64,000 nucleotides of DNA, taken from positions 248,001 to 312,000 of the forward strand of contig CADCHQ010000001.1 of the NCBI GenBank assembly GCA_902801325.1. Reading direction: 5' to 3'. This document shows, in pieces, positions 1 through 64,000 of this stretch. The translations under genes were made by a program, and so were the position numbers. Each line of letters starts with the position of its first letter. Positions within the stretch are counted from its first letter, which is position 1. Origin of the DNA: an uncultured Bacteroidales bacterium (GTDB lineage Bacteria; Bacteroidota; Bacteroidia; Bacteroidales; Bacteroidaceae). The notes beneath the pieces are model-generated. The model was not told the DNA's origin and did no database searches. It worked only from the letters and a program-made list of their open reading frames with translations.

Positions 1-2
1 CT

Positions 3-3000
3 CTGACTCCCTCGAGTACGGCACAGTACGGCAATAAGTGGATGTCAACATCGACGTCGCCCCAGTTGACGCTGTCGTGTGTGAGTAATAATATGGTCGT
101 TGACAATCAATTTCGCATCCACACCGACACATATACTTTAGAGGTGGACGAAGGGTTCCAGATTACGGGCTATAGCATAGAGGCCTACTCCAACTACACC
201 GGCACTTCAACCATTACCCCCTCGGGAGGTTCGGCACAGACCATATCGACGAGTTCGTCGAACCCCACGACTGTCGTGGTTTCGAACGTGAATAGTTCTT
301 TGACGACCTTTGCCGTGTCAACGGGCAATCCTTGGATAGTCATCACATCGTTCACAGTGACGATTGCAGAACCGAGTACCTCAATCACCAGTGGGCACAT
401 CTATCGCCTGCAGAGTTACTACACTGACCTGAGCATGACGGCAATGGGCAACAAACTCAGCAGCGTTACCACTGACAACAACTCGTATGGCCAGCTATGG
501 AAGATTACGAAATCAGACAGCCGTTACACGTTTCAGAACGTGCTGACGGATGCCTACATCCAATCCAATACATCGACGAGTACGCAATGGACCTTGGGTT
601 CCACGGCCTGCAATTTCGCTGCTCATACGAAAACCGTTGATGGCAACACGTGGTTCTCGTTTAGCAATACCAACAGTACATGGTATGGCCTCCATACAGC
701 AAAAACTCAAAACTACTATGTCGTGGGGTGGGACTACACTGCCGATGCCTCGTATTGGATGTTGGAGGAGGTGACCTTGACCTCGGCCCAGCAGGAAGAA
801 CTTGCTGAAATCAAGGCCATGACGTCAACCGACTACACAAGCGCGCTTTCGACTTTCTTCTCCGACAATGCCTGCACAACGCTTAAGAGCAACTATGCCT
901 CGATGACCGATGCCCAGTTGCGCTCGGCCATGAGCAGTCTGCCCTCCACACTGCAGGAGATGGCCGTGCGGGTGAAGAACGACACTTGGAACTCCGATGC
1001 CACATGGAACAGTTATGAGAAAGACTTCCGCATCCACGAGTACGAAATTTATTCGAACTGTAACCAATGGAGCACCGTAACGGGTACTGGTCCTTTCGCC
1101 CATCTTTTCAACCCCACGGGCATTCAGGCTAAAGCGGGCGATGCCCTCTACATCTTTGTCGATAGCGACGTGAAGGACAGCGACGCCACGTTGGAGGCCG
1201 AACTCGTTGTGGGAACCAATCGCACGGGTACTACCACCACACTTCATGCAGGTTACAACGCCATCTACGTTAATGCGGCGAGTGAACTCTTCATCTCCTA
1301 TCTGCTCAACAATACCTCGAAGTCGTGCAACGACTATCCCAACATTAAGATCCACGTCGAGGGCGCTACCTGCAATGGTTGCTTCGACATGCATCGTGGT
1401 CACGACAACAGCGACTGGGCTTGGCTGAAATCAAACATGTTCTCAGGCAAGTACCTGCATGTGAAGGGCGAGTCGGTGCTGCTGAACGTGTTGAAGGATG
1501 AAGTCATAGGAGAGAGCAACGCAACGGGTGTCATGAAGATTTGGGACTTTGTCTTTGACAAGGAGCAGAGCCTGGCAGGTTGCGATCAGTGGAAGAACAC
1601 AGGTCAGTATAAGATGATGATCAACAGCTTCCACAATGAAGATGGAGGTAACCCTCACTGGGGAAGCGGACATGGCACCAGCCACCCAAGTATAAGCAGC
1701 AGTAGCCTCTTCAAATACAGTGGACTGGCCAATGTCGGGACGTATGGCGGTTCTTTATGGGAGATAACCCACGAGATGGGACATGGGCATCAGGCTCCTA
1801 TTAATTGTGCCGGTATGACCGAGAAGAGCAACAACTCGCTGGCACAGGCAGTGAACTTTCTGGCTAAGGACAGTCCCTTGTTCGAATCGACTCGTTCGAG
1901 TCGCGCCCAAGGGGTGAAGGAAATGGCGGCATACTTCAACGAAGAAACGCGTGCATCGTGGATGGACATTGCCGGAGATCGTGTAGAGAACGGCCTGTGG
2001 CTGGGTAACCGTTTCTATTTCCAACTCTGGCTCTATTTCGACTACCTAGGCAACTATCAGCCTTCGGAGGGCAATACGGGTTTCTCCTTCATGACGGCCC
2101 TTTATGACAAGCTGCGTGCCAATGGTATTGTGAAGAGTCGGACAAAGACGAGTCCTTCGCCCTCCACCAAGGACTTCTTGCTTGTTGCGAAGTATGCAGC
2201 CGAGATAACGCAGACCGACCTTTCGGAATTCTTCGATGCATGGGGCTTCTGGCAGACCTCCGTCAAGGTCGCCAACGACAACGATGATGCCTCCACTAAT
2301 ACATGGTACTTTGGAGACTATGGCGACATATGGGTGCAGACCACCGAAGAGATGGCCAACTCCGTTCGCTCTGCCATGAAGCAATATACAAAGAAGGGGG
2401 GCAACATCATGTTCATTGAGGACCGTGGCGTTGGCAGCACCCTTCCCACTTACAACGGCTCGGCCTCCAGCACCTTCGGTGATGTGGGTTACTACGAGAC
2501 GTATGGTGGAAGTGTGACGGGTACGTATAAGTACACCGTCAGCAATGGCTCCAAAGTGACCATAAGTGGTGACGGTACTGGAGCTGTTGGATTCAAGGTT
2601 TATGACGACGAAGGCAATCTGGTGGCCATATCTAATACGAAAACGTTTACTGTCAGAAGCGATGTTGCCACAGGGTTAGCAAGTGGGGCATATAGAATGG
2701 TGGCAGCCCAAGGTGATGGAAACGATGTCGCTGTCCCATCTACGGGTGCTAAAGCGATAACCTACATTCTAAAGTATGAAGGAACTGAGGTGGGAAGAGT
2801 GGAGAATGTAATGGTTATCCCTAATAGTAGTACGGAGGCAAATATGCCAGAAGAACTGAAGGAACTGGGCAACTTCGGTGATTGGATGTCTTACACGTAT
2901 TCACCTACCACCACTACGACCAGCACTACCATCGTGAATGTAACTGCCACGTGGAATGGTCCGTTTGAGTTATCCTCTGATTATGAACATGCCATCTGGT

Positions 3001-4160
3001 ACAATTTGAAATTAAAGGACGAAACTTATCCCACCTATGTAAGTGATGGAACACCTAATGTGACACTTCCCACAAAGGCAAGTGTTGATGACACACAACG
3101 TTGGGCATTTATTGGGAATCCCTATACTGGTTTGACTATTATAAATAAAGCTGCTGGAAGAAACCTAAAACTAGTTTCTGATAAACCTACAGGAGATGGA
3201 GGCTCAACATATGCTACAATAAAAAGTAGTGGGGCAAATGAATTGTGGATACCTAAAGTTAGTACTTTTCTCACTAATGGCTTTTATCTATATACAACAA
3301 GCTGCGATTATGCGCTGAATAAGCGAAGTAATGCTAATCTAGCTTTCTGGAATGGTGCTGACAAAGGTTCTACATTTGTCGTTGAGGAGATTCCCGATAA
3401 TTGGGCTGAGCATGTTATAAGGGATTGTGGTTCATTTTTCTCTACTGATATATATGACACATATTTCACAATTCCTTTGTCAGTAAAGAATGAATGGCAG
3501 ACACGATATGAAGCTTATAGTGTTTCTGCTACCGAGGCACAGTATAAATCTATTAAAGAGGCAGTAGAGGGTAGCATTAAATATCCGGAAACTGGTAAAT
3601 ATCGTATTAAAAGTTGTGGAGTGCGAGATAATGGAACGCCTACTTACATCTATTGTGAGAATGATGTTTTAAAAACATCAATTGACCCAGATGCTTCTGT
3701 CTCCACGTTTACATTTACAGGTGAGTATCCTATTTTTAAACTTTCTGTAGCAGGAAAGAATGTGCAGATATTCCCTGCGGCATACTCAAAGCCGGCCACT
3801 GTGTCAGATGATGAGGGGAATACTATTGTGTTTAGTTCTTTAGAACCTGGCTATTGTGTAATAGACAATTATTATGGTCAGTTATTCTTTCATGAGGATG
3901 CATATCATAATGTTGTAGGATGGGTTAGTGATGCTGCAGCATCTAAGTGGATGTTAGAGAAAGCCTCTGTTCTCGGCGATGTCAACGGGGATGGGCAGGT
4001 GAGCATTGCCGATGTGACGGCTCTTGTCAATATCATACTTGGCAAAGACAATACGCAACCTTATCAGTACGACCACGATGCTGCCGATGTTAATGGGGAT
4101 GGAAGTACGTCCATTGCCGATGTTACAGCACTTGTGAATATAATCCTGGGTAAAAATTAG
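3..4160 (+). CDS. Secreted M60-like (enhancin-type) metallopeptidase with dockerin-like tail, 5' partial
   Basis: The frame is open to the left edge, so the true start and any signal peptide lie outside the window; the first in-window ATG is at 42. A gluzincin motif HEMGH is encoded at 1770-1784 and followed by a Glu 13 residues later, fitting the HExxH-x(8,28)-E pattern of Peptidase_M60, a family known to cut mucin-type glycoproteins. Before it lies a beta-trefoil-like segment (about 400-770) and the M60 N-terminal beta region (from about 1020). After it come beta-rich, probably glycan-binding segments, and two Ca-binding dockerin-like repeats (3978-4155, DVNGDG..SIADVTALVN twice). The gene is compositionally mosaic: a 60-bp line at 1141 is 58% GC, one at 3121 is 33%, and the dockerin part is GC-rich again. 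The peptidase assignment is strong; the substrate is inferred. Confidence 0.85.
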   Translation: MTPSSTAQYGNKWMSTSTSPQLTLSCVSNNMVVDNQFRIHTDTYTLEVDEGFQITGYSIEAYSNYTGTSTITPSGGSAQTISTSSSNPTTVVVSNVNSSLTTFAVSTGNPWIVITSFTVTIAEPSTSITSGHIYRLQSYYTDLSMTAMGNKLSSVTTDNNSYGQLWKITKSDSRYTFQNVLTDAYIQSNTSTSTQWTLGSTACNFAAHTKTVDGNTWFSFSNTNSTWYGLHTAKTQNYYVVGWDYTADASYWMLEEVTLTSAQQEELAEIKAMTSTDYTSALSTFFSDNACTTLKSNYASMTDAQLRSAMSSLPSTLQEMAVRVKNDTWNSDATWNSYEKDFRIHEYEIYSNCNQWSTVTGTGPFAHLFNPTGIQAKAGDALYIFVDSDVKDSDATLEAELVVGTNRTGTTTTLHAGYNAIYVNAASELFISYLLNNTSKSCNDYPNIKIHVEGATCNGCFDMHRGHDNSDWAWLKSNMFSGKYLHVKGESVLLNVLKDEVIGESNATGVMKIWDFVFDKEQSLAGCDQWKNTGQYKMMINSFHNEDGGNPHWGSGHGTSHPSISSSSLFKYSGLANVGTYGGSLWEITHEMGHGHQAPINCAGMTEKSNNSLAQAVNFLAKDSPLFESTRSSRAQGVKEMAAYFNEETRASWMDIAGDRVENGLWLGNRFYFQLWLYFDYLGNYQPSEGNTGFSFMTALYDKLRANGIVKSRTKTSPSPSTKDFLLVAKYAAEITQTDLSEFFDAWGFWQTSVKVANDNDDASTNTWYFGDYGDIWVQTTEEMANSVRSAMKQYTKKGGNIMFIEDRGVGSTLPTYNGSASSTFGDVGYYETYGGSVTGTYKYTVSNGSKVTISGDGTGAVGFKVYDDEGNLVAISNTKTFTVRSDVATGLASGAYRMVAAQGDGNDVAVPSTGAKAITYILKYEGTEVGRVENVMVIPNSSTEANMPEELKELGNFGDWMSYTYSPTTTTTSTTIVNVTATWNGPFELSSDYEHAIWYNLKLKDETYPTYVSDGTPNVTLPTKASVDDTQRWAFIGNPYTGLTIINKAAGRNLKLVSDKPTGDGGSTYATIKSSGANELWIPKVSTFLTNGFYLYTTSCDYALNKRSNANLAFWNGADKGSTFVVEEIPDNWAEHVIRDCGSFFSTDIYDTYFTIPLSVKNEWQTRYEAYSVSATEAQYKSIKEAVEGSIKYPETGKYRIKSCGVRDNGTPTYIYCENDVLKTSIDPDASVSTFTFTGEYPIFKLSVAGKNVQIFPAAYSKPATVSDDEGNTIVFSSLEPGYCVIDNYYGQLFFHEDAYHNVVGWVSDAAASKWMLEKASVLGDVNGDGQVSIADVTALVNIILGKDNTQPYQYDHDAADVNGDGSTSIADVTALVNIILGKN

Positions 4161-4167
4161 CTGAATA

Positions 4168-5718
4168 ATGCTTGTAAAGATTAATACGGCGGCGGTACAA
4201 GGGCTGGAGGCCATTCCTGTAACGACAGAGGTGAATGCTTCGCGAGGCATGCATTTCTTCCTTGTCGGACTGCCTGACAATGCCGTGAAGGAGAGCTATC
4301 AACGCATTGTAGCCGCTATCAAGAACAGTGGTTATCGCTTTCCCACGCAAACTTTTACCGTGAATCTGACTCCTGCCGACCTGAAGAAAGAAGGTTCGGC
4401 CTATGATTTGCCCATTGCCATCGGTATTATGGCAACGGCTGACGAAGTTAGTCACGAGCGTTTGTCCCAATTTATGATGGTGGGCGAACTTAGTCTCGAT
4501 GGTTCACTCTTACCCATTCGTGGCGCTCTGCCCATTGCCATCATGGCTCGCAAGATGGGGTTCGAAGGACTGATTGTTCCCCAGCAAAATGCCCGTGAGG
4601 CGGCTGTGGTGAATCGGGTAAAGGTGTATGGTGCTCGAAACATTCAGGAGGTGATGGACTTGCTCAATAATTCCGTGACAGCCATTCCACCTACCGAAGT
4701 CGATACGCGAGCAGAGTTTTATCAACGACAGAATGAGTATGACCTCGATTTTGCAGACGTAAAAGGGCAGGAAGCCGTAAAGCGTGCTATGGAAGTAGCC
4801 GCTGCAGGCGGACACAACCTAATTATGATAGGCCCGCCAGGTAGCGGAAAGTCGATGATAGCCAAGCGCTTACCCACTATCTTGCCTCCTTTGTCGCTCA
4901 GTGAGAGTCTGGAAACGACACAGATCCATTCGGTGGCGGGAAAACTTGGACGTGATGCTTCGCTCATTGCCCAGCGTCCTTTCCGCAGTCCGCACCATAC
5001 CATATCACAAGTAGCCCTTGTAGGTGGAGGTGTAAACCCACAACCGGGTGAGATAAGTTTGGCCCATAATGGGGTGCTTTTTCTCGATGAATTGCCGGAA
5101 TTTTCACGTTCAGTGCTCGAAGTTCTCCGTCAACCTCTCGAGGACAGAATTATAAACATCTCTCGTGCCAAATATGCAATCACCTATCCTGCCTCATTCA
5201 TGTTCGTGGCTTCGATGAATCCTTGCCCGTGCGGCTATTATGGAGACCCGACGCATCATTGCACTTGTACTCCCGGCCGCATCCAGCAATACATGAGTAA
5301 GATATCAGGGCCTTTGCTCGATAGAATCGATATTCAGTGCGAAATTTGCGGGGTTCCCTTCTCGGAGCTTAGTACCATGAAGGCTGGCGAACCTAGCGAA
5401 AAGATTCGCGAGAGAGTGATTAAGGCCAGACAAATACAGGAACTACGCTATAAGGAATTCAAGGGCATTCACTGCAACGCTCAAATGACAGAGCGCATGC
5501 TTCATCAGTTTGCCGAGCCAGATGCCGCATCCATGAATATGCTTCGAATGGCGATGGAAAGGTTAAAGTTGTCTGCTCGTGCCTACAGCCGCATCCTGAA
5601 GGTTGCGAGAACGATTGCAGACTTAGATAATTCAGAGAACGTTCAAAGCCATCATATTGCCGAAGCCATAGGATACAGAAACCTGGACAGAGGCGATTGG
5701 GCAGAAAGAGGAGTTTAA
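4168..5718 (+). CDS. comM: YifB/ComM-family Mg-chelatase-like AAA+ ATPase
   Basis: The 516-residue protein has the full YifB/ComM architecture: an N-terminal Lon-protease-like fold (about 1-170), then an Mg-chelatase AAA+ module with Walker A GPPGSGKS at 222-229 and Walker B LFLDE at 304-308, a Cys-rich segment (CPCG at 353-356 followed by CTC), and a C-terminal helical lid. ComM in naturally transformable bacteria is a hexameric helicase that promotes branch migration of incoming DNA; in other bacteria the role is less clear. The start is the ATG seven bases after the preceding stop. No competence genes are nearby. Length and motifs are typical, so the family call is firm. Confidence 0.92.
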   Translation: MLVKINTAAVQGLEAIPVTTEVNASRGMHFFLVGLPDNAVKESYQRIVAAIKNSGYRFPTQTFTVNLTPADLKKEGSAYDLPIAIGIMATADEVSHERLSQFMMVGELSLDGSLLPIRGALPIAIMARKMGFEGLIVPQQNAREAAVVNRVKVYGARNIQEVMDLLNNSVTAIPPTEVDTRAEFYQRQNEYDLDFADVKGQEAVKRAMEVAAAGGHNLIMIGPPGSGKSMIAKRLPTILPPLSLSESLETTQIHSVAGKLGRDASLIAQRPFRSPHHTISQVALVGGGVNPQPGEISLAHNGVLFLDELPEFSRSVLEVLRQPLEDRIINISRAKYAITYPASFMFVASMNPCPCGYYGDPTHHCTCTPGRIQQYMSKISGPLLDRIDIQCEICGVPFSELSTMKAGEPSEKIRERVIKARQIQELRYKEFKGIHCNAQMTERMLHQFAEPDAASMNMLRMAMERLKLSARAYSRILKVARTIADLDNSENVQSHHIAEAIGYRNLDRGDWAERGV

Positions 5719-5720
5719 AT

Positions 5721-7667
5721 ATGAAAAAGTTGTTTCTTGTGGCAGTGTTGTTCCTTGTTGGAACTATCGCCTATGCGCAGAAGAAAGTAAGCGCAACGAG
5801 TCCGGACGGACAGACAAAGTTGACAGTAACAATTTCTGACCGCATCTACTATGACGTAGAGAGTCATGGTGAGATGTTGTTTGAGAAGTGCCACATCGGC
5901 ATGAACCTTCGCGAAGGCGTGCTTGGAGGCAAGCCCTCCCTTAAGAGCAAGAAGGTGACAAAGGTCAATGAGACCATCACACCCATCCATCCCCTGAAGT
6001 CCAAGATAGTGCAGAACAATTACACCCTGCTCACACTCGCTATGGGTGGAAACTATAAGGTGGAGTGGCGTGTCTATAATGATGGTGTGGCGTACCGTTT
6101 CATCACGGCTCTTCAGGGCGATATCGAGGTGATGAGCGAGGATGGCACTTGGCAACTTGCCTCTCCTTGCAAACTCGTGCTTCAACAGCCCAACAGCTTC
6201 TATACAAGTTGTGAGGAGAACTACTCCATAGTCCCGAGCGACGAGTGGAAGAGCAGCGACAAGATGAGTGAACTTCCTATCCTCGTCATGGGCGAGAAGC
6301 AGAAGGTGCTCATATCTGAGTTCGACCTCTTTGACTATCCCGGCACATTCCTCAAGTCCAACGGAGGAAACGCTTTCTCTATCATACAGCCCAAGACTCC
6401 TCTTGAGTATGAGGACAACAGCGATCGCAGTATGAAGATCCTCAAGGAAGCCGACTACATTGCCAAGACCGCAGGCACGCGCACTTTCCCATGGAGATAT
6501 ATGCTTATCACCCAGCGCGATACCCAGCTGCCTGAGAACGCAATGCCTGTTCGTCTGGCGCCTGCCAATGCCATCGGCAATACGGATTGGATTAAGGTCG
6601 GACAGACTTGCTGGGACTGGCTCAATGGTATTCCTTACGGCCCAGACGTAACCTTCAAGGCAGGCATAAACTTGGACACGTACAAGTATTTCGTTGACTT
6701 TGCCGCTCGCAATGGAGTAGGCTATATGCTTATGGACGAAGGTTGGGCTCTCGACACACGCGATCCCTTCAAGACAAACCCCGAAGTGCATCTGCCCGAA
6801 CTTATTGCCTATGGCAAGAGCAAGGGTGTGGGCATCATCGTATGGTTGCCTTGGCTCACTGTCGAACATCACATGGACCTCTTCGAGAAATTCGAGGAAT
6901 GGGGCATCAAAGGCGTGAAGATAGACTTTATGGATCGTCAGGACCAGTGGATGGTCAACTTCTACGAACGCGTTGCAAAAGAAGCCGCCAAGCATCACAT
7001 CTTTGTTGATTTCCACGGAGCTTTCCATCCCAGCGGACTCGACTATAAATATCCCAATGTGCTGACCTACGAAGGCGTTCGAGGTATGGAGTTCAACGGT
7101 TCTTGCAGACCTGAGAACAGCGTTTGGTTGCCATTCATTCGCAATGCCGTCGGACCAATGGACTACACACCCGGATCTATGCTCTGTTACCAGCCAGAAC
7201 GCCATCATGGCAATCGCCCCATTTGTTCGGGAGTTGGCACAAAAGTGTTCAACATGGCAGTGTTCGTGCTCTTCGAGAGCAACTTGCAGATGCTCATGGA
7301 CAATCCTTCCCGTTATGATCAGTGGCCAGACTGCCGCGACTTCCTCACCAGTGTTCCAGTCAATTGGGACGAAACCCGTGTTCTTGCGGCTGAGGCTGGC
7401 CAATACTGTGTAACGGCAAAGCGCAAGGGCGACAAGTGGTTCATAGGTGCGATTACCAACAATACAGAACGCGACCTCCAGATCAAACTCGACTTCCTGC
7501 CCGCAGGCAAGAAATACCCCATCACCAACTTTGCCGATGGCATCAATGCGAACATAATCGCGATGGACTATCTGTGGCAAGAGGGCGAGGTTGGCAAGAA
7601 CACTACGCTTTCCATCCACATGGCTCGAAATGGCGGTTGGTGCGGGCGCGTCGACCTTGATAAGTAA
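5721..7667 (+). CDS. GH97 family glycoside hydrolase (retaining, alpha-galactosidase-like)
   Basis: The 648-residue protein starts with a clear signal peptide (MKKLFLVAVLFLVGTIAYAQ), which is why the ATG at 5721 is preferred to one 24 bases upstream that overlaps the comM end. It has the GH97 N-terminal beta-sandwich (about 25-280), a (beta/alpha)8 barrel (about 290-560) and a C-terminal beta domain. The segment KIDFMDRQD puts Asp402 where characterised retaining GH97 enzymes have the nucleophile; inverting SusB-type alpha-glucosidases lack an Asp there. I therefore infer a retaining enzyme, possibly an alpha-galactosidase. It is not in a starch-type locus. The product probably enters the periplasm. 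The family is firm, the specificity tentative. Confidence 0.9.
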   Translation: MKKLFLVAVLFLVGTIAYAQKKVSATSPDGQTKLTVTISDRIYYDVESHGEMLFEKCHIGMNLREGVLGGKPSLKSKKVTKVNETITPIHPLKSKIVQNNYTLLTLAMGGNYKVEWRVYNDGVAYRFITALQGDIEVMSEDGTWQLASPCKLVLQQPNSFYTSCEENYSIVPSDEWKSSDKMSELPILVMGEKQKVLISEFDLFDYPGTFLKSNGGNAFSIIQPKTPLEYEDNSDRSMKILKEADYIAKTAGTRTFPWRYMLITQRDTQLPENAMPVRLAPANAIGNTDWIKVGQTCWDWLNGIPYGPDVTFKAGINLDTYKYFVDFAARNGVGYMLMDEGWALDTRDPFKTNPEVHLPELIAYGKSKGVGIIVWLPWLTVEHHMDLFEKFEEWGIKGVKIDFMDRQDQWMVNFYERVAKEAAKHHIFVDFHGAFHPSGLDYKYPNVLTYEGVRGMEFNGSCRPENSVWLPFIRNAVGPMDYTPGSMLCYQPERHHGNRPICSGVGTKVFNMAVFVLFESNLQMLMDNPSRYDQWPDCRDFLTSVPVNWDETRVLAAEAGQYCVTAKRKGDKWFIGAITNNTERDLQIKLDFLPAGKKYPITNFADGINANIIAMDYLWQEGEVGKNTTLSIHMARNGGWCGRVDLDK

Positions 7668-7724
7668 TTTCCCGCTGAAGAGAGATTTTATTGATTACAG
7701 TTCGGAATTAAATTCGTTAAGAAA

Positions 7725-8045
7725 ATGATACTGACAACAACCCCACAGATTGAGGGTCACACCATCCGCGAATATAAGGGTGTGGTGACTGGAGAAACCA
7801 TTATTGGTGCAAACTTCGTAAAGGATTTCTTCGCAGGAATCCGCGACATCGTTGGCGGACGCTCGGGCAGTTACGAGAAGGTGCTTCGCAAAGCGAAGGA
7901 CACCTCAATGAAGGAGATGATGGAGCGCGCTCGTGAGTTGGGTGCTAATGCCGTTGTAGGCATCGACATCGACTATGAGACCATAGGCGAAACCAATTCC
8001 ATGCTTATGGTTGCGACCAGCGGTACTGCCGTGCTGGTAGATTGA
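7725..8045 (+). CDS. YbjQ/UPF0145 family protein
   Basis: This 106-residue protein matches the YbjQ (UPF0145, DUF74) family in length and in its conserved parts: the N-terminal [17 protein letters not shown] stretch, the central [21 protein letters not shown] segment split around the GG turn, and the [15 protein letters not shown] block. Members form pentameric beta-rich rings sometimes labelled heavy-metal binding; their role is unknown. It has no signal peptide, so it is cytoplasmic. It stands alone between the GH97 gene and a repeat-filled gap before susC. Confidence 0.9.
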
Positions 8046-8078
8046 TAATCGATGAGGCTTAGGCCTGTGGTAAAACGA

Positions 8079-8345
8079 ATATAGGTTCGAGGCTCATCGT
8101 AATCGGACGCAAAGCTACGCTTGCGTAGAGAAACGGAGCAAGAACATAGGTTCGAGGTTTGTCGAATGCAGGTTCGAGGCGTACCGAATATAGGTTCGAA
8201 GCATATCGAACCTAGGCTCGGGGCCTGTCGAACCTAAGGTGCAAAATAATAAGGCCTAAGGCGTTCGGACGGAAGCCCTCAGGTCCTCTCGAATAAGGCC
8301 TTAGGTCCTCCTTTGTAAGACCTAAGGCTTCCTTGTCGAAGGCTT
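8079..8345. repeat. 22-bp-phased repeat array (array A) in the gap before susC
   Basis: The 430-bp gap between the YbjQ gene and susC contains no gene. It is filled by degenerate units with the core AGGTTCGA(G/A)G at 8083, 8148, 8170 and 8192 and AGGCTCGGGG at 8214; the last four are exactly 22 bp apart. The following 100 bp carries CCTTAGG/CCTAAGG-type units (for example at 8261 and 8300), the same second motif seen in array B. A palindrome-centred dispersed repeat (8096-8146) interrupts it between the first two units. Confidence 0.85.
8096..8146 (-). repeat. Dispersed palindrome-centred repeat, copy 1
   Basis: On the minus strand this reads TTCTTGCTCC, a short gap, TACGCAAGCGTAG, a gap, TCCGATTACGA. 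The same arrangement recurs at 20938-20990 and, more diverged, at 23816-23857 and 57126-57172. The core CTACGCTTGCGTAG is a perfect 14-bp palindrome here. No open reading frame is associated. I do not recognise the family. Confidence 0.7.
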
Positions 8346-8417
8346 ATGCCTTCACCCGCGCACACCTTTTCCGAAAAGTTTCCAGACAAAAGTTTGTTTT
8401 TACCTTATTAATACTTG

Positions 8418-8445
8418 TTTGGTAAAACAATTTTTTGTAGATTTG
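8418..8445 (+). promoter_or_regulatory. Bacteroidetes-type promoter for the SusC-SusD-GH85 locus
   Basis: TTTG at 8418-8421 and TAGATTTG at 8438-8445 match the Bacteroidetes sigma-ABfr -33/-7 consensus (TTTG ... TAnnTTTG). The spacer of 16 bp is slightly short. Transcription would begin near 8450, so translation must start at or after 8458. Confidence 0.65.
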
Positions 8446-8475
8446 CCCGGTAATACTATGCAAAAACAAATAATC

Positions 8476-11400
8476 ATGATGAAAAGCATCAAATCATCGC
8501 TATTCGTTAGGATAGTCCTGTCGGTAGCATTGTTCGTGTTCGGCATCTCTCCCGCGATGGCTCAGGAGCACGCCGTCAGGGGTGTGGTATCTGACGACCT
8601 TGGAGAACCACTGACGGGAGCCATCGTTCGCGTGAAGGGAGTTGACAACAAACTTTCCAGTTGCGACATCGACGGGCGTTACTCGCTTACAGGCATTAAG
8701 CGGAACGATGTTTTAGTGGTTACTTACGTGGGCTTCAGTCCTCAGGAGATACCCGTCAATGGGCGGTCCGTCATCGATGTAAAGATGAAGGAAGAGAACA
8801 ACACCATGAACGAGGTGGTTGTTACGGCTATGGGCATCTTGCGTAAGGAAAAATCACTGACTTATGCGACCCAGAAGGTGTCGTCCGACGACTTTATGAA
8901 GGTGCAGGACGCCAATGTTGCCAACTCGCTGGAAGGCAAGGTCGCAGGCATTGTCATAACCCCAAGCGCTGGTGGTGCAGGCGGTGCTTCGAAGATCATG
9001 CTTCGTGGTAACAAGTCGATCCTCGGTGATTCGTCTCCCCTGATTGTTATCGATGGTGTACCCATGACCAATGAAATCCGTAACCAGACCAATAATTCGC
9101 AGAATATGACTGAATATGTCTCGGCAGAAGGTGGCGATGCTCTCTCCATGATAAACCCCGATGACATAGAGAGCATCAACGTGCTGAAGGGTGCCAATGC
9201 CGCAGCCCTGTATGGTTCGCGTGCAGCCAACGGCGTACTCATGATCACAACGAAGAAGGGACGGAGCGGAAAAATCTCGGTAACCTATACGGGCAATGTT
9301 ACTTTTGATGTCCCATTGACCACTCCCAAGATACAGAATCGTTATGGAGCTAGCGTTGACCCTCAGGGTTATCTCGGTGAAGCCAACAGTTGGGGACCCA
9401 AAATCACTGAATCTCCAACCTCTGCTTTGACTCGTGAGACAGAGAAAATGCCATACGAGCGCCAGATACACCTGCGTAACTATGGAAATGACGATGTAGC
9501 TGATTTCTATCGTACGGGTGTGACAGCAAACAACTCTATCTCCATCTCGGGTGGTACGGATATTGTGCAGAGCTATGTTTCTGTTGCCAACAGCCATGCG
9601 CTTGGACTCATAGAGACAAATAATTACAATAGAAATACGGTAGCCTTCCGTCAAACTTATAATTTATGGAAACGACTGACGATTAACGCTTCGCTTAATT
9701 ATGCACAGACACGTACTCGCAACCGTATCGGTGGTGGTACTGTTGGTAATCCTATTTACCATCTCTATACCGCACCACGCAATGTTGACATGGCCTATTA
9801 TCGTGACAACTATGTTATTAATGATGCGAAGTGGCTCTCGGATCCACAAGGCCACTATGTACAGACAGAGTCGGGCTTTATTCGCCAGAATGACCGAGCT
9901 GAGCTTACTGGCCCAATGATGAATTACGCTTATATGGACGCTCGCCAAAACAATCCCTATTGGTTGCTCAAGCAGAATCGAAGTTATAATAAGGAAGACC
10001 GAGTTTATGGAAGTTTCCAAGGCAATCTTGATATTTGGGATGGTCTTACAGCTCAGGCGCGTTTCAGTTTCGACCATGATAAGTACCAAGAACAAGGGGT
10101 ACGCTATGCTACTACCTTCTCACCCGCTACAATGTATGATTTTGGAACCTATAACAAGCGTCGAGACAATAAGACAGAAATGTATGTTGACTACATGCTT
10201 AACTACAATAAGACCTTCAAGGATACATGGGGGGTGAGTGCTAACATAGGTTGGACGGGTCACACCATCAAGAATTCATATTATGGCACTTATGTTGCCA
10301 ATGCCACTTATGTTGACCCCTTAAACCAACAACTCAATACGCAGGTCAACCGTTTCGACACCACCTCTGGTAGTTCTGGCGTCACCAGTGAAAGCCAGAA
10401 CAACAACTGGGACCGCGCCTGGTTGGCAACGGCGCAATTGGGATGGAAGGAGCGCATCTATGTCGATGCCTCTTGGCGTCGTGATGAATACCGCGTCTTC
10501 CGCCAGTTCCCCGACAAACCCCAGGCTTATAACTATTATGGTTTCGGCGCAAATGCCTTGTTGAGCGAGCTTTTCAAGTTGCCCGAATGGTGGTCATACG
10601 CAAAATACCGTATCTCTTATTCGCAAGTGGGTAATGCTATTCCCGCACGCCTATATTATGGAGCTGGCAGCAACAACCGTACTGGAGCCCTTAGCTCAAC
10701 AAACATTCTACTTCGCAATGTCAAGCCAGAGGAGACACATTCATTTGAGACGGGTCTTGAACTCTTGTTCTTTGACAATCGTCTCAGTTTCGATGTTACA
10801 TATTATAATAGTACTATCAAGAATCTGTATATGGGCATAGGAAATACGGCTGGCATCACGGTTTGGGACAACGTGGCATCGTTGCGAAACCAAGGAGTCG
10901 AGGCCACCCTCGGCTATAACTTCCGTTTTGCCAAGCATGTCCGTTGGCGTACGGCTGTGAACTTCTCATATAACAAGAACAAGATTCTCAGCGTTGGTAC
11001 TGACGAGAATGGCAATAAGAACCGCGTCTATACTGATGTGGCAGGCGTGAGAGTGCGCTATACGGAAGGAGATTCATACGGAGATATGTATATTCGTGAC
11101 CTACGTCATAACGAAGATGGTACAATTTTCCTTTCCAGTAGTGGCAATGTCGCCAAGGAGGGACGTTACTCGAAGTACATAGGTAACATGAACTCACCCT
11201 ATCAACTGGGTTGGACGAATACAGTCAACTGGAAGAACTTCCAATTCTCGATGCTGATAAATGGACGTATTGGTGGCAAGGTGATTTCACTTACCGAGGC
11301 ATTCCTCGATGAAATGGGCCTTTCTGAGCGCACGGCCGACGCACGCGACAATGCTTATACTAATAATATCTTCACAGCGGACGGGAAACCTGCTATGTAT

Positions 11401-11730
11401 CTGCCCGATGGCAGCGGCAACATCATTGGCGTCCAGAATTACTATCAGATAATGGGTGCCCGTGGTAGTCAGTATTCACCCCTATATGTTTACAACGCCA
11501 CGAACTTCCGTTTGCGTGAACTATCGCTGGGATACACATTCAAGAATGTCTTTGGTGAGAACAAGGATATTAATCTTTCCTTCATCGCACGCAACTTGTT
11601 CTTCTTCTACAAGGATGCTCCAGTTGATCCCGATGTATCGCTTTCTACAGGCAATGGTTTGGGAGGCTTTGAACTCTTCAACACGCCGTCGACTCGTTCC
11701 TTTGGTTTCAATGTGAAGCTGACATTCTGA
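8476..11730 (+). CDS. SusC/RagA-like TonB-dependent outer-membrane receptor
   Basis: This roughly 1084-residue protein has a signal peptide ending near AMA-QE, an N-terminal CarboxypepD_reg-like domain (about 30-110), a TonB-box-like NEVVVTAMG, a plug domain and a 22-strand barrel ending in an aromatic residue (VKLTF). It is the nutrient-uptake pore that works with the SusD-like lipoprotein encoded 55 bp downstream. I set the start at the MM pair at 8476/8479 because a promoter -7 element ends at 8445; an in-frame ATG at 8458 is possible, and one at 8419 would precede the transcript. Given the GH85 gene behind it, an N-glycan or similar oligosaccharide is the likely substrate. Confidence 0.93.
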   Translation: MMKSIKSSLFVRIVLSVALFVFGISPAMAQEHAVRGVVSDDLGEPLTGAIVRVKGVDNKLSSCDIDGRYSLTGIKRNDVLVVTYVGFSPQEIPVNGRSVIDVKMKEENNTMNEVVVTAMGILRKEKSLTYATQKVSSDDFMKVQDANVANSLEGKVAGIVITPSAGGAGGASKIMLRGNKSILGDSSPLIVIDGVPMTNEIRNQTNNSQNMTEYVSAEGGDALSMINPDDIESINVLKGANAAALYGSRAANGVLMITTKKGRSGKISVTYTGNVTFDVPLTTPKIQNRYGASVDPQGYLGEANSWGPKITESPTSALTRETEKMPYERQIHLRNYGNDDVADFYRTGVTANNSISISGGTDIVQSYVSVANSHALGLIETNNYNRNTVAFRQTYNLWKRLTINASLNYAQTRTRNRIGGGTVGNPIYHLYTAPRNVDMAYYRDNYVINDAKWLSDPQGHYVQTESGFIRQNDRAELTGPMMNYAYMDARQNNPYWLLKQNRSYNKEDRVYGSFQGNLDIWDGLTAQARFSFDHDKYQEQGVRYATTFSPATMYDFGTYNKRRDNKTEMYVDYMLNYNKTFKDTWGVSANIGWTGHTIKNSYYGTYVANATYVDPLNQQLNTQVNRFDTTSGSSGVTSESQNNNWDRAWLATAQLGWKERIYVDASWRRDEYRVFRQFPDKPQAYNYYGFGANALLSELFKLPEWWSYAKYRISYSQVGNAIPARLYYGAGSNNRTGALSSTNILLRNVKPEETHSFETGLELLFFDNRLSFDVTYYNSTIKNLYMGIGNTAGITVWDNVASLRNQGVEATLGYNFRFAKHVRWRTAVNFSYNKNKILSVGTDENGNKNRVYTDVAGVRVRYTEGDSYGDMYIRDLRHNEDGTIFLSSSGNVAKEGRYSKYIGNMNSPYQLGWTNTVNWKNFQFSMLINGRIGGKVISLTEAFLDEMGLSERTADARDNAYTNNIFTADGKPAMYLPDGSGNIIGVQNYYQIMGARGSQYSPLYVYNATNFRLRELSLGYTFKNVFGENKDINLSFIARNLFFFYKDAPVDPDVSLSTGNGLGGFELFNTPSTRSFGFNVKLTF

Positions 11731-11785
11731 TGATTCACAATACATAGTGCAAATACATAATTGATAAATACAAAAACACTTCATT

Positions 11786-13591
11786 ATGAAACGGAATAAC
11801 ATATATGCGTTGATAACAATACTCCTAATGGCAGGAGGCCTCACTGCCTGCATGGATTTCGATTCACCGCTTGATACTCTCACCATAGACCAGGAAGTAG
11901 TTGACCCAACCGTCCATGTCGGAAACCCTGGGCATATAGACTATAGTATTGAAGTCACTGAGCAGGAGTTCGATAATGCGCTCGCCTCACTTGATGTTAA
12001 CCTCCGTCAGGCCAAGGGCGGACAATATGCTATGCGAGGTGGCAAGAATGGAGACTATCCAGGCGAACATGCCTATCAACGGCAATATTCACTCGGACCT
12101 GACAACTATGCTCAGTACACCACGGTTCCACACTACGACTTCATGTACGGCACACTTCAGAGTTCCTATGATATTAGTGTGGAGTTTAATCCCGGTCCTA
12201 ATAGCTCTTATCTTATCGTGAAGAATGCGATGATACCATTGCTGAACCACCCAGCCATAGACTCTATTCCTGAGATGAAGGCAATCTATCTGTTGCTTTT
12301 TGACCAGGCTTCACAAGAGATTGCTGATGTGCATGGAGCTTTCCCCTATGACGATTTCCTGCTAAACAAGCAAACATCGCCATTCACCTATGTTGGCGTA
12401 GGGCATATCTATAAGACAATTGTTGAACATATCGACACAGCCGTTGCATGCTTAAGACACTACGAGGCACGTCCCGACTGGTACAAAGCAAAGTTACAGA
12501 ACCTGATGAACGACAATCTTGATGTTTGTCAGAACAAATATAATGGGCGTAAAGGTGTGGATGAATGGATACGCTATGCCAATTCGCTGAAGTTGCGCAT
12601 AGCCATGCATTGCGTGAAGGTTGAGCCTGCGACGGCTAAGAAATGGGCCGAAGAGGCTGTGGCTGGAGGTGTGGTGGAATCTCCTGAACAGGAATTTGGT
12701 CTCTATGGTTTCCAGCTTGGCTTTGGTCACCCACTTAACATGATATGGATTTCGTGGGGTGATGCTCGTTTGAGTGCTTCATTTGAGAGTCTGCTCATGA
12801 GCCTTGATCATCCTTATACCAAGGGCGAATACCCCTTCTTTAAAAATAATGGTGGTGCTATCGTCAATACCAAAACAGGCGAAGTGCTTGAGGCTGACAC
12901 GCGAATTGTTGGCTTGCGCGAAGGCATTCATCCAGGTATGGGACAAAGTGCTGCCGCCAATCCTATGATTAATTATAGTGTTTTCGATGCGGACTATATG
13001 GCTCAGGCACCGCTTTATCTGATGAAGATGTCAGAAGTTGACTTCCTGCGTGCCGAAGGAGCCGTTCGTGGCTGGAAGATGGGAGGTACTGCTCAGGAAT
13101 TTTATGAGCGTGGCATACGCTATGCTTATCTTTTTGAGCGGTCTGAAATATACTTCCATGAGGAATATGATGCACTTGTGGGAGATTATATGCAGCGTAC
13201 GGAACCTGTTCCCTATACCTACCACGATCCATTGGGTCTGGTCGCTGACGAACCCAGTGTAACCAAGATCGGTGTGAAATGGAACGAAGCTGACGACAAG
13301 GAAACGAAGCTTGAGAAGATTATTACCCAGAAGTACATAGCCGCCTTCCCCAATAGTTTTGAACCTTGGGTTGACTTGCGTCGTACGGGCTATCCTCGGC
13401 TCTTCCCCGTGTTGAATGCCGATGAGGGTGATGGCACACTCCGTTATGGAGACATTATTCGTCGCTGTGTATTCCCTGATACCGATGATTCGTCTGTTGC
13501 TGACATCATCGAGACAGGTATTGATGCTCTCGGGGGTGAAGACTATCAGGCTACACGCGTATGGTGGGATGTAGATGCTCCCAACTTTTGA
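11786..13591 (+). CDS. SusD/RagB-like nutrient-binding lipoprotein
   Basis: The 601-residue protein has a lipoprotein signal peptide with lipobox LTAC (Cys22) and the alpha-helical TPR-like layout of SusD/RagB, including the C-terminal region with FEPWVDLRRTGYPRLFP typical of the family. It would sit at the cell surface as a lid on the SusC-like barrel. It lies between susC (55 bp upstream) and the GH85 gene (52 bp downstream) with no promoter visible, so the three probably form one transcript. Confidence 0.93.
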   Translation: MKRNNIYALITILLMAGGLTACMDFDSPLDTLTIDQEVVDPTVHVGNPGHIDYSIEVTEQEFDNALASLDVNLRQAKGGQYAMRGGKNGDYPGEHAYQRQYSLGPDNYAQYTTVPHYDFMYGTLQSSYDISVEFNPGPNSSYLIVKNAMIPLLNHPAIDSIPEMKAIYLLLFDQASQEIADVHGAFPYDDFLLNKQTSPFTYVGVGHIYKTIVEHIDTAVACLRHYEARPDWYKAKLQNLMNDNLDVCQNKYNGRKGVDEWIRYANSLKLRIAMHCVKVEPATAKKWAEEAVAGGVVESPEQEFGLYGFQLGFGHPLNMIWISWGDARLSASFESLLMSLDHPYTKGEYPFFKNNGGAIVNTKTGEVLEADTRIVGLREGIHPGMGQSAAANPMINYSVFDADYMAQAPLYLMKMSEVDFLRAEGAVRGWKMGGTAQEFYERGIRYAYLFERSEIYFHEEYDALVGDYMQRTEPVPYTYHDPLGLVADEPSVTKIGVKWNEADDKETKLEKIITQKYIAAFPNSFEPWVDLRRTGYPRLFPVLNADEGDGTLRYGDIIRRCVFPDTDDSSVADIIETGIDALGGEDYQATRVWWDVDAPNF

Positions 13592-13643
13592 TGTATTAAA
13601 ACATAACAATAAGTTACTTCATTAACTAATTAATAAAAAACGT

Positions 13644-16600
13644 ATGAAAAAGATTATTTTTCTCTCTGTAATTGCTGCCTTCTGCTTTGGTAGTGTGCAG
13701 GCTCAGGAGTACGACCCCTCCGCTTCGCGTGACATCTTTGATTTCTCGCATTTCGGTGAGAGTACTGTATTGGACCTCTTTTACAAGGCTCAGCAGGCTG
13801 GCCGTGAATTCCCAACTATCGAGGAATTCGAAGCTGCAGGTATTAGTGGGATGGATTTAGAGTTTGCTCGTTCACATGTGCGTCCCCGTCCTATCATTGA
13901 TGATCAGGCCAACCAACTTGTAGATGGCGTTAAGAACACTCGTCGCCTGTGGATGAACCTTCCTATGGGTACAGCCAAGGGCATCGGTGGCTATCCTGGT
14001 ACCAATGTGGGTGATGACACTTATTCTATTTGGAACTACACTCATCTGTTTGGTGCATGGAATCATGGATTGTTCCAAGCTCCTGGTTGCTGGATAGATG
14101 CCGCTCACCAGAATGGTACTGATATCTTTACGGGTATCAAGTTCTTCGAGTCATGGACCCCCGGCAGCGGTGATGGAGCCTATAGTAAACTTATCACAGA
14201 GAAGAATGCCGATGGTACATTCAAGTATGTTAAGCCCCTTATCAGTGCATTGCAATTCTATGGTGCAGATGGTATCAACTACAACTGGGAGGATGGTTCC
14301 TACAGTGATGCCGACATTGTGGCTTTCCACAAGGCACTATACAAGGAGGCTGAGGCTCGTGGCTTCAATAATTTCCACATAGGTCTGTATACAAACGTTT
14401 CCACGCTGACAGCTAGTAATGCCAACGCACTTTTCGGCAATAGCGAAGGCCGCACAGCCGACACCTTCCTTAACTATTCGGCCAACAATTTCATATCAAG
14501 TATGGCTATGCGTAGTTCAGAAACAGCTGCAATGAATGCTATGGGCACAACCGACGGCCTTTACTGTGGCACATGGATCGTAACCATGAACCGTAGCTGG
14601 ACCAACCTTGCAGGGCGCGACATCGGCGCCGTATTGTGGGGTGAACATGCTATGAGCCGCTTCTACAGCAACAATACAGGTCGCGACCCCAATGAGTTCC
14701 AGACAAACTACCAGAACCTTCTTGAGCGTGCTGTATCAGGTGGTAATCGTAATCCAGCTGATCGTCCTAAAATGAGTAATACTGGAAATGAATGGGCATG
14801 GAGTGGTACTACACCTCCTCTCTCAAAATTCGGAGGTTTGGCAACTTACTTCCCCGAACGCTCAGCCATTCAGGGCAAGCTTCCTTTCCACACCTATTTT
14901 AATATAGGTCTTGGTGGTGTGTACACCTATAAAGGTAAGCAGACACATGGCAATTGGTATAATATGTCCACTCAAGACATTGTTCCCACCTATCGTTGGC
15001 TGCAGTACAACGAAGGGACCACTACACCTGTTGCCATCATCAGCCCCGAATTTACAATTGAGGATGCTTATATGGGTGGCTCGTGCTTGCGTCTCACAGG
15101 CCTAGCTAACGGCTCTGCCGACATCATCCTCTTTCGCACGAAGCTGACAGGAAACTCGGGTACTCCCTATGCTAAGATTGCCGTGAAGACCGGTAAGGAA
15201 GGCGAGAACGAGACAGGTCTCAGTCTTATCGTCAAGGTTGGCTCTGACTGGAAGGAGTATCCTGTAGGTGCTACGACAAATAAGACTTGGGAAGAGAAGA
15301 CCATTAAACTCGATGGTATTGGAGGTTCTGACCAGATAGACTTTATTGGTATCCGTATTAAGGATGTCACACCTGACTACAAGCTATTCCTTGGCGAGAT
15401 ACAGGTTAATGATGATGTGAAAAGTGAACCCGCAGCCATCAAGGAGATTACTGCCGAAGTGAAGGAAGAGACTAGCAGCAGCATGAGTGTGAAACTCAAC
15501 TGGAGTCTCGACAAGGAGCTCGGCAAGTATGGTTTGGTTTACAATGATGAAGCCAACATCGACCACTTTGAAGTTCTCTATAAGGATGGTGAAAATGGTC
15601 GTGTCAGCGTTGTTGGCCATGTGCTGGCTTGGTCTGCTTTCGTAGGTCAGCGTACCCTGACAGCAGAAGAACAGCCCTACTTTGGCGTGCGTGCAGTAGG
15701 CACCGACCTCAAGACTTATTCCAAACCTATGTGGATTGCCGTAGCACGTAGTACCAATGTCCCCCAAAAGCCCGAGAAACTTGATGGCGAAGTAGAATAT
15801 GATAAGAGTGAGATTAATACAGAGGCCGCAGGTTACGAGACAGCTATGAAGACACGTTACCTTACCACCGTCACCACCACGGGTGCCAGTGTGGAAAACA
15901 TGAATTACACAGCTGAAGGCCCCTGCTCCACTGATAGCCGCAACTATCGTGATGTAACCAAGACAGCCGTTATCAAAGCCAAGCAGGGCGACGTAATCAC
16001 CTTCGACTATAAATATTTCACCGCTGGTGATGGCCTGCAGTGGTGTATCATGAAGGGCTATGCCGATTGGGACATCAACGGGAAGTTCGACGGTTCCACC
16101 GATGAACTTATCATAGAACAAGGAACGGCAAACACCTGCAATAGCTACGAGAACACCGAGGAAGGTTCCGTAACAGGAACCCCCCTGCACGCCAACGGCT
16201 GGAGCAAGAGTCCACTCGTACCCTTCACTTTCAAGGTACCCGACGATGCCGTTCGTGGTACCACTCGCATTCGCCTAGTTTTCACCGATGCTTGGGCAGC
16301 ACATCCTGGACCTGTAGGCCTCACAGCAAAAGGCTTCTCCATAGACTTTGGAATTGAAATCAGCGGAGACAACGAAGACCGTTCTGTAGCTAAGGCCAGC
16401 GTAGACGAAGGCGAAGCCGACGAGCCCGAAGGCTTGACCGATGGCATCCGAGTAACGAAGGGCGAGGTTAGCAACGCATTTGTGGCTAATGGTAAACTGC
16501 AGTTCACTGGCGTGCAGAAGGCTTGGATTTACACGACGGACGGTAAGCTGGTTCGCTTCGTGAAAGATCCCAGCATGCTCAACACCTCCAGCTTCGCTCC

Positions 16601-16667
16601 AGGTCTCTACATCATCAAGATGCAGAACCAAGGTGTAATCCGCACACGCAAGGTGGCTATCAAGTGA
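13644..16667 (+). CDS. Secreted GH85-like endo-beta-N-acetylglucosaminidase with C-terminal sorting-type tail
   Basis: The 1007-residue protein carries a signal peptide (MKKIIFLSVIAAFCFGSVQA). A (beta/alpha)8-type region (about 80-460) includes GADGINYNWEDG; its D-G-x-x-x-N-x-E pattern matches the GH85 catalytic signature, giving Asn214 and Glu216 as the expected substrate-assisted pair. GH85 enzymes cut the chitobiose core of N-glycans. Downstream are beta-sandwich and fibronectin-like segments (about 470-710), a further beta domain, and a terminal roughly 70-residue domain (..IYTTDGKLV..APGLYIIKM..RTRKVAIK) resembling T9SS type A sorting domains. It is the third gene of the SusC-SusD locus. 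The family call rests on the motif and overall layout; a search would settle it. Confidence 0.75.
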   Translation: MKKIIFLSVIAAFCFGSVQAQEYDPSASRDIFDFSHFGESTVLDLFYKAQQAGREFPTIEEFEAAGISGMDLEFARSHVRPRPIIDDQANQLVDGVKNTRRLWMNLPMGTAKGIGGYPGTNVGDDTYSIWNYTHLFGAWNHGLFQAPGCWIDAAHQNGTDIFTGIKFFESWTPGSGDGAYSKLITEKNADGTFKYVKPLISALQFYGADGINYNWEDGSYSDADIVAFHKALYKEAEARGFNNFHIGLYTNVSTLTASNANALFGNSEGRTADTFLNYSANNFISSMAMRSSETAAMNAMGTTDGLYCGTWIVTMNRSWTNLAGRDIGAVLWGEHAMSRFYSNNTGRDPNEFQTNYQNLLERAVSGGNRNPADRPKMSNTGNEWAWSGTTPPLSKFGGLATYFPERSAIQGKLPFHTYFNIGLGGVYTYKGKQTHGNWYNMSTQDIVPTYRWLQYNEGTTTPVAIISPEFTIEDAYMGGSCLRLTGLANGSADIILFRTKLTGNSGTPYAKIAVKTGKEGENETGLSLIVKVGSDWKEYPVGATTNKTWEEKTIKLDGIGGSDQIDFIGIRIKDVTPDYKLFLGEIQVNDDVKSEPAAIKEITAEVKEETSSSMSVKLNWSLDKELGKYGLVYNDEANIDHFEVLYKDGENGRVSVVGHVLAWSAFVGQRTLTAEEQPYFGVRAVGTDLKTYSKPMWIAVARSTNVPQKPEKLDGEVEYDKSEINTEAAGYETAMKTRYLTTVTTTGASVENMNYTAEGPCSTDSRNYRDVTKTAVIKAKQGDVITFDYKYFTAGDGLQWCIMKGYADWDINGKFDGSTDELIIEQGTANTCNSYENTEEGSVTGTPLHANGWSKSPLVPFTFKVPDDAVRGTTRIRLVFTDAWAAHPGPVGLTAKGFSIDFGIEISGDNEDRSVAKASVDEGEADEPEGLTDGIRVTKGEVSNAFVANGKLQFTGVQKAWIYTTDGKLVRFVKDPSMLNTSSFAPGLYIIKMQNQGVIRTRKVAIK

Positions 16668-16783
16668 GTGTAGAACGATGCACGCATCAGTTATGCCGAA
16701 CGTGAGGCAACTCGAAGCTAAGGTTTAACCATAGCATCAAGGTTACTATCAAATAGCAAACCATTGATTTAGCACAAACGAAT

Positions 16784-16822
16784 GCGAGGCTGCAACCCAT
16801 CGGGATTGCGGCCTCGCTTTTT
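16784..16822 (+). terminator. Rho-independent terminator after the GH85 gene
   Basis: GCGAGGC (16784-16790) pairs with GCCTCGC (16811-16817); the stem extends through TGCAA/TTGCG and is followed by a run of five T. It would end the SusC-SusD-GH85 transcript, 117 bp after its stop. Confidence 0.85.
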
Positions 16823-16847
16823 CATGCCCTTGCCTTTTTGCGATAAG

Positions 16848-17160
16848 ACTTAGGTCTTTTTCATTAAGCCTTAGGCCTTCCGCCCGAAAGCCTTAGGCCT
16901 AATTTTTTACACCTTAGGTTTAATGAAACTCGAACCTATGTTCATTGTACTTCGAACCTATATTCGTTGTACTTCGAACCTATATTCGTTGAGCCTCGAA
17001 CCTATATTCGTTGAGCTTCGAACCTATATTCGTTGAGCTTCGAACCTATATTCGATTGACTTCGAACCTTAGGCCTTCCGAGATAACCCCTTAGGCCTTC
17101 CGGAATAATCCCTAAGGCCTTCTGAAATAATCCCTAAGGGTTCCAGAATGACGCCTAAGC
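16848..17160. repeat. 22-bp-phased repeat array (array B), the longest
   Basis: The 508-bp gap between the convergent GH85 and rfbB genes holds a terminator and then about 15 consecutive units. CTTAGG-type units start at 16848, 16869, 16891 and 16912. TCGAACC units start at 16930, 16952, 16974, 16996, 17018, 17040 and 17062, all exactly 22 bp apart. CCTTAGG/CCTAAGG units follow at 17067, 17089, 17111, 17133 and 17154. Within each TCGAACC unit, CGAA and TTCG form a small inverted repeat. There are no variable spacers and no gene. Confidence 0.9.
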
Positions 17161-17175
17161 CTTTTGGGCTTCGGA

Positions 17176-18318
17176 TTAGCGTCCGGCGTACATGTCTTCG
17201 TAATACTTCTCGTATTCACCCGAGGTGATGCGGTCCATCCACTCTTGATTGTCGAGGTACCAACGGACGGTCTTTTCAATTCCCTCCTCGAACTGCAGAC
17301 TGGGTTCCCAACCCAATTCGCGTTGCAACTTACGCGAGTCGATGGCGTAACGCAGGTCGTGTCCAGCACGGTCGGTTACGTAGGTGATGAGATTCATATC
17401 TTCGCCCTCCTTTCTACCAAGCAGGCGGTCGACGGTGTTAATAAGCACTCGGATGATGTCGATATTCTTCCACTCGTTGAAACCGCCGATGTTGTAGGTC
17501 TCGGCCACTTGTCCGCGATGGAAGATGAGGTCGATGGCACGGGCGTGATCCTCCACGTAGAGCCAGTCGCGCACATTCTCTCCCTTGCCGTAAACGGGCA
17601 GAGGCTTGCGGTGACGGATGTTGTTGATGAAGAGCGGAATCAACTTCTCGGGGAACTGATAAGGCCCGTAGTTGTTCGAGCAATTGGTTACGATTGTAGG
17701 CATTCCGTATGTATCGTGGAAAGCCCTTACGAAATGATCGCTCGACGCTTTTGCGGCGGAATAGGGCGAATGAGGTTGGTACTTCAAGTCCTCGGTGAAG
17801 AATTTTTCGCCATAGGCCAGATGGTGGCTTTCGGATGAGGCCGTCGTGGTGAAAGGCGGTTCAATGCCTTCCGGATGGGTCATCTCGAGTGCTCCATAAA
17901 CCTCGTCAGTGCTGATGTGATAGAACCTTTTGCCTTCGTACTTTTCTGGCAGACTCTCCCAATATAGGCGTGCGGCTTGCAGCAAAGAGAGTGTTCCCAT
18001 CACATTCGTGCGGGCAAAAGTGAAGGGGTCTTTTATGGAGCGGTCCACATGACTTTCTGCGGCCAAATGCACGATTCCATCGACATTTTCCTCCTTCATT
18101 AGTTGCAGGAAAGCATCAAAGTCGCAGATATCCATACGCACGAATCGGTAGTTTGGAGCCTTTTCCACATCCTTCAGGTTCTCCAGATTGCCGGCATAGG
18201 TCAGTTTGTCGAGACAAATGATGCGGTAATCCGGGTATTTGTTCACAAAGAGACGAACCACATGATTCCCAATGAATCCTGCGCCGCCGGTAATTACAAT
18301 GCTTCTTTTATAATTCAT
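17176..18318 (-). CDS. rfbB: dTDP-glucose 4,6-dehydratase
   Basis: This 380-residue extended SDR enzyme has the NAD-binding motif GGAGFIG near its N-terminus, the catalytic YSAAK motif, and the RfbB-typical segments LTYAGNLENL and NNYGPYQFPEKLIP. It converts dTDP-glucose to dTDP-4-keto-6-deoxyglucose in the cytoplasm, the second step towards dTDP-rhamnose. It is the last gene of the minus-strand set rfbA-rfbD-rfbB, 17 bp after rfbD. An internal stretch around residue 160 (EMTHPEGIEPPF) is longer than in enterobacterial RfbB but common in Bacteroidetes. Confidence 0.95.
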   Translation of the reverse strand: MNYKRSIVITGGAGFIGNHVVRLFVNKYPDYRIICLDKLTYAGNLENLKDVEKAPNYRFVRMDICDFDAFLQLMKEENVDGIVHLAAESHVDRSIKDPFTFARTNVMGTLSLLQAARLYWESLPEKYEGKRFYHISTDEVYGALEMTHPEGIEPPFTTTASSESHHLAYGEKFFTEDLKYQPHSPYSAAKASSDHFVRAFHDTYGMPTIVTNCSNNYGPYQFPEKLIPLFINNIRHRKPLPVYGKGENVRDWLYVEDHARAIDLIFHRGQVAETYNIGGFNEWKNIDIIRVLINTVDRLLGRKEGEDMNLITYVTDRAGHDLRYAIDSRKLQRELGWEPSLQFEEGIEKTVRWYLDNQEWMDRITSGEYEKYYEDMYAGR

Positions 18319-18335
18319 AAGTCAATCGAATAATT

Positions 18336-19208
18336 TCATAACAGGTTTCGGAGACAACGGCTTAGTGAATCCACCCAATAGGGAATGGACAAGCCGAACG
18401 TATCTTTTATCTTTGTCTTGTCGAGGACTGAATAGGATGGACGATGGACCGGGCTGGGGAACTCGTCGCTGTGGCAGGGTTGGATGTCGCATTTGGTGTT
18501 GCCAGCCAATTGCGCGATGGCCTTCGTGAAATCGTACCACGATGTTACGCCTTCGTTCGAGTAGTGGTAAATGCCCGACTGAGGGGCTTTGAGAATATGA
18601 ACGATGGCTTCAGCCAGGTCGAGGGCATAGGTGGGAGTCCCGACTTGGTCGAATACCACCTTCAGCTGAGGCTTTGTGGACGTAAGGTTGAGCATCGTCT
18701 TAACGAAGTTCTTGCCGTATTCCGAATAGAGCCAAGCCGTACGCAAGATTATGTAGTTGCACCCGCTCGCAAGGATGGCTTGTTCTCCTTCCAGTTTCGT
18801 TTGTCCGTAAACGCCCGTTGGGGTGCCTTTCTGGTCTTCACGACAAGGTGTGTTATAAGGGTCTCCTCCGAAGACATAATCCGTGGAGATGTGAACGAGT
18901 AATCCACCTACCTCCTTCATGGCTTCGGCCAGGATTTGTGGCGCATAGGCATTCAGTCGACGGCAAAGTTGTTCGTCTGTCTCCGCCTTATCGACATTCG
19001 TGTAAGCGGCGCAGTTCACGATGGTGTCCACGCCTTCGTCTTTCACGATTTGAAGGACGGCTTCCTTGTCGGTCATATCAAGCAGACGAGTCTCCAAACC
19101 CTCGGCTTCCACCACGTCAGTGAAGATGTACTTGTCGGTGGTTGTCTGGCTTACGAGTCTCATCTCACGGCCCAACTGGCCGTTGGCTCCTGTAACAAGT
19201 ATCGTCAT
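18336..19208 (-). CDS. rfbD: dTDP-4-dehydrorhamnose reductase
   Basis: The 290-residue protein is an RfbD-type SDR with the N-terminal GANGQLG nucleotide-binding motif, the [12 protein letters not shown] block, the STDYVF block and the YGQTKLEGE catalytic Tyr-Lys segment. It reduces dTDP-4-keto-L-rhamnose to dTDP-L-rhamnose. Its ATG overlaps the stop of rfbA by four bases, so the two are translationally coupled. The epimerase gene rfbC, often found between them, is not in the window. Confidence 0.95.
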
Positions 19209-20110
19209 TCTATTTCCTCCTGTCCGAAGCGCTTCACGTCCTCGATAACCTTCAACAGATACTGCCCGTACTGATTCTTAATCATGGGCTGAGCAAGTTG
19301 ACGCATTTTCTCTTCCGTAATCCATCCCTTGCGATAAGCTATGCCTTCGAGGCAAGCCACCTTTAATCCCTGACGCTTCTCTAAAACTTCGATATAGGTC
19401 GAGGCTTCGCTAAGCGACTCGTGCGTACCTGTGTCCAGCCAGGCGAAACCGCGTCCAAGCGTGAGCACCTTCAGTTCTCCGTCGGCAAGGAATCGCTGGT
19501 TCACCGTCGTGATTTCTAGTTCGCCTCGAGCCGAAGGCTTAATGGTTGCAGCCACGTCAACAACCTTGTTCGGATAGAAGTACAAGCCCACGACGGCATA
19601 GTTCGACTTGGGTTGCTTGGGCTTCTCCTCAATAGAGAGGCAGTTGCCTTGTTTGTCAAACTCAGCCACACCATAGCGTTCAGGGTCATTCACCCAATAG
19701 CCAAAGACGGTGGCCTTTTGTTCTTCCTCTGCCGTGCGAACGGCTTCCTGCAGCAGGGCGGAGAAACCAGCCCCGTGGAAAATGTTGTCGCCTAACACCA
19801 GACAAGCGCAATCGTCGCCCACGAATTCGCGTCCGATGATGAAGGCTTGTGCCAAACCGTCGGGACTTGGTTGTTCGGCATATTCAAACCTTACTCCAAA
19901 GTCCGAACCATCGCCTAACAAACGGCGGAAACCGGGCAGGTCGTGAGGCGTGGAAATAATCAAGATTTCACGTATGCCTGCGGTCATCAGCACCGAGATG
20001 GGATAGTAAATCATCGGCTTATCATAGATGGGCAACATTTGTTTGCTCACTCCTTTGGTGATGGGATAGAGGCGCGTGCCACTTCCTCCTGCTAAGACAA
20101 TTCCTTTCAT
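19205..20110 (-). CDS. rfbA: Glucose-1-phosphate thymidylyltransferase
   Basis: The 301-residue protein has the RfbA signature [20 protein letters not shown] split over residues 7-26, the LGDNIFHG block, and the [10 protein letters not shown] segment. It makes dTDP-glucose from dTTP and glucose 1-phosphate, feeding O-antigen or other surface-glycan synthesis. It is the first gene of the minus-strand rfbA-rfbD-rfbB set; its start lies 122 bp from the divergent luxS start. Confidence 0.95.
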
Positions 20111-20191
20111 ACTTGTTCGATTCGTTATATAATAAAGAACGCGCGCGAGCCCTTAAAATTGTGGAAAAGCGAAACTTTTTTATTCTCTTCT

Positions 20192-20223
20192 TTTGGTATT
20201 TCGCTCACTTATTCGTACCTTTG
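20192..20223 (+). promoter_or_regulatory. Promoter of luxS
   Basis: TTTG at 20192-20195 and TACCTTTG at 20216-20223 with a 20-bp spacer match the Bacteroidetes consensus. The luxS ATG lies only 10 nt after the -7 element, so the transcript would have a leader of a few bases or none. Confidence 0.75.
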
Positions 20224-20232
20224 TCACCCGAT

Positions 20233-20709
20233 ATGGAGAAGATACCGAGTTTCACCATCGATCACGAGCGCCTTTTGAGGGGCATTTATGTCAGTCGGAA
20301 GGACCAAGTGGGAGGGGAAGTGATAACGACGTTTGACATCCGTATGAAGGAACCCAACCGTGAGCCTGCCATTGGCTTCGGAGCCTTGCACACGATAGAG
20401 CATCTGGCCGCTACATACCTGCGCAACAATCAGGATTGGAAAGATAGAATCGTGTATTGGGGACCAATGGGATGCGCCACAGGTTGTTATCTCTTGGTAA
20501 AGGGGGACTTGGAGAGCCGCGATATAGTGGAGGTTATGAAGAAAACGTTCCATTTCATCGCAGATTTCACAGGCGAAGTGCCAGGCGTGGCACCACGTGA
20601 TTGTGGGAATTACCTGCTTCACGACCTGCCTATGGCGCGCTGGGAGGCTCGCCGTTATTTGGAGACATTGGAGAATATCCGCGAGGAGAACCTCTATTAT
20701 CCAGCATAA
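20233..20709 (+). CDS. luxS: S-ribosylhomocysteine lyase (AI-2 synthase)
   Basis: The 158-residue protein starts with the conserved LuxS opening MEKIPSFTIDHERLLRG; an in-frame extension back to 20113 would precede the promoter. The metal-binding motif HTIEH and the PMGCATGCYL segment are present, along with the distal metal-binding Cys (RDCGNY). LuxS cleaves S-ribosylhomocysteine to homocysteine and DPD, the precursor of AI-2. Its substrate is made by the MTA/SAH nucleosidase encoded at 39651-40343. The gene is monocistronic and divergent from rfbA. Confidence 0.95.
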   Translation: MEKIPSFTIDHERLLRGIYVSRKDQVGGEVITTFDIRMKEPNREPAIGFGALHTIEHLAATYLRNNQDWKDRIVYWGPMGCATGCYLLVKGDLESRDIVEVMKKTFHFIADFTGEVPGVAPRDCGNYLLHDLPMARWEARRYLETLENIREENLYYPA

Positions 20710-20784
20710 GTGCTAGGGCGCAGGTATGGGCGAAGGAATGTAATAACATAATAGTCCTTAGCCTTTCAACCTTAGCCAAACATT

Positions 20785-20871
20785 GGAGAGATGCCAGAGT
20801 GGTCGAATGGACCGCACTCGAAATGCGGCGTACGGGCGACTGTACCCTGGGTTCGAATCCCAGTCTCTCCG
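20785..20871 (+). tRNA. tRNA-Ser (anticodon CGA)
   Basis: An 87-nt cloverleaf with a 7-bp acceptor stem (GGAGAGA/TCTCTCC), a long variable arm typical of class II tRNAs, the anticodon loop CTCGAAA giving anticodon CGA for UCG codons, and T-loop GGTTCGAATCC. The 3' CCA is not encoded (the sequence reads G-CA after the acceptor). Its 3' end is repeated 133 bp downstream. Confidence 0.95.
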
Positions 20872-20875
20872 CATC

Positions 20876-20906
20876 AAAAGCAGAACTTACGGGTTCTGCT
20901 TTTTTG
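20876..20906 (+). terminator. Terminator of tRNA-Ser
   Basis: AGCAGAAC (20879-20886) pairs with GTTCTGCT (20893-20900) around a 6-nt loop and is followed by six T. Confidence 0.85.
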
Positions 20907-20937
20907 TTTTGAGACAGCTATTCTCTCCCAGGCTGGG

Positions 20938-20990
20938 TTCTTGCTCCACTTCATTACGCAAGCGTAGGTCTTTGACCATCCGATTACGAA
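20938..20990 (+). repeat. Dispersed palindrome-centred repeat, copy 2
   Basis: TTCTTGCTCC, then TACGCAAGCGTA (12-bp palindrome), then TCCGATTACGA, running directly into the duplicated tRNA-Ser 3' end. It is the closest relative of the copy at 8096-8146. Confidence 0.7.
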
Positions 20991-21014
20991 TCCCAGTCTC
21001 TCCGCAAAAATCGA

Positions 21015-21043
21015 AGCCGTTCAGGTATCTGGACGGCTTTTTA
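21015..21043 (+). terminator. Second terminator after the duplicated tRNA-Ser 3' end
   Basis: AGCCGTTCAG pairs with CTGGACGGCT around a GTAT loop, followed by T5. It sits just after the repeated tRNA 3' end, as though ending a second, now lost, tRNA gene. Confidence 0.8.
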
Positions 21044-21066
21044 TTTTGCACCTTTTACAAGTTTAC

Positions 21067-21097
21067 TTGCATAACTCGCAGTTTATCCGTACATTTG
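21067..21097 (+). promoter_or_regulatory. Promoter of the GH3 gene
   Basis: TTG at 21067-21069 and TACATTTG at 21090-21097 with a 20-bp spacer; the ATG follows 37 nt after the -7 element. Confidence 0.7.
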
Positions 21098-21134
21098 CAT
21101 CGTGTGACGAATAATAATCCAAATATAATTTGCT

Positions 21135-23705
21135 ATGAGACACTTCTTTTTTCTGCTTTTGTCAAGCATGTTCTTGACCGTACAAGCCCAAGTGCTACCT
21201 TATCAGAATCCTGAGTTGAGTGCTAAAGAACGCGCTCGTGACCTTTGCAGTAGGCTTACGTTGGAGGAGAAAGCCCAACTGATGCTCGACGAATCCCCTG
21301 CAATTCCACGCTTGGGCATTAAGAAGTTCTTTTGGTGGAGCGAGGCATTGCATGGTGCTGCTAATCAGGGAAATGTGACAGTCTTTCCTGAGCCCATAGG
21401 TATGGCCTCTTCTTTCAATCCCGAACTGCTCTATCGTGTGTTTGATATCGCCAGCACGGAGTTTCGTGCACAGTATCACCATCGCATGGACAATGGTGGT
21501 GAGGATGAGAAGTTCCATAGTTTGAGTGTGTGGACTCCCAATGTAAACATTTTCCGCGATCCACGCTGGGGACGTGGACAAGAGACTTATGGTGAGGATC
21601 CCTATCTCACAAGTGTTATGGGTTCGGCTGTGGTACGTGGCTTGCAAGGTCCCGAGGATGCGAAGTATCGCAAACTTTGGGCTTGTGCCAAGCATTATGC
21701 GGTGCATAGTGGTCCGGAATATACTCGTCATTCGGCAAACCTGACGGATGTTTCATTGCGCGATTTGCAGGAAACTTATCTGCCCGCCTTCAAGACATTG
21801 GTTCAAGATGCAAAAGTGCGTGAGGTAATGTGCGCTTACCAGCGACTTGACGATGATCCTTGTTGTGGCAGTACTCGCCTCTTGCAACAGATCCTTCGCG
21901 ACGAATGGGGTTTCCAGTATTTGGTAGTCAGCGATTGCGGAGCTGTAAGCGACTTCTATACTTCACACAAGAGTTCCAGCGATGCCGCTCATGCCTCTGC
22001 AAAGGCGACAATGGCAGGTACTGATGTGGAGTGTGGTTTCGGCTATGCTTATAAGAGTATTCCCGATGCTGTTCATCAAGGTCTTATCTCGGAGGCAGAG
22101 GTCGATAAGCATGTCCTGCGCTTGCTCGAAGGTCGCTTCGATTTGGGTGAGATGGACAATCCTTCTTTGGTGGAATGGTCAAGGATTCCTTATTCAGTAA
22201 TGTCTTCCAAGGAACATACTCAGGTTGCGTTGGAGATGGCTCGCCAAAGTATTGTCCTCCTGCAGAACAAGGGTAATGTGCTCCCCCTGAAGAAGAATGC
22301 AGAACGCATAGCCGTTATTGGTCCTAATGCCGACAACAATCCCATGATGTGGGGTAACTATAATGGAATGCCTAATTATACGGTGAACATTCTCAGCGGC
22401 ATTAAGGCAAAGCAAAAGAAGGTAATGTATCTGCCAGGATGCGACCTTACTGACGATAAGGTGATGGATTGCCTGTTTGCCAATAATTGTCAGATTGGTG
22501 GTAAGCGAGGCTTGCGCGGAACCTTCTGGAACAATACAAAGATGGAAGGCACTCCCGTTACTACTGAATATTACACCACTCCCTTAGCTGTAACAACTGC
22601 AGGTATGCATAACTTTGCTCCAGGCGTGAAGATTGAAGATTTTTCAGCCAAATACGAGACTACTTTCACACCGAAAGAAGCAGGCGAGTATGTTGTGAAT
22701 GTTGAAGGATGCGGAGACTTTGAGGTCTATATCGATGGTGAGCGCAAGCAACGCGTACATTCTTGGCGCACTACTCCCACTCGCACTCCCATTCAAGCAG
22801 AGGCTGGTCGTTCATATAACATAGAGGTCCGCTACCAGTTTGTAAAGACATGGAATGCTGATATGAAGATAAATGTGGCTCGCGAAATCCCCATCGACTA
22901 TGATGCAATCATCGCCCAATTGAAAGGTATCCAGAAGGTTATCTTCGTAGGCGGAATCTCTCCTGCACTCGAAGGCGAGGAAATGCCCGTAAACATCGAC
23001 GGATTCAAAGGAGGCGACCGCACTCACATCGAACTTCCCAGCGTGCAACGCAATTTCCTGAAGGCATTGAAGCAAGCAGGAAAGACTGTTATCTTTGTCA
23101 ACTGCTCTGGTTCAGCCATCGCCCTGCAACCTGAAACAGAATCGTGCGACGCTATCGTTCAGGCTTGGTATGATGGACAAGAGGGTGGAAATGCTATTGC
23201 CGATGTGCTCTTTGGCAACTATAATCCTTCGGGCAAACTTCCTGTTACGTTCTACAAGAATTCCGAGCAATTACCTGATTACGAGGACTATTCCATGAAG
23301 GGTCGCACCTATCGCTACTTCTCCGATCCCCTCTTTGCCTTTGGTTACGGATTGAGTTACACGCAATTCAAAGTGGGCGAAGGCAAGATAGAAAAGCAAG
23401 GTGACAATTTTGTCCTGACGGTTCCTGTTAATAATATAGGAAAGCGTGATGGAACAGAGATTGTTCAAGTGTATGTTCGTGACCCGAAGGATACTGATGG
23501 TCCTCTGCGTTCGCTCCGTGCATTCCAACGTGTCGATGTGAAGGCAGGACAGACCGTCAATGCTGTAATAAAGCTTACGCCTCGCACCTTCGAGTTGTTC
23601 GATACAGCCACCAACACGATGCACGCTCACGAAGGGCGTTACCAGATATTCTATGGAAACAGTTCTCGTCCAGAAGACCTAAAGCAATTGGATGTAACAT
23701 TGTAG
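21135..23705 (+). CDS. GH3 family beta-glycosidase with PA14 insert
   Basis: The 856-residue protein has a signal peptide (MRHFFFLLLSSMFLTVQAQ), a GH3 barrel domain (about 30-340) with the nucleophile motif VVSDCGAV (Asp267) and KHYA substrate-binding block, and a second alpha/beta domain interrupted by a PA14-like beta insert (about 455-585), then a C-terminal fibronectin-III-like domain. This PA14-inserted layout is typical of Bacteroidetes beta-glucosidases and beta-xylosidases that act on exposed oligosaccharides in the periplasm or at the surface. Specificity (xylose or glucose) cannot be read from the sequence. It has its own promoter and terminator. Confidence 0.92.
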   Translation: MRHFFFLLLSSMFLTVQAQVLPYQNPELSAKERARDLCSRLTLEEKAQLMLDESPAIPRLGIKKFFWWSEALHGAANQGNVTVFPEPIGMASSFNPELLYRVFDIASTEFRAQYHHRMDNGGEDEKFHSLSVWTPNVNIFRDPRWGRGQETYGEDPYLTSVMGSAVVRGLQGPEDAKYRKLWACAKHYAVHSGPEYTRHSANLTDVSLRDLQETYLPAFKTLVQDAKVREVMCAYQRLDDDPCCGSTRLLQQILRDEWGFQYLVVSDCGAVSDFYTSHKSSSDAAHASAKATMAGTDVECGFGYAYKSIPDAVHQGLISEAEVDKHVLRLLEGRFDLGEMDNPSLVEWSRIPYSVMSSKEHTQVALEMARQSIVLLQNKGNVLPLKKNAERIAVIGPNADNNPMMWGNYNGMPNYTVNILSGIKAKQKKVMYLPGCDLTDDKVMDCLFANNCQIGGKRGLRGTFWNNTKMEGTPVTTEYYTTPLAVTTAGMHNFAPGVKIEDFSAKYETTFTPKEAGEYVVNVEGCGDFEVYIDGERKQRVHSWRTTPTRTPIQAEAGRSYNIEVRYQFVKTWNADMKINVAREIPIDYDAIIAQLKGIQKVIFVGGISPALEGEEMPVNIDGFKGGDRTHIELPSVQRNFLKALKQAGKTVIFVNCSGSAIALQPETESCDAIVQAWYDGQEGGNAIADVLFGNYNPSGKLPVTFYKNSEQLPDYEDYSMKGRTYRYFSDPLFAFGYGLSYTQFKVGEGKIEKQGDNFVLTVPVNNIGKRDGTEIVQVYVRDPKDTDGPLRSLRAFQRVDVKAGQTVNAVIKLTPRTFELFDTATNTMHAHEGRYQIFYGNSSRPEDLKQLDVTL

Positions 23706-23727
23706 CCTTGCAGAATGGCAAAATACA

Positions 23728-23776
23728 AAAGGCTAAAGGTGAGAGTGAAAGCTCATGCCTTTAGCCTTTCTTTTTA
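23728..23776 (+). terminator. Terminator of the GH3 gene
   Basis: AAAGGCTAAAGG and CCTTTAGCCTTT form a 12-bp stem around an 18-nt loop, followed by CTTTTT. It lies about 25 bp after the stop. Confidence 0.85.
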
Positions 23777-23815
23777 TTAGTAGAGAGCTTTTATCTCTCA
23801 ATTCTTATTCCGTTA

Positions 23816-23857
23816 TCTCTACGTAATCGTAGCCCCTTTGGGTTGTACGATTACTTA
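23816..23857 (+). repeat. Dispersed palindrome-centred repeat, diverged copy 3
   Basis: CTACGTAATCGTAG, then CCCCTTTG, then ACGATTACTTA aligns over about 40 bp with the 3' two-thirds of the copy at 20938-20990 (TACGCAAGCGTAG, TCTTTG, CCGATTACGA). The TTCTTGCTCC arm is not clear here. Confidence 0.5.
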
Positions 23858-23895
23858 ACTATTAATACTTAATTCTTAACTTGGCCTTTGGCCAC

Positions 23896-25131
23896 TCATC
23901 CTCTTTTCTTCATTACGGAGTTTACCACACGAATGCTCGATACGAGTTTATCTGTGCTGGTGAATACGTCTACGTTCCAAACATGGCTCGAACGCCCAAG
24001 GTGAACGGGTGTACATACTGCTCTTACAGTGTCGCCTTCGTGAGCACTCGAGACGTGATTGCCACTAACTTGCATTCCCACGACAAATTCGTCGGGTTGA
24101 CAGGCAATCATAGAGCCCAGTCCTGCTACCGTTTCGGCCAGCGCTAGCGTTGCCCCACCATGAAGGATGCCAAAGGGCTGGCGTGTACGATGGTCGACAG
24201 GCATAGTTGCCTCCACGCGCTCGGCACTGGCAAAGGTGTATTGAATGCCAAGGTTTCCCATCAGGGTTGAACCGCTTTGGGCATTCATGGCATCAATGGG
24301 TACGTTGGCAATGCGTGCCTCTTGCACGATGGCTTTCTCAATAGCTAAGGCAGCACCGTCTTGGTCATTGCTCAGCGTGGTGAAGTCGGCACAGCGGCGC
24401 ACGCCTTCAGTAGCATTTGCCATAGCCACCCCCGTGCCAGCCATCTGAATCATATTGATGTCGGCTTCGCCGTCGCCGATAGCCAGCACCTCGTCCATCC
24501 CGATTCCCATCTTTTGCACCAGTGCACTCATAGCGTAGCTCTTGCCCACTTGATAGCCCACAATCTCAAGATAATATGGATTTGAGTGAATGGTATCCAT
24601 TACACCATTGAGGTGGCGTTGCATGTGCTGTTCAAGACTGGTAAGTGCCTCCTCATCGTCACTCACGAGCATGACCTCGGCAGGCCAGTCGTCCATGGAT
24701 AGTGAGAGCACATCGTCCTGTCGCAGTGTCATGCCATTCATCTCGGACTCGTCTACGACATGGGGATTGGTAATGTCCGTACTTACTACCTCATTCCCGT
24801 CGTAGTAGGCCATTGTCAGTCCCATCTTTGTGGCTTTCTTCTCCAGATATGGCACCATTTGCGGGTCGATACGGCGTTCGAAGATTATCTGTCCTGTCTT
24901 AGCTTCCATCACCTGTGCACCATTGTACGAGATGATGTATCCGTCATAGACACCTAAGTCGATGGCTTGTGCCAGCGGCAGTATGCCGTAGGTGGGTCTA
25001 CCCGATGCCAGTGCTACCCGAATGCCCATTTGTTGTACCTTGCGCAAGGTTTGAGCCGTGCGCTTTGTCAATTCGCGGTTGCTGTTCAGCATGGTACCGT
25101 CCACGTCAAGAACAATGAGTTTGTATTTCAT
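23896..25131 (-). CDS. HAD-IIB (Cof-type) phosphatase fused to PaaI-like hotdog thioesterase
   Basis: The 411-residue protein joins two enzymes. Residues 1-265 are a Cof-type HAD phosphatase with the nucleophile motif VLDVDGTML, the SGRP block and the C-terminal GDGEADINMI metal-binding motif. Residues 275-411 are a PaaI/YbgC-like hotdog thioesterase with the signature GILHGGATLALAETVAG (Gly-His-Gly and the catalytic acid). HAD-IIB enzymes remove phosphate from sugar phosphates, FMN precursors or other small molecules; hotdog enzymes hydrolyse acyl-CoA thioesters such as DHNA-CoA. The combined task is not known to me. The reading frame is continuous, so this is a real fusion rather than two misjoined genes. 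Confidence 0.88.
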   Translation of the reverse strand: MKYKLIVLDVDGTMLNSNRELTKRTAQTLRKVQQMGIRVALASGRPTYGILPLAQAIDLGVYDGYIISYNGAQVMEAKTGQIIFERRIDPQMVPYLEKKATKMGLTMAYYDGNEVVSTDITNPHVVDESEMNGMTLRQDDVLSLSMDDWPAEVMLVSDDEEALTSLEQHMQRHLNGVMDTIHSNPYYLEIVGYQVGKSYAMSALVQKMGIGMDEVLAIGDGEADINMIQMAGTGVAMANATEGVRRCADFTTLSNDQDGAALAIEKAIVQEARIANVPIDAMNAQSGSTLMGNLGIQYTFASAERVEATMPVDHRTRQPFGILHGGATLALAETVAGLGSMIACQPDEFVVGMQVSGNHVSSAHEGDTVRAVCTPVHLGRSSHVWNVDVFTSTDKLVSSIRVVNSVMKKRG

Positions 25132-25171
25132 AATATTAATTTACGATTTACAATTTTATAAGTAGTTCGAT

Positions 25172-25200
25172 TTCTTAATTCTTAATTCTTAATTCTTCAT
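25172..25200. repeat. Heptanucleotide tract CTTAATT
   Basis: CTTAATT repeats at 7-bp spacing about three to four times in the gap between dacB and the HAD/hotdog gene and touches the dacB stop. Confidence 0.8.
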
Positions 25201-26417
25201 TTGCACAATGTTTCGCATACTTTGTCTTGGAATGCCCTGCCTGTCGAAGTTTGGCGTACGCCTTGATTGATGATACTGAAGACAAGAACGTGTCCTTCGG
25301 GCGATGTGCAATAACCCGACAGACTGGAGACGCCTTCCACAGTACCCGTCTTGGCACGAACATTTCCTTGTGCTGGGGTCTTGAGCATACGTCTCTCTAA
25401 TGTTCCGTCGATGCCAGCTATAGGCAAAGAGGGAAGCAAGTAGGAGCGGATGGGCTCGTTAGTATATGCATACTGGAGTAGCCTTACTAGTAGTTCGGGC
25501 GATACATAATTATAGAGCGACAAACCACTGCCATCGGCAATCTGATACTGAGCAGGGTCGAGTCCTGTTTCGCGAATAATCATGTCGATGTATCCAGTTG
25601 CTTCGCTTCGTCCAGCAGGACGGTGTCCGCTCAGGGAAGCCAGCTGATAGAAGAGACATTCGGCAAAATAGTTATCAGAGCGTTTCATCATGCGTTCCAG
25701 TACTTGGTCGATGGTGTGAGTCACATCGCACAAAAGCCGAGCCGAAGGCGGACACTTGGCTTGTACAACGCGGTCGATACTTGCTCCTTTTACATCCTGC
25801 AGTTTGAGGTCGGTAAGTATTTCACTCACGAAGTGATCTTTTTTATCCACCATGAGTGGGCGCAAGGGAACCGTCTTATCGTCCCAGCACCATCCCCACC
25901 CCATATCGTCCTGACTCTTCATCGTGAGGTCGAGATAGATGACACCGGCCAGCGAGTCGATGCCTACATCTTTGAGTGCCTTTGTCATTTGATACACTTC
26001 GCCTTGGGAGAGGAGGGGGTCCATTCCCCCTATGAAGCAGACATCGCCCCAGAGCACACTATCCCTTACCTCGCCGGTCACCATCATCTGCGTATGCAGT
26101 TTATAGCTTCCGCCCAGATGGCGGATAGCGCCGATGGCTGTGATTACCTTCTGACAACTGGCTGGACGCATGCGTTGACGATGATTTACGCACACCAAGT
26201 CGCGTCCGTCAGTAAGATCACGCACATATAGTCCCAGTTGGGTTGTCTCAAAAATGGGCAGATTGATGAGCGAGTCAATTTGCTGCTGCATCCTTCCCGT
26301 CCAAGTTGTCGTATCGTCAGGGATTATAGAATTACTATTATATTTATATGGGGAATCACTGGCCTTTAGTGACAAGACCAAGCCAAAGAAGATGAATAAG
26401 AGGATGTTTCGTCGCAT
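25197..26417 (-). CDS. dacB: D-alanyl-D-alanine carboxypeptidase/endopeptidase, PBP4 (S13) family
   Basis: The 406-residue protein has a signal peptide and the three S13 motifs in order: SxxK as SCQK (in PASCQKVITA), SxN as SDN (in KRSDNYFAE), and KTG (in VRAKTGTVEG). PBP4-type enzymes trim or cut peptidoglycan cross-links in the periplasm. It is shorter than E. coli PBP4, as usual for Bacteroidetes. It is divergent from nadB, with 105 bp between the starts. Confidence 0.92.
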   Translation of the reverse strand: MRRNILLFIFFGLVLSLKASDSPYKYNSNSIIPDDTTTWTGRMQQQIDSLINLPIFETTQLGLYVRDLTDGRDLVCVNHRQRMRPASCQKVITAIGAIRHLGGSYKLHTQMMVTGEVRDSVLWGDVCFIGGMDPLLSQGEVYQMTKALKDVGIDSLAGVIYLDLTMKSQDDMGWGWCWDDKTVPLRPLMVDKKDHFVSEILTDLKLQDVKGASIDRVVQAKCPPSARLLCDVTHTIDQVLERMMKRSDNYFAECLFYQLASLSGHRPAGRSEATGYIDMIIRETGLDPAQYQIADGSGLSLYNYVSPELLVRLLQYAYTNEPIRSYLLPSLPIAGIDGTLERRMLKTPAQGNVRAKTGTVEGVSSLSGYCTSPEGHVLVFSIINQGVRQTSTGRAFQDKVCETLCK

Positions 26418-26489
26418 AAATAGAACATCTTTTGCCGTAAAGTTACAAATTATTTGGCTAAGGTCGCATATGGATTAACCTTTTTTATG

Positions 26490-26497
26490 TAAATTTG
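26490..26497 (+). promoter_or_regulatory. Likely -7 element of nadB
   Basis: TAAATTTG matches TAnnTTTG and lies 25 nt before the nadB ATG. No well-spaced TTTG -33 element is obvious. Confidence 0.5.
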
Positions 26498-26522
26498 TGG
26501 TCAAATACATAACAACAGTACC

Positions 26523-28112
26523 ATGATACGTAAATTCGATTTTCTAATTATCGGTGGTGGCGTGGCAGGCATGAGCTACGCCCTGAAGGTGGCAAAGAGT
26601 GGCAAGGGAAAGATTGCCTTAGTGTGCAAGACTACGCTTGATGAGGCCAATACGGCTAAAGCTCAGGGCGGAATAGCCAGTGTAACGAACCTGAAGGTGG
26701 ACAACTTCGAGAAGCACATTCAGGACACGATGATTGCAGGCGACTACATCAGTGACCCTGCTGCTGTGGAACAGGTGGTGAGGAATGCTCCGAAGGGTAT
26801 TGCCGACTTGGTGAAGTGGGGTGTGAACTTCGATAAGAACGATGAAGGAGAATTCGACCTGCATCGTGAAGGCGGCCATTCTGAGTTCCGTATCCTTCAC
26901 CATGCCGATGACACAGGCTTTGAGATTCAGCGTGGATTGATGGAGGCCGTGAGACGGAATAAGAAGATTACCGTCTTGGAGAATCACTATGCTGTGGAAA
27001 TCATCACCCAGCATCATTTGGGAAGGGAGGTGAACCGTCACATGACGGACATCGAGTGCTATGGTGCCTATGTCTTAGACCCCGACACACAGAAGGTGGA
27101 TACCTTCCTCTCACGTGTGACCTTGATGGCAACGGGTGGTACGGGAGCCGTCTATGCCACCACATCGAACCCCAATATAGCAACGGGCGACGGCATTGCT
27201 ATGGTTTATCGTGCTAAGGGTATTGTCAAGGATATGGAGTTCGTGCAGTTCCACCCAACCGTGCTCTTCAACCCTGCCGAGACTCATCCTGCCTACCTCA
27301 TTACTGAGGCCATGCGTGGCTATGGTGGCATACTGAAGTTGCCTAATGGTGAGGAGTTTATGCAAAAGTATGACAAGCGCCTGTCGCTGGCTCCACGTGA
27401 TATAGTTGCTCGCGCTATTGACCGCGAGATGAAGATTCACGGTATTGATCATGTTTGCCTTGACGTGACTCATAAGAATCCTGAGGAGACGAAACATCAT
27501 TTCCCGAACATTTATGCCAAGTGCCTAAGCATCGGTATCGATATCACAAAACAGATGATCCCCGTATGCCCATCGGCTCATTATATGTGTGGTGGCATTA
27601 AGGTAGACCTCGACGGACAATCGACAATCCATAGGCTTTATGCCGTGGGCGAATGTTCTTGCACGGGTTTGCATGGTGGCAATCGTTTGGCATCAAATTC
27701 ACTCATCGAGGCAGTGGTGTATGCCGACAAAGCAGCACAGCACTCGATAGAACACATCGACGAATACACCTTCAACGATAACATTCCTGAGTGGAACGAC
27801 GAAGGAACGATGTCGAATGAGGAGAAGGTGCTCATTGCCCAAGATATGAGGGAGGTGGGACAGATTATGTCGAACTACGTGGGTATTGTCCGCTCCGACC
27901 TGCGTCTGCATCGTGCTTGGACACGCCTCGACCTGTTGTACGAGGAGACAGAAGAACTCTTCAAGCGTGTGAAGCCTACAAAGGACATTTGCGAACTCCG
28001 TAACATGATAAATGTGGGCTATCTCATCACCCGTCAGGCCTTGGAGCGCAAGGAGAGTCGCGGTTTGCACTATACCATTGACTACCCCAAGCATGCGTAT
28101 GACCAAAAGTAA
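26523..28112 (+). CDS. nadB: L-aspartate oxidase
   Basis: The 529-residue flavoprotein has the FAD-binding GGGVAGMSYA motif near the N-terminus, the AKAQGGIASV and HREGGHS segments that carry catalytic residues of the succinate dehydrogenase/L-aspartate oxidase family, and the C-terminal SNSLIEAVVYADKAA block. It oxidises aspartate to iminoaspartate, the first step of de novo NAD synthesis. nadA and nadC are not in the window. The length fits NadB rather than the longer FrdA/SdhA. Confidence 0.93.
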   Translation: MIRKFDFLIIGGGVAGMSYALKVAKSGKGKIALVCKTTLDEANTAKAQGGIASVTNLKVDNFEKHIQDTMIAGDYISDPAAVEQVVRNAPKGIADLVKWGVNFDKNDEGEFDLHREGGHSEFRILHHADDTGFEIQRGLMEAVRRNKKITVLENHYAVEIITQHHLGREVNRHMTDIECYGAYVLDPDTQKVDTFLSRVTLMATGGTGAVYATTSNPNIATGDGIAMVYRAKGIVKDMEFVQFHPTVLFNPAETHPAYLITEAMRGYGGILKLPNGEEFMQKYDKRLSLAPRDIVARAIDREMKIHGIDHVCLDVTHKNPEETKHHFPNIYAKCLSIGIDITKQMIPVCPSAHYMCGGIKVDLDGQSTIHRLYAVGECSCTGLHGGNRLASNSLIEAVVYADKAAQHSIEHIDEYTFNDNIPEWNDEGTMSNEEKVLIAQDMREVGQIMSNYVGIVRSDLRLHRAWTRLDLLYEETEELFKRVKPTKDICELRNMINVGYLITRQALERKESRGLHYTIDYPKHAYDQK

Positions 28113-28114
28113 AT

Positions 28115-28380
28115 GTTTAACGTTTAATGTTTAACGTTTAACGGGGAGAATATGTTTTTATCATTATTCATTATAATTTAGCGCAGCGTAAATAGGGCGT
28201 GCGGACTAAGTGAGTCTTACTTCAACCGCGATCCTTTGGATTACTTCAGATTCACAATTTCCGCACGCGCCTTTTTAAATAATTCATTAGTCACAATTAT
28301 TCCCCTGACTACTCCCCTCGTTAACAGAGAGGGACTGGGGGTGAGTCCAATTCTTAACTCTTCATTCTTAATTCTTAATT
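28115..28380. repeat. Gap with heptamer tracts and a long-range hairpin
   Basis: The 268 bp after nadB hold TTTAACG-type heptamers (28115-28142), a 9-bp inverted repeat GCGTGCGGA/TCCGCACGC (28197-28205 with 28260-28268) followed by T5 that could terminate nadB, a GAGGGACTGGGGG/CCCCTGAC palindromic tract (28303-28345), and CTTAATT-type heptamers (28350-28380) running up to the TTG start of the next gene. Confidence 0.6.
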
Positions 28381-30639
28381 TTGAACACCGTCGCTCTCCG
28401 ATACCAAGCCATTTATCTCGATGTGAAAGACATCGACATGAACCGTCAGGCGTCGCCTGCCGTACTGGCCTTTGTTGCCCGACTGCGAGAGCGTGGTTAT
28501 ACGCTTACGGAGGAACTCTTCCGTGCCTTATGTGCTGAGCCAGCTACTACGTTGGCCGACATTACTCGAGACATTGATGAGGCATTAGGCGTCAACCTTA
28601 ACTGGGCACCTTTGGTTAAGGGTTGGGACGTGCCTACTGGAGAGACGTTCCTCGATCATCTGGTGACGTGGTTCGTGAATGTAACAGGTGCTGATGTACC
28701 GGGTACAGAACTGCCTTGCGGGCATCTAATACCCGATGGAACCTTCCCGTTGGAGCGTTACAATGGTTGTCCGTATTGTGGACGTCCTTTCGTAACAGCG
28801 AATTATGTCTTTAAAGGACAGGGCAGTAAATTGAAAGAGTTGCGCCTTTTCCGTCTGTCCGACATGCAACACCTGTTGGAAACTTTGCTCACGTCTCCGA
28901 CTCCACTTGATGCCACACAATTGGACTCCGTTAAAAGGTTAATTCATCATTTACCATTCGCAATTCATAATGGGGTCGTGCCGCAGATGCGTGAAACGAG
29001 AATGGTGGTTATCAAGTGCTTGATGGAACAAGGAAGGGGCGATGAGGCTCAACCGTTGATGGAGACTCCTACCGACGTGCTTCGCTATTTGTGGTATGAG
29101 AAGACGGGACAACTGCAAATCATAGAGCCTCGCACACTGATTGCCCATGCAGGCGGACTGAATCGCCATCTCTGGCCAACGGCCGATCGAAGTCAAGAAG
29201 CCATAGGTTCAATGCGCGATGAACTTAGGCTCAAGTACAATCGAACCTATGCTCGATGTGTAGCCAGTTGGCTCAACAGTTTATCTATGTCTGCGAGCCA
29301 GGCGGCAGAGCAGATGCATCCGAAGCGAGGCATGTGGGTAAGGATGATTCGTGCCTTGCGTCTGGGCGAGATGAGCCGAAAGCCTGGTTTCGAGCGGCTA
29401 AGGGAACTGCTCGACGTGTTCTACCATCAGAACTACAACACTTGGCAAGGTCAACTGGATGCTGCGCATAAGCAAAACGACAGACAAAAGGCGTTGGCTT
29501 TGCTCTGCGAGCGTCCTGGATTGTTTGCACGTTGTCTGTTCTCTACCATGCTTCGCTATGGACGTGAGGAGACATTGCAAGCCTTTAGTCGGGTTACAGA
29601 TAAATTACCTGCCCGATTATTGCTTTCGCTAAGTAATGCTGCCGAAACATATTTCGATCCAGAGGGCTTTGGAGGAGAACGTATAGTGCGCCCCATTACC
29701 GGGACGCCCAAAGCCATTGCGCTGAACAAGATGCTATCGCTCTATGACTTAAAGGAAAGGCGAAGAATGGCCGATTCCATCGAAGAAATTTATCTTCAAA
29801 CGATGACAAGGCGATTTGCTCAACAGGGACAAAAGGAAGAAGGAAGTCGTGTCTATATTGATAAAGAATTATATCATATTCCTTTGGCTGTGGGCGATCG
29901 TTCGACGACAATTCAAGATACTGCTTGCGCCCTACAAGGAACGTGTTTCCAAGTAGAAGGCGACAGTGTGCGATTGTTTTTGCAGTGGGGTAAAGGCTTA
30001 CCTGCCCAGCATCTGGATATGGACCTCAGTGCCCGTATTGTCAAGCGAGATGGGGAAGTTGTGGAATGTGCCTTTTACAATCTCGCACCAACAGGGGCAA
30101 AGCACTCGGGCGACATCCGTGAAATTCCCGACCAAGTGGGAACGGCCGAATATGTAGAACTGGAATTGCCTGAACTGGAACGCTCAGAAGCGGAATATGT
30201 GGTATTCACCTGTAATGCTTACAGCAATGGCGCCCTTTCGCCCAATTTGATGGTGGGATGGATGAACTCAGCCTATCCTATGTCCATCTCCGACAAGGAC
30301 GGAGTGGCCTACGACCCTTCATGTGTTCAGCATCTGGCACGCATCAGTGAGGCCAACCTGTCAAAGGGACTGGTCTTTGGCATATTGAAGGTTAGAGAAC
30401 GGGAAATCGTGTGGATGGAGGTTCCTTTCACAGCGCAAACTGTGGCTCAACTGGATGGTCGAGTGGTGGAGGATATGTTGCGACGTTTGGAACACAAAGC
30501 CACGATAGGCCAGTTGCTGGAATTGAAGGCACAGGTGCAAAAGAGTTCGCTCGTCGAAACTCCTGATAAAGCCGACGAGCGATATACCTATGAGTGGGCA
30601 CTTAATCCTGCCGAAGTGGCGAAAGTACTCTTTCTGTAA
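28381..30639 (+). CDS. RING-like, TerD-like protein resembling the MXAN_6230/SCO0854 family
   Basis: The 752-residue protein has an N-terminal helical part, a Cys/His cluster at about residues 115-140 (CGH then CPYCG) resembling a RING or zinc-ribbon knuckle, a long helical middle, and a C-terminal beta-rich domain (about 490-720) with TerD-like features (DMDLSARI, GWMNSAYP). This resembles the actinobacterial and myxobacterial MXAN_6230/SCO0854 family, whose function is unknown. The TTG at 28381 is chosen because the residues before the first ATG (28438) look like the family's N-terminus and a stop lies at 28369. Three 22-bp repeat units lie in frame at 29187-29252. No neighbour suggests a role. 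Confidence 0.65.
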   Translation: MNTVALRYQAIYLDVKDIDMNRQASPAVLAFVARLRERGYTLTEELFRALCAEPATTLADITRDIDEALGVNLNWAPLVKGWDVPTGETFLDHLVTWFVNVTGADVPGTELPCGHLIPDGTFPLERYNGCPYCGRPFVTANYVFKGQGSKLKELRLFRLSDMQHLLETLLTSPTPLDATQLDSVKRLIHHLPFAIHNGVVPQMRETRMVVIKCLMEQGRGDEAQPLMETPTDVLRYLWYEKTGQLQIIEPRTLIAHAGGLNRHLWPTADRSQEAIGSMRDELRLKYNRTYARCVASWLNSLSMSASQAAEQMHPKRGMWVRMIRALRLGEMSRKPGFERLRELLDVFYHQNYNTWQGQLDAAHKQNDRQKALALLCERPGLFARCLFSTMLRYGREETLQAFSRVTDKLPARLLLSLSNAAETYFDPEGFGGERIVRPITGTPKAIALNKMLSLYDLKERRRMADSIEEIYLQTMTRRFAQQGQKEEGSRVYIDKELYHIPLAVGDRSTTIQDTACALQGTCFQVEGDSVRLFLQWGKGLPAQHLDMDLSARIVKRDGEVVECAFYNLAPTGAKHSGDIREIPDQVGTAEYVELELPELERSEAEYVVFTCNAYSNGALSPNLMVGWMNSAYPMSISDKDGVAYDPSCVQHLARISEANLSKGLVFGILKVREREIVWMEVPFTAQTVAQLDGRVVEDMLRRLEHKATIGQLLELKAQVQKSSLVETPDKADERYTYEWALNPAEVAKVLFL
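29187..29260 (+). repeat. 22-bp repeat units inside a coding sequence (array E)
   Basis: Within the RING/TerD-like gene, TCGAAG, TCAATG, TCAAGT and TCGATG lie at 29187, 29209, 29231 and 29253, exactly 22 bp apart, and AGG at 29205 and 29227 starts units like AGGTTCGA..TCGAACCT of array A. Three units equal 66 bp, so the frame is kept. Confidence 0.75.
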
Positions 30640-30691
30640 TTGGGGTGTTTGTGTGCTTATGGAGTTGGTTGTTTAGTATTTTTTTACCTTC

Positions 30692-30727
30692 ACTTTTCAC
30701 TCCATCACTCCATCACTTCATCACTCA
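30692..30727. repeat. Heptanucleotide tract CCATCACT-type between convergent genes
   Basis: CATCACTC repeats with 7- to 8-bp spacing between the RING/TerD-like gene and trkH. No terminator hairpin is obvious in this 88-bp gap. Confidence 0.6.
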
Positions 30728-32218
30728 TTAAATTCTCCATGCTTTGGGCATGAAGAGGAACAATACTGTAAAGATCTCGAGACGGCCTACTACCATCAGG
30801 AAGCTTAGCAACCACTTGCCTGCTGCCGGTACATCAACAAAGTTGCCAGCAGGTCCCAGACTGCCTAATGCAGGTCCTGTGTTACCAAAGCTGGACACCA
30901 CAGCACCAAAGATTGTCGTTAGGTCGAAATCCGTGATGAGGGTCATGGCCGCACAACTAAAGATGAGGATAAATACGTAGATGATAAGGTAGGATACTAC
31001 GCGCTGGATATGCCGGTCGTTAATGACTCTTCCATTAAATTTAATGCCGATGATGGCGTGAGGATGAAGAAACGTACGGAATTCACGCATGGCATACTTC
31101 AGGTAAATGAGCACACGCATCATCTTCATTCCACCAGCAGTACTGACAGTACATCCTCCAAGAATCATCATCATGATAGTAGGCATCCAGAAGGGTATTC
31201 CCCAACCGACATAGTCGTAACATTCGGCCTGGAATCCACTTGAACTGATAATTGTAGCAACATGGAACAAACTCGTGCGGAATATTTCCTCGCCTGTCTC
31301 AGGTACTTTTACTCCACTATCGTACATCGAGAAGCGGAACAGCAGGCAGAACACCGCCACCAAGCCCGTGACGGTGAGCAGGAAGGCTTTTACCTCTTCG
31401 TTCTTCAAACACTCGCGTCCGCGTCTTATTGAAATATAGTAATAGATACCGAAGTTAAGGCTGGAAATCAGCATGAAGGTGGCACAAACGTATTCGATGT
31501 AAGATGATTGGAAGTAACCGATGCTGGCTGTGTGTGTACCATATCCGCCTGTAGCTATGGTGGAGAAGGAGAAGCATACGGCATCGAATAAGTCCATAGG
31601 ACCTACCCAGAACATTATTGCGCATATAATGGTGAGAACAAGGTAGATAAGGAGCAGTCGACGAGAGGTGGCACCAATCTTGGGTTGCAGACGATGGATG
31701 GTCAGTCCCGACATCTCGGCTATGAACATCGTGGAGTTCTTCATATCCTTTACGGGTAGCATGGCAAAGGAGAATACCACGATTCCCAAGCCTCCCATCC
31801 ACTGCATCATGCTACGCCACATAAGTATGCCGTGCGGCATAGCCTCAATGTCGGGAATGATGGTAGCTCCCATGGTGCTGAAACCACTCATTGTCTCGAA
31901 ATAGGCACTTGCCACATCTACGTCCAGTCCTTCATATAATATAAAAGGTAGCATGCCGAATATGGAGAAGACCACCCAAGTCAGTCCTACGACGATGAAT
32001 GCTCCACCACGTGAGAGTTGCTTTTCTGTTCGGCCTATATCCGTGTGTCCATAGGCGGTAAGCACAGCACCGCAGACAAACGTGATGGCAGTCGTAATGG
32101 CAAAGGCTTTCCAGTCCTGATCGCCTTGTGTGTAGTGGTAATATAAGGCAACTAAGGATATCGAACCCAAAAACAGGCTCTCCATCACCAATAGCATGCC
32201 AAATATACTTTTCTTCAT
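30728..32218 (-). CDS. trkH: TrkH-family potassium uptake channel subunit
   Basis: The 496-residue membrane protein has about ten hydrophobic segments and the TrkH/KtrB four-fold pore repeats, including MSGFSTMGATI, FSTIATGGYGTH, SSSGFQ and SSFGNTGPALG with the filter glycines. It imports K+ across the inner membrane, usually gated by a cytoplasmic TrkA ring. In some Bacteroidetes trkA is adjacent; here it is not. Confidence 0.93.
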   Translation of the reverse strand: MKKSIFGMLLVMESLFLGSISLVALYYHYTQGDQDWKAFAITTAITFVCGAVLTAYGHTDIGRTEKQLSRGGAFIVVGLTWVVFSIFGMLPFILYEGLDVDVASAYFETMSGFSTMGATIIPDIEAMPHGILMWRSMMQWMGGLGIVVFSFAMLPVKDMKNSTMFIAEMSGLTIHRLQPKIGATSRRLLLIYLVLTIICAIMFWVGPMDLFDAVCFSFSTIATGGYGTHTASIGYFQSSYIEYVCATFMLISSLNFGIYYYISIRRGRECLKNEEVKAFLLTVTGLVAVFCLLFRFSMYDSGVKVPETGEEIFRTSLFHVATIISSSGFQAECYDYVGWGIPFWMPTIMMMILGGCTVSTAGGMKMMRVLIYLKYAMREFRTFLHPHAIIGIKFNGRVINDRHIQRVVSYLIIYVFILIFSCAAMTLITDFDLTTIFGAVVSSFGNTGPALGSLGPAGNFVDVPAAGKWLLSFLMVVGRLEIFTVLFLFMPKAWRI

Positions 32219-32225
32219 TTGAATG

Positions 32226-32268
32226 TTATATGTTTAATGTCAAGTGTTAAGTGTTAAGTGTTAAATGT
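32226..32268. repeat. Heptanucleotide tract GTGTTAA
   Basis: GTGTTAA recurs at 7-bp steps (for example at 32240-32260) in the 52-bp gap between trkH and the radical SAM gene. Confidence 0.7.
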
Positions 32269-32270
32269 AT

Positions 32271-33035
32271 TTAGTATGATACACTGCAACTAAAGCCGAG
32301 TTGTCGCACTTTTTTGGCGATTTCATCGAGGATTCTGGGTTGCGCTTTCTGTAATCCTTGCACGGGCGTTTCCCGGTCGATGGTGTATATCATTACTTGT
32401 CTGGGCTTGATGGTTTGTAGTGCCTCGAGCCACGGCTCGACGTATTCGTCTGTCGTATTATCAAGTCCATTACCAGTCAGGAACATGGTTTGGATGATAA
32501 CCTTCGGACTCATTTGTGCTAGATAGTTAACGATTGTTTCCACATCATATCGGCCTTGTGGACGGTCGACATTTTCGATGAAATCGGCAGAAACAGTGTC
32601 CAACTTCATGATAGGATTGTCTGTTCGTAGAAGGGCTTCGCGTACCGACTCTCGATGAATCTGTGTCGAATTACTCAATACCGATATCTTCGCTTGAGGG
32701 AAATATTGATTGCGCAAGGCAGTCACATCGTCTACAATAGCGGGGAAGTCAGGATGTAGGGTAGGTTCTCCGTTTCCGGCAAAGGTAAGTACATCGGGCT
32801 TGGGACCTTCTTTTTGCATTTTTTTCAACTGCTTTTCCAGTGCCTCTTTCACCTCTTCCCGTGTCGGCAGGGGCATGGTGGCACGTCGTTCAGCATTCAG
32901 CCCACACTCGCAATATATGCAATCAAACGAACACCACTTACCATCGGCAGGCAACAAGTTGATGCCCAACGACACTCCCAGCCTTCGGCTCATGATAGGC
33001 CCGAAAATGGGTGAAGGATATACAATCGTACTCAT
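32271..33035 (-). CDS. Radical SAM protein
   Basis: The 254-residue protein has the radical SAM motif CSFDCIYC (CxxxCxxC) at about residues 35-42, followed by the GNGEPTLHPD block. Its opening SPIFGPIMSRRLGVSLGINLLP is typical of a widespread group of about 250-residue radical SAM proteins of unknown substrate, similar to the MoaA/Elp3-like minimal class. It stands alone between trkH and the GH92-GH28 gene. Confidence 0.88.
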   Translation of the reverse strand: MSTIVYPSPIFGPIMSRRLGVSLGINLLPADGKWCSFDCIYCECGLNAERRATMPLPTREEVKEALEKQLKKMQKEGPKPDVLTFAGNGEPTLHPDFPAIVDDVTALRNQYFPQAKISVLSNSTQIHRESVREALLRTDNPIMKLDTVSADFIENVDRPQGRYDVETIVNYLAQMSPKVIIQTMFLTGNGLDNTTDEYVEPWLEALQTIKPRQVMIYTIDRETPVQGLQKAQPRILDEIAKKVRQLGFSCSVSY

Positions 33036-33119
33036 ATTACGGGGACAAAGTTACGAAAAAGCACGAATAATGCCAAAATCTAGTCGATAAACTACCCTCT
33101 TTAAGTTCATCTAATAATC

Positions 33120-36854
<3,735 letters not shown>

Positions 36855-36864
36855 AAGAGGTCCC

Positions 36865-37488
36865 TCAATTTCCGAGTGGGAACAGACCATAGAGGTTGGC
36901 ATCGATGCCGTCAGTAATGGTTTGGAAAGCCTTGGGGTCGTCGCCGAACTTGCAAGTGTCGCCATCGACGATGAGCAGTGGTCCAGTATACGTCTTTATC
37001 CACTCTTCGTACAGGTCGTTGAGACCCTGCAGGTAGTCGATTTGGATTGATTGCTCGTAGGCTCTGCCTCGCTTTTGAATCTGAAAGACGAGGTTTGAAA
37101 TGCTTGAACGGATGTAAATCATTAGGTCGGGCAGTTTAACTAACGACATCATCAGATTGAAGAGCTCCGTATAGTTGTCGAAGTCACGATCACTCATCAG
37201 TCCCTTGTTGTGGAGGTTGGGAGCAAAGATGCATGCATCCTCGAAGATGGTGCGGTCTTGGATGATGTAGTCCTTCGACTTCGATATTTCCACCACATCG
37301 CGAAAGCGTTTGTTGAGGAAATAGATTTGAAGGTTGAACGACCAGCGCGCCATATCGGCATAGTAGTCCTCGAGGTATGGGTTGTTGTCCACGGGTTCGA
37401 ACTGAGGTGTCCACCCATAGCGTTTGGCAAGCATCTTGGTGAGTGTGGTCTTTCCACAGCCAATGTTTCCGGCGATAGCGATATGCAT
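36865..37488 (-). CDS. Deoxynucleoside kinase (dNK/dGK-dCK family), paralogue 1
   Basis: The 207-residue protein has the P-loop GNIGCGKTT at residues 7-15, the DR(S/T) motif in IQDRTIFED and the arginine-rich lid region RGRAYEQS. This family phosphorylates deoxyadenosine, deoxyguanosine or deoxycytidine for salvage. Its neighbour at 37560-38192 is a clear paralogue (matching P-loop, PYLEDYYAD, YLQGLNDLYEE). Lactobacilli use paired dAK/dGK subunits that form a heterodimer; a similar pair is possible here. The paralogues are separated by a 71-bp heptamer-rich gap. Confidence 0.92.
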   Translation of the reverse strand: MHIAIAGNIGCGKTTLTKMLAKRYGWTPQFEPVDNNPYLEDYYADMARWSFNLQIYFLNKRFRDVVEISKSKDYIIQDRTIFEDACIFAPNLHNKGLMSDRDFDNYTELFNLMMSLVKLPDLMIYIRSSISNLVFQIQKRGRAYEQSIQIDYLQGLNDLYEEWIKTYTGPLLIVDGDTCKFGDDPKAFQTITDGIDANLYGLFPLGN

Positions 37489-37497
37489 TTTTTTGTA

Positions 37498-37572
37498 AGA
37501 GTTTAATGTTTAAGAGTTTAACGTTTAAGGTTAAAAGTTTAACGTTCAATCTTCAATCTTCAATGTTCAATG
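37498..37572. repeat. Heptanucleotide tracts between the two kinase genes
   Basis: TTTAACG/TTTAATG-type heptamers change into TTCAATC and TTCAATG heptamers at steady 7-bp steps; the last units enter the stop region of the second kinase. Confidence 0.8.
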
Positions 37573-38192
37573 TTCATCGGGAAGAGTCCAAAGAGCAGAT
37601 TGTCGATTTGATTGATTATCAGTTTCAGGTCCTTGGGACGATGCAGGTAGTCGAGTTCGTTGACATCGACGGTAAGCACCTTTCCGGGATATTTCTCATA
37701 GATGAATTCTTCGTAGAGGTCGTTAAGTCCTTGAAGGTATTCGATTTGGATGGTTTGCTCGTACTCGCGTCCTCGCTTCTGGATGTTCTCGACCAGGTGC
37801 GAGATATCGGCTCGAAGGTAAATCATCAGGTCGGGTACATGGAGTTGCGTCTGCATCTGTTCGAAGAGTTCCATAAAAGTTTCGTAGTCGCGGTCGCTCA
37901 GTTGCCCCATTCGTTTGTTATTGGCCACGAAGACGTGTACACCCTCATAGATGCTGCGGTCCTGTATAACTGTGCCCTTGCCTTTGTCGATGCTGAGGCA
38001 GTCCTTAAAGCGCTCTTTCAGGAAATAGACCTCAAGATTGAACGCCCACCGCTGTATGTCGGCATAGTAGTCTTCGAGATAGGGATTATAAGATACTGCC
38101 TCGAACTTAGGCTCCCATCCGTAATGCTTGGCCAAAAGGGTGGTGAGTGTGGTCTTTCCGCTTCCTATGTTTCCTGCAACGACGATATGCAT
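37560..38192 (-). CDS. Deoxynucleoside kinase, paralogue 2
   Basis: The 210-residue protein has P-loop GNIGSGKTT, IQDRSIYEG with the DRS motif, and RGREYEQT in the lid. It is a tandem paralogue of the kinase at 36865-37488, from which it differs in the substrate-side residues (DRS against DRT, FEAVSYNPY against FEPVDNNPY), suggesting divided nucleoside specificity. It is transcribed first, divergent from the AGCS gene. Confidence 0.92.
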   Translation of the reverse strand: MHIVVAGNIGSGKTTLTTLLAKHYGWEPKFEAVSYNPYLEDYYADIQRWAFNLEVYFLKERFKDCLSIDKGKGTVIQDRSIYEGVHVFVANNKRMGQLSDRDYETFMELFEQMQTQLHVPDLMIYLRADISHLVENIQKRGREYEQTIQIEYLQGLNDLYEEFIYEKYPGKVLTVDVNELDYLHRPKDLKLIINQIDNLLFGLFPMNIEH

Positions 38193-38299
38193 GGTATTAA
38201 ATTACGATTTAATCTTCAATTTTCGATTTTCAAGACTCAATTAATTCTTAATCGTGCCACAAATCTACGCAAAATTATGGACAAATGCAAAAGAATCCG

Positions 38300-38307
38300 T
38301 ATATTTG
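38300..38307 (+). promoter_or_regulatory. -7 element of the AGCS-mtnN operon
   Basis: TATATTTG matches TAnnTTTG and ends 10 nt before the ATG at 38317, the same spacing as in luxS, so the leader is very short. Confidence 0.6.
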
Positions 38308-38316
38308 CATAGATTT

Positions 38317-39654
38317 ATGAGTTTTTACGAATCATTTTCCTCTATTGTAAATGCAATCAACGGCGTCTTGTGGGGCTGGCCGATGATTGTGCTGTTGGTA
38401 GGAACTCATCTGTTTCTCACCATCCGACTGCGTTTCCCCCAGCGCCACATCTTTCGTGCCATTCGCTTAAGTGTGACTCGCGACAAAGGGGCTGAGGGCG
38501 ATGTTTCCCAGTTCGCTGCTTTGGTGACCTCTCTGGCCGCAACCATCGGTACGGGAAATATTGTTGGAGTGGCCACAGCCATTGCCTTGGGAGGTCCCGG
38601 TGCAGTGCTTTGGTGCTGGATAACGGGTGTGTTGGGTATAGCGACGAAGTATTCCGAAGGACTGTTGGCAGTGAAATATCGCAAGCAGACAAGTAATGGC
38701 AAGATGCTGGGCGGACCTATGTATGCCTTGGAAACGGGTCTCGGATGGCGCTGGGCAGCTATCCTGTTCTGTGTGTTCACGGCCTTGGCGGCTTTCGGCA
38801 TAGGTAATATGGTGCAGAGCAATGCCATCTCGTTGCTTGTTCACGAAACTTATGGTGTGCCTCAATACATTTCTGGCTTTGCCGTTGCCCTATGTACGGC
38901 TCTGGTAATCCTATTCGGCATTCGCGGCATAGCCCGATTCTGCACGGCTTTTGTCCCCTTGATGGCCCTCCTCTATGTGGCAGGATGCCTCTTTATTCTC
39001 TATCTTAACGCACCTTATGTGTGGCCAGCCATATGTCTGATATGCGAGAGTGCCTTCACCCCTGCGGCCGCAGGAGGAGGCTTTGTGGGAACCACGATAC
39101 TCGTTGCGGCTCGTTATGGTATAGCTCGCGGTTTGTTCAGTAATGAGAGTGGTATGGGTTCTGCCCCCATTATGGCTGCAGCCGCCCAGACGAAGAATCC
39201 CGTTCGGCAGGCTTTGGTCAGCAGTACGGGCACATTCTGGGACACCGTCGTTATCTGTGCTCTCACGGGCATCGTCCTTGTGAGCAGCATCCTCATGCAT
39301 CCCGATATTGATTACACCAATGGCGCCGCCCTGACCAAGATGGCCTTCGAGAAGATTCCTCTTGTCGGAGCACCTCTGCTTGCCTTTGGCATCATAACTT
39401 TTGCCTTCAGCACCATCCTTGGATGGAGTTATTATGGTGAGCGAGCCCTCGAGTACCTGAGTGGGAAACGGTTCCTCATCCCTTATAGGCTAGCCTTTAT
39501 CGTCGTGGCGTTCATCGGCTCTGTCGTCCAGCTTTCCCTCGTCTGGGACTTAGCCGATCTGATGAATGCCCTTATGGCCATTCCCAACCTGCTAAGCCTT
39601 TTGTTCCTGAGTGGAGTAATAGTAAGTGAAACCCGAAAATATATGAAGCCATGA
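38317..39654 (+). CDS. AGCS-family sodium:amino-acid symporter
   Basis: The 445-residue protein has about ten membrane segments and the AGCS signatures GTGNIVGVATAIALGGPGAVLW and FSNESGMGSAP (each split by its variable residue). These carriers import alanine or glycine with Na+. The ATG at 38317 is preferred to a GTG at 38254, which lies upstream of the -7 element. Its stop overlaps the mtnN start by four bases (ATGA), so the two are coupled. Confidence 0.93.
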   Translation: MSFYESFSSIVNAINGVLWGWPMIVLLVGTHLFLTIRLRFPQRHIFRAIRLSVTRDKGAEGDVSQFAALVTSLAATIGTGNIVGVATAIALGGPGAVLWCWITGVLGIATKYSEGLLAVKYRKQTSNGKMLGGPMYALETGLGWRWAAILFCVFTALAAFGIGNMVQSNAISLLVHETYGVPQYISGFAVALCTALVILFGIRGIARFCTAFVPLMALLYVAGCLFILYLNAPYVWPAICLICESAFTPAAAGGGFVGTTILVAARYGIARGLFSNESGMGSAPIMAAAAQTKNPVRQALVSSTGTFWDTVVICALTGIVLVSSILMHPDIDYTNGAALTKMAFEKIPLVGAPLLAFGIITFAFSTILGWSYYGERALEYLSGKRFLIPYRLAFIVVAFIGSVVQLSLVWDLADLMNALMAIPNLLSLLFLSGVIVSETRKYMKP

Positions 39655-40343
39655 AGATTGGAATCTTAACCGCAATGTCTGTCGAGTACGAACAGTTGGT
39701 GCGCCTGATGGAGCATCCTGAAACGATAGAAAAACAACGACTGAACTTTACCCTTGGTCGCATAGGACCTCACAATATTATACTGATGCAATGCGGCATC
39801 GGCAAGGTGAATGCAGCTATGGGCACAATGGTGATGATACACGAGTTCCAGCCACAAACCATTATCTCAACGGGTTGTGCAGGCGGCATCGACCCCATCC
39901 TTCGAGTGATGGATGTGGTTGTAAGTTCGGAGTTGGCTTATCACGATGTCGATTGTGGCGAAGGTCTAGGGTGCTCGCCTGGTCAGATTCAGGGCTTGCC
40001 TCCTCGCTTCCCTTCCGATGAAGCGCTGATGCAGACGGCAAAGGCTTTGCAAACCGATGTTCGCGTTCATGCAGGCCTCATTCTCACAGGTGACCAGTTT
40101 ATAACCAATCGCGCTGCACTTGACCATATCAAGGAGACCTTCCCCGAGGGCTTGGCTGTGGATATGGAGTCGGCCGCTATTGCACAGGTGTGCTATCTGC
40201 AAGGTGTTCCCTTTGTCTCCTTCCGCATCATCAGCGACACACCAGGTGCCGACCAGCACCAGGAGCAGTATGAAAACTTCTGGCAGACGTTGGCCGACCG
40301 CTCATTTGGCGTCACACGCCATTTCTTGGAGGCGATAGAATAA
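39651..40343 (+). CDS. mtnN: 5'-methylthioadenosine/S-adenosylhomocysteine nucleosidase
   Basis: The 230-residue protein matches MtnN/Pfs: the N-terminal GILTAMSVEYEQL with the catalytic Glu, the TGCAGG block and the C-terminal DMESAAIAQVC and RIISDTPG segments with the catalytic Asp. It removes adenine from MTA and SAH; the S-ribosylhomocysteine formed is the LuxS substrate. It is coupled to the AGCS symporter gene and followed by a strong terminator. Confidence 0.95.
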   Translation: MKIGILTAMSVEYEQLVRLMEHPETIEKQRLNFTLGRIGPHNIILMQCGIGKVNAAMGTMVMIHEFQPQTIISTGCAGGIDPILRVMDVVVSSELAYHDVDCGEGLGCSPGQIQGLPPRFPSDEALMQTAKALQTDVRVHAGLILTGDQFITNRAALDHIKETFPEGLAVDMESAAIAQVCYLQGVPFVSFRIISDTPGADQHQEQYENFWQTLADRSFGVTRHFLEAIE

Positions 40344-40346
40344 TAA

Positions 40347-40404
40347 GAAAATGAGAGAATAAAGTACGTCAAATCAAGTGGACGCTTATTCTCTCATTTT
40401 TATA
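40347..40404 (+). terminator. Terminator of the AGCS-mtnN operon
   Basis: AAAATGAGAGAATAA and TTATTCTCTCATTTTT form a 15-bp stem with a T-rich end directly after the mtnN stop. Confidence 0.9.
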
Positions 40405-40421
40405 CCCTTATTCGTTATCCA

Positions 40422-40545
40422 TCGAACGCTTATTCGACGTGCATCGAACCCTTGTTCGTTGTACATCGAACCTAGGTCCATTTATTTTGTGCCTAAGGCC
40501 TTCGGACAATAAGCCTTAAGTCCTCGGGCAATAGCCTTAGACCCA
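40422..40545. repeat. 22-bp-phased repeat array (array C)
   Basis: TCGAAC units start at 40422, 40444 and 40466 and CCTAAGG/CCTTAAG/CCTTAGA units at 40492, 40514 and 40535, the same order of two motif types and the same 22-bp period as array B. It lies between convergent mtnN and the RecQ-tail-like gene. Confidence 0.85.
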
Positions 40546-40585
40546 TGGGGCAATAAATAAGGTTTAAGAGTTTTGTTTATGGTTG

Positions 40586-41083
40586 TTAGGGCTTCCAGAC
40601 GAGTCGGGCAAGTCGCACTTCCTCGGGCTGATAGAAGCCGTCGAACTCATCGATGGCCTTCTTGACGTCGCCGTTCACTTCGTCGAAATAGTCGAAGAGT
40701 TCGTCCTGGCAATCCTTTTCCAGCACTTCGTCGATGAAATATTGTATGTCGAGTTTGGTTCCTCGCTTGATGAGGTGTTCCAGTTGGGATAGCACATCGT
40801 CGAAGTCGAGTTGGTTTTGTTCGGCGTAGTCGTCGAGGGGTATCTTTCGGTCGATGGCTTGTATGAGATGTATCATCTGCTGGGATTTGCCGTTTGCAGG
40901 CACTGTGGCAACTGCCACGGGAGTCAGTTCTTCTCCTTCCCCAGCCTCTTCGTTCATAGCTTCCTGAACCAGCACATCGAGTAGGTCGTCGCTTTTCTCG
41001 TTGGGTTCAGTCTCTTCAACCTCTTCTTTCAGCTCCTGCAATGCTTCCTTTGCAGCTTTTATCGATTCTTTCGTAGTCTTCAT
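40586..41083 (-). CDS. Orphan protein resembling the C-terminal helical domain of Bacteroidetes RecQ
   Basis: The 165-residue acidic protein has a disordered Glu-rich N-terminal half (about 1-65) and a C-terminal domain (about 66-165) with IDRKIPLDDYA, GTKLDIQYFIDEVLE and EEVRLARL blocks. These closely resemble the far C-terminal helical region of Bacteroidetes RecQ helicases as I remember it, but no helicase or HRDC domain is present and none of the flanking DNA encodes one. It could be a free-standing RecQ-tail paralogue or a regulator. No signal peptide. It is divergent from the IMP cyclohydrolase gene, 260 bp away. Confidence 0.65.
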   Translation of the reverse strand: MKTTKESIKAAKEALQELKEEVEETEPNEKSDDLLDVLVQEAMNEEAGEGEELTPVAVATVPANGKSQQMIHLIQAIDRKIPLDDYAEQNQLDFDDVLSQLEHLIKRGTKLDIQYFIDEVLEKDCQDELFDYFDEVNGDVKKAIDEFDGFYQPEEVRLARLVWKP

Positions 41084-41303
41084 GCGTGTGTCAAAAACAA
41101 ATTACATGTTATAATATGTGTTTTCGGGTGCGAAATTAATACAAAGTCTGCGATACTACAAAAGAATGAGGATATTTTTTTTATTTCAAAAAAACTTATT
41201 TTCAAAATCAATGAATACGGGATAAATGGAATGCAGAAAGAAAAAAAGCGGAAAGTTATAAACTTTCCCTGTCTTGGATAGTGGCTGTATGGGGGAAAAT
41301 TTG

Positions 41304-41311
41304 TAATTTTG
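41304..41311 (+). promoter_or_regulatory. Likely -7 element of the IMP cyclohydrolase gene
   Basis: TAATTTTG matches TAnnTTTG, 32 nt before the ATG. A TTG at 41276-41278 is 25 bp upstream, longer than usual. Confidence 0.5.
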
Positions 41312-41343
41312 CAGCCTAAATCACATTTAATTGTAAAACGAGT

Positions 41344-41937
41344 ATGGAAAATAAGAGAATCCGCAGAGCCCTTGTCAGTGTGTTTCACAAGGATGGGCTC
41401 GACGAGATATTGCGTCTGCTCCACGAGCAGGGAGTGGAACTGCTGAGCACTGGTGGTACACAGGCTTTCATCGAGAGCCTGGGCATTCCGTGCCGCAAGG
41501 TTGAGGACGTCACGGGTTATCCCAGCATTCTGGGCGGTCGCGTTAAGACCTTGCATCCCAAGGTGTTTGGAGGCATTCTGGGGCGTCGTGCCTTGGCTGG
41601 CGACCAGGAAGAGATGACGAAGTATGACATTCCTGAGATCGACCTCGTCATCGTGGACCTGTACCCCTTCGAGCAAACGGTTGCAAGTGGTGCCGAAGAA
41701 CAGGACATCATCGAGAAGATAGACATTGGTGGCATTTCGCTCATTCGTGCTGCTGCCAAGAACTTCCAGGATGTGGTCATTGTACCTTCGAAGGCTGAAT
41801 ATCCCATGCTGGCCGAAATCCTCAAAGCTCAGGGCGCAGAGACCAGCCTCGAACAGCGCCGTACGTTTGCTTGCCGTGCCTTTGGCGTGAGCAGCCATTA
41901 TGATACGGCCATTCACGGGTGGTTTGCCCAAAAGTGA
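41344..41937 (+). CDS. purH: Single-domain IMP cyclohydrolase (PurH N-terminal half)
   Basis: The 197-residue protein matches only the MGS-like IMP cyclohydrolase half of PurH: LVSVFHKDGLDE, STGGTQAFIE, GGRVKTLHPKVFGG and the IDIGGISLIRAAAKN block. It closes FAICAR to IMP, the last purine step. Usual PurH is about 510 residues with a C-terminal AICAR transformylase, which is absent here and not found downstream: the stop is followed by 133 bp of A/T- and repeat-rich DNA before mreB. Either the transformylase is a separate gene elsewhere or the reaction uses another enzyme. It sits upstream of the mre genes as full-length purH does in Bacteroides. Confidence 0.88.
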   Translation: MENKRIRRALVSVFHKDGLDEILRLLHEQGVELLSTGGTQAFIESLGIPCRKVEDVTGYPSILGGRVKTLHPKVFGGILGRRALAGDQEEMTKYDIPEIDLVIVDLYPFEQTVASGAEEQDIIEKIDIGGISLIRAAAKNFQDVVIVPSKAEYPMLAEILKAQGAETSLEQRRTFACRAFGVSSHYDTAIHGWFAQK

Positions 41938-42070
41938 ATCAGCCTCTCCCTAACTTTTTCCTCAAGAGAGGGAATAAGTTCTCTTCCCTTAGGGAAAGCT
42001 TCCGACTAAGTGAGAGCAGGTAAAAGATATATTTTGAATCTTAAATATTTGAATTTCGAATTAAATAAAT

Positions 42071-43090
42071 ATGAAGTGGTTTTCATTGAATAAGGAAATA
42101 GCCATCGACCTGGGAACAGCTAACACCATCATCCTGTCTAATGGGAAGATTGTGGTTGACCAACCTAGCGTTGTGGCTTTGGACCGTCGCACCGACCGTA
42201 TGATTGCAGTGGGCGAACGTGCCAAGTTGATGCATGAAAAAACGAATTCGGACATACGCACCGTTCGTCCTTTGCGCGATGGTGTGATTGCCGACTTCGA
42301 TGCTTGTGAGAAAATGATGCGTGGACTCATCAAGATGGTTCATACGGGTCGTGGACTCTTCAGTCCCTCGATGCGCATGGTCATCGGTGTCCCCAGCGGT
42401 TCCACAGAGGTGGAATTGCGTGCCGTACGTGATAGCGCCGAGCATGCAGGCGGACGTGAGGTTTACCTCATCTACGAGCCTATGGCTGCAGCCATTGGTA
42501 TAGGCCTCGACGTGCTTGCACCCGAAGGTAACATGGTGGTGGACATCGGCGGTGGTTCTACTGAGATTGCCGTTATCTCACTGGGCGGTATCGTGGTGAA
42601 CAAGAGCCAGCGTGTGGCAGGTGACGACTTGACTATGGACATTCAGGAGTATATGAGTCGCCAGCATAACGTGAAGGTCAGCGAACGTATGGCCGAGCGC
42701 ATCAAGATAAACGTGGGTGCAGCCCTTACCGACCTTGGCGATCAGGGACCTGAGGACTATGTTGTCTATGGTCCTAATCGTATCACGGGTCTGCCCATGG
42801 AAGTGCCAGTCTGCTATCAGGAGATAGCCCATTGTCTGGAAAAGACCATTGCCAAGATTGAGACTGCTGTGCTTTCTGCCCTCGAGGCTACTCCTCCCGA
42901 ACTGTATGCCGATATCGTGCACAACGGCATCTGGCTCACAGGTGGTGGTGCATACTTGCGTGGACTCGACAAGCGCCTTACCGATAAGATCAACATCCCC
43001 TTCCACGTTGCTGAAGATCCCTTGCACAGCGTGGCAAAGGGTACAGGCGTAGCACTGAAGAACATCCATAAGTTCTCGTTCTTGATGTAG
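42071..43090 (+). CDS. mreB: Rod-shape-determining actin homologue MreB
   Basis: The 339-residue protein has the MreB phosphate-1 motif IAIDLGTANT, PSVVALDRRT, the phosphate-2 block VVDIGGGSTEIAVISLGG and the LTGGGAYLRGLDK motif. It forms membrane-bound filaments that direct the elongation machinery encoded just downstream. First gene of mreB-mreC-mreD-mrdA-rodA. Confidence 0.96.
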   Translation: MKWFSLNKEIAIDLGTANTIILSNGKIVVDQPSVVALDRRTDRMIAVGERAKLMHEKTNSDIRTVRPLRDGVIADFDACEKMMRGLIKMVHTGRGLFSPSMRMVIGVPSGSTEVELRAVRDSAEHAGGREVYLIYEPMAAAIGIGLDVLAPEGNMVVDIGGGSTEIAVISLGGIVVNKSQRVAGDDLTMDIQEYMSRQHNVKVSERMAERIKINVGAALTDLGDQGPEDYVVYGPNRITGLPMEVPVCYQEIAHCLEKTIAKIETAVLSALEATPPELYADIVHNGIWLTGGGAYLRGLDKRLTDKINIPFHVAEDPLHSVAKGTGVALKNIHKFSFLM

Positions 43091-43109
43091 CCTTCGGGTT
43101 GGACTAAAG

Positions 43110-43156
43110 GCAAAAGCCCCTTTCCCCGCTCTCTCTGTTGGGGCAAGGGCTTTGCT
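43110..43156 (+). terminator. Terminator or attenuator between mreB and mreC
   Basis: GCAAAAGCCC and GGGCTTTGC with an inner CCCC/GGGG pair form a hairpin followed by TTT, 20 bp after the mreB stop. It could reduce readthrough so that MreB is made in excess of the downstream proteins. Confidence 0.6.
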
Positions 43157-43173
43157 TTAAATGCTAAATTGTC

Positions 43174-43222
43174 CAATTGCCCAATCGTCCAACAAATTGT
43201 ACATTGTACATTGTAAATAGTA
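43174..43222. repeat. Heptanucleotide tract (TACATTG-type) before mreC
   Basis: CCAATTG/CCAATCG-type heptamers followed by TACATTG units at 7-bp steps end 11 bp before the mreC ATG. Confidence 0.7.
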
Positions 43223-43232
43223 CATTATTATC

Positions 43233-44078
43233 ATGAATGCCCTGTCGGACAAACTGAAGAACTGGGGGCACTGGATAGTATTCCTCATCCTCGAGGTTGC
43301 GAGTCTAGTGCTCTTGTTCCGCTTTAATGCTTATCAGGGCAGCGTGTGGACGACACAAGCCAACGACGTAGTTGGACGGGTTCTGGAAGGAAGGCAACGC
43401 CTGATTGCTTATTCCCAGTTGGGAGAGGCCAATCGGCAGTTGACGGAAATGAATCTCCAATTGCAGTCCGAGCTAGATGTAGTTCGCCATCGTTTGGCAG
43501 AACTGGAACATGATTCCTCGGCTACCGAACGAGCTGTGGCAAGCCAGTTGGCAGGCATTCATCGCATTCCGGCTCAGGTTGTCAGCAATTCCATTCGTGA
43601 CCGCGAGAACTATATCACCATCAACCGTGGACTTGCCGACGGAGTAGAGAACGAAATGGGTGTAGTGTGCGGAACTGGTGTTGTGGGCATTGTCTATCAG
43701 GCAGGACAGCACTACTCGCTTGTGCTTCCAGTGCTGAACTCACGCAGTAGCATCAGTTGTCGCCTTCACGATACGGAGTACTTCGGATACATGAAATGGA
43801 ATGGAGGAAGTCCGTTGCTTGCCTTTATCGACGATATTCCCCGTCATGCTAAGATTAAAGTGGGCGAGATGGTGGAAACAAGTGGTTTCAGCAGTGTGTT
43901 CCCAGCCGGCATCTTTGTTGGCAAGGTGCGTCGCATCCTGAACTCCGACGACGGATTGTCTTATAAATTGGAGATAGGTCTGAGCACCGACTTTGCCCGT
44001 CTTCGCAATGTGAGCGTGATAGAGGGCAATCCTCAATTTCCTGCAGAACCCCAAAACGATGAGGAGGAAGAGGAATGA
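43233..44078 (+). CDS. mreC: Rod-shape-determining protein MreC
   Basis: The 281-residue protein has one N-terminal membrane segment (about 15-33), a coiled-coil (about 60-95), and the MreC beta domain with NRGLADGVENEMGVV and the later VGEMVETSG block. It links MreB to the periplasmic synthases. Its end overlaps mreD by four bases. Confidence 0.94.
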   Translation: MNALSDKLKNWGHWIVFLILEVASLVLLFRFNAYQGSVWTTQANDVVGRVLEGRQRLIAYSQLGEANRQLTEMNLQLQSELDVVRHRLAELEHDSSATERAVASQLAGIHRIPAQVVSNSIRDRENYITINRGLADGVENEMGVVCGTGVVGIVYQAGQHYSLVLPVLNSRSSISCRLHDTEYFGYMKWNGGSPLLAFIDDIPRHAKIKVGEMVETSGFSSVFPAGIFVGKVRRILNSDDGLSYKLEIGLSTDFARLRNVSVIEGNPQFPAEPQNDEEEEE

Positions 44079-44578
44079 TATTGGTGCTGTTTAAACGTCT
44101 GTTCCAGGTACTGGTGCTTGCGGCTTTGCAGGTTATGGTGCTCAACCAAATCCATCTCTTTGGCTATGCAACTCCTATGCCTTATGTCCTTTTTCTCGTT
44201 TGGCTTCCCCTTAATTCCAATCGTGTCGGCAATATGTTGTGGGCATTCCTGTTGGGTTTGATAATTGATGTTTTCTCAAACACTCCTGGTGAAGCATCTG
44301 CTTCCATGACACTTGCAGCCTTGGTGCAATGGCCTCTTTTGCACGCTTCTGCCCCTAAGGATTGTGTCGAGGATATGGTTCCCACCTATACTTCGATGGG
44401 GCGGTGGAACCACACGCGTTACGTCATAATCCTTACGTTTGTCCACCATGCCTTGTTCTTCCTGCTCGAGTCATTCTCGTTCTTCCATCTTCGAGACTTG
44501 CTCATTAGTTTTGCGGCCAGTTTGGCCTTGTCGGTAGTGCTGATGTTAACCTTCGAGACACTCCGACATGGAAAATGA
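44075..44578 (+). CDS. mreD: Rod-shape-determining protein MreD
   Basis: The 167-residue hydrophobic protein has five or six predicted membrane segments, little other sequence signature, and the MreD position between mreC (4-bp overlap) and mrdA (11-bp overlap). It includes the typical segment WAFLLGLIIDVFSNTPG. It is part of the elongasome. Confidence 0.88.
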   Translation: MILVLFKRLFQVLVLAALQVMVLNQIHLFGYATPMPYVLFLVWLPLNSNRVGNMLWAFLLGLIIDVFSNTPGEASASMTLAALVQWPLLHASAPKDCVEDMVPTYTSMGRWNHTRYVIILTFVHHALFFLLESFSFFHLRDLLISFAASLALSVVLMLTFETLRHGK

Positions 44579-46418
44579 TCGTCAGTACAGCGGCAGGAAG
44601 TATGTGCTCGGAGGCATTGCCGTTGTCATAATCCTTGTCTATCTCCTGCGTCTGTTCACTCTTCAGTTGACGAGTGACGATTTCAAACGCAGTGCCGACT
44701 CAAACGCTTTCCTAAAGCGCATTCAGTTCCCTGCCCGTGGAGCCATCCGCGATCGTGAGGGTAAGTTGCTTGTGTACAACCAGCCAGCCTACGATATTAT
44801 GGTGGTTATATCCGAGATGGTGAATGTAGACACGCTCGACTTATGCCAGAGTCTGGGAATCAATAAGGATTGGTTCGACCGTCGTATGGTGGAGATTATG
44901 GATCGCTCGCGCAATCCTGGTTACAGCAAATACACCCAGCAACTCTTCATGAGTCAACTATCGGCGGAGGAATTCTCCAGTTTTCAGGAGAAGTTGTTCC
45001 GTTTCCCGGGATTCTACATCCAGAAGCGCAACATCCGCCAGTATGCCTATCCCAATGCTGCCCACGTATTAGGCGATGTGGGTGAGGTTAGTCCTTCCGA
45101 TATTGAGGCCGATGATTATTACCAGAGTGGCGACTACATAGGCAAGCAAGGCGTTGAACGCAGTTACGAGCGACAACTGAGAGGGGAGAAGGGAGTCGAG
45201 ATTCTGCTTCGTGACGCACGAGGACGCATCAAGGGAAACTATCAGGATGGCAAGTTCGACCGTCAACCTGTACCAGGCAAGAACCTTACGCTTAGTCTCG
45301 ATCTCGAACTGCAACAATTGGGCGAACGCTTGATGCAACACAAGCTCGGAAGTATTGTTGCCATCGAACCCTCAACTGGCGAAATCCTTTGCCTTGTGTC
45401 TTCGCCCACTTACGATCCTCGTCTCATGGTAGGACGACAAAGAGGCAAGAACCATCAGATGCTTAATGCCGATCCCCATCTGCCTTTGCTCAATCGAGCC
45501 ATCAATGGTACATACCCACCCGGTTCTACCTTCAAGACCTCTCAGGCACTCACTTTCCTTGAAGAAGGCATCATTACGCCACAGACAGCTTACCCCTGCA
45601 GTCACGGTTTCCACTATCACGGCATGAAGGTGGGCTGTCACGGACACGGTTCGCCTCTGCCTTTGATTCCCGCCATCGGCACCTCTTGCAATGGTTACTT
45701 CTGTTGGGGACTCTACCACATGCTATCGAATCGCAAACGATACGACAACATACAGGAGGCAATGACCACGTGGAAGGACTATATGGTATCGATGGGCTTT
45801 GGCTATCAGTTGGGCGTAGACTTGCCAGGCGAGAAGCGAGGTATGATACCCAATGCCGACTTCTACGACAAGCATCTGGGTCGCACATGGAGTCCGCTTA
45901 GCGTAATTTCCATCTCTATTGGTCAGGGCGAGGTTACTCTTACGCCTTTGCAAATTGCCAACCTTGGCGCCACTATCGCCAATCGAGGCTATTATATCAC
46001 CCCACACATAGTTAAGGAGGTTCAGGGAGAACCCCTCGACACAACATATAGCACCAAACATTACACGAAAGTCTCACGCCGAAACTACGAGTATGTAGTC
46101 GAAGGCATGCGTCGAGCTGTCACAGGTGGAACCTGCCGTACGGCTAATAACCCTTGGTATGAAGTCTGTGGAAAAACGGGTACTGCCCAGAACCGCGGCC
46201 ATGACCACTCCGTCTTCATGGGCTTTGCGCCTAAGGACAATCCGCAGATAGCCGTTGCTGTCTATGTGGAGAATGGAGGTTGGGGTGCCACCTTCGGCGT
46301 ACCCATTGGTGCCCTTATTATGGAGAAGTTCATCAACGGCCACCTTTCTGCCGCCAGTGAGGCTCGTGCCGAAAGCATCGAAAAGAAAGTCATCTTCTAT
46401 GGTAGCACCAAACGATAA
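44568..46418 (+). CDS. mrdA: Penicillin-binding protein 2 (elongation transpeptidase)
   Basis: The 616-residue protein has an N-terminal membrane anchor (about 11-27), a PBP dimerisation domain with RGAIRDREGKLL, and the transpeptidase motifs: active-site STFK in PPGSTFKTSQ, SxN as SCN in GTSCNGYF, and KTG in CGKTGTAQN. It cross-links peptidoglycan for cell elongation together with RodA, encoded next. It overlaps mreD by 11 bp and rodA by 20 bp. Confidence 0.95.
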   Translation: MENDRQYSGRKYVLGGIAVVIILVYLLRLFTLQLTSDDFKRSADSNAFLKRIQFPARGAIRDREGKLLVYNQPAYDIMVVISEMVNVDTLDLCQSLGINKDWFDRRMVEIMDRSRNPGYSKYTQQLFMSQLSAEEFSSFQEKLFRFPGFYIQKRNIRQYAYPNAAHVLGDVGEVSPSDIEADDYYQSGDYIGKQGVERSYERQLRGEKGVEILLRDARGRIKGNYQDGKFDRQPVPGKNLTLSLDLELQQLGERLMQHKLGSIVAIEPSTGEILCLVSSPTYDPRLMVGRQRGKNHQMLNADPHLPLLNRAINGTYPPGSTFKTSQALTFLEEGIITPQTAYPCSHGFHYHGMKVGCHGHGSPLPLIPAIGTSCNGYFCWGLYHMLSNRKRYDNIQEAMTTWKDYMVSMGFGYQLGVDLPGEKRGMIPNADFYDKHLGRTWSPLSVISISIGQGEVTLTPLQIANLGATIANRGYYITPHIVKEVQGEPLDTTYSTKHYTKVSRRNYEYVVEGMRRAVTGGTCRTANNPWYEVCGKTGTAQNRGHDHSVFMGFAPKDNPQIAVAVYVENGGWGATFGVPIGALIMEKFINGHLSAASEARAESIEKKVIFYGSTKR

Positions 46419-47877
46419 AGGAAAGGGACTGTTGGCTTCGCTCGACTGGTTCACCATTGTCATCTATGTGGCCCTGCTTGGGTTGGGATGGATGAGTGTG
46501 TGTGGTGCCAGTTACGAATTTGACCAAGGTCTCAACTTCTTCGACTTCGGCACGCGAAGCGGTATGCAGATCGTGTGGATAGTCACTTCCTTCCTTCTCG
46601 GCTTGCTTATCCTTAGCATCGACGAACGCTTTTTCGATTCCTTCTCCTATATCATCTACCTCGGTCTCATCGTCCTATTGGCGGCCACGCCCTATATTGC
46701 CCACAGTATCAAGGGTTCGCTCTCGTGGATTAAGGTAGGGCCTTTCAGTATACAGCCAGCCGAGTTCGCCAAGTTTGCCACTGCCCTTTGTGTGGCAAAG
46801 TACATGAGTCACAACGACTACAATATCTCGCGTTGGTTCAACTTCGTCGTTACCTGCCTGCTCTTCCTCCTGCCTATGGTGCTTATCGTGATGCAGCGTG
46901 AGACGGGTAGTGCCCTTGTCTACAGCGCTTTCTTCCTTATGCTCTATCGCGAGGGAATGCCAGGTTCAGTCCTCTTTGCCGGTGTTTCCGCCGTTCTCTT
47001 CTTTGTGGTAGGCGTGCGCTTTGATGATGTTCCGTTTTGGGGTATCCAACCCATCAGTTCGGGTCGTTTCTGGGTGATGTTCCTCATTCTTGTCTTCGTA
47101 TTGGGTCTCTTACGAGTATATACGCGTCGTCTTGCGCCATTCCTCCTCATCCTTTTCTATGGCATCGGCTTGACGCTTGCTGCCCTTTTCTTCAGCAAGT
47201 ATGTGCTTCCCTTTGATATCACTTGGATTCAACTTGCCATACTCCTCTTCACGTCGGCCTATCTTATCTGGTTGGCTGTGAAATACCGAAGTTCGCGTTA
47301 TGTTTACATCGCCCTCTTTGCCCTTGGCGGACTTACCTTGCACTACTCTGCCAACTATGTCTTGGACAATGTCATGGAACCTCACCAGCAGACGCGTATT
47401 CGCGTGCTTTTGGGTATGGAAGACGACCCTCGCGGGGCAGGATATAATGTCATTCAGGCCAAGATAGCCATCGGTTCGGGTGGACTTCGTGGCAAGGGAT
47501 TCCTCAATGGTACTCAGACGAAGCTCAAGTATGTGCCTGAGCAGGACACCGACTTCATCTTCTGTACCGTAGGCGAGGAAGAGGGATTCCTCGGGTGTGC
47601 CATCGTCCTCGGTCTGTTCCTTGCCCTTATTCTTCGTCTTATCCATCTTGCTGAACGACAACCCTATGCCTTTGGACGCATCTATGGATATTCCGTCATG
47701 AGTATCTTCCTTTTCCACGTCTTCATCAATGTCGGCATGGTGCTCGGTCTCACCCCAGTCATCGGCATTCCACTACCATTCTTCAGTTATGGTGGTTCCT
47801 CGCTTTGGGGCTTCACCATCCTGCTCTTCATCTTCCTTCGCATGGATGCTGGCCGCAATCGCTTCACACACAAATAG
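46399..47877 (+). CDS. rodA: Peptidoglycan glycosyltransferase RodA
   Basis: The 492-residue SEDS protein has about ten membrane segments and the conserved SEDS residues in QPAEFAKFATAL and in the late GMVLGLTPVIGIPLPFFSYGGSS region (two blocks). It polymerises glycan strands for the elongasome with PBP2. The ATG at 46399, 20 bp inside mrdA, gives a normal short N-terminus; the longer frame from 46255 would encode an improbable extension. Confidence 0.94.
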   Translation: MVAPNDKGKGLLASLDWFTIVIYVALLGLGWMSVCGASYEFDQGLNFFDFGTRSGMQIVWIVTSFLLGLLILSIDERFFDSFSYIIYLGLIVLLAATPYIAHSIKGSLSWIKVGPFSIQPAEFAKFATALCVAKYMSHNDYNISRWFNFVVTCLLFLLPMVLIVMQRETGSALVYSAFFLMLYREGMPGSVLFAGVSAVLFFVVGVRFDDVPFWGIQPISSGRFWVMFLILVFVLGLLRVYTRRLAPFLLILFYGIGLTLAALFFSKYVLPFDITWIQLAILLFTSAYLIWLAVKYRSSRYVYIALFALGGLTLHYSANYVLDNVMEPHQQTRIRVLLGMEDDPRGAGYNVIQAKIAIGSGGLRGKGFLNGTQTKLKYVPEQDTDFIFCTVGEEEGFLGCAIVLGLFLALILRLIHLAERQPYAFGRIYGYSVMSIFLFHVFINVGMVLGLTPVIGIPLPFFSYGGSSLWGFTILLFIFLRMDAGRNRFTHK

Positions 47878-47965
47878 CCTCGCGCGTGCGTGATACCTAA
47901 TTATATGTAACGCACGTCATACTGAACAATTGTCCCCTTTTCATTAAGCCTATGCTCGAGGCGCC

Positions 47966-48045
47966 TCGAACCTGCATTCGATCCACTTCGAACCTATGTT
48001 CAATGAGCCTCGAATATAGGTTCGATTTTCATCGTACTTTTTTCC
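47966..48045. repeat. 22-bp-phased repeat array (array D)
   Basis: TCGAACC, TCGAACC, TCGAATA and TCGTAC start at 47966, 47988, 48010 and 48032, exactly 22 bp apart, in the gap between convergent rodA and the MerR gene. CGAA and TTCG alternate about every 10-12 bp. Confidence 0.85.
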
Positions 48046-48093
48046 TAGTTTTCTTGCTATAAACAATCTGCGAACTAACCCTTAGGCAACAAT

Positions 48094-48124
48094 AAAGGCG
48101 AACCCTTTCGAGTTCGCCTTTGCT
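48094..48124. terminator. Bidirectional terminator between rodA and the MerR gene
   Basis: AAAGGCGAAC (48094-48103) pairs with GTTCGCCTTT (48112-48121); T- and A-runs at either side allow use from both strands. Confidence 0.8.
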
Positions 48125-48140
48125 GTTATGTCTTTCAGCT

Positions 48141-48488
48141 TTAAACGATGGTTCTTAATTCCTTCTTGATGTTGAGCAGTTGCTGGCGAATGTCTAAAAG
48201 GCGATCGATAAGCTCTGAAGTACCAACTTCTTTATCATGGTTCTTTTCGATGAGTTCGCGAGCGGCAGAAATCTTCATCCCGCGAACCTTGACCAGGTTA
48301 TAGACGATGTTGATTTCATCGATAGTCTCTGCAGTGTACTGGCGAATATTGCGTAAGCCCTTTTGAGGTTGGATGCTGGGGAACTCGCTCTCCCAGAAAC
48401 GAAGGAGGCTTTCTGAGACGTCAAACATTTTGGCAACTTCTCCTATCGAGAAGTACGTCTTCAAGTTCTTATTGTGGATTAATGGCAT
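48141..48488 (-). CDS. MerR-family transcriptional regulator
   Basis: The 115-residue protein starts MPLIHNKNLKTYF and has an N-terminal MerR winged helix-turn-helix (YFSIGEVAKMFDVSESLLRFW in two blocks, residues about 12-32) and a C-terminal coiled-coil. It is the small form without an effector domain that is widespread in Bacteroidetes. A longer frame would start at 48539 in the heptamer tract, upstream of the likely -7 element, and is not used. It is divergent from alaS. Confidence 0.92.
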   Translation of the reverse strand: MPLIHNKNLKTYFSIGEVAKMFDVSESLLRFWESEFPSIQPQKGLRNIRQYTAETIDEINIVYNLVKVRGMKISAARELIEKNHDKEVGTSELIDRLLDIRQQLLNIKKELRTIV

Positions 48489-48509
48489 ATCGTTTTGACT
48501 CTTTGAGGA

Positions 48510-48569
48510 CAAAGATACAAAACAATTGACAATTGACAATTGATAATTGATAATTATTTTGTAATTTTG
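48510..48569. promoter_or_regulatory. Divergent promoters of the MerR gene and alaS built around a heptamer tract
   Basis: TATCTTTG on the minus strand (48510-48517) and TAATTTTG on the plus strand (48562-48569) flank five heptamers (AACAATT, GACAATT x2, GATAATT x2; 48521-48555). CAATTG is palindromic, so each unit offers TTG on both strands; the TTG at 48540-48542 is 19 bp from the alaS -7 element. Confidence 0.65.
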
Positions 48570-48594
48570 TGCCCAAATTCAAAAATACATATTT

Positions 48595-51234
48595 ATGACA
48601 GCTAACGAAATACGTAATTCGTTTAAGAAATTCTTTGAGGAGAAGGGACATGTGATTGTGCCTTCGGCTCCTATGGTAGTGAAGGACGACCCCACACTGA
48701 TGTTCACCAACGCCGGCATGAACCAGTGGAAGGACATCATACTGGGTCAGCGCGACCCGGAACCCCGTCGCAGAGCCGACTCACAAAAGTGCCTGCGTGT
48801 AAGTGGAAAGCATAATGACTTGGAGGAGGTGGGACATGACACCTACCACCACACCATGTTCGAGATGCTGGGAAACTGGTCGTTTGGCGACTACTTCAAG
48901 GAAGGAGCCATCGACATGGCTTGGGAGTATCTGGTGGATGTGCTGAAGCTGAATCCCGAGGACTTGTATGTGACCGTATTCGAAGGTTCACCTGAAGAGA
49001 AACTGCAACGCGATGATGAGGCTGCACGCTTCTGGCTAAAGCACGTGCCTGCTGACCACATCATCAACGGAAACAAGCATGACAACTTCTGGGAAATGGG
49101 TGACACAGGACCATGCGGCCCTTGCTCGGAAATCCATCTCGATAGCCGTAGTGCTGAAGAGAAGGCAAAAGTGCCTGGACGCGAGTTGGTGAACAAGGAC
49201 GATCCACAGGTCATAGAGATATGGAACATCGTCTTCATGCAATTCGAACGTAAGGCCGACGGACATTTGGAACCCCTCTCGATGAATGTCATCGATACCG
49301 GTATGGGCTTCGAACGCTTGGTTCGTGCCATTCAGGGCAAGCAGTCGAACTACGACACGGATGTGTTCCAGCCCATCATCAAGGCTATTAGCGACATGAC
49401 GGGATATAAATATGGCGAGAAGGAGGAGACAGACGTGGCTATGCGTGTGGTATCCGATCACCTGCGTACCATTGCCTTCTCTATCGCCGACGGACAGTTG
49501 CCTGGCAATGCGAAAGCGGGTTATGTCATTCGTCGCATCCTGCGTCGTGCCGTGCGTTATGCCTATACCTTCCTCGGTCAGAAGGAGGCATTCATGTATC
49601 GCCTATTGCCCGTACTCATCCGTGAAATGGGAGAGACTTACCCCGAACTGGAGGCACAGAAGGAACTCATCTCGAAGGTGATGAAGGAGGAAGAAGACAG
49701 CTTCCTGCGCACGCTTGAGACCGGTATCCGCCTGCTGGATGGTGTGATGGAAGAAACCAAGCAACAGGGAAAGACCGTAATTGATGGCGAGAAGGCTTTC
49801 ACGCTCTTCGACACTTACGGATTCCCTCTCGACCTGACGGAACTTATCTGTCGTGAGAATGGTCTGACGGTTGATGAGGAACGTTTCAACATAGAAATGC
49901 AGAAGCAGAAGGACCGTGCCCGTAATGCCGCTAAAGTGGAGGCTGACGACTGGGTGGAAGTTGGTGAAGGATCGAAGATGAAGGATGAAGGATTGTCATC
50001 AACTGTCTTCCTGGGTTGGGACATGACTGAAAGCGAGTGCCATATCTTGCGCTATCGTCAGGTGGTGCAGAAGAAGCAGACCTACTATCAACTCGTGCTC
50101 GACCAAACGCCTTTCTATGCAGAGAAGGGTGGTCAGGTGGGTGACCGCGGTGTATTAGTAAGCGAAAACGAGACCATAGAGATTATCGATACGAAGACGG
50201 AGAATGGACTGACGGTGCACATCGCCAAGGCACTTCCCAAACAACCGGAGGCCGACTTTATGGCTTGCGTTGATACCGATCTTCGTCATGCTTGTGAGGC
50301 CAACCACACGGCAACGCACCTGCTCGACCAGGCTTTGCGTGAGGTGCTGGGCACACATGTGGAGCAGAAGGGATCGTTGGTCACACCCGAATACCTGCGT
50401 TTTGACTTCTCACACTTCCAGAAGGTGACCAATGAGGAACTTCGTCAGGTGGAACGTCTTGTGAATGAGAAGATTCGTGAGAACATACCCTTGCAGGACC
50501 ATCGCGATATGCCCATTGAGGAAGCCAAGAAATTGGGTGCAATTGCCCTCTTTGGTGAGAAGTATGGCGATAAGGTTCGCGTTGTTCAGTTTGCCGATAG
50601 TGTTGAGTTCTGTGGCGGTTGTCATGCTAAGAGCACAGGACAGTTGGGTATGGTGAAGATCCTTTCCGAAAGCAGTGTTGCCGCAGGTGTGCGTCGTATT
50701 GAAGCCATTACCGGAAAGAAGGTGGAGGAAATGTTGTATCAGGTTACTGACACTATCAACAACCTGCGTCACTTCTTTAATAATGTACCTGACCTGCAAG
50801 GAGCCATCCAGAAGTTCATTGACGAGAACGCTCAACTGAAGAAGCAGATAGAGGACAGCATGCGCGAGAAGGCCATGCAACTGAAGCAGTCGATGAAGGA
50901 GAAAGCCGTTGAAAAGAACGGCATCACCGTTATGACGGCTGTTGTGCCTATGTCAGCAGAATATGTCAAGGATATTGCCTTCCAACTCAGAGCAGAGGTA
51001 GACAACGCCCTTGTTGTTATCGGTAGCCTGAATGAAGGCAAGCCCATGCTGACTGCTGCCGCTTCGGACAGCCTCGTACAACAAGGCGTGAACGTGGGTA
51101 AGAGCATTCGCGAGGCCGCCCAACTTATTCAGGGCGGCGGTGGTGGTCAACCTCACTTTGCCACAGCAGGTGGTAAGAATCCCGAAGGCCTTATCTCGGC
51201 AGTAGAGAAACTGGTTGAGTTGCTGACGGCTTAA
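48595..51234 (+). CDS. alaS: Alanyl-tRNA synthetase
   Basis: The 879-residue protein has the class II core with [12 protein letters not shown] and [10 protein letters not shown] motifs, the editing domain with [11 protein letters not shown] (HxxxH zinc/water site) and [10 protein letters not shown], and the C-terminal coiled-coil and DHHA1 domain ending [13 protein letters not shown]. It charges tRNA-Ala. Residues about 458-467 ([10 protein letters not shown]) are encoded by four GAAGGAT-type heptamers (49966-49993) at the usually variable site before the editing domain. Confidence 0.96.
49966..49993 (+). repeat. GAAGGAT heptamer tract inside alaS
   Basis: GAAGGAT, CGAAGAT, GAAGGAT, GAAGGAT at exact 7-bp steps, in an essential gene, at a surface-variable linker. 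Confidence 0.85.
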
Positions 51235-51252
51235 TATTATATATAAAGATGT

Positions 51253-51285
51253 AGAAAGGGGAAGTTCGCTTCCCCTTTCTTTATT
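51253..51285. terminator. Bidirectional terminator with UUCG loop after alaS
   Basis: AGAAAGGGGAAG and CTTCCCCTTTCT pair perfectly around TTCG, followed by TTATTTT. It separates alaS from the convergent glycosyltransferase gene. Confidence 0.92.
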
Positions 51286-52291
51286 TTCGCTTAAGTCGTA
51301 AGCCTAAAAGATTGTCGTTGTATCCACTCTCACGCCAACGGCGAACATAGTAGTATGGGAACCAGAGGAGGTGGACACGAATGCGAGTGATGGCCTGATA
51401 GGTATCAGGTGAGATCTCGGCCAACGTCTTGTCCAATGTTACTAGTTCGTCCATGCGATCACGCAAGAGCTTGTGGTGGCGCAAGAGGTAGGGCTTGTAC
51501 TCAAACTTGGCACGCTCTACAAGTCGCCTGAGGAGGTATTCTCGACGGTCCGTATCGAGTTCGGATTTCATTCGTTCGTATTGCCTAACGGTGATGAGGA
51601 ATCCTTCGATAGCCTGTGACATGGAACGAACAAGGACTTCCGGGTTCACGGTCTGTCCCTCTCTTCCCAATCGATAATTATAAATGACGTGAGGATAATA
51701 TTGCCAAGTCTTTATCATGGACATTGGCCAGAAGACCCATTCATGATCGGTGTAGGAAATGCCTTCAGTCTGCGTGTAACCAATGCGACGTAACAGTTCG
51801 GTGCGATAGGTTACGCAGTGCATGGTAATGTGGAGACGGGGATGATAGAGGTCGCGTACGCCGTAAGTCTTACCTGGTCTATGTAGGATGCGAGTGCGCT
51901 TTCGCTTTCGTCCATCATCGTTTGTGCGGCGAAAACGAGTGAATACCATATCGAGGTCAACAGAGGCGAGGAAACGGAGGAAATCGGGAAGGTTCTTGGT
52001 CTCGTAAAAGTCGTCGGCGTCGAGAATGCGGATATATTTGCCTGTAGCCTCGCGAAGAGCACGATTGATACATGAACCATAATTGCCATTCTCTTTGTCA
52101 ATGACGCGGAAGGTCTGGGGATAACGGGCTTCGTACCCGTGAGCAATCTCTGACGAACGGTCGCGACTGCCGTCATTGACAACGAGTACCTCCATCTGTT
52201 CCATTCCTTCGTCAATGATGAGGGAAGTGAGACATTGGTCGATATATCTTTCCATGTTGTACATGGGTATGACTATGGTAAGTAGCTTCAT
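51281..52291 (-). CDS. GT2-family glycosyltransferase
   Basis: The 336-residue protein has a GT-A fold: IVIPMYNMERYIDQCL, VLVVNDGSRDRSSEIA (nucleotide-sugar binding), and the DADDF metal motif at about residue 95. The C-terminal part is rich in Arg and Lys. It probably transfers a sugar to a surface glycan. It is the last gene of the minus-strand cluster with a GT2-kinase fusion, another GT and a cytidylyltransferase, 29 bp after the fusion gene. Confidence 0.9.
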   Translation of the reverse strand: MKLLTIVIPMYNMERYIDQCLTSLIIDEGMEQMEVLVVNDGSRDRSSEIAHGYEARYPQTFRVIDKENGNYGSCINRALREATGKYIRILDADDFYETKNLPDFLRFLASVDLDMVFTRFRRTNDDGRKRKRTRILHRPGKTYGVRDLYHPRLHITMHCVTYRTELLRRIGYTQTEGISYTDHEWVFWPMSMIKTWQYYPHVIYNYRLGREGQTVNPEVLVRSMSQAIEGFLITVRQYERMKSELDTDRREYLLRRLVERAKFEYKPYLLRHHKLLRDRMDELVTLDKTLAEISPDTYQAITRIRVHLLWFPYYYVRRWRESGYNDNLLGLRLKRK

Positions 52292-52320
52292 GGCGTAGAA
52301 TTAAGGTAGGAATTGGTTGT

Positions 52321-53805
52321 TTATGTCTTTTCTTTATTGTATTTCATCATTAACTCATAGCAACGTTCGACGTCGAACCCTCGTTCCTTGGCGTATGCTT
52401 CTGCCATCGTATGGCGTTGAACATCGGTGGCAGGCAGACGTTCGGCAAAGTTTTGGCATCCTTCATCCATGCTTATTTCATGGAAACGCAGACGATTGAG
52501 GTCGATGAGTTCCACGCAAGCCTTCCCTTCCGCATTCTTGCCCAAAAGCAGATTGCCACGCGAGTAGTCGTGATGTATCATTCCTGCATTATGGAGTCGG
52601 GCTGTAGTGAGGCCGATGGCTTTAAGGAAGTCCTCTTCATCGGAGGGGGATAGGTTGCCGTTGACGATATCGTTGTAAGTATAAGGAAGAGTCGAAAGCA
52701 AACTAACGTAATAACTACGTCCGAAGAACAATCCCAAGAACCGCTCACTATAGTAAGCCACCGGGGTAGGGACGCCGATGCCTTGTTGTTGCAAAAGCAA
52801 GGAATAGCGATAGGAACGCTTTGCCTTGGAGGGACGAAGGAAACCGTAAACTATCCGATTGAGTAGATTCGGCATGTGGAATGCCTTGACTACATATTCG
52901 CAACCCTTGAAGGAAATGCGGCGTATCTCATTGCGTCGTTTGTAGATAACTTCCCCACGATTCGTACGAAACACGGAGGGCAGAGCCAGAAAGAAATCCT
53001 TGGCTTGCCTATAGTCGTTAGCAACGGTCAGGTGGCGAGGATAAAGGAGGCGGTGCAGCGCATTGAGAATCCTTGACCACGAGCGATGATAATGCAATGG
53101 TCCTCCTAACTGATGTTGGAAGAATTCGGGATGGCGCTCATTGAGTGCATGTATGATTTGTTTCTTCAACTGACGGTCTGTTGTTCGCTTCGAGCCTTTG
53201 TGTATGCGGTAACGAAGGCCCACTTGCGGACTGGTAAATACTTGTCCGCCGTCCTTAAGCATATGAATCCAAAACTCCCAATCTTCACGGGCCTGTAAGG
53301 TCTCGTAATAACCTCCTACACGTTCCCAGTCGGTACGCCGATAGAGTGCCGTTGCAGGAATCATGTTCTTGCGTGCCAGCAGACGAAGAGAGAAGTGTGG
53401 CAGATGCCACTCTCCCGATTTAGCACCAAAGAACTCGGCTTTGGGCACAGCCACTTTTGCGTCGGGATGTTTCTCCATAATATCTACCGCCCATGTGATG
53501 AAACCAGGCAATAACAGGTCGTCGGCATCGACAGGAAGGATGTATTTACCATGAGCCTGAGCTATGCCTTTGTTGCGAGCCCGACAAACGCCTCCGTTAG
53601 GTTGGTTGATGGCAATTATGTGCGAATGGCGTAGGGCATAGTCAGAGGCAATGCTTGGAGTCGCATCATGCGAACCATCGTTGACAACAATGATTTCTGT
53701 ATTGGGGTATCCTTCGGCAAGCAGGGAGTCGAGTGTCTCGGCTAAATAGGACTCAGCATTATATGCAGGCACTACGATGGAAACCAATGGGCGTGTGTCG
53801 TTCAT
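52321..53805 (-). CDS. Fusion of a GT2 glycosyltransferase and a Kdo/LPS-kinase-like domain
   Basis: The 494-residue protein joins a GT2 domain (about 1-250; VSIVVPAYNAESYLA, IIVVNDGSHD, DADD at about 93-96) to a small-molecule kinase domain (about 270-494). The kinase part has the catalytic loop HHDYSRGN with Asp413 and Asn418 and a metal-binding DLN at 435-437 in place of DFG, as in WaaP/KdkA-type LPS kinases. This suggests one protein that adds a sugar and then phosphorylates it or its neighbour in the LPS core. It overlaps the next upstream gene by four bases. Confidence 0.82.
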   Translation of the reverse strand: MNDTRPLVSIVVPAYNAESYLAETLDSLLAEGYPNTEIIVVNDGSHDATPSIASDYALRHSHIIAINQPNGGVCRARNKGIAQAHGKYILPVDADDLLLPGFITWAVDIMEKHPDAKVAVPKAEFFGAKSGEWHLPHFSLRLLARKNMIPATALYRRTDWERVGGYYETLQAREDWEFWIHMLKDGGQVFTSPQVGLRYRIHKGSKRTTDRQLKKQIIHALNERHPEFFQHQLGGPLHYHRSWSRILNALHRLLYPRHLTVANDYRQAKDFFLALPSVFRTNRGEVIYKRRNEIRRISFKGCEYVVKAFHMPNLLNRIVYGFLRPSKAKRSYRYSLLLQQQGIGVPTPVAYYSERFLGLFFGRSYYVSLLSTLPYTYNDIVNGNLSPSDEEDFLKAIGLTTARLHNAGMIHHDYSRGNLLLGKNAEGKACVELIDLNRLRFHEISMDEGCQNFAERLPATDVQRHTMAEAYAKERGFDVERCYELMMKYNKEKT

Positions 53806-54518
53806 ATCTTATCCAGTCCTTTAGTCAGCTTCAGCCAGTAATACTTCAGTGGATTCTTGTATTTCAGTTGCTTCCAAGGGCGACTACCGTGAGGACGATG
53901 AATCACGGGCAGAGTCGTAAGCAGGTAGTTGTGAAGCCCTTCCTGCAGGGAACGATGCGAAATGGTAACATCGAACCACGACTTGGAAGCGTTCAGTTGT
54001 TCGAAATCGACTCGACGAAGCAGTTCGGGTGTTAATAACGAACAGCAGAAAGAACAATGCCGACGCGTGTCGAGCACTTGGTTCTCTTTTCCCTTAGCAT
54101 ATAGATAAGGATAGTTTATCACGCCATCATCGTCCACAGTTACAGATGCCACGATGCCTGCATCTGCGTGTTCTTGTGCTGCTTTCCACAGGCCTTGCAA
54201 GGTGTCAGGGCGTACGACAACATCGCTCTCCACAATCAAAAGGGCGGCATCCTCCTCCAGACACAGCCTCTGTTCGCGTTGAAGCACAAGCAGATAGTTG
54301 GGCGAAGGATGGGTCGTAAGGTCGCTAAGGTTCACAAGCTGGAATCCCAACTCCTGCGAAGCCTCGTCCAATTGCCGAGTGCTCTCCTCTGTGGAGAAGT
54401 CATTATAAATAGTATAGGTATGAGGCGCATCAAGCCGAGACGACAAAATTGCACGCGCGGTTTCCAATGCCGAAGGGACATTGTCTTTCACTGGAGTAAT
54501 GATGTGCAGTTTTTCCAT
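53802..54518 (-). CDS. GT2-like glycosyltransferase
   Basis: The 238-residue protein has a GT-A-like N-terminus (HIITPVKDNVPSALET) and a metal-type acidic motif (VESDVVV at about residue 97) in place of DxD. It lacks the long C-terminal part of its neighbours. Its start touches the stop of the cytidylyltransferase gene with no gap, and its end overlaps the GT2-kinase fusion by four bases, so it belongs to that operon. Confidence 0.8.
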   Translation of the reverse strand: MEKLHIITPVKDNVPSALETARAILSSRLDAPHTYTIYNDFSTEESTRQLDEASQELGFQLVNLSDLTTHPSPNYLLVLQREQRLCLEEDAALLIVESDVVVRPDTLQGLWKAAQEHADAGIVASVTVDDDGVINYPYLYAKGKENQVLDTRRHCSFCCSLLTPELLRRVDFEQLNASKSWFDVTISHRSLQEGLHNYLLTTLPVIHRPHGSRPWKQLKYKNPLKYYWLKLTKGLDKI

Positions 54519-54923
54519 CTACATTTGCTTAATAATTTCCTTTAAGTCGGTCGAGGACACGCCTTCGGTTCGCGGAAGCACTACGACCTCGCGTCCCTGT
54601 GCCTGACACCATTCGACGGCTTTCTGGAAACCCTCGTGTCGCTGGTCGGGTCCTTTGGCAAAGATGTCGAAGTCCACTTCGCGTACAATATCGTTTACGT
54701 CGCGATAGACTACAACCTCATCGACATAGCGTATTGCACGCACCATATAGCAACGCTCTTCTGTGGAAAGCACAGTCTGCGACTCGGGCTTGTAGAGGGC
54801 TACGACCTCCGAATCCTGAACGGCCACAATCAGGTAGTCGCCCAAGGCTTTGGCCTTGCGGAACAACTCGACGTGACCCACATGCAAGAGGTCGTAAACA
54901 CCAACAGTCAGGACTTTCTTCAT
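54519..54923 (-). CDS. Cytidylyltransferase-like nucleotidyltransferase (TagD/GCT family)
   Basis: The 134-residue protein has the HxGH motif (HVGH, residues 15-18) and the GVSSTDLK (ISSTxxR-like) motif of glycerol-3-phosphate, ethanolamine-phosphate and related cytidylyltransferases. It would make a CDP-activated alcohol or sugar. With a LicD-family transferase transcribed divergently, it may supply CDP-glycerol, CDP-ethanolamine or a similar donor. First gene of the minus-strand glycan operon. Confidence 0.88.
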   Translation of the reverse strand: MKKVLTVGVYDLLHVGHVELFRKAKALGDYLIVAVQDSEVVALYKPESQTVLSTEERCYMVRAIRYVDEVVVYRDVNDIVREVDFDIFAKGPDQRHEGFQKAVEWCQAQGREVVVLPRTEGVSSTDLKEIIKQM

Positions 54924-54984
54924 TCTTTTCCGTTTGTTGTAGTCGCAAAATTAATAAATATTCGGCAATGTACCAAATATTCCC

Positions 54985-54992
54985 TATCTTTG
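54985..54992 (+). promoter_or_regulatory. Likely -7 element of the LicD gene
   Basis: TATCTTTG matches TAnnTTTG, 33 nt before the ATG. Confidence 0.55.
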
Positions 54993-55025
54993 CAGGTAAT
55001 TTCACACAAATCATTGAATACAGAT

Positions 55026-55964
55026 ATGATTTTACCAGATAACTTCCTGCAGGAGGAAACACGGCAAGGCTATACCATAAGCCACGAGATGAAGGAGGTG
55101 TGGGCCGTAAGTATGGATATGGCCGAACGCCTTATCGACGTTTGCCAGCGTCACGGCCTGAAGTGTTGGATGGATAGCGGCACCTTGCTCGGAGCTGTTC
55201 GCGAGGAAGGTTTCATCCCTTGGGACGATGACATAGACTTCGTCATGCTTCGCAAGGATTATGATAAGTTGGTGAAGATTGCCGCCGATGAGTTCAAGCC
55301 GCCCTATTTTTTCCAGACAACCTATAGCGATGTCGATCACTATTGCGGACATGCTCAGTTGCGTCGCATCGATACTACGTCACTTCTCAAGTGCGACCTC
55401 AATAAGAAGCATTGTCAGGGAATCTTTGTCGACATCTTTGTTCTCGACGGTTTCATCGAGAATCCACTCCTGCGATTCCTCCATCGGACGACAGCCATGC
55501 TGATGCGCAAGACCATTCACGGTTGCCTTCGCTTGCCTGAAGAAAATACAACCTTCGGACGCAAGATGAGTTCTTTCTTCGGCAAGGCCATTTGTCGCAT
55601 CATCCCTTATCGCCTTTTGTTTGCCTGGCAAGAAGCACTCTTCCGCATGGTAGATGCCGACCGCCATCGTCGGGTATCAGTCATTTCGTATCGCTATAGC
55701 ACACACAGGCGCATTCGTTTGCGCAGTAGTTATGACGAGATGGTGTGGATTCCCTTCGAAGGACAGTCGTACCCTGCGCCTAACAACACCGATGATGCCT
55801 TAAAATGCTATTTCGGACCTGATTACATGACTCCGCGTCAAGAACCTACGGCACACGGCGAAATGTATCTTGATGCCCGTATGCCTTACCCTGAGGCTAT
55901 AAGCCTGTTGCGTCAGCATCCCGAGAAATTCGACGAACGCCTACGTCTATTATATCACGCCTGA
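55026..55964 (+). CDS. LicD-family phosphotransferase
   Basis: The 312-residue protein carries the LicD signature CWMDSGTLLGAVREEGF and PWDDDIDF (residues about 48-77) with the metal-binding DDDID cluster. LicD proteins attach phosphocholine or other phospho-alcohols from a CDP donor to surface glycans. The ATG at 55026 follows a -7 element; an upstream frame from 54636 runs antisense to the cytidylyltransferase and is not used. The divergent arrangement with that gene supports a shared pathway. Confidence 0.9.
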   Translation: MILPDNFLQEETRQGYTISHEMKEVWAVSMDMAERLIDVCQRHGLKCWMDSGTLLGAVREEGFIPWDDDIDFVMLRKDYDKLVKIAADEFKPPYFFQTTYSDVDHYCGHAQLRRIDTTSLLKCDLNKKHCQGIFVDIFVLDGFIENPLLRFLHRTTAMLMRKTIHGCLRLPEENTTFGRKMSSFFGKAICRIIPYRLLFAWQEALFRMVDADRHRRVSVISYRYSTHRRIRLRSSYDEMVWIPFEGQSYPAPNNTDDALKCYFGPDYMTPRQEPTAHGEMYLDARMPYPEAISLLRQHPEKFDERLRLLYHA

Positions 55965-55989
55965 AGGTCTGTAATTCGAAGATTATCCG

Positions 55990-55997
55990 TATCTTTG
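55990..55997 (+). promoter_or_regulatory. Likely -7 element of the HAD-pdxB pair
   Basis: TATCTTTG, 25 nt before the HAD ATG. Confidence 0.5.
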
Positions 55998-56022
55998 TAG
56001 TCAAATAAGATATAGCCTGACA

Positions 56023-56667
56023 ATGAAGAAAGTTTTTCATGCCGCCCTGTTCGACCTCGATGGTGTCATACTGGACACTGAAGGTCAGTACACCCGTTTT
56101 TGGGGTGAGATGGGGCGTAGGTATGTGCCTTCCGTTCCCGATTTTGCCCAGCGCATAAAAGGTCAAACCCTTTTGCAGATGTTCGATGCGTGGTTTCCCG
56201 AACCTGATGTCCAGCGCGACATAAAAAGGCTATTGGACGAATTCGAAATGCAGATGACCTATCCTTATATTAAAGGTGCGCACGCGTACGTGAAGGCTTT
56301 GCATGAAAAGGGTGTGCCTACGGCGATTGTCACCAGCTCGAATCTTTTGAAGATGGAGAATGTCTATCGCCTGCGTCCCGAACTTAAGGAACTCTTCACG
56401 CTTATACTCACCAGTGAGGACTTCAAGGCAAGCAAGCCCGATCCCGATTGCTATCTGTGTGCGGCCCAACGGCTTGGGGTGCCCATAAACGAGTGCGTGG
56501 TGTTTGAGGATAGTATGAACGGACTTCGAGCTGGACGTGCTAGTGGGGCGTATGTAGTAGGCTTGGCTACCACGAATCCGAAGGAAACGATAGCTCCCTT
56601 GTGCGATGAAGTGGTAGATGACTTCGAAACATTCCCCCTCAAGGAGGAGATGGAGGGGGTCCTATGA
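56023..56667 (+). CDS. HAD-superfamily phosphatase/phosphoglucomutase-like protein
   Basis: The 214-residue protein has the HAD motifs LFDLDGVILDTE (nucleophile Asp with the DxD acid), TSSN, and the SKPDPDCY and VFEDSMNGLRAG blocks of the beta-phosphoglucomutase-like subfamily. It removes or moves phosphate on a small sugar phosphate; the substrate is not readable. It overlaps pdxB by four bases, so its substrate may lie near the erythronate-phosphate or vitamin B6 pathway, but this is only an inference. Confidence 0.88.
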   Translation: MKKVFHAALFDLDGVILDTEGQYTRFWGEMGRRYVPSVPDFAQRIKGQTLLQMFDAWFPEPDVQRDIKRLLDEFEMQMTYPYIKGAHAYVKALHEKGVPTAIVTSSNLLKMENVYRLRPELKELFTLILTSEDFKASKPDPDCYLCAAQRLGVPINECVVFEDSMNGLRAGRASGAYVVGLATTNPKETIAPLCDEVVDDFETFPLKEEMEGVL

Positions 56668-57815
56668 AGCTCGTCATCGACGATAAGATTCCGTTCATTC
56701 AAGGTCAGGCAGAACGCGTGGCCGATGAGGTCGTTTATCTGCCAGTAAGCAAGATTGGTCCTGACGATGTGCGAGATGCCGATGCGTTGATAGTCCGTAC
56801 ACGAACCCATTGCAATCGTCAATTGCTCGAGGGCAGTCGAGTGCGATTCATCGCTACTGCCACCATTGGGTTCGACCATTTGGATACGGATTATCTGAAC
56901 GAAGCCGGAATTGTGTGGACCAATTGCCCAGGGTGCAATGCGACTTCAGTGGCTCAGTATGTCAGGAATGCCCTTATCGAAGCCGAAAGGGAAGGGATTG
57001 TAAAGCTTAGCGAAGCCTCGCTTGGGATCGTTGGCTATGGGCATGTGGGTCGTGCCGTTTGCGAGTCCTTGCGCCCTTATGTAAGGGAAATATTGCTCAA
57101 TGATCCACCGCTTGAGAATGAAGAATTCTTGCTCCGACAAGCTACGCAAGCGTCTCCTAACGTCGCCGAGCGAAGGATGAAGAATGAAGGATTAAGGATT
57201 AAGGGTGAGGAATTGGCTATTGCTTTTGAGGAAGAAAAGAGCGGAAACCCTGATACTTCACTTTTCACTCATCATTCTACGTTCAAATCACTCGCCGATC
57301 TCGCCTCTTCTTGCGACATCATCTCCTTTCACACGCCACTGACTGCCGAAGGGCTTTATCCTACATACCATTTGGCAAATGAACAATTCTTCCAAAGCCT
57401 AAAGCGAAAGCCCTTGCTCATCAACGCAGCACGAGGAGGAGTGGTCGATGAGGCGGCTTTGCTCGATGCGATGGACAAAGGTCTGGTTCGCCAAGCGATT
57501 ATCGACACATGGGAGGGAGAGCCCGCAATCAATGGGGCGTTATTAAGTAAAGTGTTCATCGGAACGCCTCATATAGCTGGCTATTCTGCGGACGGGAAAG
57601 CCAACGCTACACTCATGGCACTTCGAGCCCTTGTTCGATGGCAATCGAGCCTAGGTTCAATTGACATCGAACCTATGTTCGATATTCAGCCTCCCTTGGC
57701 TCAACCTGAACGAACCGGTATTTTCTATTCGCCTACAAGCGATTCCGATCAACTGAAAGAAAGTCCGCAAGATTTCGAGAATTTGCGTGGAAACTACCTT
57801 TTACGCAGAGAATAA
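56664..57815 (+). CDS. pdxB: Erythronate-4-phosphate dehydrogenase, with repeat-derived insertions
   Basis: The 383-residue protein has the PdxB layout: TATIGFDHLDTDYL, the NAD-binding GIVGYGHVGRAVCESLRP block, and the INAARGGVVDEAALL and DTWEGEP catalytic segments. It oxidises 4-phosphoerythronate in the DXP-independent pyridoxal phosphate route. Between residues about 154 and 212 an insertion carries a dispersed palindromic repeat (57126-57172), six GAAGGAT-type heptamers (57172-57213) and CACTTTTCACTC-type sequence; the C-terminal region has three in-frame 22-bp units (57623-57688). Homologues have a short loop at the first site. The core residues remain, so the enzyme may be active. Confidence 0.9.
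   Translation: MKLVIDDKIPFIQGQAERVADEVVYLPVSKIGPDDVRDADALIVRTRTHCNRQLLEGSRVRFIATATIGFDHLDTDYLNEAGIVWTNCPGCNATSVAQYVRNALIEAEREGIVKLSEASLGIVGYGHVGRAVCESLRPYVREILLNDPPLENEEFLLRQATQASPNVAERRMKNEGLRIKGEELAIAFEEEKSGNPDTSLFTHHSTFKSLADLASSCDIISFHTPLTAEGLYPTYHLANEQFFQSLKRKPLLINAARGGVVDEAALLDAMDKGLVRQAIIDTWEGEPAINGALLSKVFIGTPHIAGYSADGKANATLMALRALVRWQSSLGSIDIEPMFDIQPPLAQPERTGIFYSPTSDSDQLKESPQDFENLRGNYLLRRE
57126..57172 (+). repeat. Dispersed palindrome-centred repeat inside pdxB, copy 4
   Basis: TTCTTGCTCC, a 6-bp gap, then CTACGCAAGCGT, as in the copies at 8096-8146 and 20938-20990, but read as codons of PdxB. Confidence 0.65.
57172..57213 (+). repeat. In-frame heptamer tract (6 units, 42 bp) inside pdxB
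   Basis: GAAGGAT, GAAGAAT, GAAGGAT, TAAGGAT, TAAGGGT, GAGGAAT at exact 7-bp steps; 42 bp, 14 codons, the same length as two tracts in the GH92-GH28 gene. Confidence 0.88.
57623..57688 (+). repeat. 22-bp repeat units inside pdxB (array F)
   Basis: TCGAGCC, TCGAGCC and TCGAACC start at 57623, 57645 and 57667, exactly 22 bp apart, each with a later TTCGA or TTCAA half. 3 x 22 = 66 bp keeps the frame and encodes about 22 residues near the C-terminus. Confidence 0.85.
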
Positions 57816-57867
57816 TTGCACACTTGGTATGCTCGTGTGCAAAAAAAGGCTGTTTTTTTGGCAATAA

Positions 57868-57899
57868 TTTGGTAGTTCGGGTAATAAGTCGTAACTTTG
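57868..57899 (+). promoter_or_regulatory. Promoter of acpP-fabF
   Basis: TTTG at 57868-57871 and TAACTTTG at 57892-57899 with a 20-bp spacer, 52 nt before the acpP ATG. Confidence 0.8.
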
Positions 57900-57951
57900 C
57901 AGCCGATTTAAGATAAAAAAGATTTATTCACATAATTAAATTCTTACAACT

Positions 57952-58188
57952 ATGAATGAAATTGAAGCAAAAGTAAAAGCTATCATTGTTGATAAACTGG
58001 GTGTTGACGAAAGCGAAGTAGTAGAAGGTGCAAACTTCACTCAGGACTTGGGTGCAGATTCTCTGGATACCGTTGAACTGATCATGGAGCTTGAGAAGGC
58101 TTTCAACATTACTATTCCCGATGACGCCGCTGAAAAGATTGCAACCGTAGGCGACGCTATTAAGTTTATCGAGGAAGCTCAGGCTTAA
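57952..58188 (+). CDS. acpP: Acyl carrier protein
   Basis: The 78-residue acidic protein has the phosphopantetheine site [13 protein letters not shown] (Ser in LGADSLD) and typical length. It carries acyl chains in fatty-acid synthesis. fabF follows 25 bp later, the standard Bacteroidetes acpP-fabF-rnc order. Confidence 0.97.
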
Positions 58189-58213
58189 TCATTAATTCTT
58201 AGCTGTTACCACT

Positions 58214-59473
58214 ATGGAACTTAAGAGAGTAGTAGTAACAGGTATTGGCGCCGTTTCGCCGTTAGGCAACACTGCCGAGGAAACTTGGAAGAACGTTGTC
58301 GCTGGCAAGAGCGGCGCTGCGCCTATTACTCACTTTGATACCACAAACTTTAAAACGACCTTTGCTTGTGAGGTAAAGGACTTCAATGTTGCGGACTTTA
58401 TCGATCGCAAAGAGGCCCGAAAGATGGACCCCTATTGCCAATTTGCTATGGCCGCTGCAACAATGGCTGTCGACAACAGCAAATTGGATCTGGAGCAAAC
58501 CGACCTTAACCGCGTAGGCGTTGTGCTTGGCGTCGGCATTGGTGGAATGCACACCTTCGAAGAGGAGGTTGGTTACTATGCCACCCACGAAGAACAGGGT
58601 CCTCGTTTCAGCCCCTTCTTTGTGCCCAAGATGATTGCCGACATTGCTGCCGGACACATAAGCATGAAGTACGGTTTCCACGGTCCTAACTACATCACAG
58701 CAAGTGCTTGTGCCAGCTCGACCAATGCTATTGCCGATGCCTTTAACTTGATTCGTCTGGGTAAGGCCGAGGTGATGGTAACGGGTGGCGCAGAGGCTGC
58801 AATTTATCCCGCAGGTGTGGGTGGTTTCACTGCCATGCACGCTCTCTCCACACGTAATGACGAGCCCGAGAAGGCAAGCCGTCCCTTCAGCGCAAGCCGC
58901 GACGGTTTCATCATGGCCGAAGGTTCAGCAGTGCTGATTCTTGAGGAACTGGAGCACGCAAAGGCTCGTGGCGCACACATCTATGCCGAAGTGGCAGGTT
59001 GCGGAATGAGTGCCGATGCCCATCACATCACGGCTTCCCATCCCGAAGGCCTAGGTGCCAAGCTGGTTATGCGTAATGCTTTGGAGGATGCAGAGATGAA
59101 GCCCGAGGACATTGACTATATCAATGTTCATGGTACATCTACGCCTGTCGGCGACATCTCCGAGGTAAAAGCTATCAAGGACGTATTCGGCGAGCACGCT
59201 TATAAGTTGAACATCAGCTCTACGAAGTCGATGACAGGTCATCTGCTTGGTGCTGCTGGTGCCATTGAGGCTATGTTCAGCGTGTTGAGCGTCGAGAACG
59301 ATATTGTTCCTCCCACCATCAACCATGAGGAAGGCGATGAAGACCCTGAAATCGACTATAAGTTGAATTTTACCTTCAACAAGGCTCAACAGCGCACGGT
59401 TCGTGCTGCCCTGAGCAACACCTTTGGTTTCGGCGGACACAATGCTTGCGCCATCTTCAAGAAGTACAAGTAA
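58214..59473 (+). CDS. fabF: 3-oxoacyl-ACP synthase II
   Basis: The 419-residue condensing enzyme has the active-site Cys in ASACASSTNA, the first His in VHGTSTPVGD, the Lys in STKSMTGHLLGAAGA with the second His, and the C-terminal NTFGFGGHNACAIF. It elongates acyl-ACP with malonyl-ACP. It lies between acpP and rnc. Confidence 0.97.
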   Translation: MELKRVVVTGIGAVSPLGNTAEETWKNVVAGKSGAAPITHFDTTNFKTTFACEVKDFNVADFIDRKEARKMDPYCQFAMAAATMAVDNSKLDLEQTDLNRVGVVLGVGIGGMHTFEEEVGYYATHEEQGPRFSPFFVPKMIADIAAGHISMKYGFHGPNYITASACASSTNAIADAFNLIRLGKAEVMVTGGAEAAIYPAGVGGFTAMHALSTRNDEPEKASRPFSASRDGFIMAEGSAVLILEELEHAKARGAHIYAEVAGCGMSADAHHITASHPEGLGAKLVMRNALEDAEMKPEDIDYINVHGTSTPVGDISEVKAIKDVFGEHAYKLNISSTKSMTGHLLGAAGAIEAMFSVLSVENDIVPPTINHEEGDEDPEIDYKLNFTFNKAQQRTVRAALSNTFGFGGHNACAIFKKYK

Positions 59474-59475
59474 GA

Positions 59476-60399
59476 ATGGACTTCTTCGACCTCATTACCC
59501 GTATAAAGCTCCCCTTCCTCAAGGATAGGGAGCTTTATCGTTCTTTCTACCGCATACTGGGCTTCTATCCTCGCGACATACATCCTTATAAGGTGGCCAT
59601 GCTTCACCGTTCTGCCGCAACTCATGAGGAGGGGAAGCGCATCAATAATGAAAGGCTCGAGTTCTTAGGCGACGCCATCTTGGGCGCAGTTGTGGGGCAC
59701 CTTGTATATAAGCATTTCCCCAAGAAGCCCGAAGGCTTTCTCACCAACACCCGAAGCAACATTGTCAAGCGTCAGTCACTCAACCAGTTGGCAAAGGAGA
59801 CGGGATTCGACAAGCTAGTAGTCTCGAACTTCAAGCAACAAACGCACAACAACTATGTGTCGGGCAATGCCTTCGAGGCATTCGTAGGCGCTATCTACCT
59901 TGATAGAGGTTATGGCCATTGCGTGCGCTTTATCAAGAACAAAATCATGGATCATCTCGTCAACATAGAGAAGGCTGCAAGTGAGGTGAACTATAAGAGC
60001 AAGCTTCTCGAATGGGGACAGAAGAATCACATCGCCATTGAGTTCGTCGTCGAGGAAGGAAAGGAAAACGAAGCCACACCTGTTTTCAACACACGCGTGA
60101 AGGTGGGCAACGTGGAATGCGGAAAGGGACGAGGCTATTCGAAGAAGGAAAGCCAGCAGAACGCGGCTAAGGAGGCGTTGGAGAAGCTGCGCAACAATCG
60201 CGAACTAGTTATAGGTCTGACTGCTCCCAAGGAATTGCAGATGGAGCGTTACGAGGACGTTAAACCTGTCAGCGACGTAGAGAAGCAAGCCGTCAAGGCA
60301 GAGGAGAACGTCGACATCGATTTCTCTGACATCTCGATGCGAGCAAAGACGCGAGAGGAAATCATTGCGGAAGCCGAACGGCAAGCCTTTGCCGAATAA
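59476..60399 (+). CDS. rnc: Ribonuclease III
   Basis: The 307-residue protein has the RNase III signature NERLEFLGDAILG (about residues 56-68), the GNAFEAFVGAIYLD catalytic block, and a dsRNA-binding domain (about 175-245). A C-terminal acidic extension (about 250-307) is longer than in E. coli. The ATG at 59476, two bases after the fabF stop, is preferred to one at 59446 inside fabF. It processes rRNA and cuts dsRNA. Confidence 0.95.
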   Translation: MDFFDLITRIKLPFLKDRELYRSFYRILGFYPRDIHPYKVAMLHRSAATHEEGKRINNERLEFLGDAILGAVVGHLVYKHFPKKPEGFLTNTRSNIVKRQSLNQLAKETGFDKLVVSNFKQQTHNNYVSGNAFEAFVGAIYLDRGYGHCVRFIKNKIMDHLVNIEKAASEVNYKSKLLEWGQKNHIAIEFVVEEGKENEATPVFNTRVKVGNVECGKGRGYSKKESQQNAAKEALEKLRNNRELVIGLTAPKELQMERYEDVKPVSDVEKQAVKAEENVDIDFSDISMRAKTREEIIAEAERQAFAE

Positions 60400-60406
60400 A
60401 ATTCAT

Positions 60407-60437
60407 AAAGGGATGCAGGTTGCTGCGTCCTTTTTTT
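60407..60437 (+). terminator. Terminator of acpP-fabF-rnc
   Basis: AAAGGGATGCAG and CTGCGTCCTTT pair around GTTG, followed by T7. The rest of the 258-bp gap before the sirtuin gene shows only A/T-rich sequence and that gene's promoter. Confidence 0.88.
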
Positions 60438-60604
60438 CTTTCCTCACCAAACCCTTTCTTTGTCTTCGAAAACACTAATTACTCTTTTCGACCATTCTTT
60501 TCCTTTGTCTCCAGAGATTCCTTTTATCATCATCGATACTTCTTTTCTCTGCCCGTTGCGTAAGCACCCAATTCGATGTAAATCGAATTATATGGAGATT
60601 TTTA

Positions 60605-60636
60605 TTTGGTTAAGCCACGTTTTTTTTGTAGTTTTG
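60605..60636 (+). promoter_or_regulatory. Promoter of the sirtuin gene
   Basis: TTTG at 60605-60608 and TAGTTTTG at 60629-60636 with a 20-bp spacer, 21 nt before the ATG at 60658. Confidence 0.75.
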
Positions 60637-60657
60637 TGGCCTATAAAAACTAATGGC

Positions 60658-61365
60658 ATGAAAAAACTAGTAGTGCTTACCGGAGCTGGAATGAGCGCGG
60701 AAAGCGGCATAAGCACCTTTCGCGACAGCGGAGGATTGTGGGACACCTACAACGTGGAAGATGTTGCAACACCCGAAGGCTGGGCGCGTAACCCTCAGTT
60801 AGTCACCGATTTCTATAACACGCGTCGCCGTGAACTGCTGAACGTAAAACCTTGCAGAGGTCACGAGTTGCTGGCTCAGTTGGAGCAGGACTATGACGTG
60901 GAAATCATTACACAGAATATCGATAACCTGCACGAGCAGGCAGGCTCAACAAAAGTCTGCCATTTGCACGGCGAACTAATGAAGGTCACCAGTTCGTGGG
61001 ACCCCAATAATCCCCATTTCATCGAGACTTTGCCGTCCGACCACATCGATGTGAAGATTGGAGACAAGGCGAAGGACGGCAGTCAGATGCGTCCCTTCAT
61101 CGTGTGGTTTGGTGAGGCTGTGCCCAACATAGAAGTAGCCGCAGAGCTTAGCAGTAAGGCCGACATCTACCTCATCATAGGCACGAGTCTCAACGTGTAC
61201 CCAGCCGCCGGACTCATCCATTATGTGCCCGAAGGCTGTCCTATCTATCTCATCGACCCCAAACCTGTGCCCTGGAACTCGACACACCGCTTTCGCCACA
61301 TCATGAAAGGTGCATCGGAGGGCATGGAAGAATTTATCCAGATACTGAAAGAAACGAAAAATTGA
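60658..61365 (+). CDS. SIR2-family NAD-dependent deacylase without the zinc cysteines
   Basis: The 235-residue protein has the sirtuin NAD motifs GAGMSAESGISTFRDSGG (residues about 8-25), TQNIDNLHEQAGS and the catalytic HLHGE. The start at MKKLVVLTGAGM follows a good promoter; an upstream extension to 60460 precedes that promoter. The usual four-Cys zinc site between HLHGE and PFIVWFGE is absent: that region has no Cys at all. It deacylates Lys residues using NAD. It is followed within 6 bp by the next gene. Confidence 0.9.
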   Translation: MKKLVVLTGAGMSAESGISTFRDSGGLWDTYNVEDVATPEGWARNPQLVTDFYNTRRRELLNVKPCRGHELLAQLEQDYDVEIITQNIDNLHEQAGSTKVCHLHGELMKVTSSWDPNNPHFIETLPSDHIDVKIGDKAKDGSQMRPFIVWFGEAVPNIEVAAELSSKADIYLIIGTSLNVYPAAGLIHYVPEGCPIYLIDPKPVPWNSTHRFRHIMKGASEGMEEFIQILKETKN

Positions 61366-61370
61366 AGATT

Positions 61371-64000
61371 ATGAGACTGCTTACACTTTTACTATTTAGT
61401 TTTTACTTTTTATTGCCCAGTGGTGCTCAGACCGATGTGACCAAGAAGTACATCGACAACCCCGATTTTGAGGCACGCTTTGCTGGGTGGGAAAACGCAG
61501 GCATGAGCTTTAACACCTCCAAGGGATTCACCGGTCAGAACGGAATGGTCTTTATGGAGAAGTGGGTGAGCAAGGGTTCGAAGGTGGGTAGTGCTACCAG
61601 CATGAAGCAGACGCTTGTAGGTTTGCCTGCCGGCACATATACGCTTGTTGCCAAAGCACATAACATCCAGCAGGACAGCGACGTTAAGCAAACGGGTGCC
61701 TTCCTGTTTGCCGGCAACGAGCAAGTCGAGATTTCGGCACTGGGCGACTATAGTGTCACCTTCACCGTACTGGAGGGGAAGGCCGAGATAGGCTTGACAA
61801 CAAAGGCTTGTACAGGCAACTGGGTGTGCATCGATAACTTCCGTCTTTACTCGAATGGTATTGTCAAGGACAGCGTGAACCTGGAGTTGCAACGCCTCAT
61901 TACCGAAGCTGAAAGCGTGATGGGCGATGGTGTGACGGGTGCCCAATTGCAGACCGCCATCAATAACGCCAAAGCCCTGTTGACTGCCGACGAAGGCGAC
62001 TACGAAGCCGTAGCTAAAGCCCTGAGTCGTGCCACATTGGAATACCGTATCTCCAACGCTACAGGCAGTGTGCCAACCGTTACCACTGAACCCTTTGTGC
62101 CTACAGGTGTAACCATCGCCTTAGGCCGACTGACAGTGAGGGGAACGGCCAAGGAGCGTGGTTTCTGCTGGAGTACGGAACCCGAACCAACTATCTTCGA
62201 TAACCGTTCAACGCGATACTTCTCTAATAATGGCAACATCTACTGCATGGAGCACATGCAACCGGCAACCATCTATTACGTTCGTGCCTATGCCATCACA
62301 TCGGGTTGGCAGGTGGCGTACGGCGATGTGGTGAAGATTGCTACTTTGCCCAAGGGAAACGTTACCACATCCTACGACAATGCAGGCGACGAGCAGACGA
62401 ACTTCCGCATTGGCTCGGCAGTGAACGAAGTTAAGTGGCTCTACGACAATCTGTCCAACATCCGAGGCTTTAACCTGAGTGTGCACTACGTTCCAGGTTC
62501 GGGTGCAGGCGGTGGAACGGCCGACTGTTCGTATGGCGGTTGGATGCGTGTAAGCCAGAATGTGCCTTACCAGCAGACAGGAACTATATTGCATGAGACG
62601 AATCACGGCGTTGGCGTAGGAACGACAGGGGAGTGGTACAACAACTCTAACTTGCGTGCCGAGACCAGTCGTGGCCTTTGGTTAGGTCCAAGAGCAAATC
62701 AGGTGATAAAGTTCCTGCAGAACGATGCTTCGGCAACGCTTACGGGTGACAACACCCACATGTGGCCTTATGGCATCAATGGTGCACACGAGGACACTTA
62801 CAATCCCGAGAGCACCATTCTGTATTATGGTAATGTGTTCACCACACATGCTTTGCATCATGACGGCCTCATTTGTTCGTCGAGTGTCGGCTTTGCCACA
62901 CCTGCCTACGTGTTCCAGCAGGTCGACAACCAGAAGTATTTCCTGACTAGTGAGGACGCAGGTAATGTCAACTTCCTGACTATGACCTCAACGGGGGCAT
63001 TGAAGATGCAACCCTACGATGCCGAGCAGGCAGACGCCTTTGCATGGTATATCTCGTACGATCCTAAAACCTCATACTACATCTTCCAAAACGTAGGTAC
63101 AGGTCGCTATCTTACTTACAACAGCGGGTTCAAGGGAGTGACGCGCACTACACCCGCTTCTTCCGACAAGTTCCATCTATTGCCTGCCCGTGAGGCCACA
63201 ACGATGGACAAGTTCACGGCTACGGGATATTGGATAACCTACAATAAGGGAGCCAATACACTGCAGGCTAATGATGCCAAAGCTTCCTCCAAGGCTCTTG
63301 ACTTCTCGAACGCAGCTACAAGCCAGCGCTGGCTCTTCCTCACCGAAGACCAAATGACTGCCTACAACGATGCTGTAATTGGTGTCGAGATGGATAAACT
63401 GAATGAACTGATTGCAAACGTACAAAAGGTTATGGCCACTCCTCATGTGGCTCAAGCCGAGGAAGACGAAGTTTCGGCAATTGACAGCGAATTGAACGAC
63501 GTCGTTGAGGCTATTGTTGCAGCGAAGGAAGGCTACAAGACACCTGGCGATGTATCAGCAGGTATCAGTGAATTGGAGACCGCCCTCATGCAGTTCTTGG
63601 GTAAAGTGAGTGCAACAACGGTTAATAATCCCTTCGACCTCACCTTCTTGCTCGTCAATCCGGGCCTTGATGGAAATGAAGGTTGGAGTACGGCTGCCAC
63701 TAACACCTATTCTTGCAGTGAGTTCTATGAGAAGACGTTCGACTTCAATCAGACCACGAAGCAAAAGATGCCAGCAGGAACCTATGAACTACGCGTGCAA
63801 GCCTTCCAGCGTCCTGGCTCTGCCGACGACACCTATACCGACTTTGTCACTAACGGCACAGACAACGTGAAGACCGTTATCTATATGAAGTCTAAGAGTC
63901 AGAAGGTGAAGAATATCTGGGTCGATGCCCAAGCAAAGAGTCTCGGAGGCAACAGCAGCAATAAGAATGGGAAATATGTTCCCAACAACATGCTTGCAGC
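61371..64000 (+). CDS. Large secreted multidomain protein with HExxH zincin motif, 3' partial
   Basis: An uninterrupted frame from the ATG at 61371 to the window end (about 876 codons) starts with a signal peptide (MRLLTLLLFSFYFLLPSGAQ). In order it shows a CBM-like beta domain (about 22-165; NPDFEARFAGW), a helical linker, a fibronectin-III-like domain (about 225-325), a putative zinc-protease region with HETNHGVGVGT (His408, Glu409, His412), beta-trefoil-like segments (about 520-660; YYIFQNVGTGRYLTY), FIVAR-like helices (about 675-745), and a second CBM-like domain (from about 755). I infer a secreted glycan-binding metallopeptidase; the peptidase family is not recognised. Its layout resembles the M60-like protein at the left edge, though I see no close sequence match. 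Confidence 0.8.
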   Translation, partial: MRLLTLLLFSFYFLLPSGAQTDVTKKYIDNPDFEARFAGWENAGMSFNTSKGFTGQNGMVFMEKWVSKGSKVGSATSMKQTLVGLPAGTYTLVAKAHNIQQDSDVKQTGAFLFAGNEQVEISALGDYSVTFTVLEGKAEIGLTTKACTGNWVCIDNFRLYSNGIVKDSVNLELQRLITEAESVMGDGVTGAQLQTAINNAKALLTADEGDYEAVAKALSRATLEYRISNATGSVPTVTTEPFVPTGVTIALGRLTVRGTAKERGFCWSTEPEPTIFDNRSTRYFSNNGNIYCMEHMQPATIYYVRAYAITSGWQVAYGDVVKIATLPKGNVTTSYDNAGDEQTNFRIGSAVNEVKWLYDNLSNIRGFNLSVHYVPGSGAGGGTADCSYGGWMRVSQNVPYQQTGTILHETNHGVGVGTTGEWYNNSNLRAETSRGLWLGPRANQVIKFLQNDASATLTGDNTHMWPYGINGAHEDTYNPESTILYYGNVFTTHALHHDGLICSSSVGFATPAYVFQQVDNQKYFLTSEDAGNVNFLTMTSTGALKMQPYDAEQADAFAWYISYDPKTSYYIFQNVGTGRYLTYNSGFKGVTRTTPASSDKFHLLPAREATTMDKFTATGYWITYNKGANTLQANDAKASSKALDFSNAATSQRWLFLTEDQMTAYNDAVIGVEMDKLNELIANVQKVMATPHVAQAEEDEVSAIDSELNDVVEAIVAAKEGYKTPGDVSAGISELETALMQFLGKVSATTVNNPFDLTFLLVNPGLDGNEGWSTAATNTYSCSEFYEKTFDFNQTTKQKMPAGTYELRVQAFQRPGSADDTYTDFVTNGTDNVKTVIYMKSKSQKVKNIWVDAQAKSLGGNSSNKNGKYVPNNMLA

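Follow-up and report, generated by a model that had tools for sequence, protein, structure and literature searches.

Repeats normally keep their sequence and lose their register. In many species of one large Bacteroidales genus, the arrays described here keep the register and have their sequence replaced, and the question is what, if anything, holds their units in phase. They were noticed in a 64-kb window, the whole stretch of DNA that was analysed (positions 248001–312000 of contig C1 of genome G000, an assembly of 3.38 Mb that is 94.7% complete). That the 22-bp spacing is kept while the spelling changes suggests that the spacing is read by something. If a protein reads the pitch, the arrays would be a means, so far little studied, by which abundant gut-type bacteria organise their chromosomes or insulate transcription, and their species-specific cores would provide matched protein–DNA pairs with which changes in specificity can be studied. 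Without such a reader, the constant pitch would require a mechanism of copying that is not yet known.

Arrays of the window and of the genome

Array B (16842–17169; like the other arrays, annotated without strand) consists of ∼15 units of 22 bp, belonging to two sequence types that flank or interleave one another in one shared phase. Its core is formed by seven TCGAACC-type units at an exact 22-bp pitch (16930–17069), and the seven TCGAACC motifs of the original prediction were indeed found at 16930, 16952, 16974, 16996, 17018, 17040, and 17062. CCTTAGG-type parts lie on either side (16848–16920 and 17067–17165); the CCTTAGG/CCTAAGG cores expected at 17067, 17089, 17111, and 17133 are in place and continue the 22-bp phase, and the CCTTAGGCCTTCCG-type units at 17067–17139 are in phase with the 22-bp TCGAACC units that precede them. 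TRF assigned a period of 22 to both stretches, with 6.4 copies and 92% match for 16930–17069, and 3.3 copies and 88% match for 17067–17139. The units are contiguous and, by inspection, devoid of CRISPR-type spacers, which rules out a CRISPR array.

Related arrays had been proposed at 8079–8345, 40422–40545, and 47966–48045, and TRF, sequence inspection, and the lag scan all showed them to be real. Array A (8060–8348) starts with units in reverse orientation (ATAGGTTCGA), followed by CCTNAGG units; array C (40379–40559) contains TCGAAC(GCTT/CCTT)RTTCG units, followed by CCTAAGG-type units; and array D (47946–48051) consists of three to four TCGAAC-type units with convergent gene calls on both sides, and has an orthologous array in genome G041 (see below). 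A fifth one, array E (∼57610–57710), had been overlooked. Its three units lie within a pdxB-like gene (56664–57815, + strand), in the part that encodes the C-terminus, and G041 carries an array at the equivalent place; in both species the three units are in phase and the reading frame is kept. Because the aligned segment is no longer than in solved homologues, it replaces residues and does not add any. Thus, the notion that the arrays fill intergenic regions applies to most of them (20 of the 21 lag-22 sites on contig C1, according to simple codon-model gene calls, of which single ones may be wrong) but not to array E.

Two other kinds of repeats were observed in the window. At ∼8099–8141, a 43-nt insert with a hairpin (GTAATCGGACGCAAAGCTACGCTTGCGTAGAGAAACGGAGCAA) interrupts array A; it may be a small mobile palindrome in its own right. 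The orthologous array of G041 is without it, and similar copies adjoin other G041 arrays (L210 ∼13100; L211 ∼11985). Intergenic 7-bp tandem repeats (GTTTAAC, AGTTGAG, ATTGACC, ACAATTG), present at 28115–28143, 33790–33835, 34435–34472, and 48522–48555, are a separate class, for which contig C1 contains 28 sites at lag 7.

The period is not confined to the window. When a site was defined as a 44-bp window with at least 28 self-matches, the 395.7-kb contig C1 contained 21 sites at lag 22 and 16 at lag 44, compared with 0–2 sites for each of the other lags from 16 to 39, which rules out an artefact of chance or low complexity. With array B as the query, BLASTN returned matches at 66 places on many contigs. 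Extrapolated from contig C1, not counted, G000 would contain ∼180 or more arrays. The original observation is therefore confirmed, and its extent is larger than first noted.

A palindromic core and a linker of fixed length

The unit is composed of a palindromic core of 14–16 bp and a linker of 6–8 nt, as derived from seeds defined by one arm only. The arms of the core are conserved, with a dyad score of 0.61 compared with 0.50 in column-permuted units; coupling within the core is weak, and the core-dyad coupling of G000/G041 (z = 5.2) is given no weight because out-of-phase sites are among its seeds. Neighbouring units of the G017 family never differ at the outer core positions, whereas their linker positions agree at 0.25–0.45. 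Linker positions of neighbouring units agree at ∼0.32–0.56 in G012, and the outer linker positions of the TCGAAC type at 0.43–0.59. All 78 TCGAAC linkers measure 7 nt and comprise 61 distinct sequences; thus, the linker of the clearest families is near-random in sequence and fixed in length. Its two halves do not covary, which fits a spacer, not a stem, and rules out the linker as a second hairpin.

The spacing of the cores is correspondingly strict. In G012, successive cores are 22 bp apart in 36 cases, and a single further close pair has a distance of 6 bp; with a loose TCGAAC core, 39 intervals measured 22 and 10 measured 44. A pattern with two free gaps (2–8 and 4–10) matched 65 times in G000 and 55 times in G041 (120 in total), and among the matches listed all were 28 nt long, which corresponds to a 22-bp pitch, three of the 22-bp matches having the internal TTCG displaced; the reversed pattern, used as the control, matched neither genome. 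The neutral expectation is 0.14–0.6 length changes per linker pair and 0 were observed in 39 intervals, a rough figure that is indicative only: the calculation treats the intervals as independent, with an indel-to-substitution ratio of 0.03–0.08, and units within one array share descent, so that their intervals are not independent. One and the same phase runs through different core types within a single array. Between families, the pitch is fixed for each, mostly but not universally at 22: the CCTNAGG type has 40 intervals of 22 and 5 of 21 (5/45), and inspection indicated a 23-bp pitch for the GTTAAC family in G017 and the TGTACA family in G014. “Exactly 22” is therefore an apt description of the TCGAAC type, where it holds very strictly, but not of the CCTNAGG type and the two 23-bp families, which are likewise the exceptions to a spacer constrained in length and not in sequence. 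The predicted constraint on spacing itself is supported by linkers of free sequence and fixed length, by the listed two-gap matches all being at 22 bp, and by unrelated cores sharing 22 bp.

We tentatively favour the interpretation of the arrays as operator-like sites in a fixed phase, to which putative dimeric DNA-binding proteins would bind. Each palindrome of 14–16 bp would be the expected site for one protein dimer. With a palindrome and a linker of fixed length, half-sites spaced ∼11 bp apart would point in alternating directions and dyads would recur every 22 bp, that is, about two turns, nearly on the same face of the helix, along which dimers would sit side by side, probably touching. 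The lag-22 excess (in six genomes, and in six of ten lightly sampled ones), the fixed two-gap spacing, and the conserved core compared with the variable linker argue for such sites; the two 23-bp families and the 21-bp steps of the CCTNAGG type weaken the case, as do the shared descent of units within an array and an ascertainment bias, since lag detection and patterns requiring an intact core both favour regular arrays. Paired ARG boxes bound by ArgR are tandem palindromic operators at about two helical turns, with the proteins on one face, and resemble the arrays in this respect, but operators of this type are few per genome and located in promoters, whereas the arrays occur at many loci, near 3′ ends, and with several core types. 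The iterons of the R6K plasmid origin are phased binding sites with the same 22-bp phase; they are, however, direct repeats at one origin, whereas the units here are palindromic and found at many chromosomal loci.

Inverted arms flanking a variable linker of constant length (6–8 nt) are also the geometry of tyrosine-recombinase core sites, with their central region of fixed length and free sequence, and the arrays could accordingly be rows of recombinase arm sites, for which changes in unit number between orthologous arrays would be fitting. The likeness is one of geometry only. Differing central regions hinder tyrosine recombinases from recombining two sites, and the linkers of neighbouring units do differ, which makes this explanation very improbable.

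Placement at gene 3′ ends and the level of recognition

Arrays are located near the 3′ ends of genes and are enriched between convergent ones. Convergent neighbours were found for 29 of the 85 arrays with both neighbours called (by a simple codon-model script), compared with 69 of the 419 intergenic regions that served as background (OR 2.6, p = 4e-4). Where the two genes point the same way, the median distance is 32 bp from the upstream stop codon to the array and 179 bp from the array to the next start. Orientation relative to transcription is modestly biased (15:4, p = 0.02, orthologues not removed). Were the operator-like sites occupied, such a platform after stop codons or between convergent genes might serve as a local insulator, a roadblock, or a nucleoid-organising site; we infer protein binding, the cooperativity that the original prediction suggested, and the insulating role. 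The orientation bias would be unexpected for a purely DNA-level symmetric site and weakens this interpretation.

The same placement and the same bias would suit elements acting as RNA, namely rows of short hairpins in the 3′-UTR of either strand that act as terminators, shield the ends of mRNAs, or serve as substrates of RNases. Array B indeed folds better as RNA than its shuffles (z = −5.4), and any row of palindromes would fold well as RNA. Mismatches on the sense strand are not biased towards those tolerated in RNA, G-U (50) not exceeding A-C (67), although terminators, taken as the control, discriminate poorly (76 versus 63), so that this comparison is not taken as proof. Many cores form weak hairpins (−2.3 to −5.2 kcal/mol), and RNA hairpins leave the fixed 22-nt pitch without a reason. 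Between the upstream gene (13644–16667) and array B, a strong stem-loop followed by a T run (16787–16822, + strand) looks, from sequence and folding energy, like the intrinsic terminator of that gene; array B lies beyond it and hence need not belong to the same transcript. A function as RNA is less probable: weighed together with the good folding of array B and the orientation bias, the weak core hairpins, uncoupled linkers, and preceding terminator-like stem-loop lean towards recognition at the level of DNA. A known RNA family was ruled out, as the Rfam search of the 64-kb window returned a tRNA as its sole match and none for the arrays.

Sequence turnover between species and known repeats

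For comparison between species, orthologous arrays were examined in G041 (MAG “Bacteroidaceae bacterium RGIG10155”, yak rumen); this genome probably belongs to the same genus because identical TGTACA sequences occur in G233, a listed same-genus genome. G000 and G041 are syntenic, their aligned blocks being 84% identical. The number of whole units often differs between orthologous arrays: in the ten compared, several in-array gaps are exactly 22 long, others 1–2 or of other lengths. One G000 array is missing at the equivalent place in G041. Sampled contigs contained 32 lag-22 sites in G041, 25 in G012, and 7 each in G017 and G016; the 3 sites in G003 are a weak signal, no more than at its lags 24 and 30. 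Arrays were also seen in six of ten further same-genus genomes, of which 27–40 kb each was sampled. Cores of different species bear no relation to one another (GGTTAACC and AACTTCACGTGTGAAGTT in G012, AACCAGTSACTGGTT in G017, CGACCGGTCG in G016, TTTCTGCAGCAGAAA in G022), TGTACA being another among the same-genus cores. In other species of the genus, palindromes thus recur every 22 bp although their cores are unrelated, which indicates that the pitch outlives the sequence. By inspection, several other genera of the same family have matches of 22-bp pitch in unrelated sequence; ∼230 kb sampled from other families of the order contained no array. The original prediction was open to refutation by a lack of phase conservation in related genomes, where 22-bp arrays were in fact found, or by descent from one recent duplication decaying neutrally, which is ruled out by the spread over many contigs, the whole-unit differences from G041, and the species with other cores.

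Unrelated cores at one pitch, a single phase across core types, enrichment between convergent genes, and uncoupled linkers are further support for phased sites of dimeric proteins. Several unrelated core families per genome are a difficulty, because they demand either more than one protein or a single one that recognises shape. It is conceivable, albeit doubtful, that a lineage-wide system exists in which fast-evolving putative dimeric proteins coat the phased palindromes where transcription units end, their specificity turning over while the two-turn pitch stays; this would amount to a satellite-like, protein-bound boundary element in bacteria.

In habit, the nearest known system is REP/BIME. 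REPs are 20–40 bp long, bear a tag (GTAG or CGTC), and are associated with a Y1 (RAYT) transposase, and BIMEs bind IHF and gyrase (PMC2817692, PMC3733652). Like them, the arrays are abundant extragenic palindromes, often clustered, species-specific, and near gene ends; unlike them, they are contiguous units at 22 bp. The nearest described repeat of the Bacteroidales is BrickBuilt, a minisatellite/MITE of Porphyromonas gingivalis with 19 copies of a 23-nt unit (AGAYCATARTATCCTCTCRTRTG) between a leader and a tail with IS5-type terminal inverted repeats (PMC4596501). It, too, is intergenic and made of imperfect tandem units of similar length without an Rfam match, and its copy number varies between strains as the unit number varies in the arrays. 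The arrays, however, do not conform to its 23-nt unit AGAYCATARTATCCTCTCRTRTG, having a period of 22 and a different consensus, and they differ in sequence, palindromic cores, variable linkers of fixed length, and far more loci. The claim that no described Bacteroidetes family is like the arrays must therefore be qualified, as BrickBuilt is an analogue (PMC4596501), although it differs from the arrays in sequence and structure. The literature searched, which covers few subscription journals, describes neither the array family nor 22-bp repeats in Prevotella.

The arrays might then be REP-like selfish palindromic minisatellites without host function, spreading like REP/BIME or BrickBuilt, with the pitch set by a machinery of whole-unit copying or slippage. 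More than 100 copies per genome (extrapolated), mostly extragenic, a species-specific sequence and proximity to 3′ ends as in REPs (PMC2817692), the gain or loss of whole 22-bp units in orthologous arrays, and the array missing from G041 are all consistent with this. Copying alone, however, does not predict linkers of fixed length and variable sequence, nor that families unrelated in sequence share a pitch, and Y1_Tnp (PF01797) did not score above the cut-off in G000, G041, G012, G016, G008, or G024 (incomplete genomes); hits were sub-threshold in G017 and marginal in G003. This explanation is therefore possible but ranks second, behind the operator-like sites. An REP/RAYT system in the strict sense is unlikely, given the transposase result in those six same-genus genomes and the absence, by inspection, of a GTAG/CGTC tag at the palindrome foot from the unit consensus. 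A phage origin was rejected as well: by coordinate inspection, matches of array patterns in viral contigs are not of 22-bp length, and the GGTTAACC pattern matched one viral contig only, off phase.

Repeats of other kinds were encountered in the same lineages. In G041, TTAACC-type short repeats (L200 ∼16600–16660) occupy the orthologous place of the array that G000 has at C1:312285. Same-genus genomes G016, G018, G252, and G269 contain 8-bp tandem repeats of the GTTAACAA/GTTAACAC type. In G043 (Bacteroidaceae RUI084), near-identical dispersed copies of TCGAACGTTTGTTCGAACATGATCGAAC occur on many contigs and resemble a single dispersed element more than they do diverged arrays. Genus g46 (G096, G115, G147, G176) has rows of TTTAACC-linked hairpins at a pitch of 20–24 nt, the stems of which vary from unit to unit yet stay complementary (GCACC..GGTGC, GCTAC..GTAGC, GAAGC..GCTTC).

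Follow-up and report, generated by a model that had tools for sequence, protein, structure and literature searches.

A dispersed 22-bp palindromic repeat in a rumen Bacteroidales genome appears to be read as protein through replacement of existing codons

Genomic context and the repeat family

The window, a stretch of 64,000 nucleotides (C1:248001-312000), belongs to the genome of an uncultured rumen bacterium (G000; 3.38 Mb, 28 contigs, 94.66% complete). The host gene (Table 1) encodes a distant relative of the MXAN_6230/SCO0854 RING-domain family, as the 751-aa protein matched NCBIfam NF041916 with an E-value of 1.6e-48 and 165.6 bits, below the cut-off of 600, and Prok-RING_4 was matched weakly at residues 111-134, under its cut-off. 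Inside this gene lies an array of 22-bp palindromic units, and a second in-gene array is found in a gene (56664-57815) whose product is a putative PdxB. The hexamers TCGAAG, TCAATG, TCAAGT, and TCGATG, on which the original prediction of an in-gene repeat was built, lie exactly at 29187, 29209, 29231, and 29253.

The repeat unit consists of a 16-bp palindrome (TCGAAC-N4-GTTCGA) and a 6-bp spacer, and recurs with a period of 22. A PWM of 22 columns was built from 78 strand-specific unit matches, drawn from 10 arrays between genes on the same contig, and its consensus, TCGAACCTAGGTTCGATGCGCA, comprises the 16-bp palindrome with a variable centre plus the 6-bp spacer of low information. In the window, 32 sites match the palindrome TCGAACMTANGTTCGA vs. 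0.29 expected, and one of these sites, with one mismatch, is 29241-29256. With one array as the query, BLAST recovered 43 related places across the genome, while TRF called many 22-bp arrays on C1, chiefly between genes. A strong bias to intergenic gaps was seen, with 37 of 47 array sites in 794 kb being non-coding (not a random sample, as the stretches beyond C1 were picked around known arrays), and the 53 placed intergenic arrays were located between co-directional (28), convergent (21), or divergent (4) gene pairs. In the literature on Prevotella or Bacteroidales, our searches found nothing specific on intergenic repeats of 22 bp.

Mismatches between half-sites showed no strand bias (wobble pairs: 45 on the sense vs. 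51 on the antisense strand), and as the period is also close to two helical turns, the arrays point to recognition of double-stranded DNA, not RNA. A function as RNA hairpins was rejected, since wobble pairs are no more frequent on the sense than on the antisense strand and Rfam, which returned only a tRNA over the window, placed no known structured-RNA family at the arrays. A phage or plasmid origin was likewise discarded, as the arrays matched no phage or plasmid record and no exact two-unit match was found in viral contigs.

A second species is represented by G109, a yak-rumen MAG whose orthologue (L008) shares 89% protein identity with the host protein. Intergenic arrays shared by the two genomes are 70–91% identical, others occur in one species only, and array A (8075-8334) is partly conserved in G109. 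Just past the end of the window (C1 312000), G000 has a composite array at C1 312303-312443 and the orthologous place in G109 has TTAACC-type repeats, a difference that is array turnover between sister species. Two other kinds of repeats were observed in the window. Units of another 22-bp family (CCTAAGGCCTTCC type) recurrently follow those of the TCGAACCTA type within one gap, forming a composite element (8294-8334, 17067-17139, and 40494-40539), and many gaps between 22627 and 61412 hold numerous intergenic heptamer repeats (types AATTCTT, GTTTAAC, AGTTGAG, and ACAATTG, called by TRF).

Table 1 Features of the window (coordinates are those of the window)
Feature	Position	Strand	Description and basis
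Host gene	28384..30639	+	ORF, 751-aa protein; TTG at 28381 is a possible upstream start
In-gene palindromic array, three 22-bp units	29201..29267	+	Residues ~273-295, on the conserved LRLKYNR motif; PWM, codon alignment
Degenerate upstream continuation (TCGAAG...)	29187..29200	+	Weak; outside the PWM-delimited array
Intergenic array A	8075..8334	-	TCGAACCTA-type units 8075-8233, then AAGGCCTT-type 8294-8334; TRF; non-coding
Largest intergenic composite array	16930..17139	+	Six TCGAACCTATATTCG units, then three CCTAAGGCCTTCC units; TRF score 208 and 104
Intergenic composite array, convergent genes either side	40404..40539	+	TRF, gene context
Intergenic array	47949..48027	+	91% identity to the G109 copy
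pdxB-like gene (erythronate-4-phosphate dehydrogenase)	56664..57815	+	Pfam 2-Hacid_dh, 2-Hacid_dh_C
Second in-gene array of the window, in pdxB	57606..57704	+	~6 residues longer than outgroups; PWM 71.3 bits, three units; alignment

The array within the host gene

At a score of 30, TRF makes no call on the in-gene array at 29201-29267, because its copies are too diverged. The PWM did detect it, scoring 26.7 bits with one unit, 36.2 with two, and 47.1 with three, the highest-scoring stretch of three units starting at 29202. Maxima in synonymous-codon shuffles (20 times, 285 genes, 349 kb each) were 24.6, 26.4, and 24.1 bits, and those in loci of other organisms (79 loci, 527 kb) 20.1, 6.4, and − 6.0 bits. 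Given these three-unit scores, the resemblance at 29202-29267 is real, not chance. The best intergenic match to the array is 77% identical over 57 bp (score 31), and other segments of the host gene score 10–12.

The host protein was aligned with 82 homologues, from the same genus out to Flavobacterium, Hymenobacter, and Saprospiraceae. No gap was found at residues 268-293, and all 82 have an equal number of residues across the array, meaning that residues ~269-291 are not the insertion that had been proposed. The fact that 66 bp, the length of three units, is a multiple of three has no bearing here, because the gene has gained no net length; moreover, a unit of 22 bp is not a whole number of codons, so each unit is read in another frame than the one before it. 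Other parts of the original prediction held: a DNA repeat found elsewhere mainly between genes is translated here into about 22 residues, and the array is confined to the lineage, being present only in this genome and in G109 (48 bits for three units, the remaining 80 homologues scoring − 26 or lower).

In the frame of the host gene the repeat reads IGSMRIEPRFDAHRTYVRCA. The G109 orthologue has IGSMRNELRLKYNRTYVRCV, and the closest orthologue that lacks the repeat (L009, genome G046) has EEVMRRNLRLKYDRRWCRRV. In the codon alignment with the latter, the differences lead towards the repeat consensus, whether they are silent or replace a residue. The silent ones are ATG AGG to ATG CGC, CTG CGC to CTT AGG, and CGC to CGA, and the replacements are GAGGAGGTG to ATAGGTTCA and CGCTGG to ACCTAT, by which EEV became IGS and RW became TY. 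Compared with L009, a conserved Cys position is lost in the array segment of G000, and CTC AAG TAC (LKY) is the same in both genes. The segment spans the motif LKLKYxRxxCRxVAxWLN, of which the LKLKYxR core is common to the whole family. Repeat-free homologues carry the same residues at this place only in part, with the core being kept and the repeat-derived IGS and TYxRC being absent. Since none of the 82 homologues has a gap here and the core occurs in every one of them, the alignment indicates that the repeat at 29201-29267 is read as protein through in-place replacement of codons, not insertion.

Overlays in other genes

Overlays were detected by PWM in five further genes of the same two species (pdxB, a THUMP-like gene, a sulfatase, GH26/AXE1, and GH20), giving six overlay genes only, five of them on one contig. 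The net length change was 0 in the host gene, 0 in GH20, + 1 in GH26, and + 6, + 7, and ~ + 13 residues in the others, always less than the array, and the gains in PdxB, the sulfatase, and the THUMP-like gene (~18, 21, and 39 bp) are not multiples of 22. In GH20, the conserved YVRQTNVRWQ was rewritten largely silently, and the THUMP-like gene has the composite junction TCGAACCTAAGG-N-ATAAGGCC, as in an intergenic element. The outgroups have no overlays, except for G046, in which the GH26-gene array is present. This array-bearing GH26/AXE1 segment (L268, G046:C75) is 91–95% identical to G000, while other genes of the pair show 71–84%, and a transfer is probable from these identities.

FolK (C1 160566-160977) and MiaB (C1 165059-167237) have one strong unit each and were left uncounted, as a single-unit score is close to the shuffle maximum, and two ORFs (C1 127085-127528 and 362901-363239) were excluded because they are probably intergenic arrays misread as genes. 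The MiaB-like gene (L096:5063-7237, i.e., C1 165063-167237, outside the window) also has a complete DUF559 (endonuclease-like) in frame between UPF0004 and radical-SAM. In pdxB, an in-frame insertion at 57126-57284 (residues ~155-206) contains 7-bp GAAGGAT/GAAGAAT repeats at 57172-57213, a second repeat family read as protein; the insertion is absent from G109, and in other relatives the loops at this place are short or unrelated.

Silent-site divergence between the two species

When the six genes were compared between G000 and G109, codons for the same residue were identical in 100 of 105 cases (95%) within arrays vs. 2090 of 3078 (68%) outside (p 1e-11), and none of 20,000 random window sets reached the in-array codon identity. 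Protein identity, on the other hand, was 0.835 in arrays vs. 0.898 outside, and 30 of the 35 nucleotide differences in arrays change the residue. Silent divergence reaches its minimum in the arrays and rises again in part over the ~60 bp on either side. For the host gene alone, 15 of 19 same-residue codons were identical in the PWM-delimited array vs. 0.63 outside (p 0.12), and 20 of 23 with the array limits of the original prediction (p 0.011). The sites were chosen by high score in one genome, which removes some divergence on that branch; this ascertainment explains part of the silent-site effect and is unlikely to explain all of it.

The freezing was equal at low-information (33/36) and non-consensus positions (27/29), which does not support motif-specific purifying selection as its sole cause. 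As selection of that kind would put the differences mainly in the spacer, the pattern would rather be the signature of a segment that is younger than the gene or repeatedly exchanged.

Proposed mechanism and alternative explanations

We consider it somewhat probable, judging from these comparisons, that a dispersed, lineage-specific palindromic array was written over existing codons by short-patch copying, with continued exchange between copies. Array DNA would replace host DNA in short, microhomology-guided patches, with outcomes of 0, 0, + 1, + 6, + 7, and ~ + 13 residues of which the in-frame ones alone would be kept, and the copies could keep exchanging with one another or between strains, which would make the arrays look younger than the surrounding genes. 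The protein would accept repeat residues where it is free to do so and retain its own codons (CTC AAG TAC) where it is not, this host block inside the array requiring either a mosaic patch or later selection. Such copying, followed by filtering for frame, explains why net lengths vary, why host codons persist in a mosaic, how the composite junction came to be copied, and why the arrays look young. The in-gene overlay is present in both species, and no before/after pair within one species was found. For short-patch double illegitimate recombination, the process on which such copying would draw, our literature search returned no paper. We suggest more tentatively, as a plausible reading rather than a probable one, that the element spreads length-neutrally, genes included, its patches replacing host codons (silently under constraint) and subsequently becoming alike across species by exchange.

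The main rival of short-patch copying is selection for a protein-binding array, in which the arrays would be cooperative sites for a putative dimeric DNA-binding protein and the in-gene sites would have arisen via selected point substitutions, silent under protein constraint. The palindromic unit with its constant phase and 22-bp length of about two helical turns, the largely silent rewriting of YVRQTNVRWQ in GH20, the frozen silent sites, and the lack of RNA-strand asymmetry agree with such selection. However, spacer and non-consensus positions are among the frozen sites, and the differences show no concentration in the spacer. In addition, arrays are rare in divergent, promoter-bearing gaps (4/53), they are gained and lost between sister species, and the composite junction of the THUMP-like gene suggests copying. 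We view selection for binding as possible, though unlikely.

Molecular drive of the kind known for uptake sequences, with putative preferential uptake and recombination of motif DNA, would let the motif build up in tolerant sites and array-centred segments coalesce recently between species. It fits the minimum of silent divergence at the arrays with its partial outward recovery, as well as the ~91–95% identity of the GH26 array segment between G000 and the more distant G046, but known uptake sequences are short and non-palindromic (PMC1939737), and we find this explanation improbable.

An ordinary in-frame insertion similar to the Rickettsia palindromic elements (RPEs), as originally proposed, could be argued from the lineage-specific gains of ~6, 7, and 13 residues at the arrays of three other genes. 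These gains are nevertheless smaller than the arrays, GH20 has no net insertion and GH26 one residue, and the gap-free alignment of 82 homologues rules out an insertion at 29201-29267, which makes this reading very hard to sustain. A chance likeness of ordinary codons to the repeat, for which the missing TRF call and the ancestral, conserved LRLKY block might be cited, is hardly credible in view of the 47 bits reached here vs. 24 in shuffles and − 6 in natural controls, the more so as the orthologue of the sister species scores 48 bits and five more genes show the pattern too.

If short-patch copying is correct, proteins can change by templated replacement, which is neither insertion nor ordinary point mutation. 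Repeats translated within genes usually come to notice as insertions, and a screen for gaps would miss the overlay at 29201-29267. As this overlay covers a conserved stretch and left the length of the gene unchanged, it suggests that proteins can be reshaped by a dispersed DNA element through the replacement of letters, not their insertion. With their near-frozen silent codons and freely changing residues, the six overlay genes make templated patches, a DNA-binding protein, and biased exchange directly testable against each other. They also carry a warning, as a DNA element, not selection on the protein, can be what lies behind a low silent divergence and unusual residue changes in array-bearing genes.

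Comparison with known systems

The closest known systems are RPEs, REP/BIME, and DNA uptake sequences, and with each of them the repeat disagrees in at least one defining feature. Similar to RPEs and other protein-coding MITEs, it is a palindromic repeat dispersed between genes and in frame in unrelated genes, here six genes and many intergenic sites. However, RPEs are elements of ~150 bp that are inserted into genes (PMC10969869), whereas here 22-bp units overlay existing codons, and at 29201-29267 the 82 homologues show no net in-frame insertion.

With REP/BIME, which come with RAYT transposases, the repeat shares short palindromic units (16 bp within 22 bp) that are clustered, present in many copies, mostly intergenic (37/47 non-coding), and away from divergent promoters, but copies are also located inside genes. 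REPs end on one side in a tag, GTAG or CGTC (PMC3733652), and the repeat consensus, which was scanned in place of the individual copies, has neither. No match to the RAYT/Y1 transposase (PF01797) was found in G000 (94.66% complete) or in G109, and a RAYT-driven REP was rejected.

The DNA uptake sequences of Neisseriaceae and Pasteurellaceae are over-represented short motifs that also occur in tolerant parts of genes and whose spread is explained by molecular drive (PMC1939737). The repeat is alike in its over-representation and its presence in genes, but it forms tandem arrays of palindromes, unlike those short, single, non-palindromic motifs. The coding palindromes of nematomorph mitochondria are similarly inverted repeats within coding sequences, at odds with protein constraint. 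They are long and perfect, reaching up to 284 bp (PMC6649704), whereas the repeat described here forms a family of short units that are scattered over the genome and follow one consensus.

Follow-up and report, generated by a model that had tools for sequence, protein, structure and literature searches.

The window, a stretch of 64,000 nucleotides, lies on a 396-kb contig of a 3.38-Mb assembly (28 contigs, 94.7% complete) from an uncultured, rumen-type Bacteroidales bacterium and encodes a 383-residue erythronate-4-phosphate dehydrogenase, PdxB. The protein possesses both 2-hydroxyacid dehydrogenase domains (Pfam) and is assigned to PdxB by these domains together with its nearest solved structures, the PdxB entries 3oet, 2o4c and 5dt9, with which it has fold and conserved residues in common; PdxB is also its top NCBIfam family, at 372 bits, which is below the full-length cut-off of 434 bits. 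The reading frame is open and every column invariant across 46 relatives is retained, in agreement with the original prediction that the NAD-binding and catalytic blocks are intact. The relatives are uncultured Bacteroidaceae and Prevotellaceae, for the most part ruminant-derived, and the genomes compared are assemblies, the majority of them metagenomic; the source genome itself was surveyed through sampled stretches and genome-wide pattern counts.

Compared with its closest relative, window PdxB carries an insert of approximately 49 residues after the NAD-binding 'NDPPL' motif. That relative, from the yak rumen genome G059, the closest genome, is a protein of 334 residues with 90% identity to residues 1-154 and 83% identity to residues 208-383, and just 4 residues between the two blocks. 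From the NAD-binding strand to the helix that follows, window PdxB has about 54 residues and 3oet, 2o4c and 5dt9 have about 6. Rather than being shared by close homologues, the insert residues are missing from 87 of the 87 other PdxB proteins. In the AlphaFold2 model (mean pLDDT 88.9), the insert, placed between strand 142-146, which precedes the NAD-binding Asp, and helix 210-216, is the longest weak block (59-79). Homology and the model thus agree on a real, lineage-specific insert at a predicted loop outside the conserved core, as had been proposed for the palindrome and heptamer segments, and the translated element within it is predicted to form a tolerated surface loop. The features of the gene, all on the forward strand, are as follows.

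56664-57815: pdxB, erythronate-4-phosphate dehydrogenase, 383 aa, open reading frame with conserved residues intact
57114-57127: left part of an interrupted heptamer array (GAGAATG AAGAATT) with a TT target at its end, in phase with the right part
57128-57172: element E, G type, 45 nt or 15 codons, CTTGCTCC-GACAAGC-TACGCAAGCGT-...-GCCGAGCG, exact copy, absent from G059
57173-57214: continuation of the heptamer array to the right of E (AAGGATG AAGAATG AAGGATT AAGGATT AAGGGTG AGGAATT), its phase matching that of the left part once E is excised
57215-57256: remainder of the lineage-specific insert, no close genomic copy
57257-57277: weak heptamer tract TTCACTT TTCACTC ATCATTC (CACTTTTCACTC sequence), 18 of 34 lag-7 matches over 57250-57290
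57623-57644: 22-bp unit 1, coinciding with codons for a conserved helix that reads LRAL here and LEAL in relatives
57645-57688: 22-bp units 2 and 3 (57645 and 57667) in a variable C-terminal loop, common to G059

The palindrome-centred repeat had been placed at 57126-57172, a start which takes in the TT target; 57128-57172 matches TTGCTCC-N7-TACGCAAGCGT exactly. The 42-bp heptamer tract given as 57172-57213 is found at 57173-57214, joined by two further units to the left of the palindrome, and excision of E from pdxB restores the unbroken heptamers GAGAATG AAGAATT AAGGATG AAGAATG AAGGATT AAGGATT AAGGGTG. The predicted translation of the insert includes FLLRQATQASPNVAER. A search of the genome with 57215-57256 retrieved no further copies, only weak matches for its heptamer-like end. 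The CACTTTTCACTC piece reported near 57258-57290 is present, but not as a family of its own, being a decayed heptamer tract of the same kind as 57173-57214 on the other strand.

Element E and its distribution

Element E, which forms two hairpins, consists of CTTGCTCC-N7-TACGCAAGCGT, a short hairpin and a terminal GCCGAGCG (G type) or GTCCGATTA (A type). G-type copies are mostly 41, 45 or 49 nt and A-type copies 43-49 nt long, with nearly all copies in the range of 41-51 nt. The source genome holds 135 copies at up to 3 mismatches to TTGCTCC-N7-TACGCAAGCGT, against 9 in a reversed control, and 121 copies of a longer pattern at 2 mismatches, against 0 in the control. The A-type hairpin is perfect in 29 of 33 copies, compared with 10% of shuffled sequences, despite the use of eight distinct stems, and is therefore conserved as a structure and not as a sequence. 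The majority of E copies are intergenic. Each of the three forward frames is open in 84-95% of G-type copies, which makes the element suited to in-frame insertion in genes.

Elevated copy numbers characterize one clade of the genus (G059 113, G131 72, G044 38, G096 30, G097 25 and G008 25 copies). Most of the 139 genomes have few copies or none, and E is also found in two genomes of a second genus. A contig of 126 kb that is classed as viral (IMGVR_UViG_3300028805_000072, L239:10549-10575) contains a single copy with heptamer-like flanks, which reflects either phage carriage or host DNA. Head-to-tail copies with a spacing of 43-47 bp, the upstream ones of the A type, occur in the stretches L155, L168 and L133. 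An Rfam search with E gave no match above the gathering score (chance-level 17 bits against 50), and in the literature no paper was found which names the element or describes heptamers in Prevotella relatives.

E has also entered other genes. In-frame E together with heptamers is found at residues ~133-173 of a nucleotide-sugar epimerase (L143), where the insert is missing in G008 (92-94% identity), G127, G097 and G131, and at ~347-381 of a U32-peptidase/TrhP-like protein (L170), where it is missing in 7 of 7 relatives. The same combination lies in frame in a transglutaminase-like open reading frame (L151), whose sister gene has E in the same loop with other flanks. As judged from these alignments, E and its arrays write new predicted protein segments in pdxB and at least two other enzymes.

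Tandem arrays, nesting and the pdxB loop

A 464-kb sample of the genome contains 46 strong period-7 tracts (45 without one masked N run), compared with 1-7 at the lags 4-6 and 8-13, an excess of period 7 over other unit lengths which identifies the arrays as heptanucleotide simple sequence repeats. Many intergenic heptamer arrays are followed, after a few bases, by a TAnnTTTG-like promoter box (window 48520-48558, L128:377-412, L128:2142-2169 and L120:2186-2223), as if filling the upstream promoter region. In the window, a 1281-aa open reading frame on the reverse strand (33123-36965) which fuses GH92 and GH28 domains contains two heptamer arrays in open frame, at 33787-33835 and 34433-34475.

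E nests in phase inside tandem arrays as a general, genome-wide pattern. In 54 single G-type copies, the 7 bases to the left and the 7 bases to the right of E share an identity of 0.54, whereas mismatched pairs reach 0.38; the signal is confined to k=7. A unit match of at least 6/7 across the junction is found at 41% of G-type sites, compared with 4.6% of random intergenic TT sites (n = 7,813) and 0.9% of TT sites overall; many G-type copies lie outside any recognisable array, and some copies sit in octamer arrays. Arrays of 22-bp units are cleanly split by A-type E, with 8 of 33 A-type copies within such arrays compared with 0 of 58 G-type copies and approximately 7% of random intergenic positions. 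In 99-100% of single copies, E is immediately preceded by TT.

Slippage and random insertion throughout the genome, followed by selection which spares only loops and intergenic DNA, would generate similar distributions with no array preference on the part of E, and the mostly intergenic position of E fits such an expectation. So does the occupancy of PdxB itself, as among the 12 period-7 tracts in 88 pdxB genes 9 fall in the 3.1 kb of the insert-bearing loop (8 species, with differing heptamers), 2 in the C-terminal loop and 1 in the other 80.7 kb, with 0-1 tracts at periods other than 7. Heptamer tracts have thus been gained by this loop in 8 of 88 species. The boundaries of the loop were set from its own length variation, so that the period-7 excess there shows tolerance and not targeting, and the repeated gain is best read as tolerance. 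Yet the in-phase heptamers around G-type E, at 41% of sites as opposed to 4.6% of intergenic TT sites, argue against tolerance as the whole explanation, as does the split of 22-bp arrays between the A and G types, which tolerance alone would not yield; we therefore regard that account as rather unlikely.

PdxB loops of other genomes display further variants. The loop of L004 (G025) contains a different palindrome with inverted heptamer arms (GTTGAAA... / ...CAACTTT), which together form one long hairpin, and a Prevotella PdxB (L101:2918-3024) has a heptamer tract of ~100 bp in the C-terminal loop encoding SSMFNVQSSTFNVQSSMFNVQS. A period of 7 passes through all frames; in the PdxB heptamer arrays of L001, L004, L008 and L079 stops are confined to the two unused frames, and unit variants seem to be kept to avoid an in-frame stop.

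The three 22-bp units at 57623, 57645 and 57667 were correctly recognized. This family counts 325 unit pairs genome-wide, compared with 0 in the control. Intergenic arrays of 22-bp period occur in the window at 8075-8330, 16869-17142, 40383-40539 and 47927-48040 and consist of two unit types, TCGAACCTATRTTCG-N7, the one with the 325 genomic pairs, and CCTTAGGCCTTCCG-N8, which often adjoin and both have palindromic cores. In pdxB the units lie ~450 bp from the E/heptamer insert; they are present in the pdxB gene of G059 at unchanged length and in none of nine other relatives. A common origin with the E/heptamer insertion event was considered and rejected, since G059 carries the units at the same length. 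By this comparison the 22-bp units predate the E insertion, and they are probably unrelated to E. A 484-kb sample contains 323 open reading frames of at least 150 aa, with heptamer arrays in 13 of them and in-phase 22-bp pairs in 2, from which ~0.08 genes with both repeat kinds are expected by chance; their co-occurrence in one gene is thus mildly unusual, not compelling. The suggestion that three or four unrelated families target each other in pdxB is not supported, as the palindrome is nested in the heptamers to form a single unit with them, the CACTTTTCACTC piece consists of decayed heptamers and the 22-bp units are older and distant. The idea that repeats target each other finds support for E and arrays, in the in-phase nesting, but not for all the families in pdxB.

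Insertion rules and mobilisation

Orthologous filled and empty sites allow the insertion event to be reconstructed. Filled sites of the source genome, GGTT-E-CGATG (L128:2802) and TATTTT-E-CGACC (L128:3862), correspond to the empty G059 sites GGTTTGATG and TATATTCGACC, respectively, and a reciprocal pair is located in the window, which holds in addition two A-type copies.

8100-8142, reverse strand: A-type E of 43 nt, in phase within an intergenic 22-bp array
20940-20986, forward strand: A-type E of 47 nt with inverted flanks on either side
32217-32270, reverse strand: empty site, heptamer array without E; the orthologous G059 array (L201:8120) contains G-type E

In G059, E lies within five heptamers, and the window array is equal at 35 bp of heptamers without E, so that an array can predate E. 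These pairs indicate that E inserts after TT and adds nothing but itself; the absence of target duplication is based on three clear empty sites, the remaining pairs being blurred by array growth or loss. The target site duplication of DDE-transposase MITEs is consequently not seen at filled and empty sites.

We consider it likely that E is a small non-autonomous mobile element which enters after TT without duplication and is enriched and in phase in arrays, and that the pdxB array had grown before it was hit. A heptamer seed in the pdxB loop, of which two units remain in the sister gene, would have expanded into an array, probably by replication slippage, an origin of heptamer arrays for which published proposals are cited in PMC4679880. 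E would next have entered after a TT of this array, its 45 nt keeping the frame and adding 15 codons, and the position of the loop outside the conserved core may have allowed the enlarged enzyme to be tolerated. Mobilisation would be by an enzyme which acts on hairpin DNA. Searches recovered no Y1 transposase in the source genome (94.7% complete), G059, G131, G044, G096, G097 and G008 and no IS110-type transposase in 12 genomes, the E-rich ones among them. Replication-coupled single-strand insertion would predict a strand bias relative to GC skew, and none is seen in the orientation of E.

An assignment of E to the REP elements, with mobilisation by a REP-associated tyrosine transposase (RAYT), would account for a short imperfect palindrome in more than 100 copies with a fixed short target and no target duplication, like transposition of the IS200/IS605 type. 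We judge it distinctly improbable, as the Y1 domain is missing from the seven genomes named above and both of the tags that mark an end of the REP families in PMC3733652 are lacking in E. The inverse causality, in which E duplicates 7 bp on insertion and repeated gain and loss builds heptamer arrays as its footprints, could explain several single copies with a matching heptamer on each side, such as GACATTT-E-GACATTT (L140) and CATAATT-E-CATAATA (L177). It is very improbable, since no net duplication distinguishes filled from empty sites and the 35-bp array is unchanged with or without E, A-type E sits in 22-bp units without duplication and species distant from the E-rich clade likewise have PdxB loops filled with heptamer arrays. 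Metagenome assemblies fail at repeats, but a misjoining of repeats into pdxB is hardly credible with a frame preserved across 147 extra bases on a 396-kb contig, heptamer tracts in the same loop in other independent assemblies and the same insert type in other genes.

Relation to known repeats and meaning

E resembles Rickettsia palindromic elements (RPEs) and REPs and belongs to neither. RPEs are small palindromic repeats which are found in intergenic regions and in frame inside conserved protein genes (PMC2229807), and E likewise has both kinds of copies; however, RPEs are 105-146 bp long and from Rickettsia (PMC2229807), whereas E is a 41-51 nt element of Bacteroidota which sits 3' of TT, often within tandem arrays. 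As one tested product, an RPE-bearing guanylate kinase, stayed active according to the review PMC2229807, the enlarged PdxB, with its intact core, presumably still works by analogy with the RPE cases as summarized there. REPs are palindromes of 20-40 bp with a GTAG or CGTC tag at one end (PMC3733652; PMC2817692). E shares with them short hairpins at high copy number (121-135), tandem copies and some intragenic positions, but ends in CTTGCTCC and GCCGAGCG or GTCCGATTA with neither tag, and the searched genomes have no RAYT with a Y1 domain. Movement of the IS200/IS605 type leaves no larger target duplication (PMC3733652; PMC2817692), comparable to the insertion of E 3' of a fixed dinucleotide. 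Bacterial MITEs such as Correia, ERIC, RUP and YPAL are similarly small, mobile and non-autonomous, and in some of them an open frame is fused to a gene (PMC2229807). They measure ~100-200 bp, however, and most possess terminal inverted repeats and duplicate their target, whereas E is far shorter and leaves its target unduplicated. Heptamer tandem arrays, mainly intergenic and some within ORFs, are also represented by the TAACTGA heptamers of Beggiatoaceae and by the long simple sequence repeats of 7-nt units of Mrazek 2007 (cited in PMC4679880). Here, by contrast, many unrelated heptamers coexist in one genome, and arrays are landing places for a second element.

As a tentative extension of the mobile-element reading, E might represent an undescribed class of minimal two-hairpin elements which home to arrays by structure or phase via an unrecognised enzyme, with slippage-grown heptamer arrays as safe harbours in genes and the pair writing surface loops into core enzymes.

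Protein-coding palindromic repeats have been described mainly in Rickettsia and Wolbachia, where they led to the question of whether protein sequence can originate from selfish DNA. E is an independent case, found in Bacteroidota of the ruminant gut; its insertion rules are exact, empty sites are available at orthologous positions and several housekeeping enzymes are affected, which together render this question testable. E in arrays provides a concrete pattern of the nesting of repeat within repeat, and serves as a warning that odd loops of metagenomic proteins may be translated repeats.
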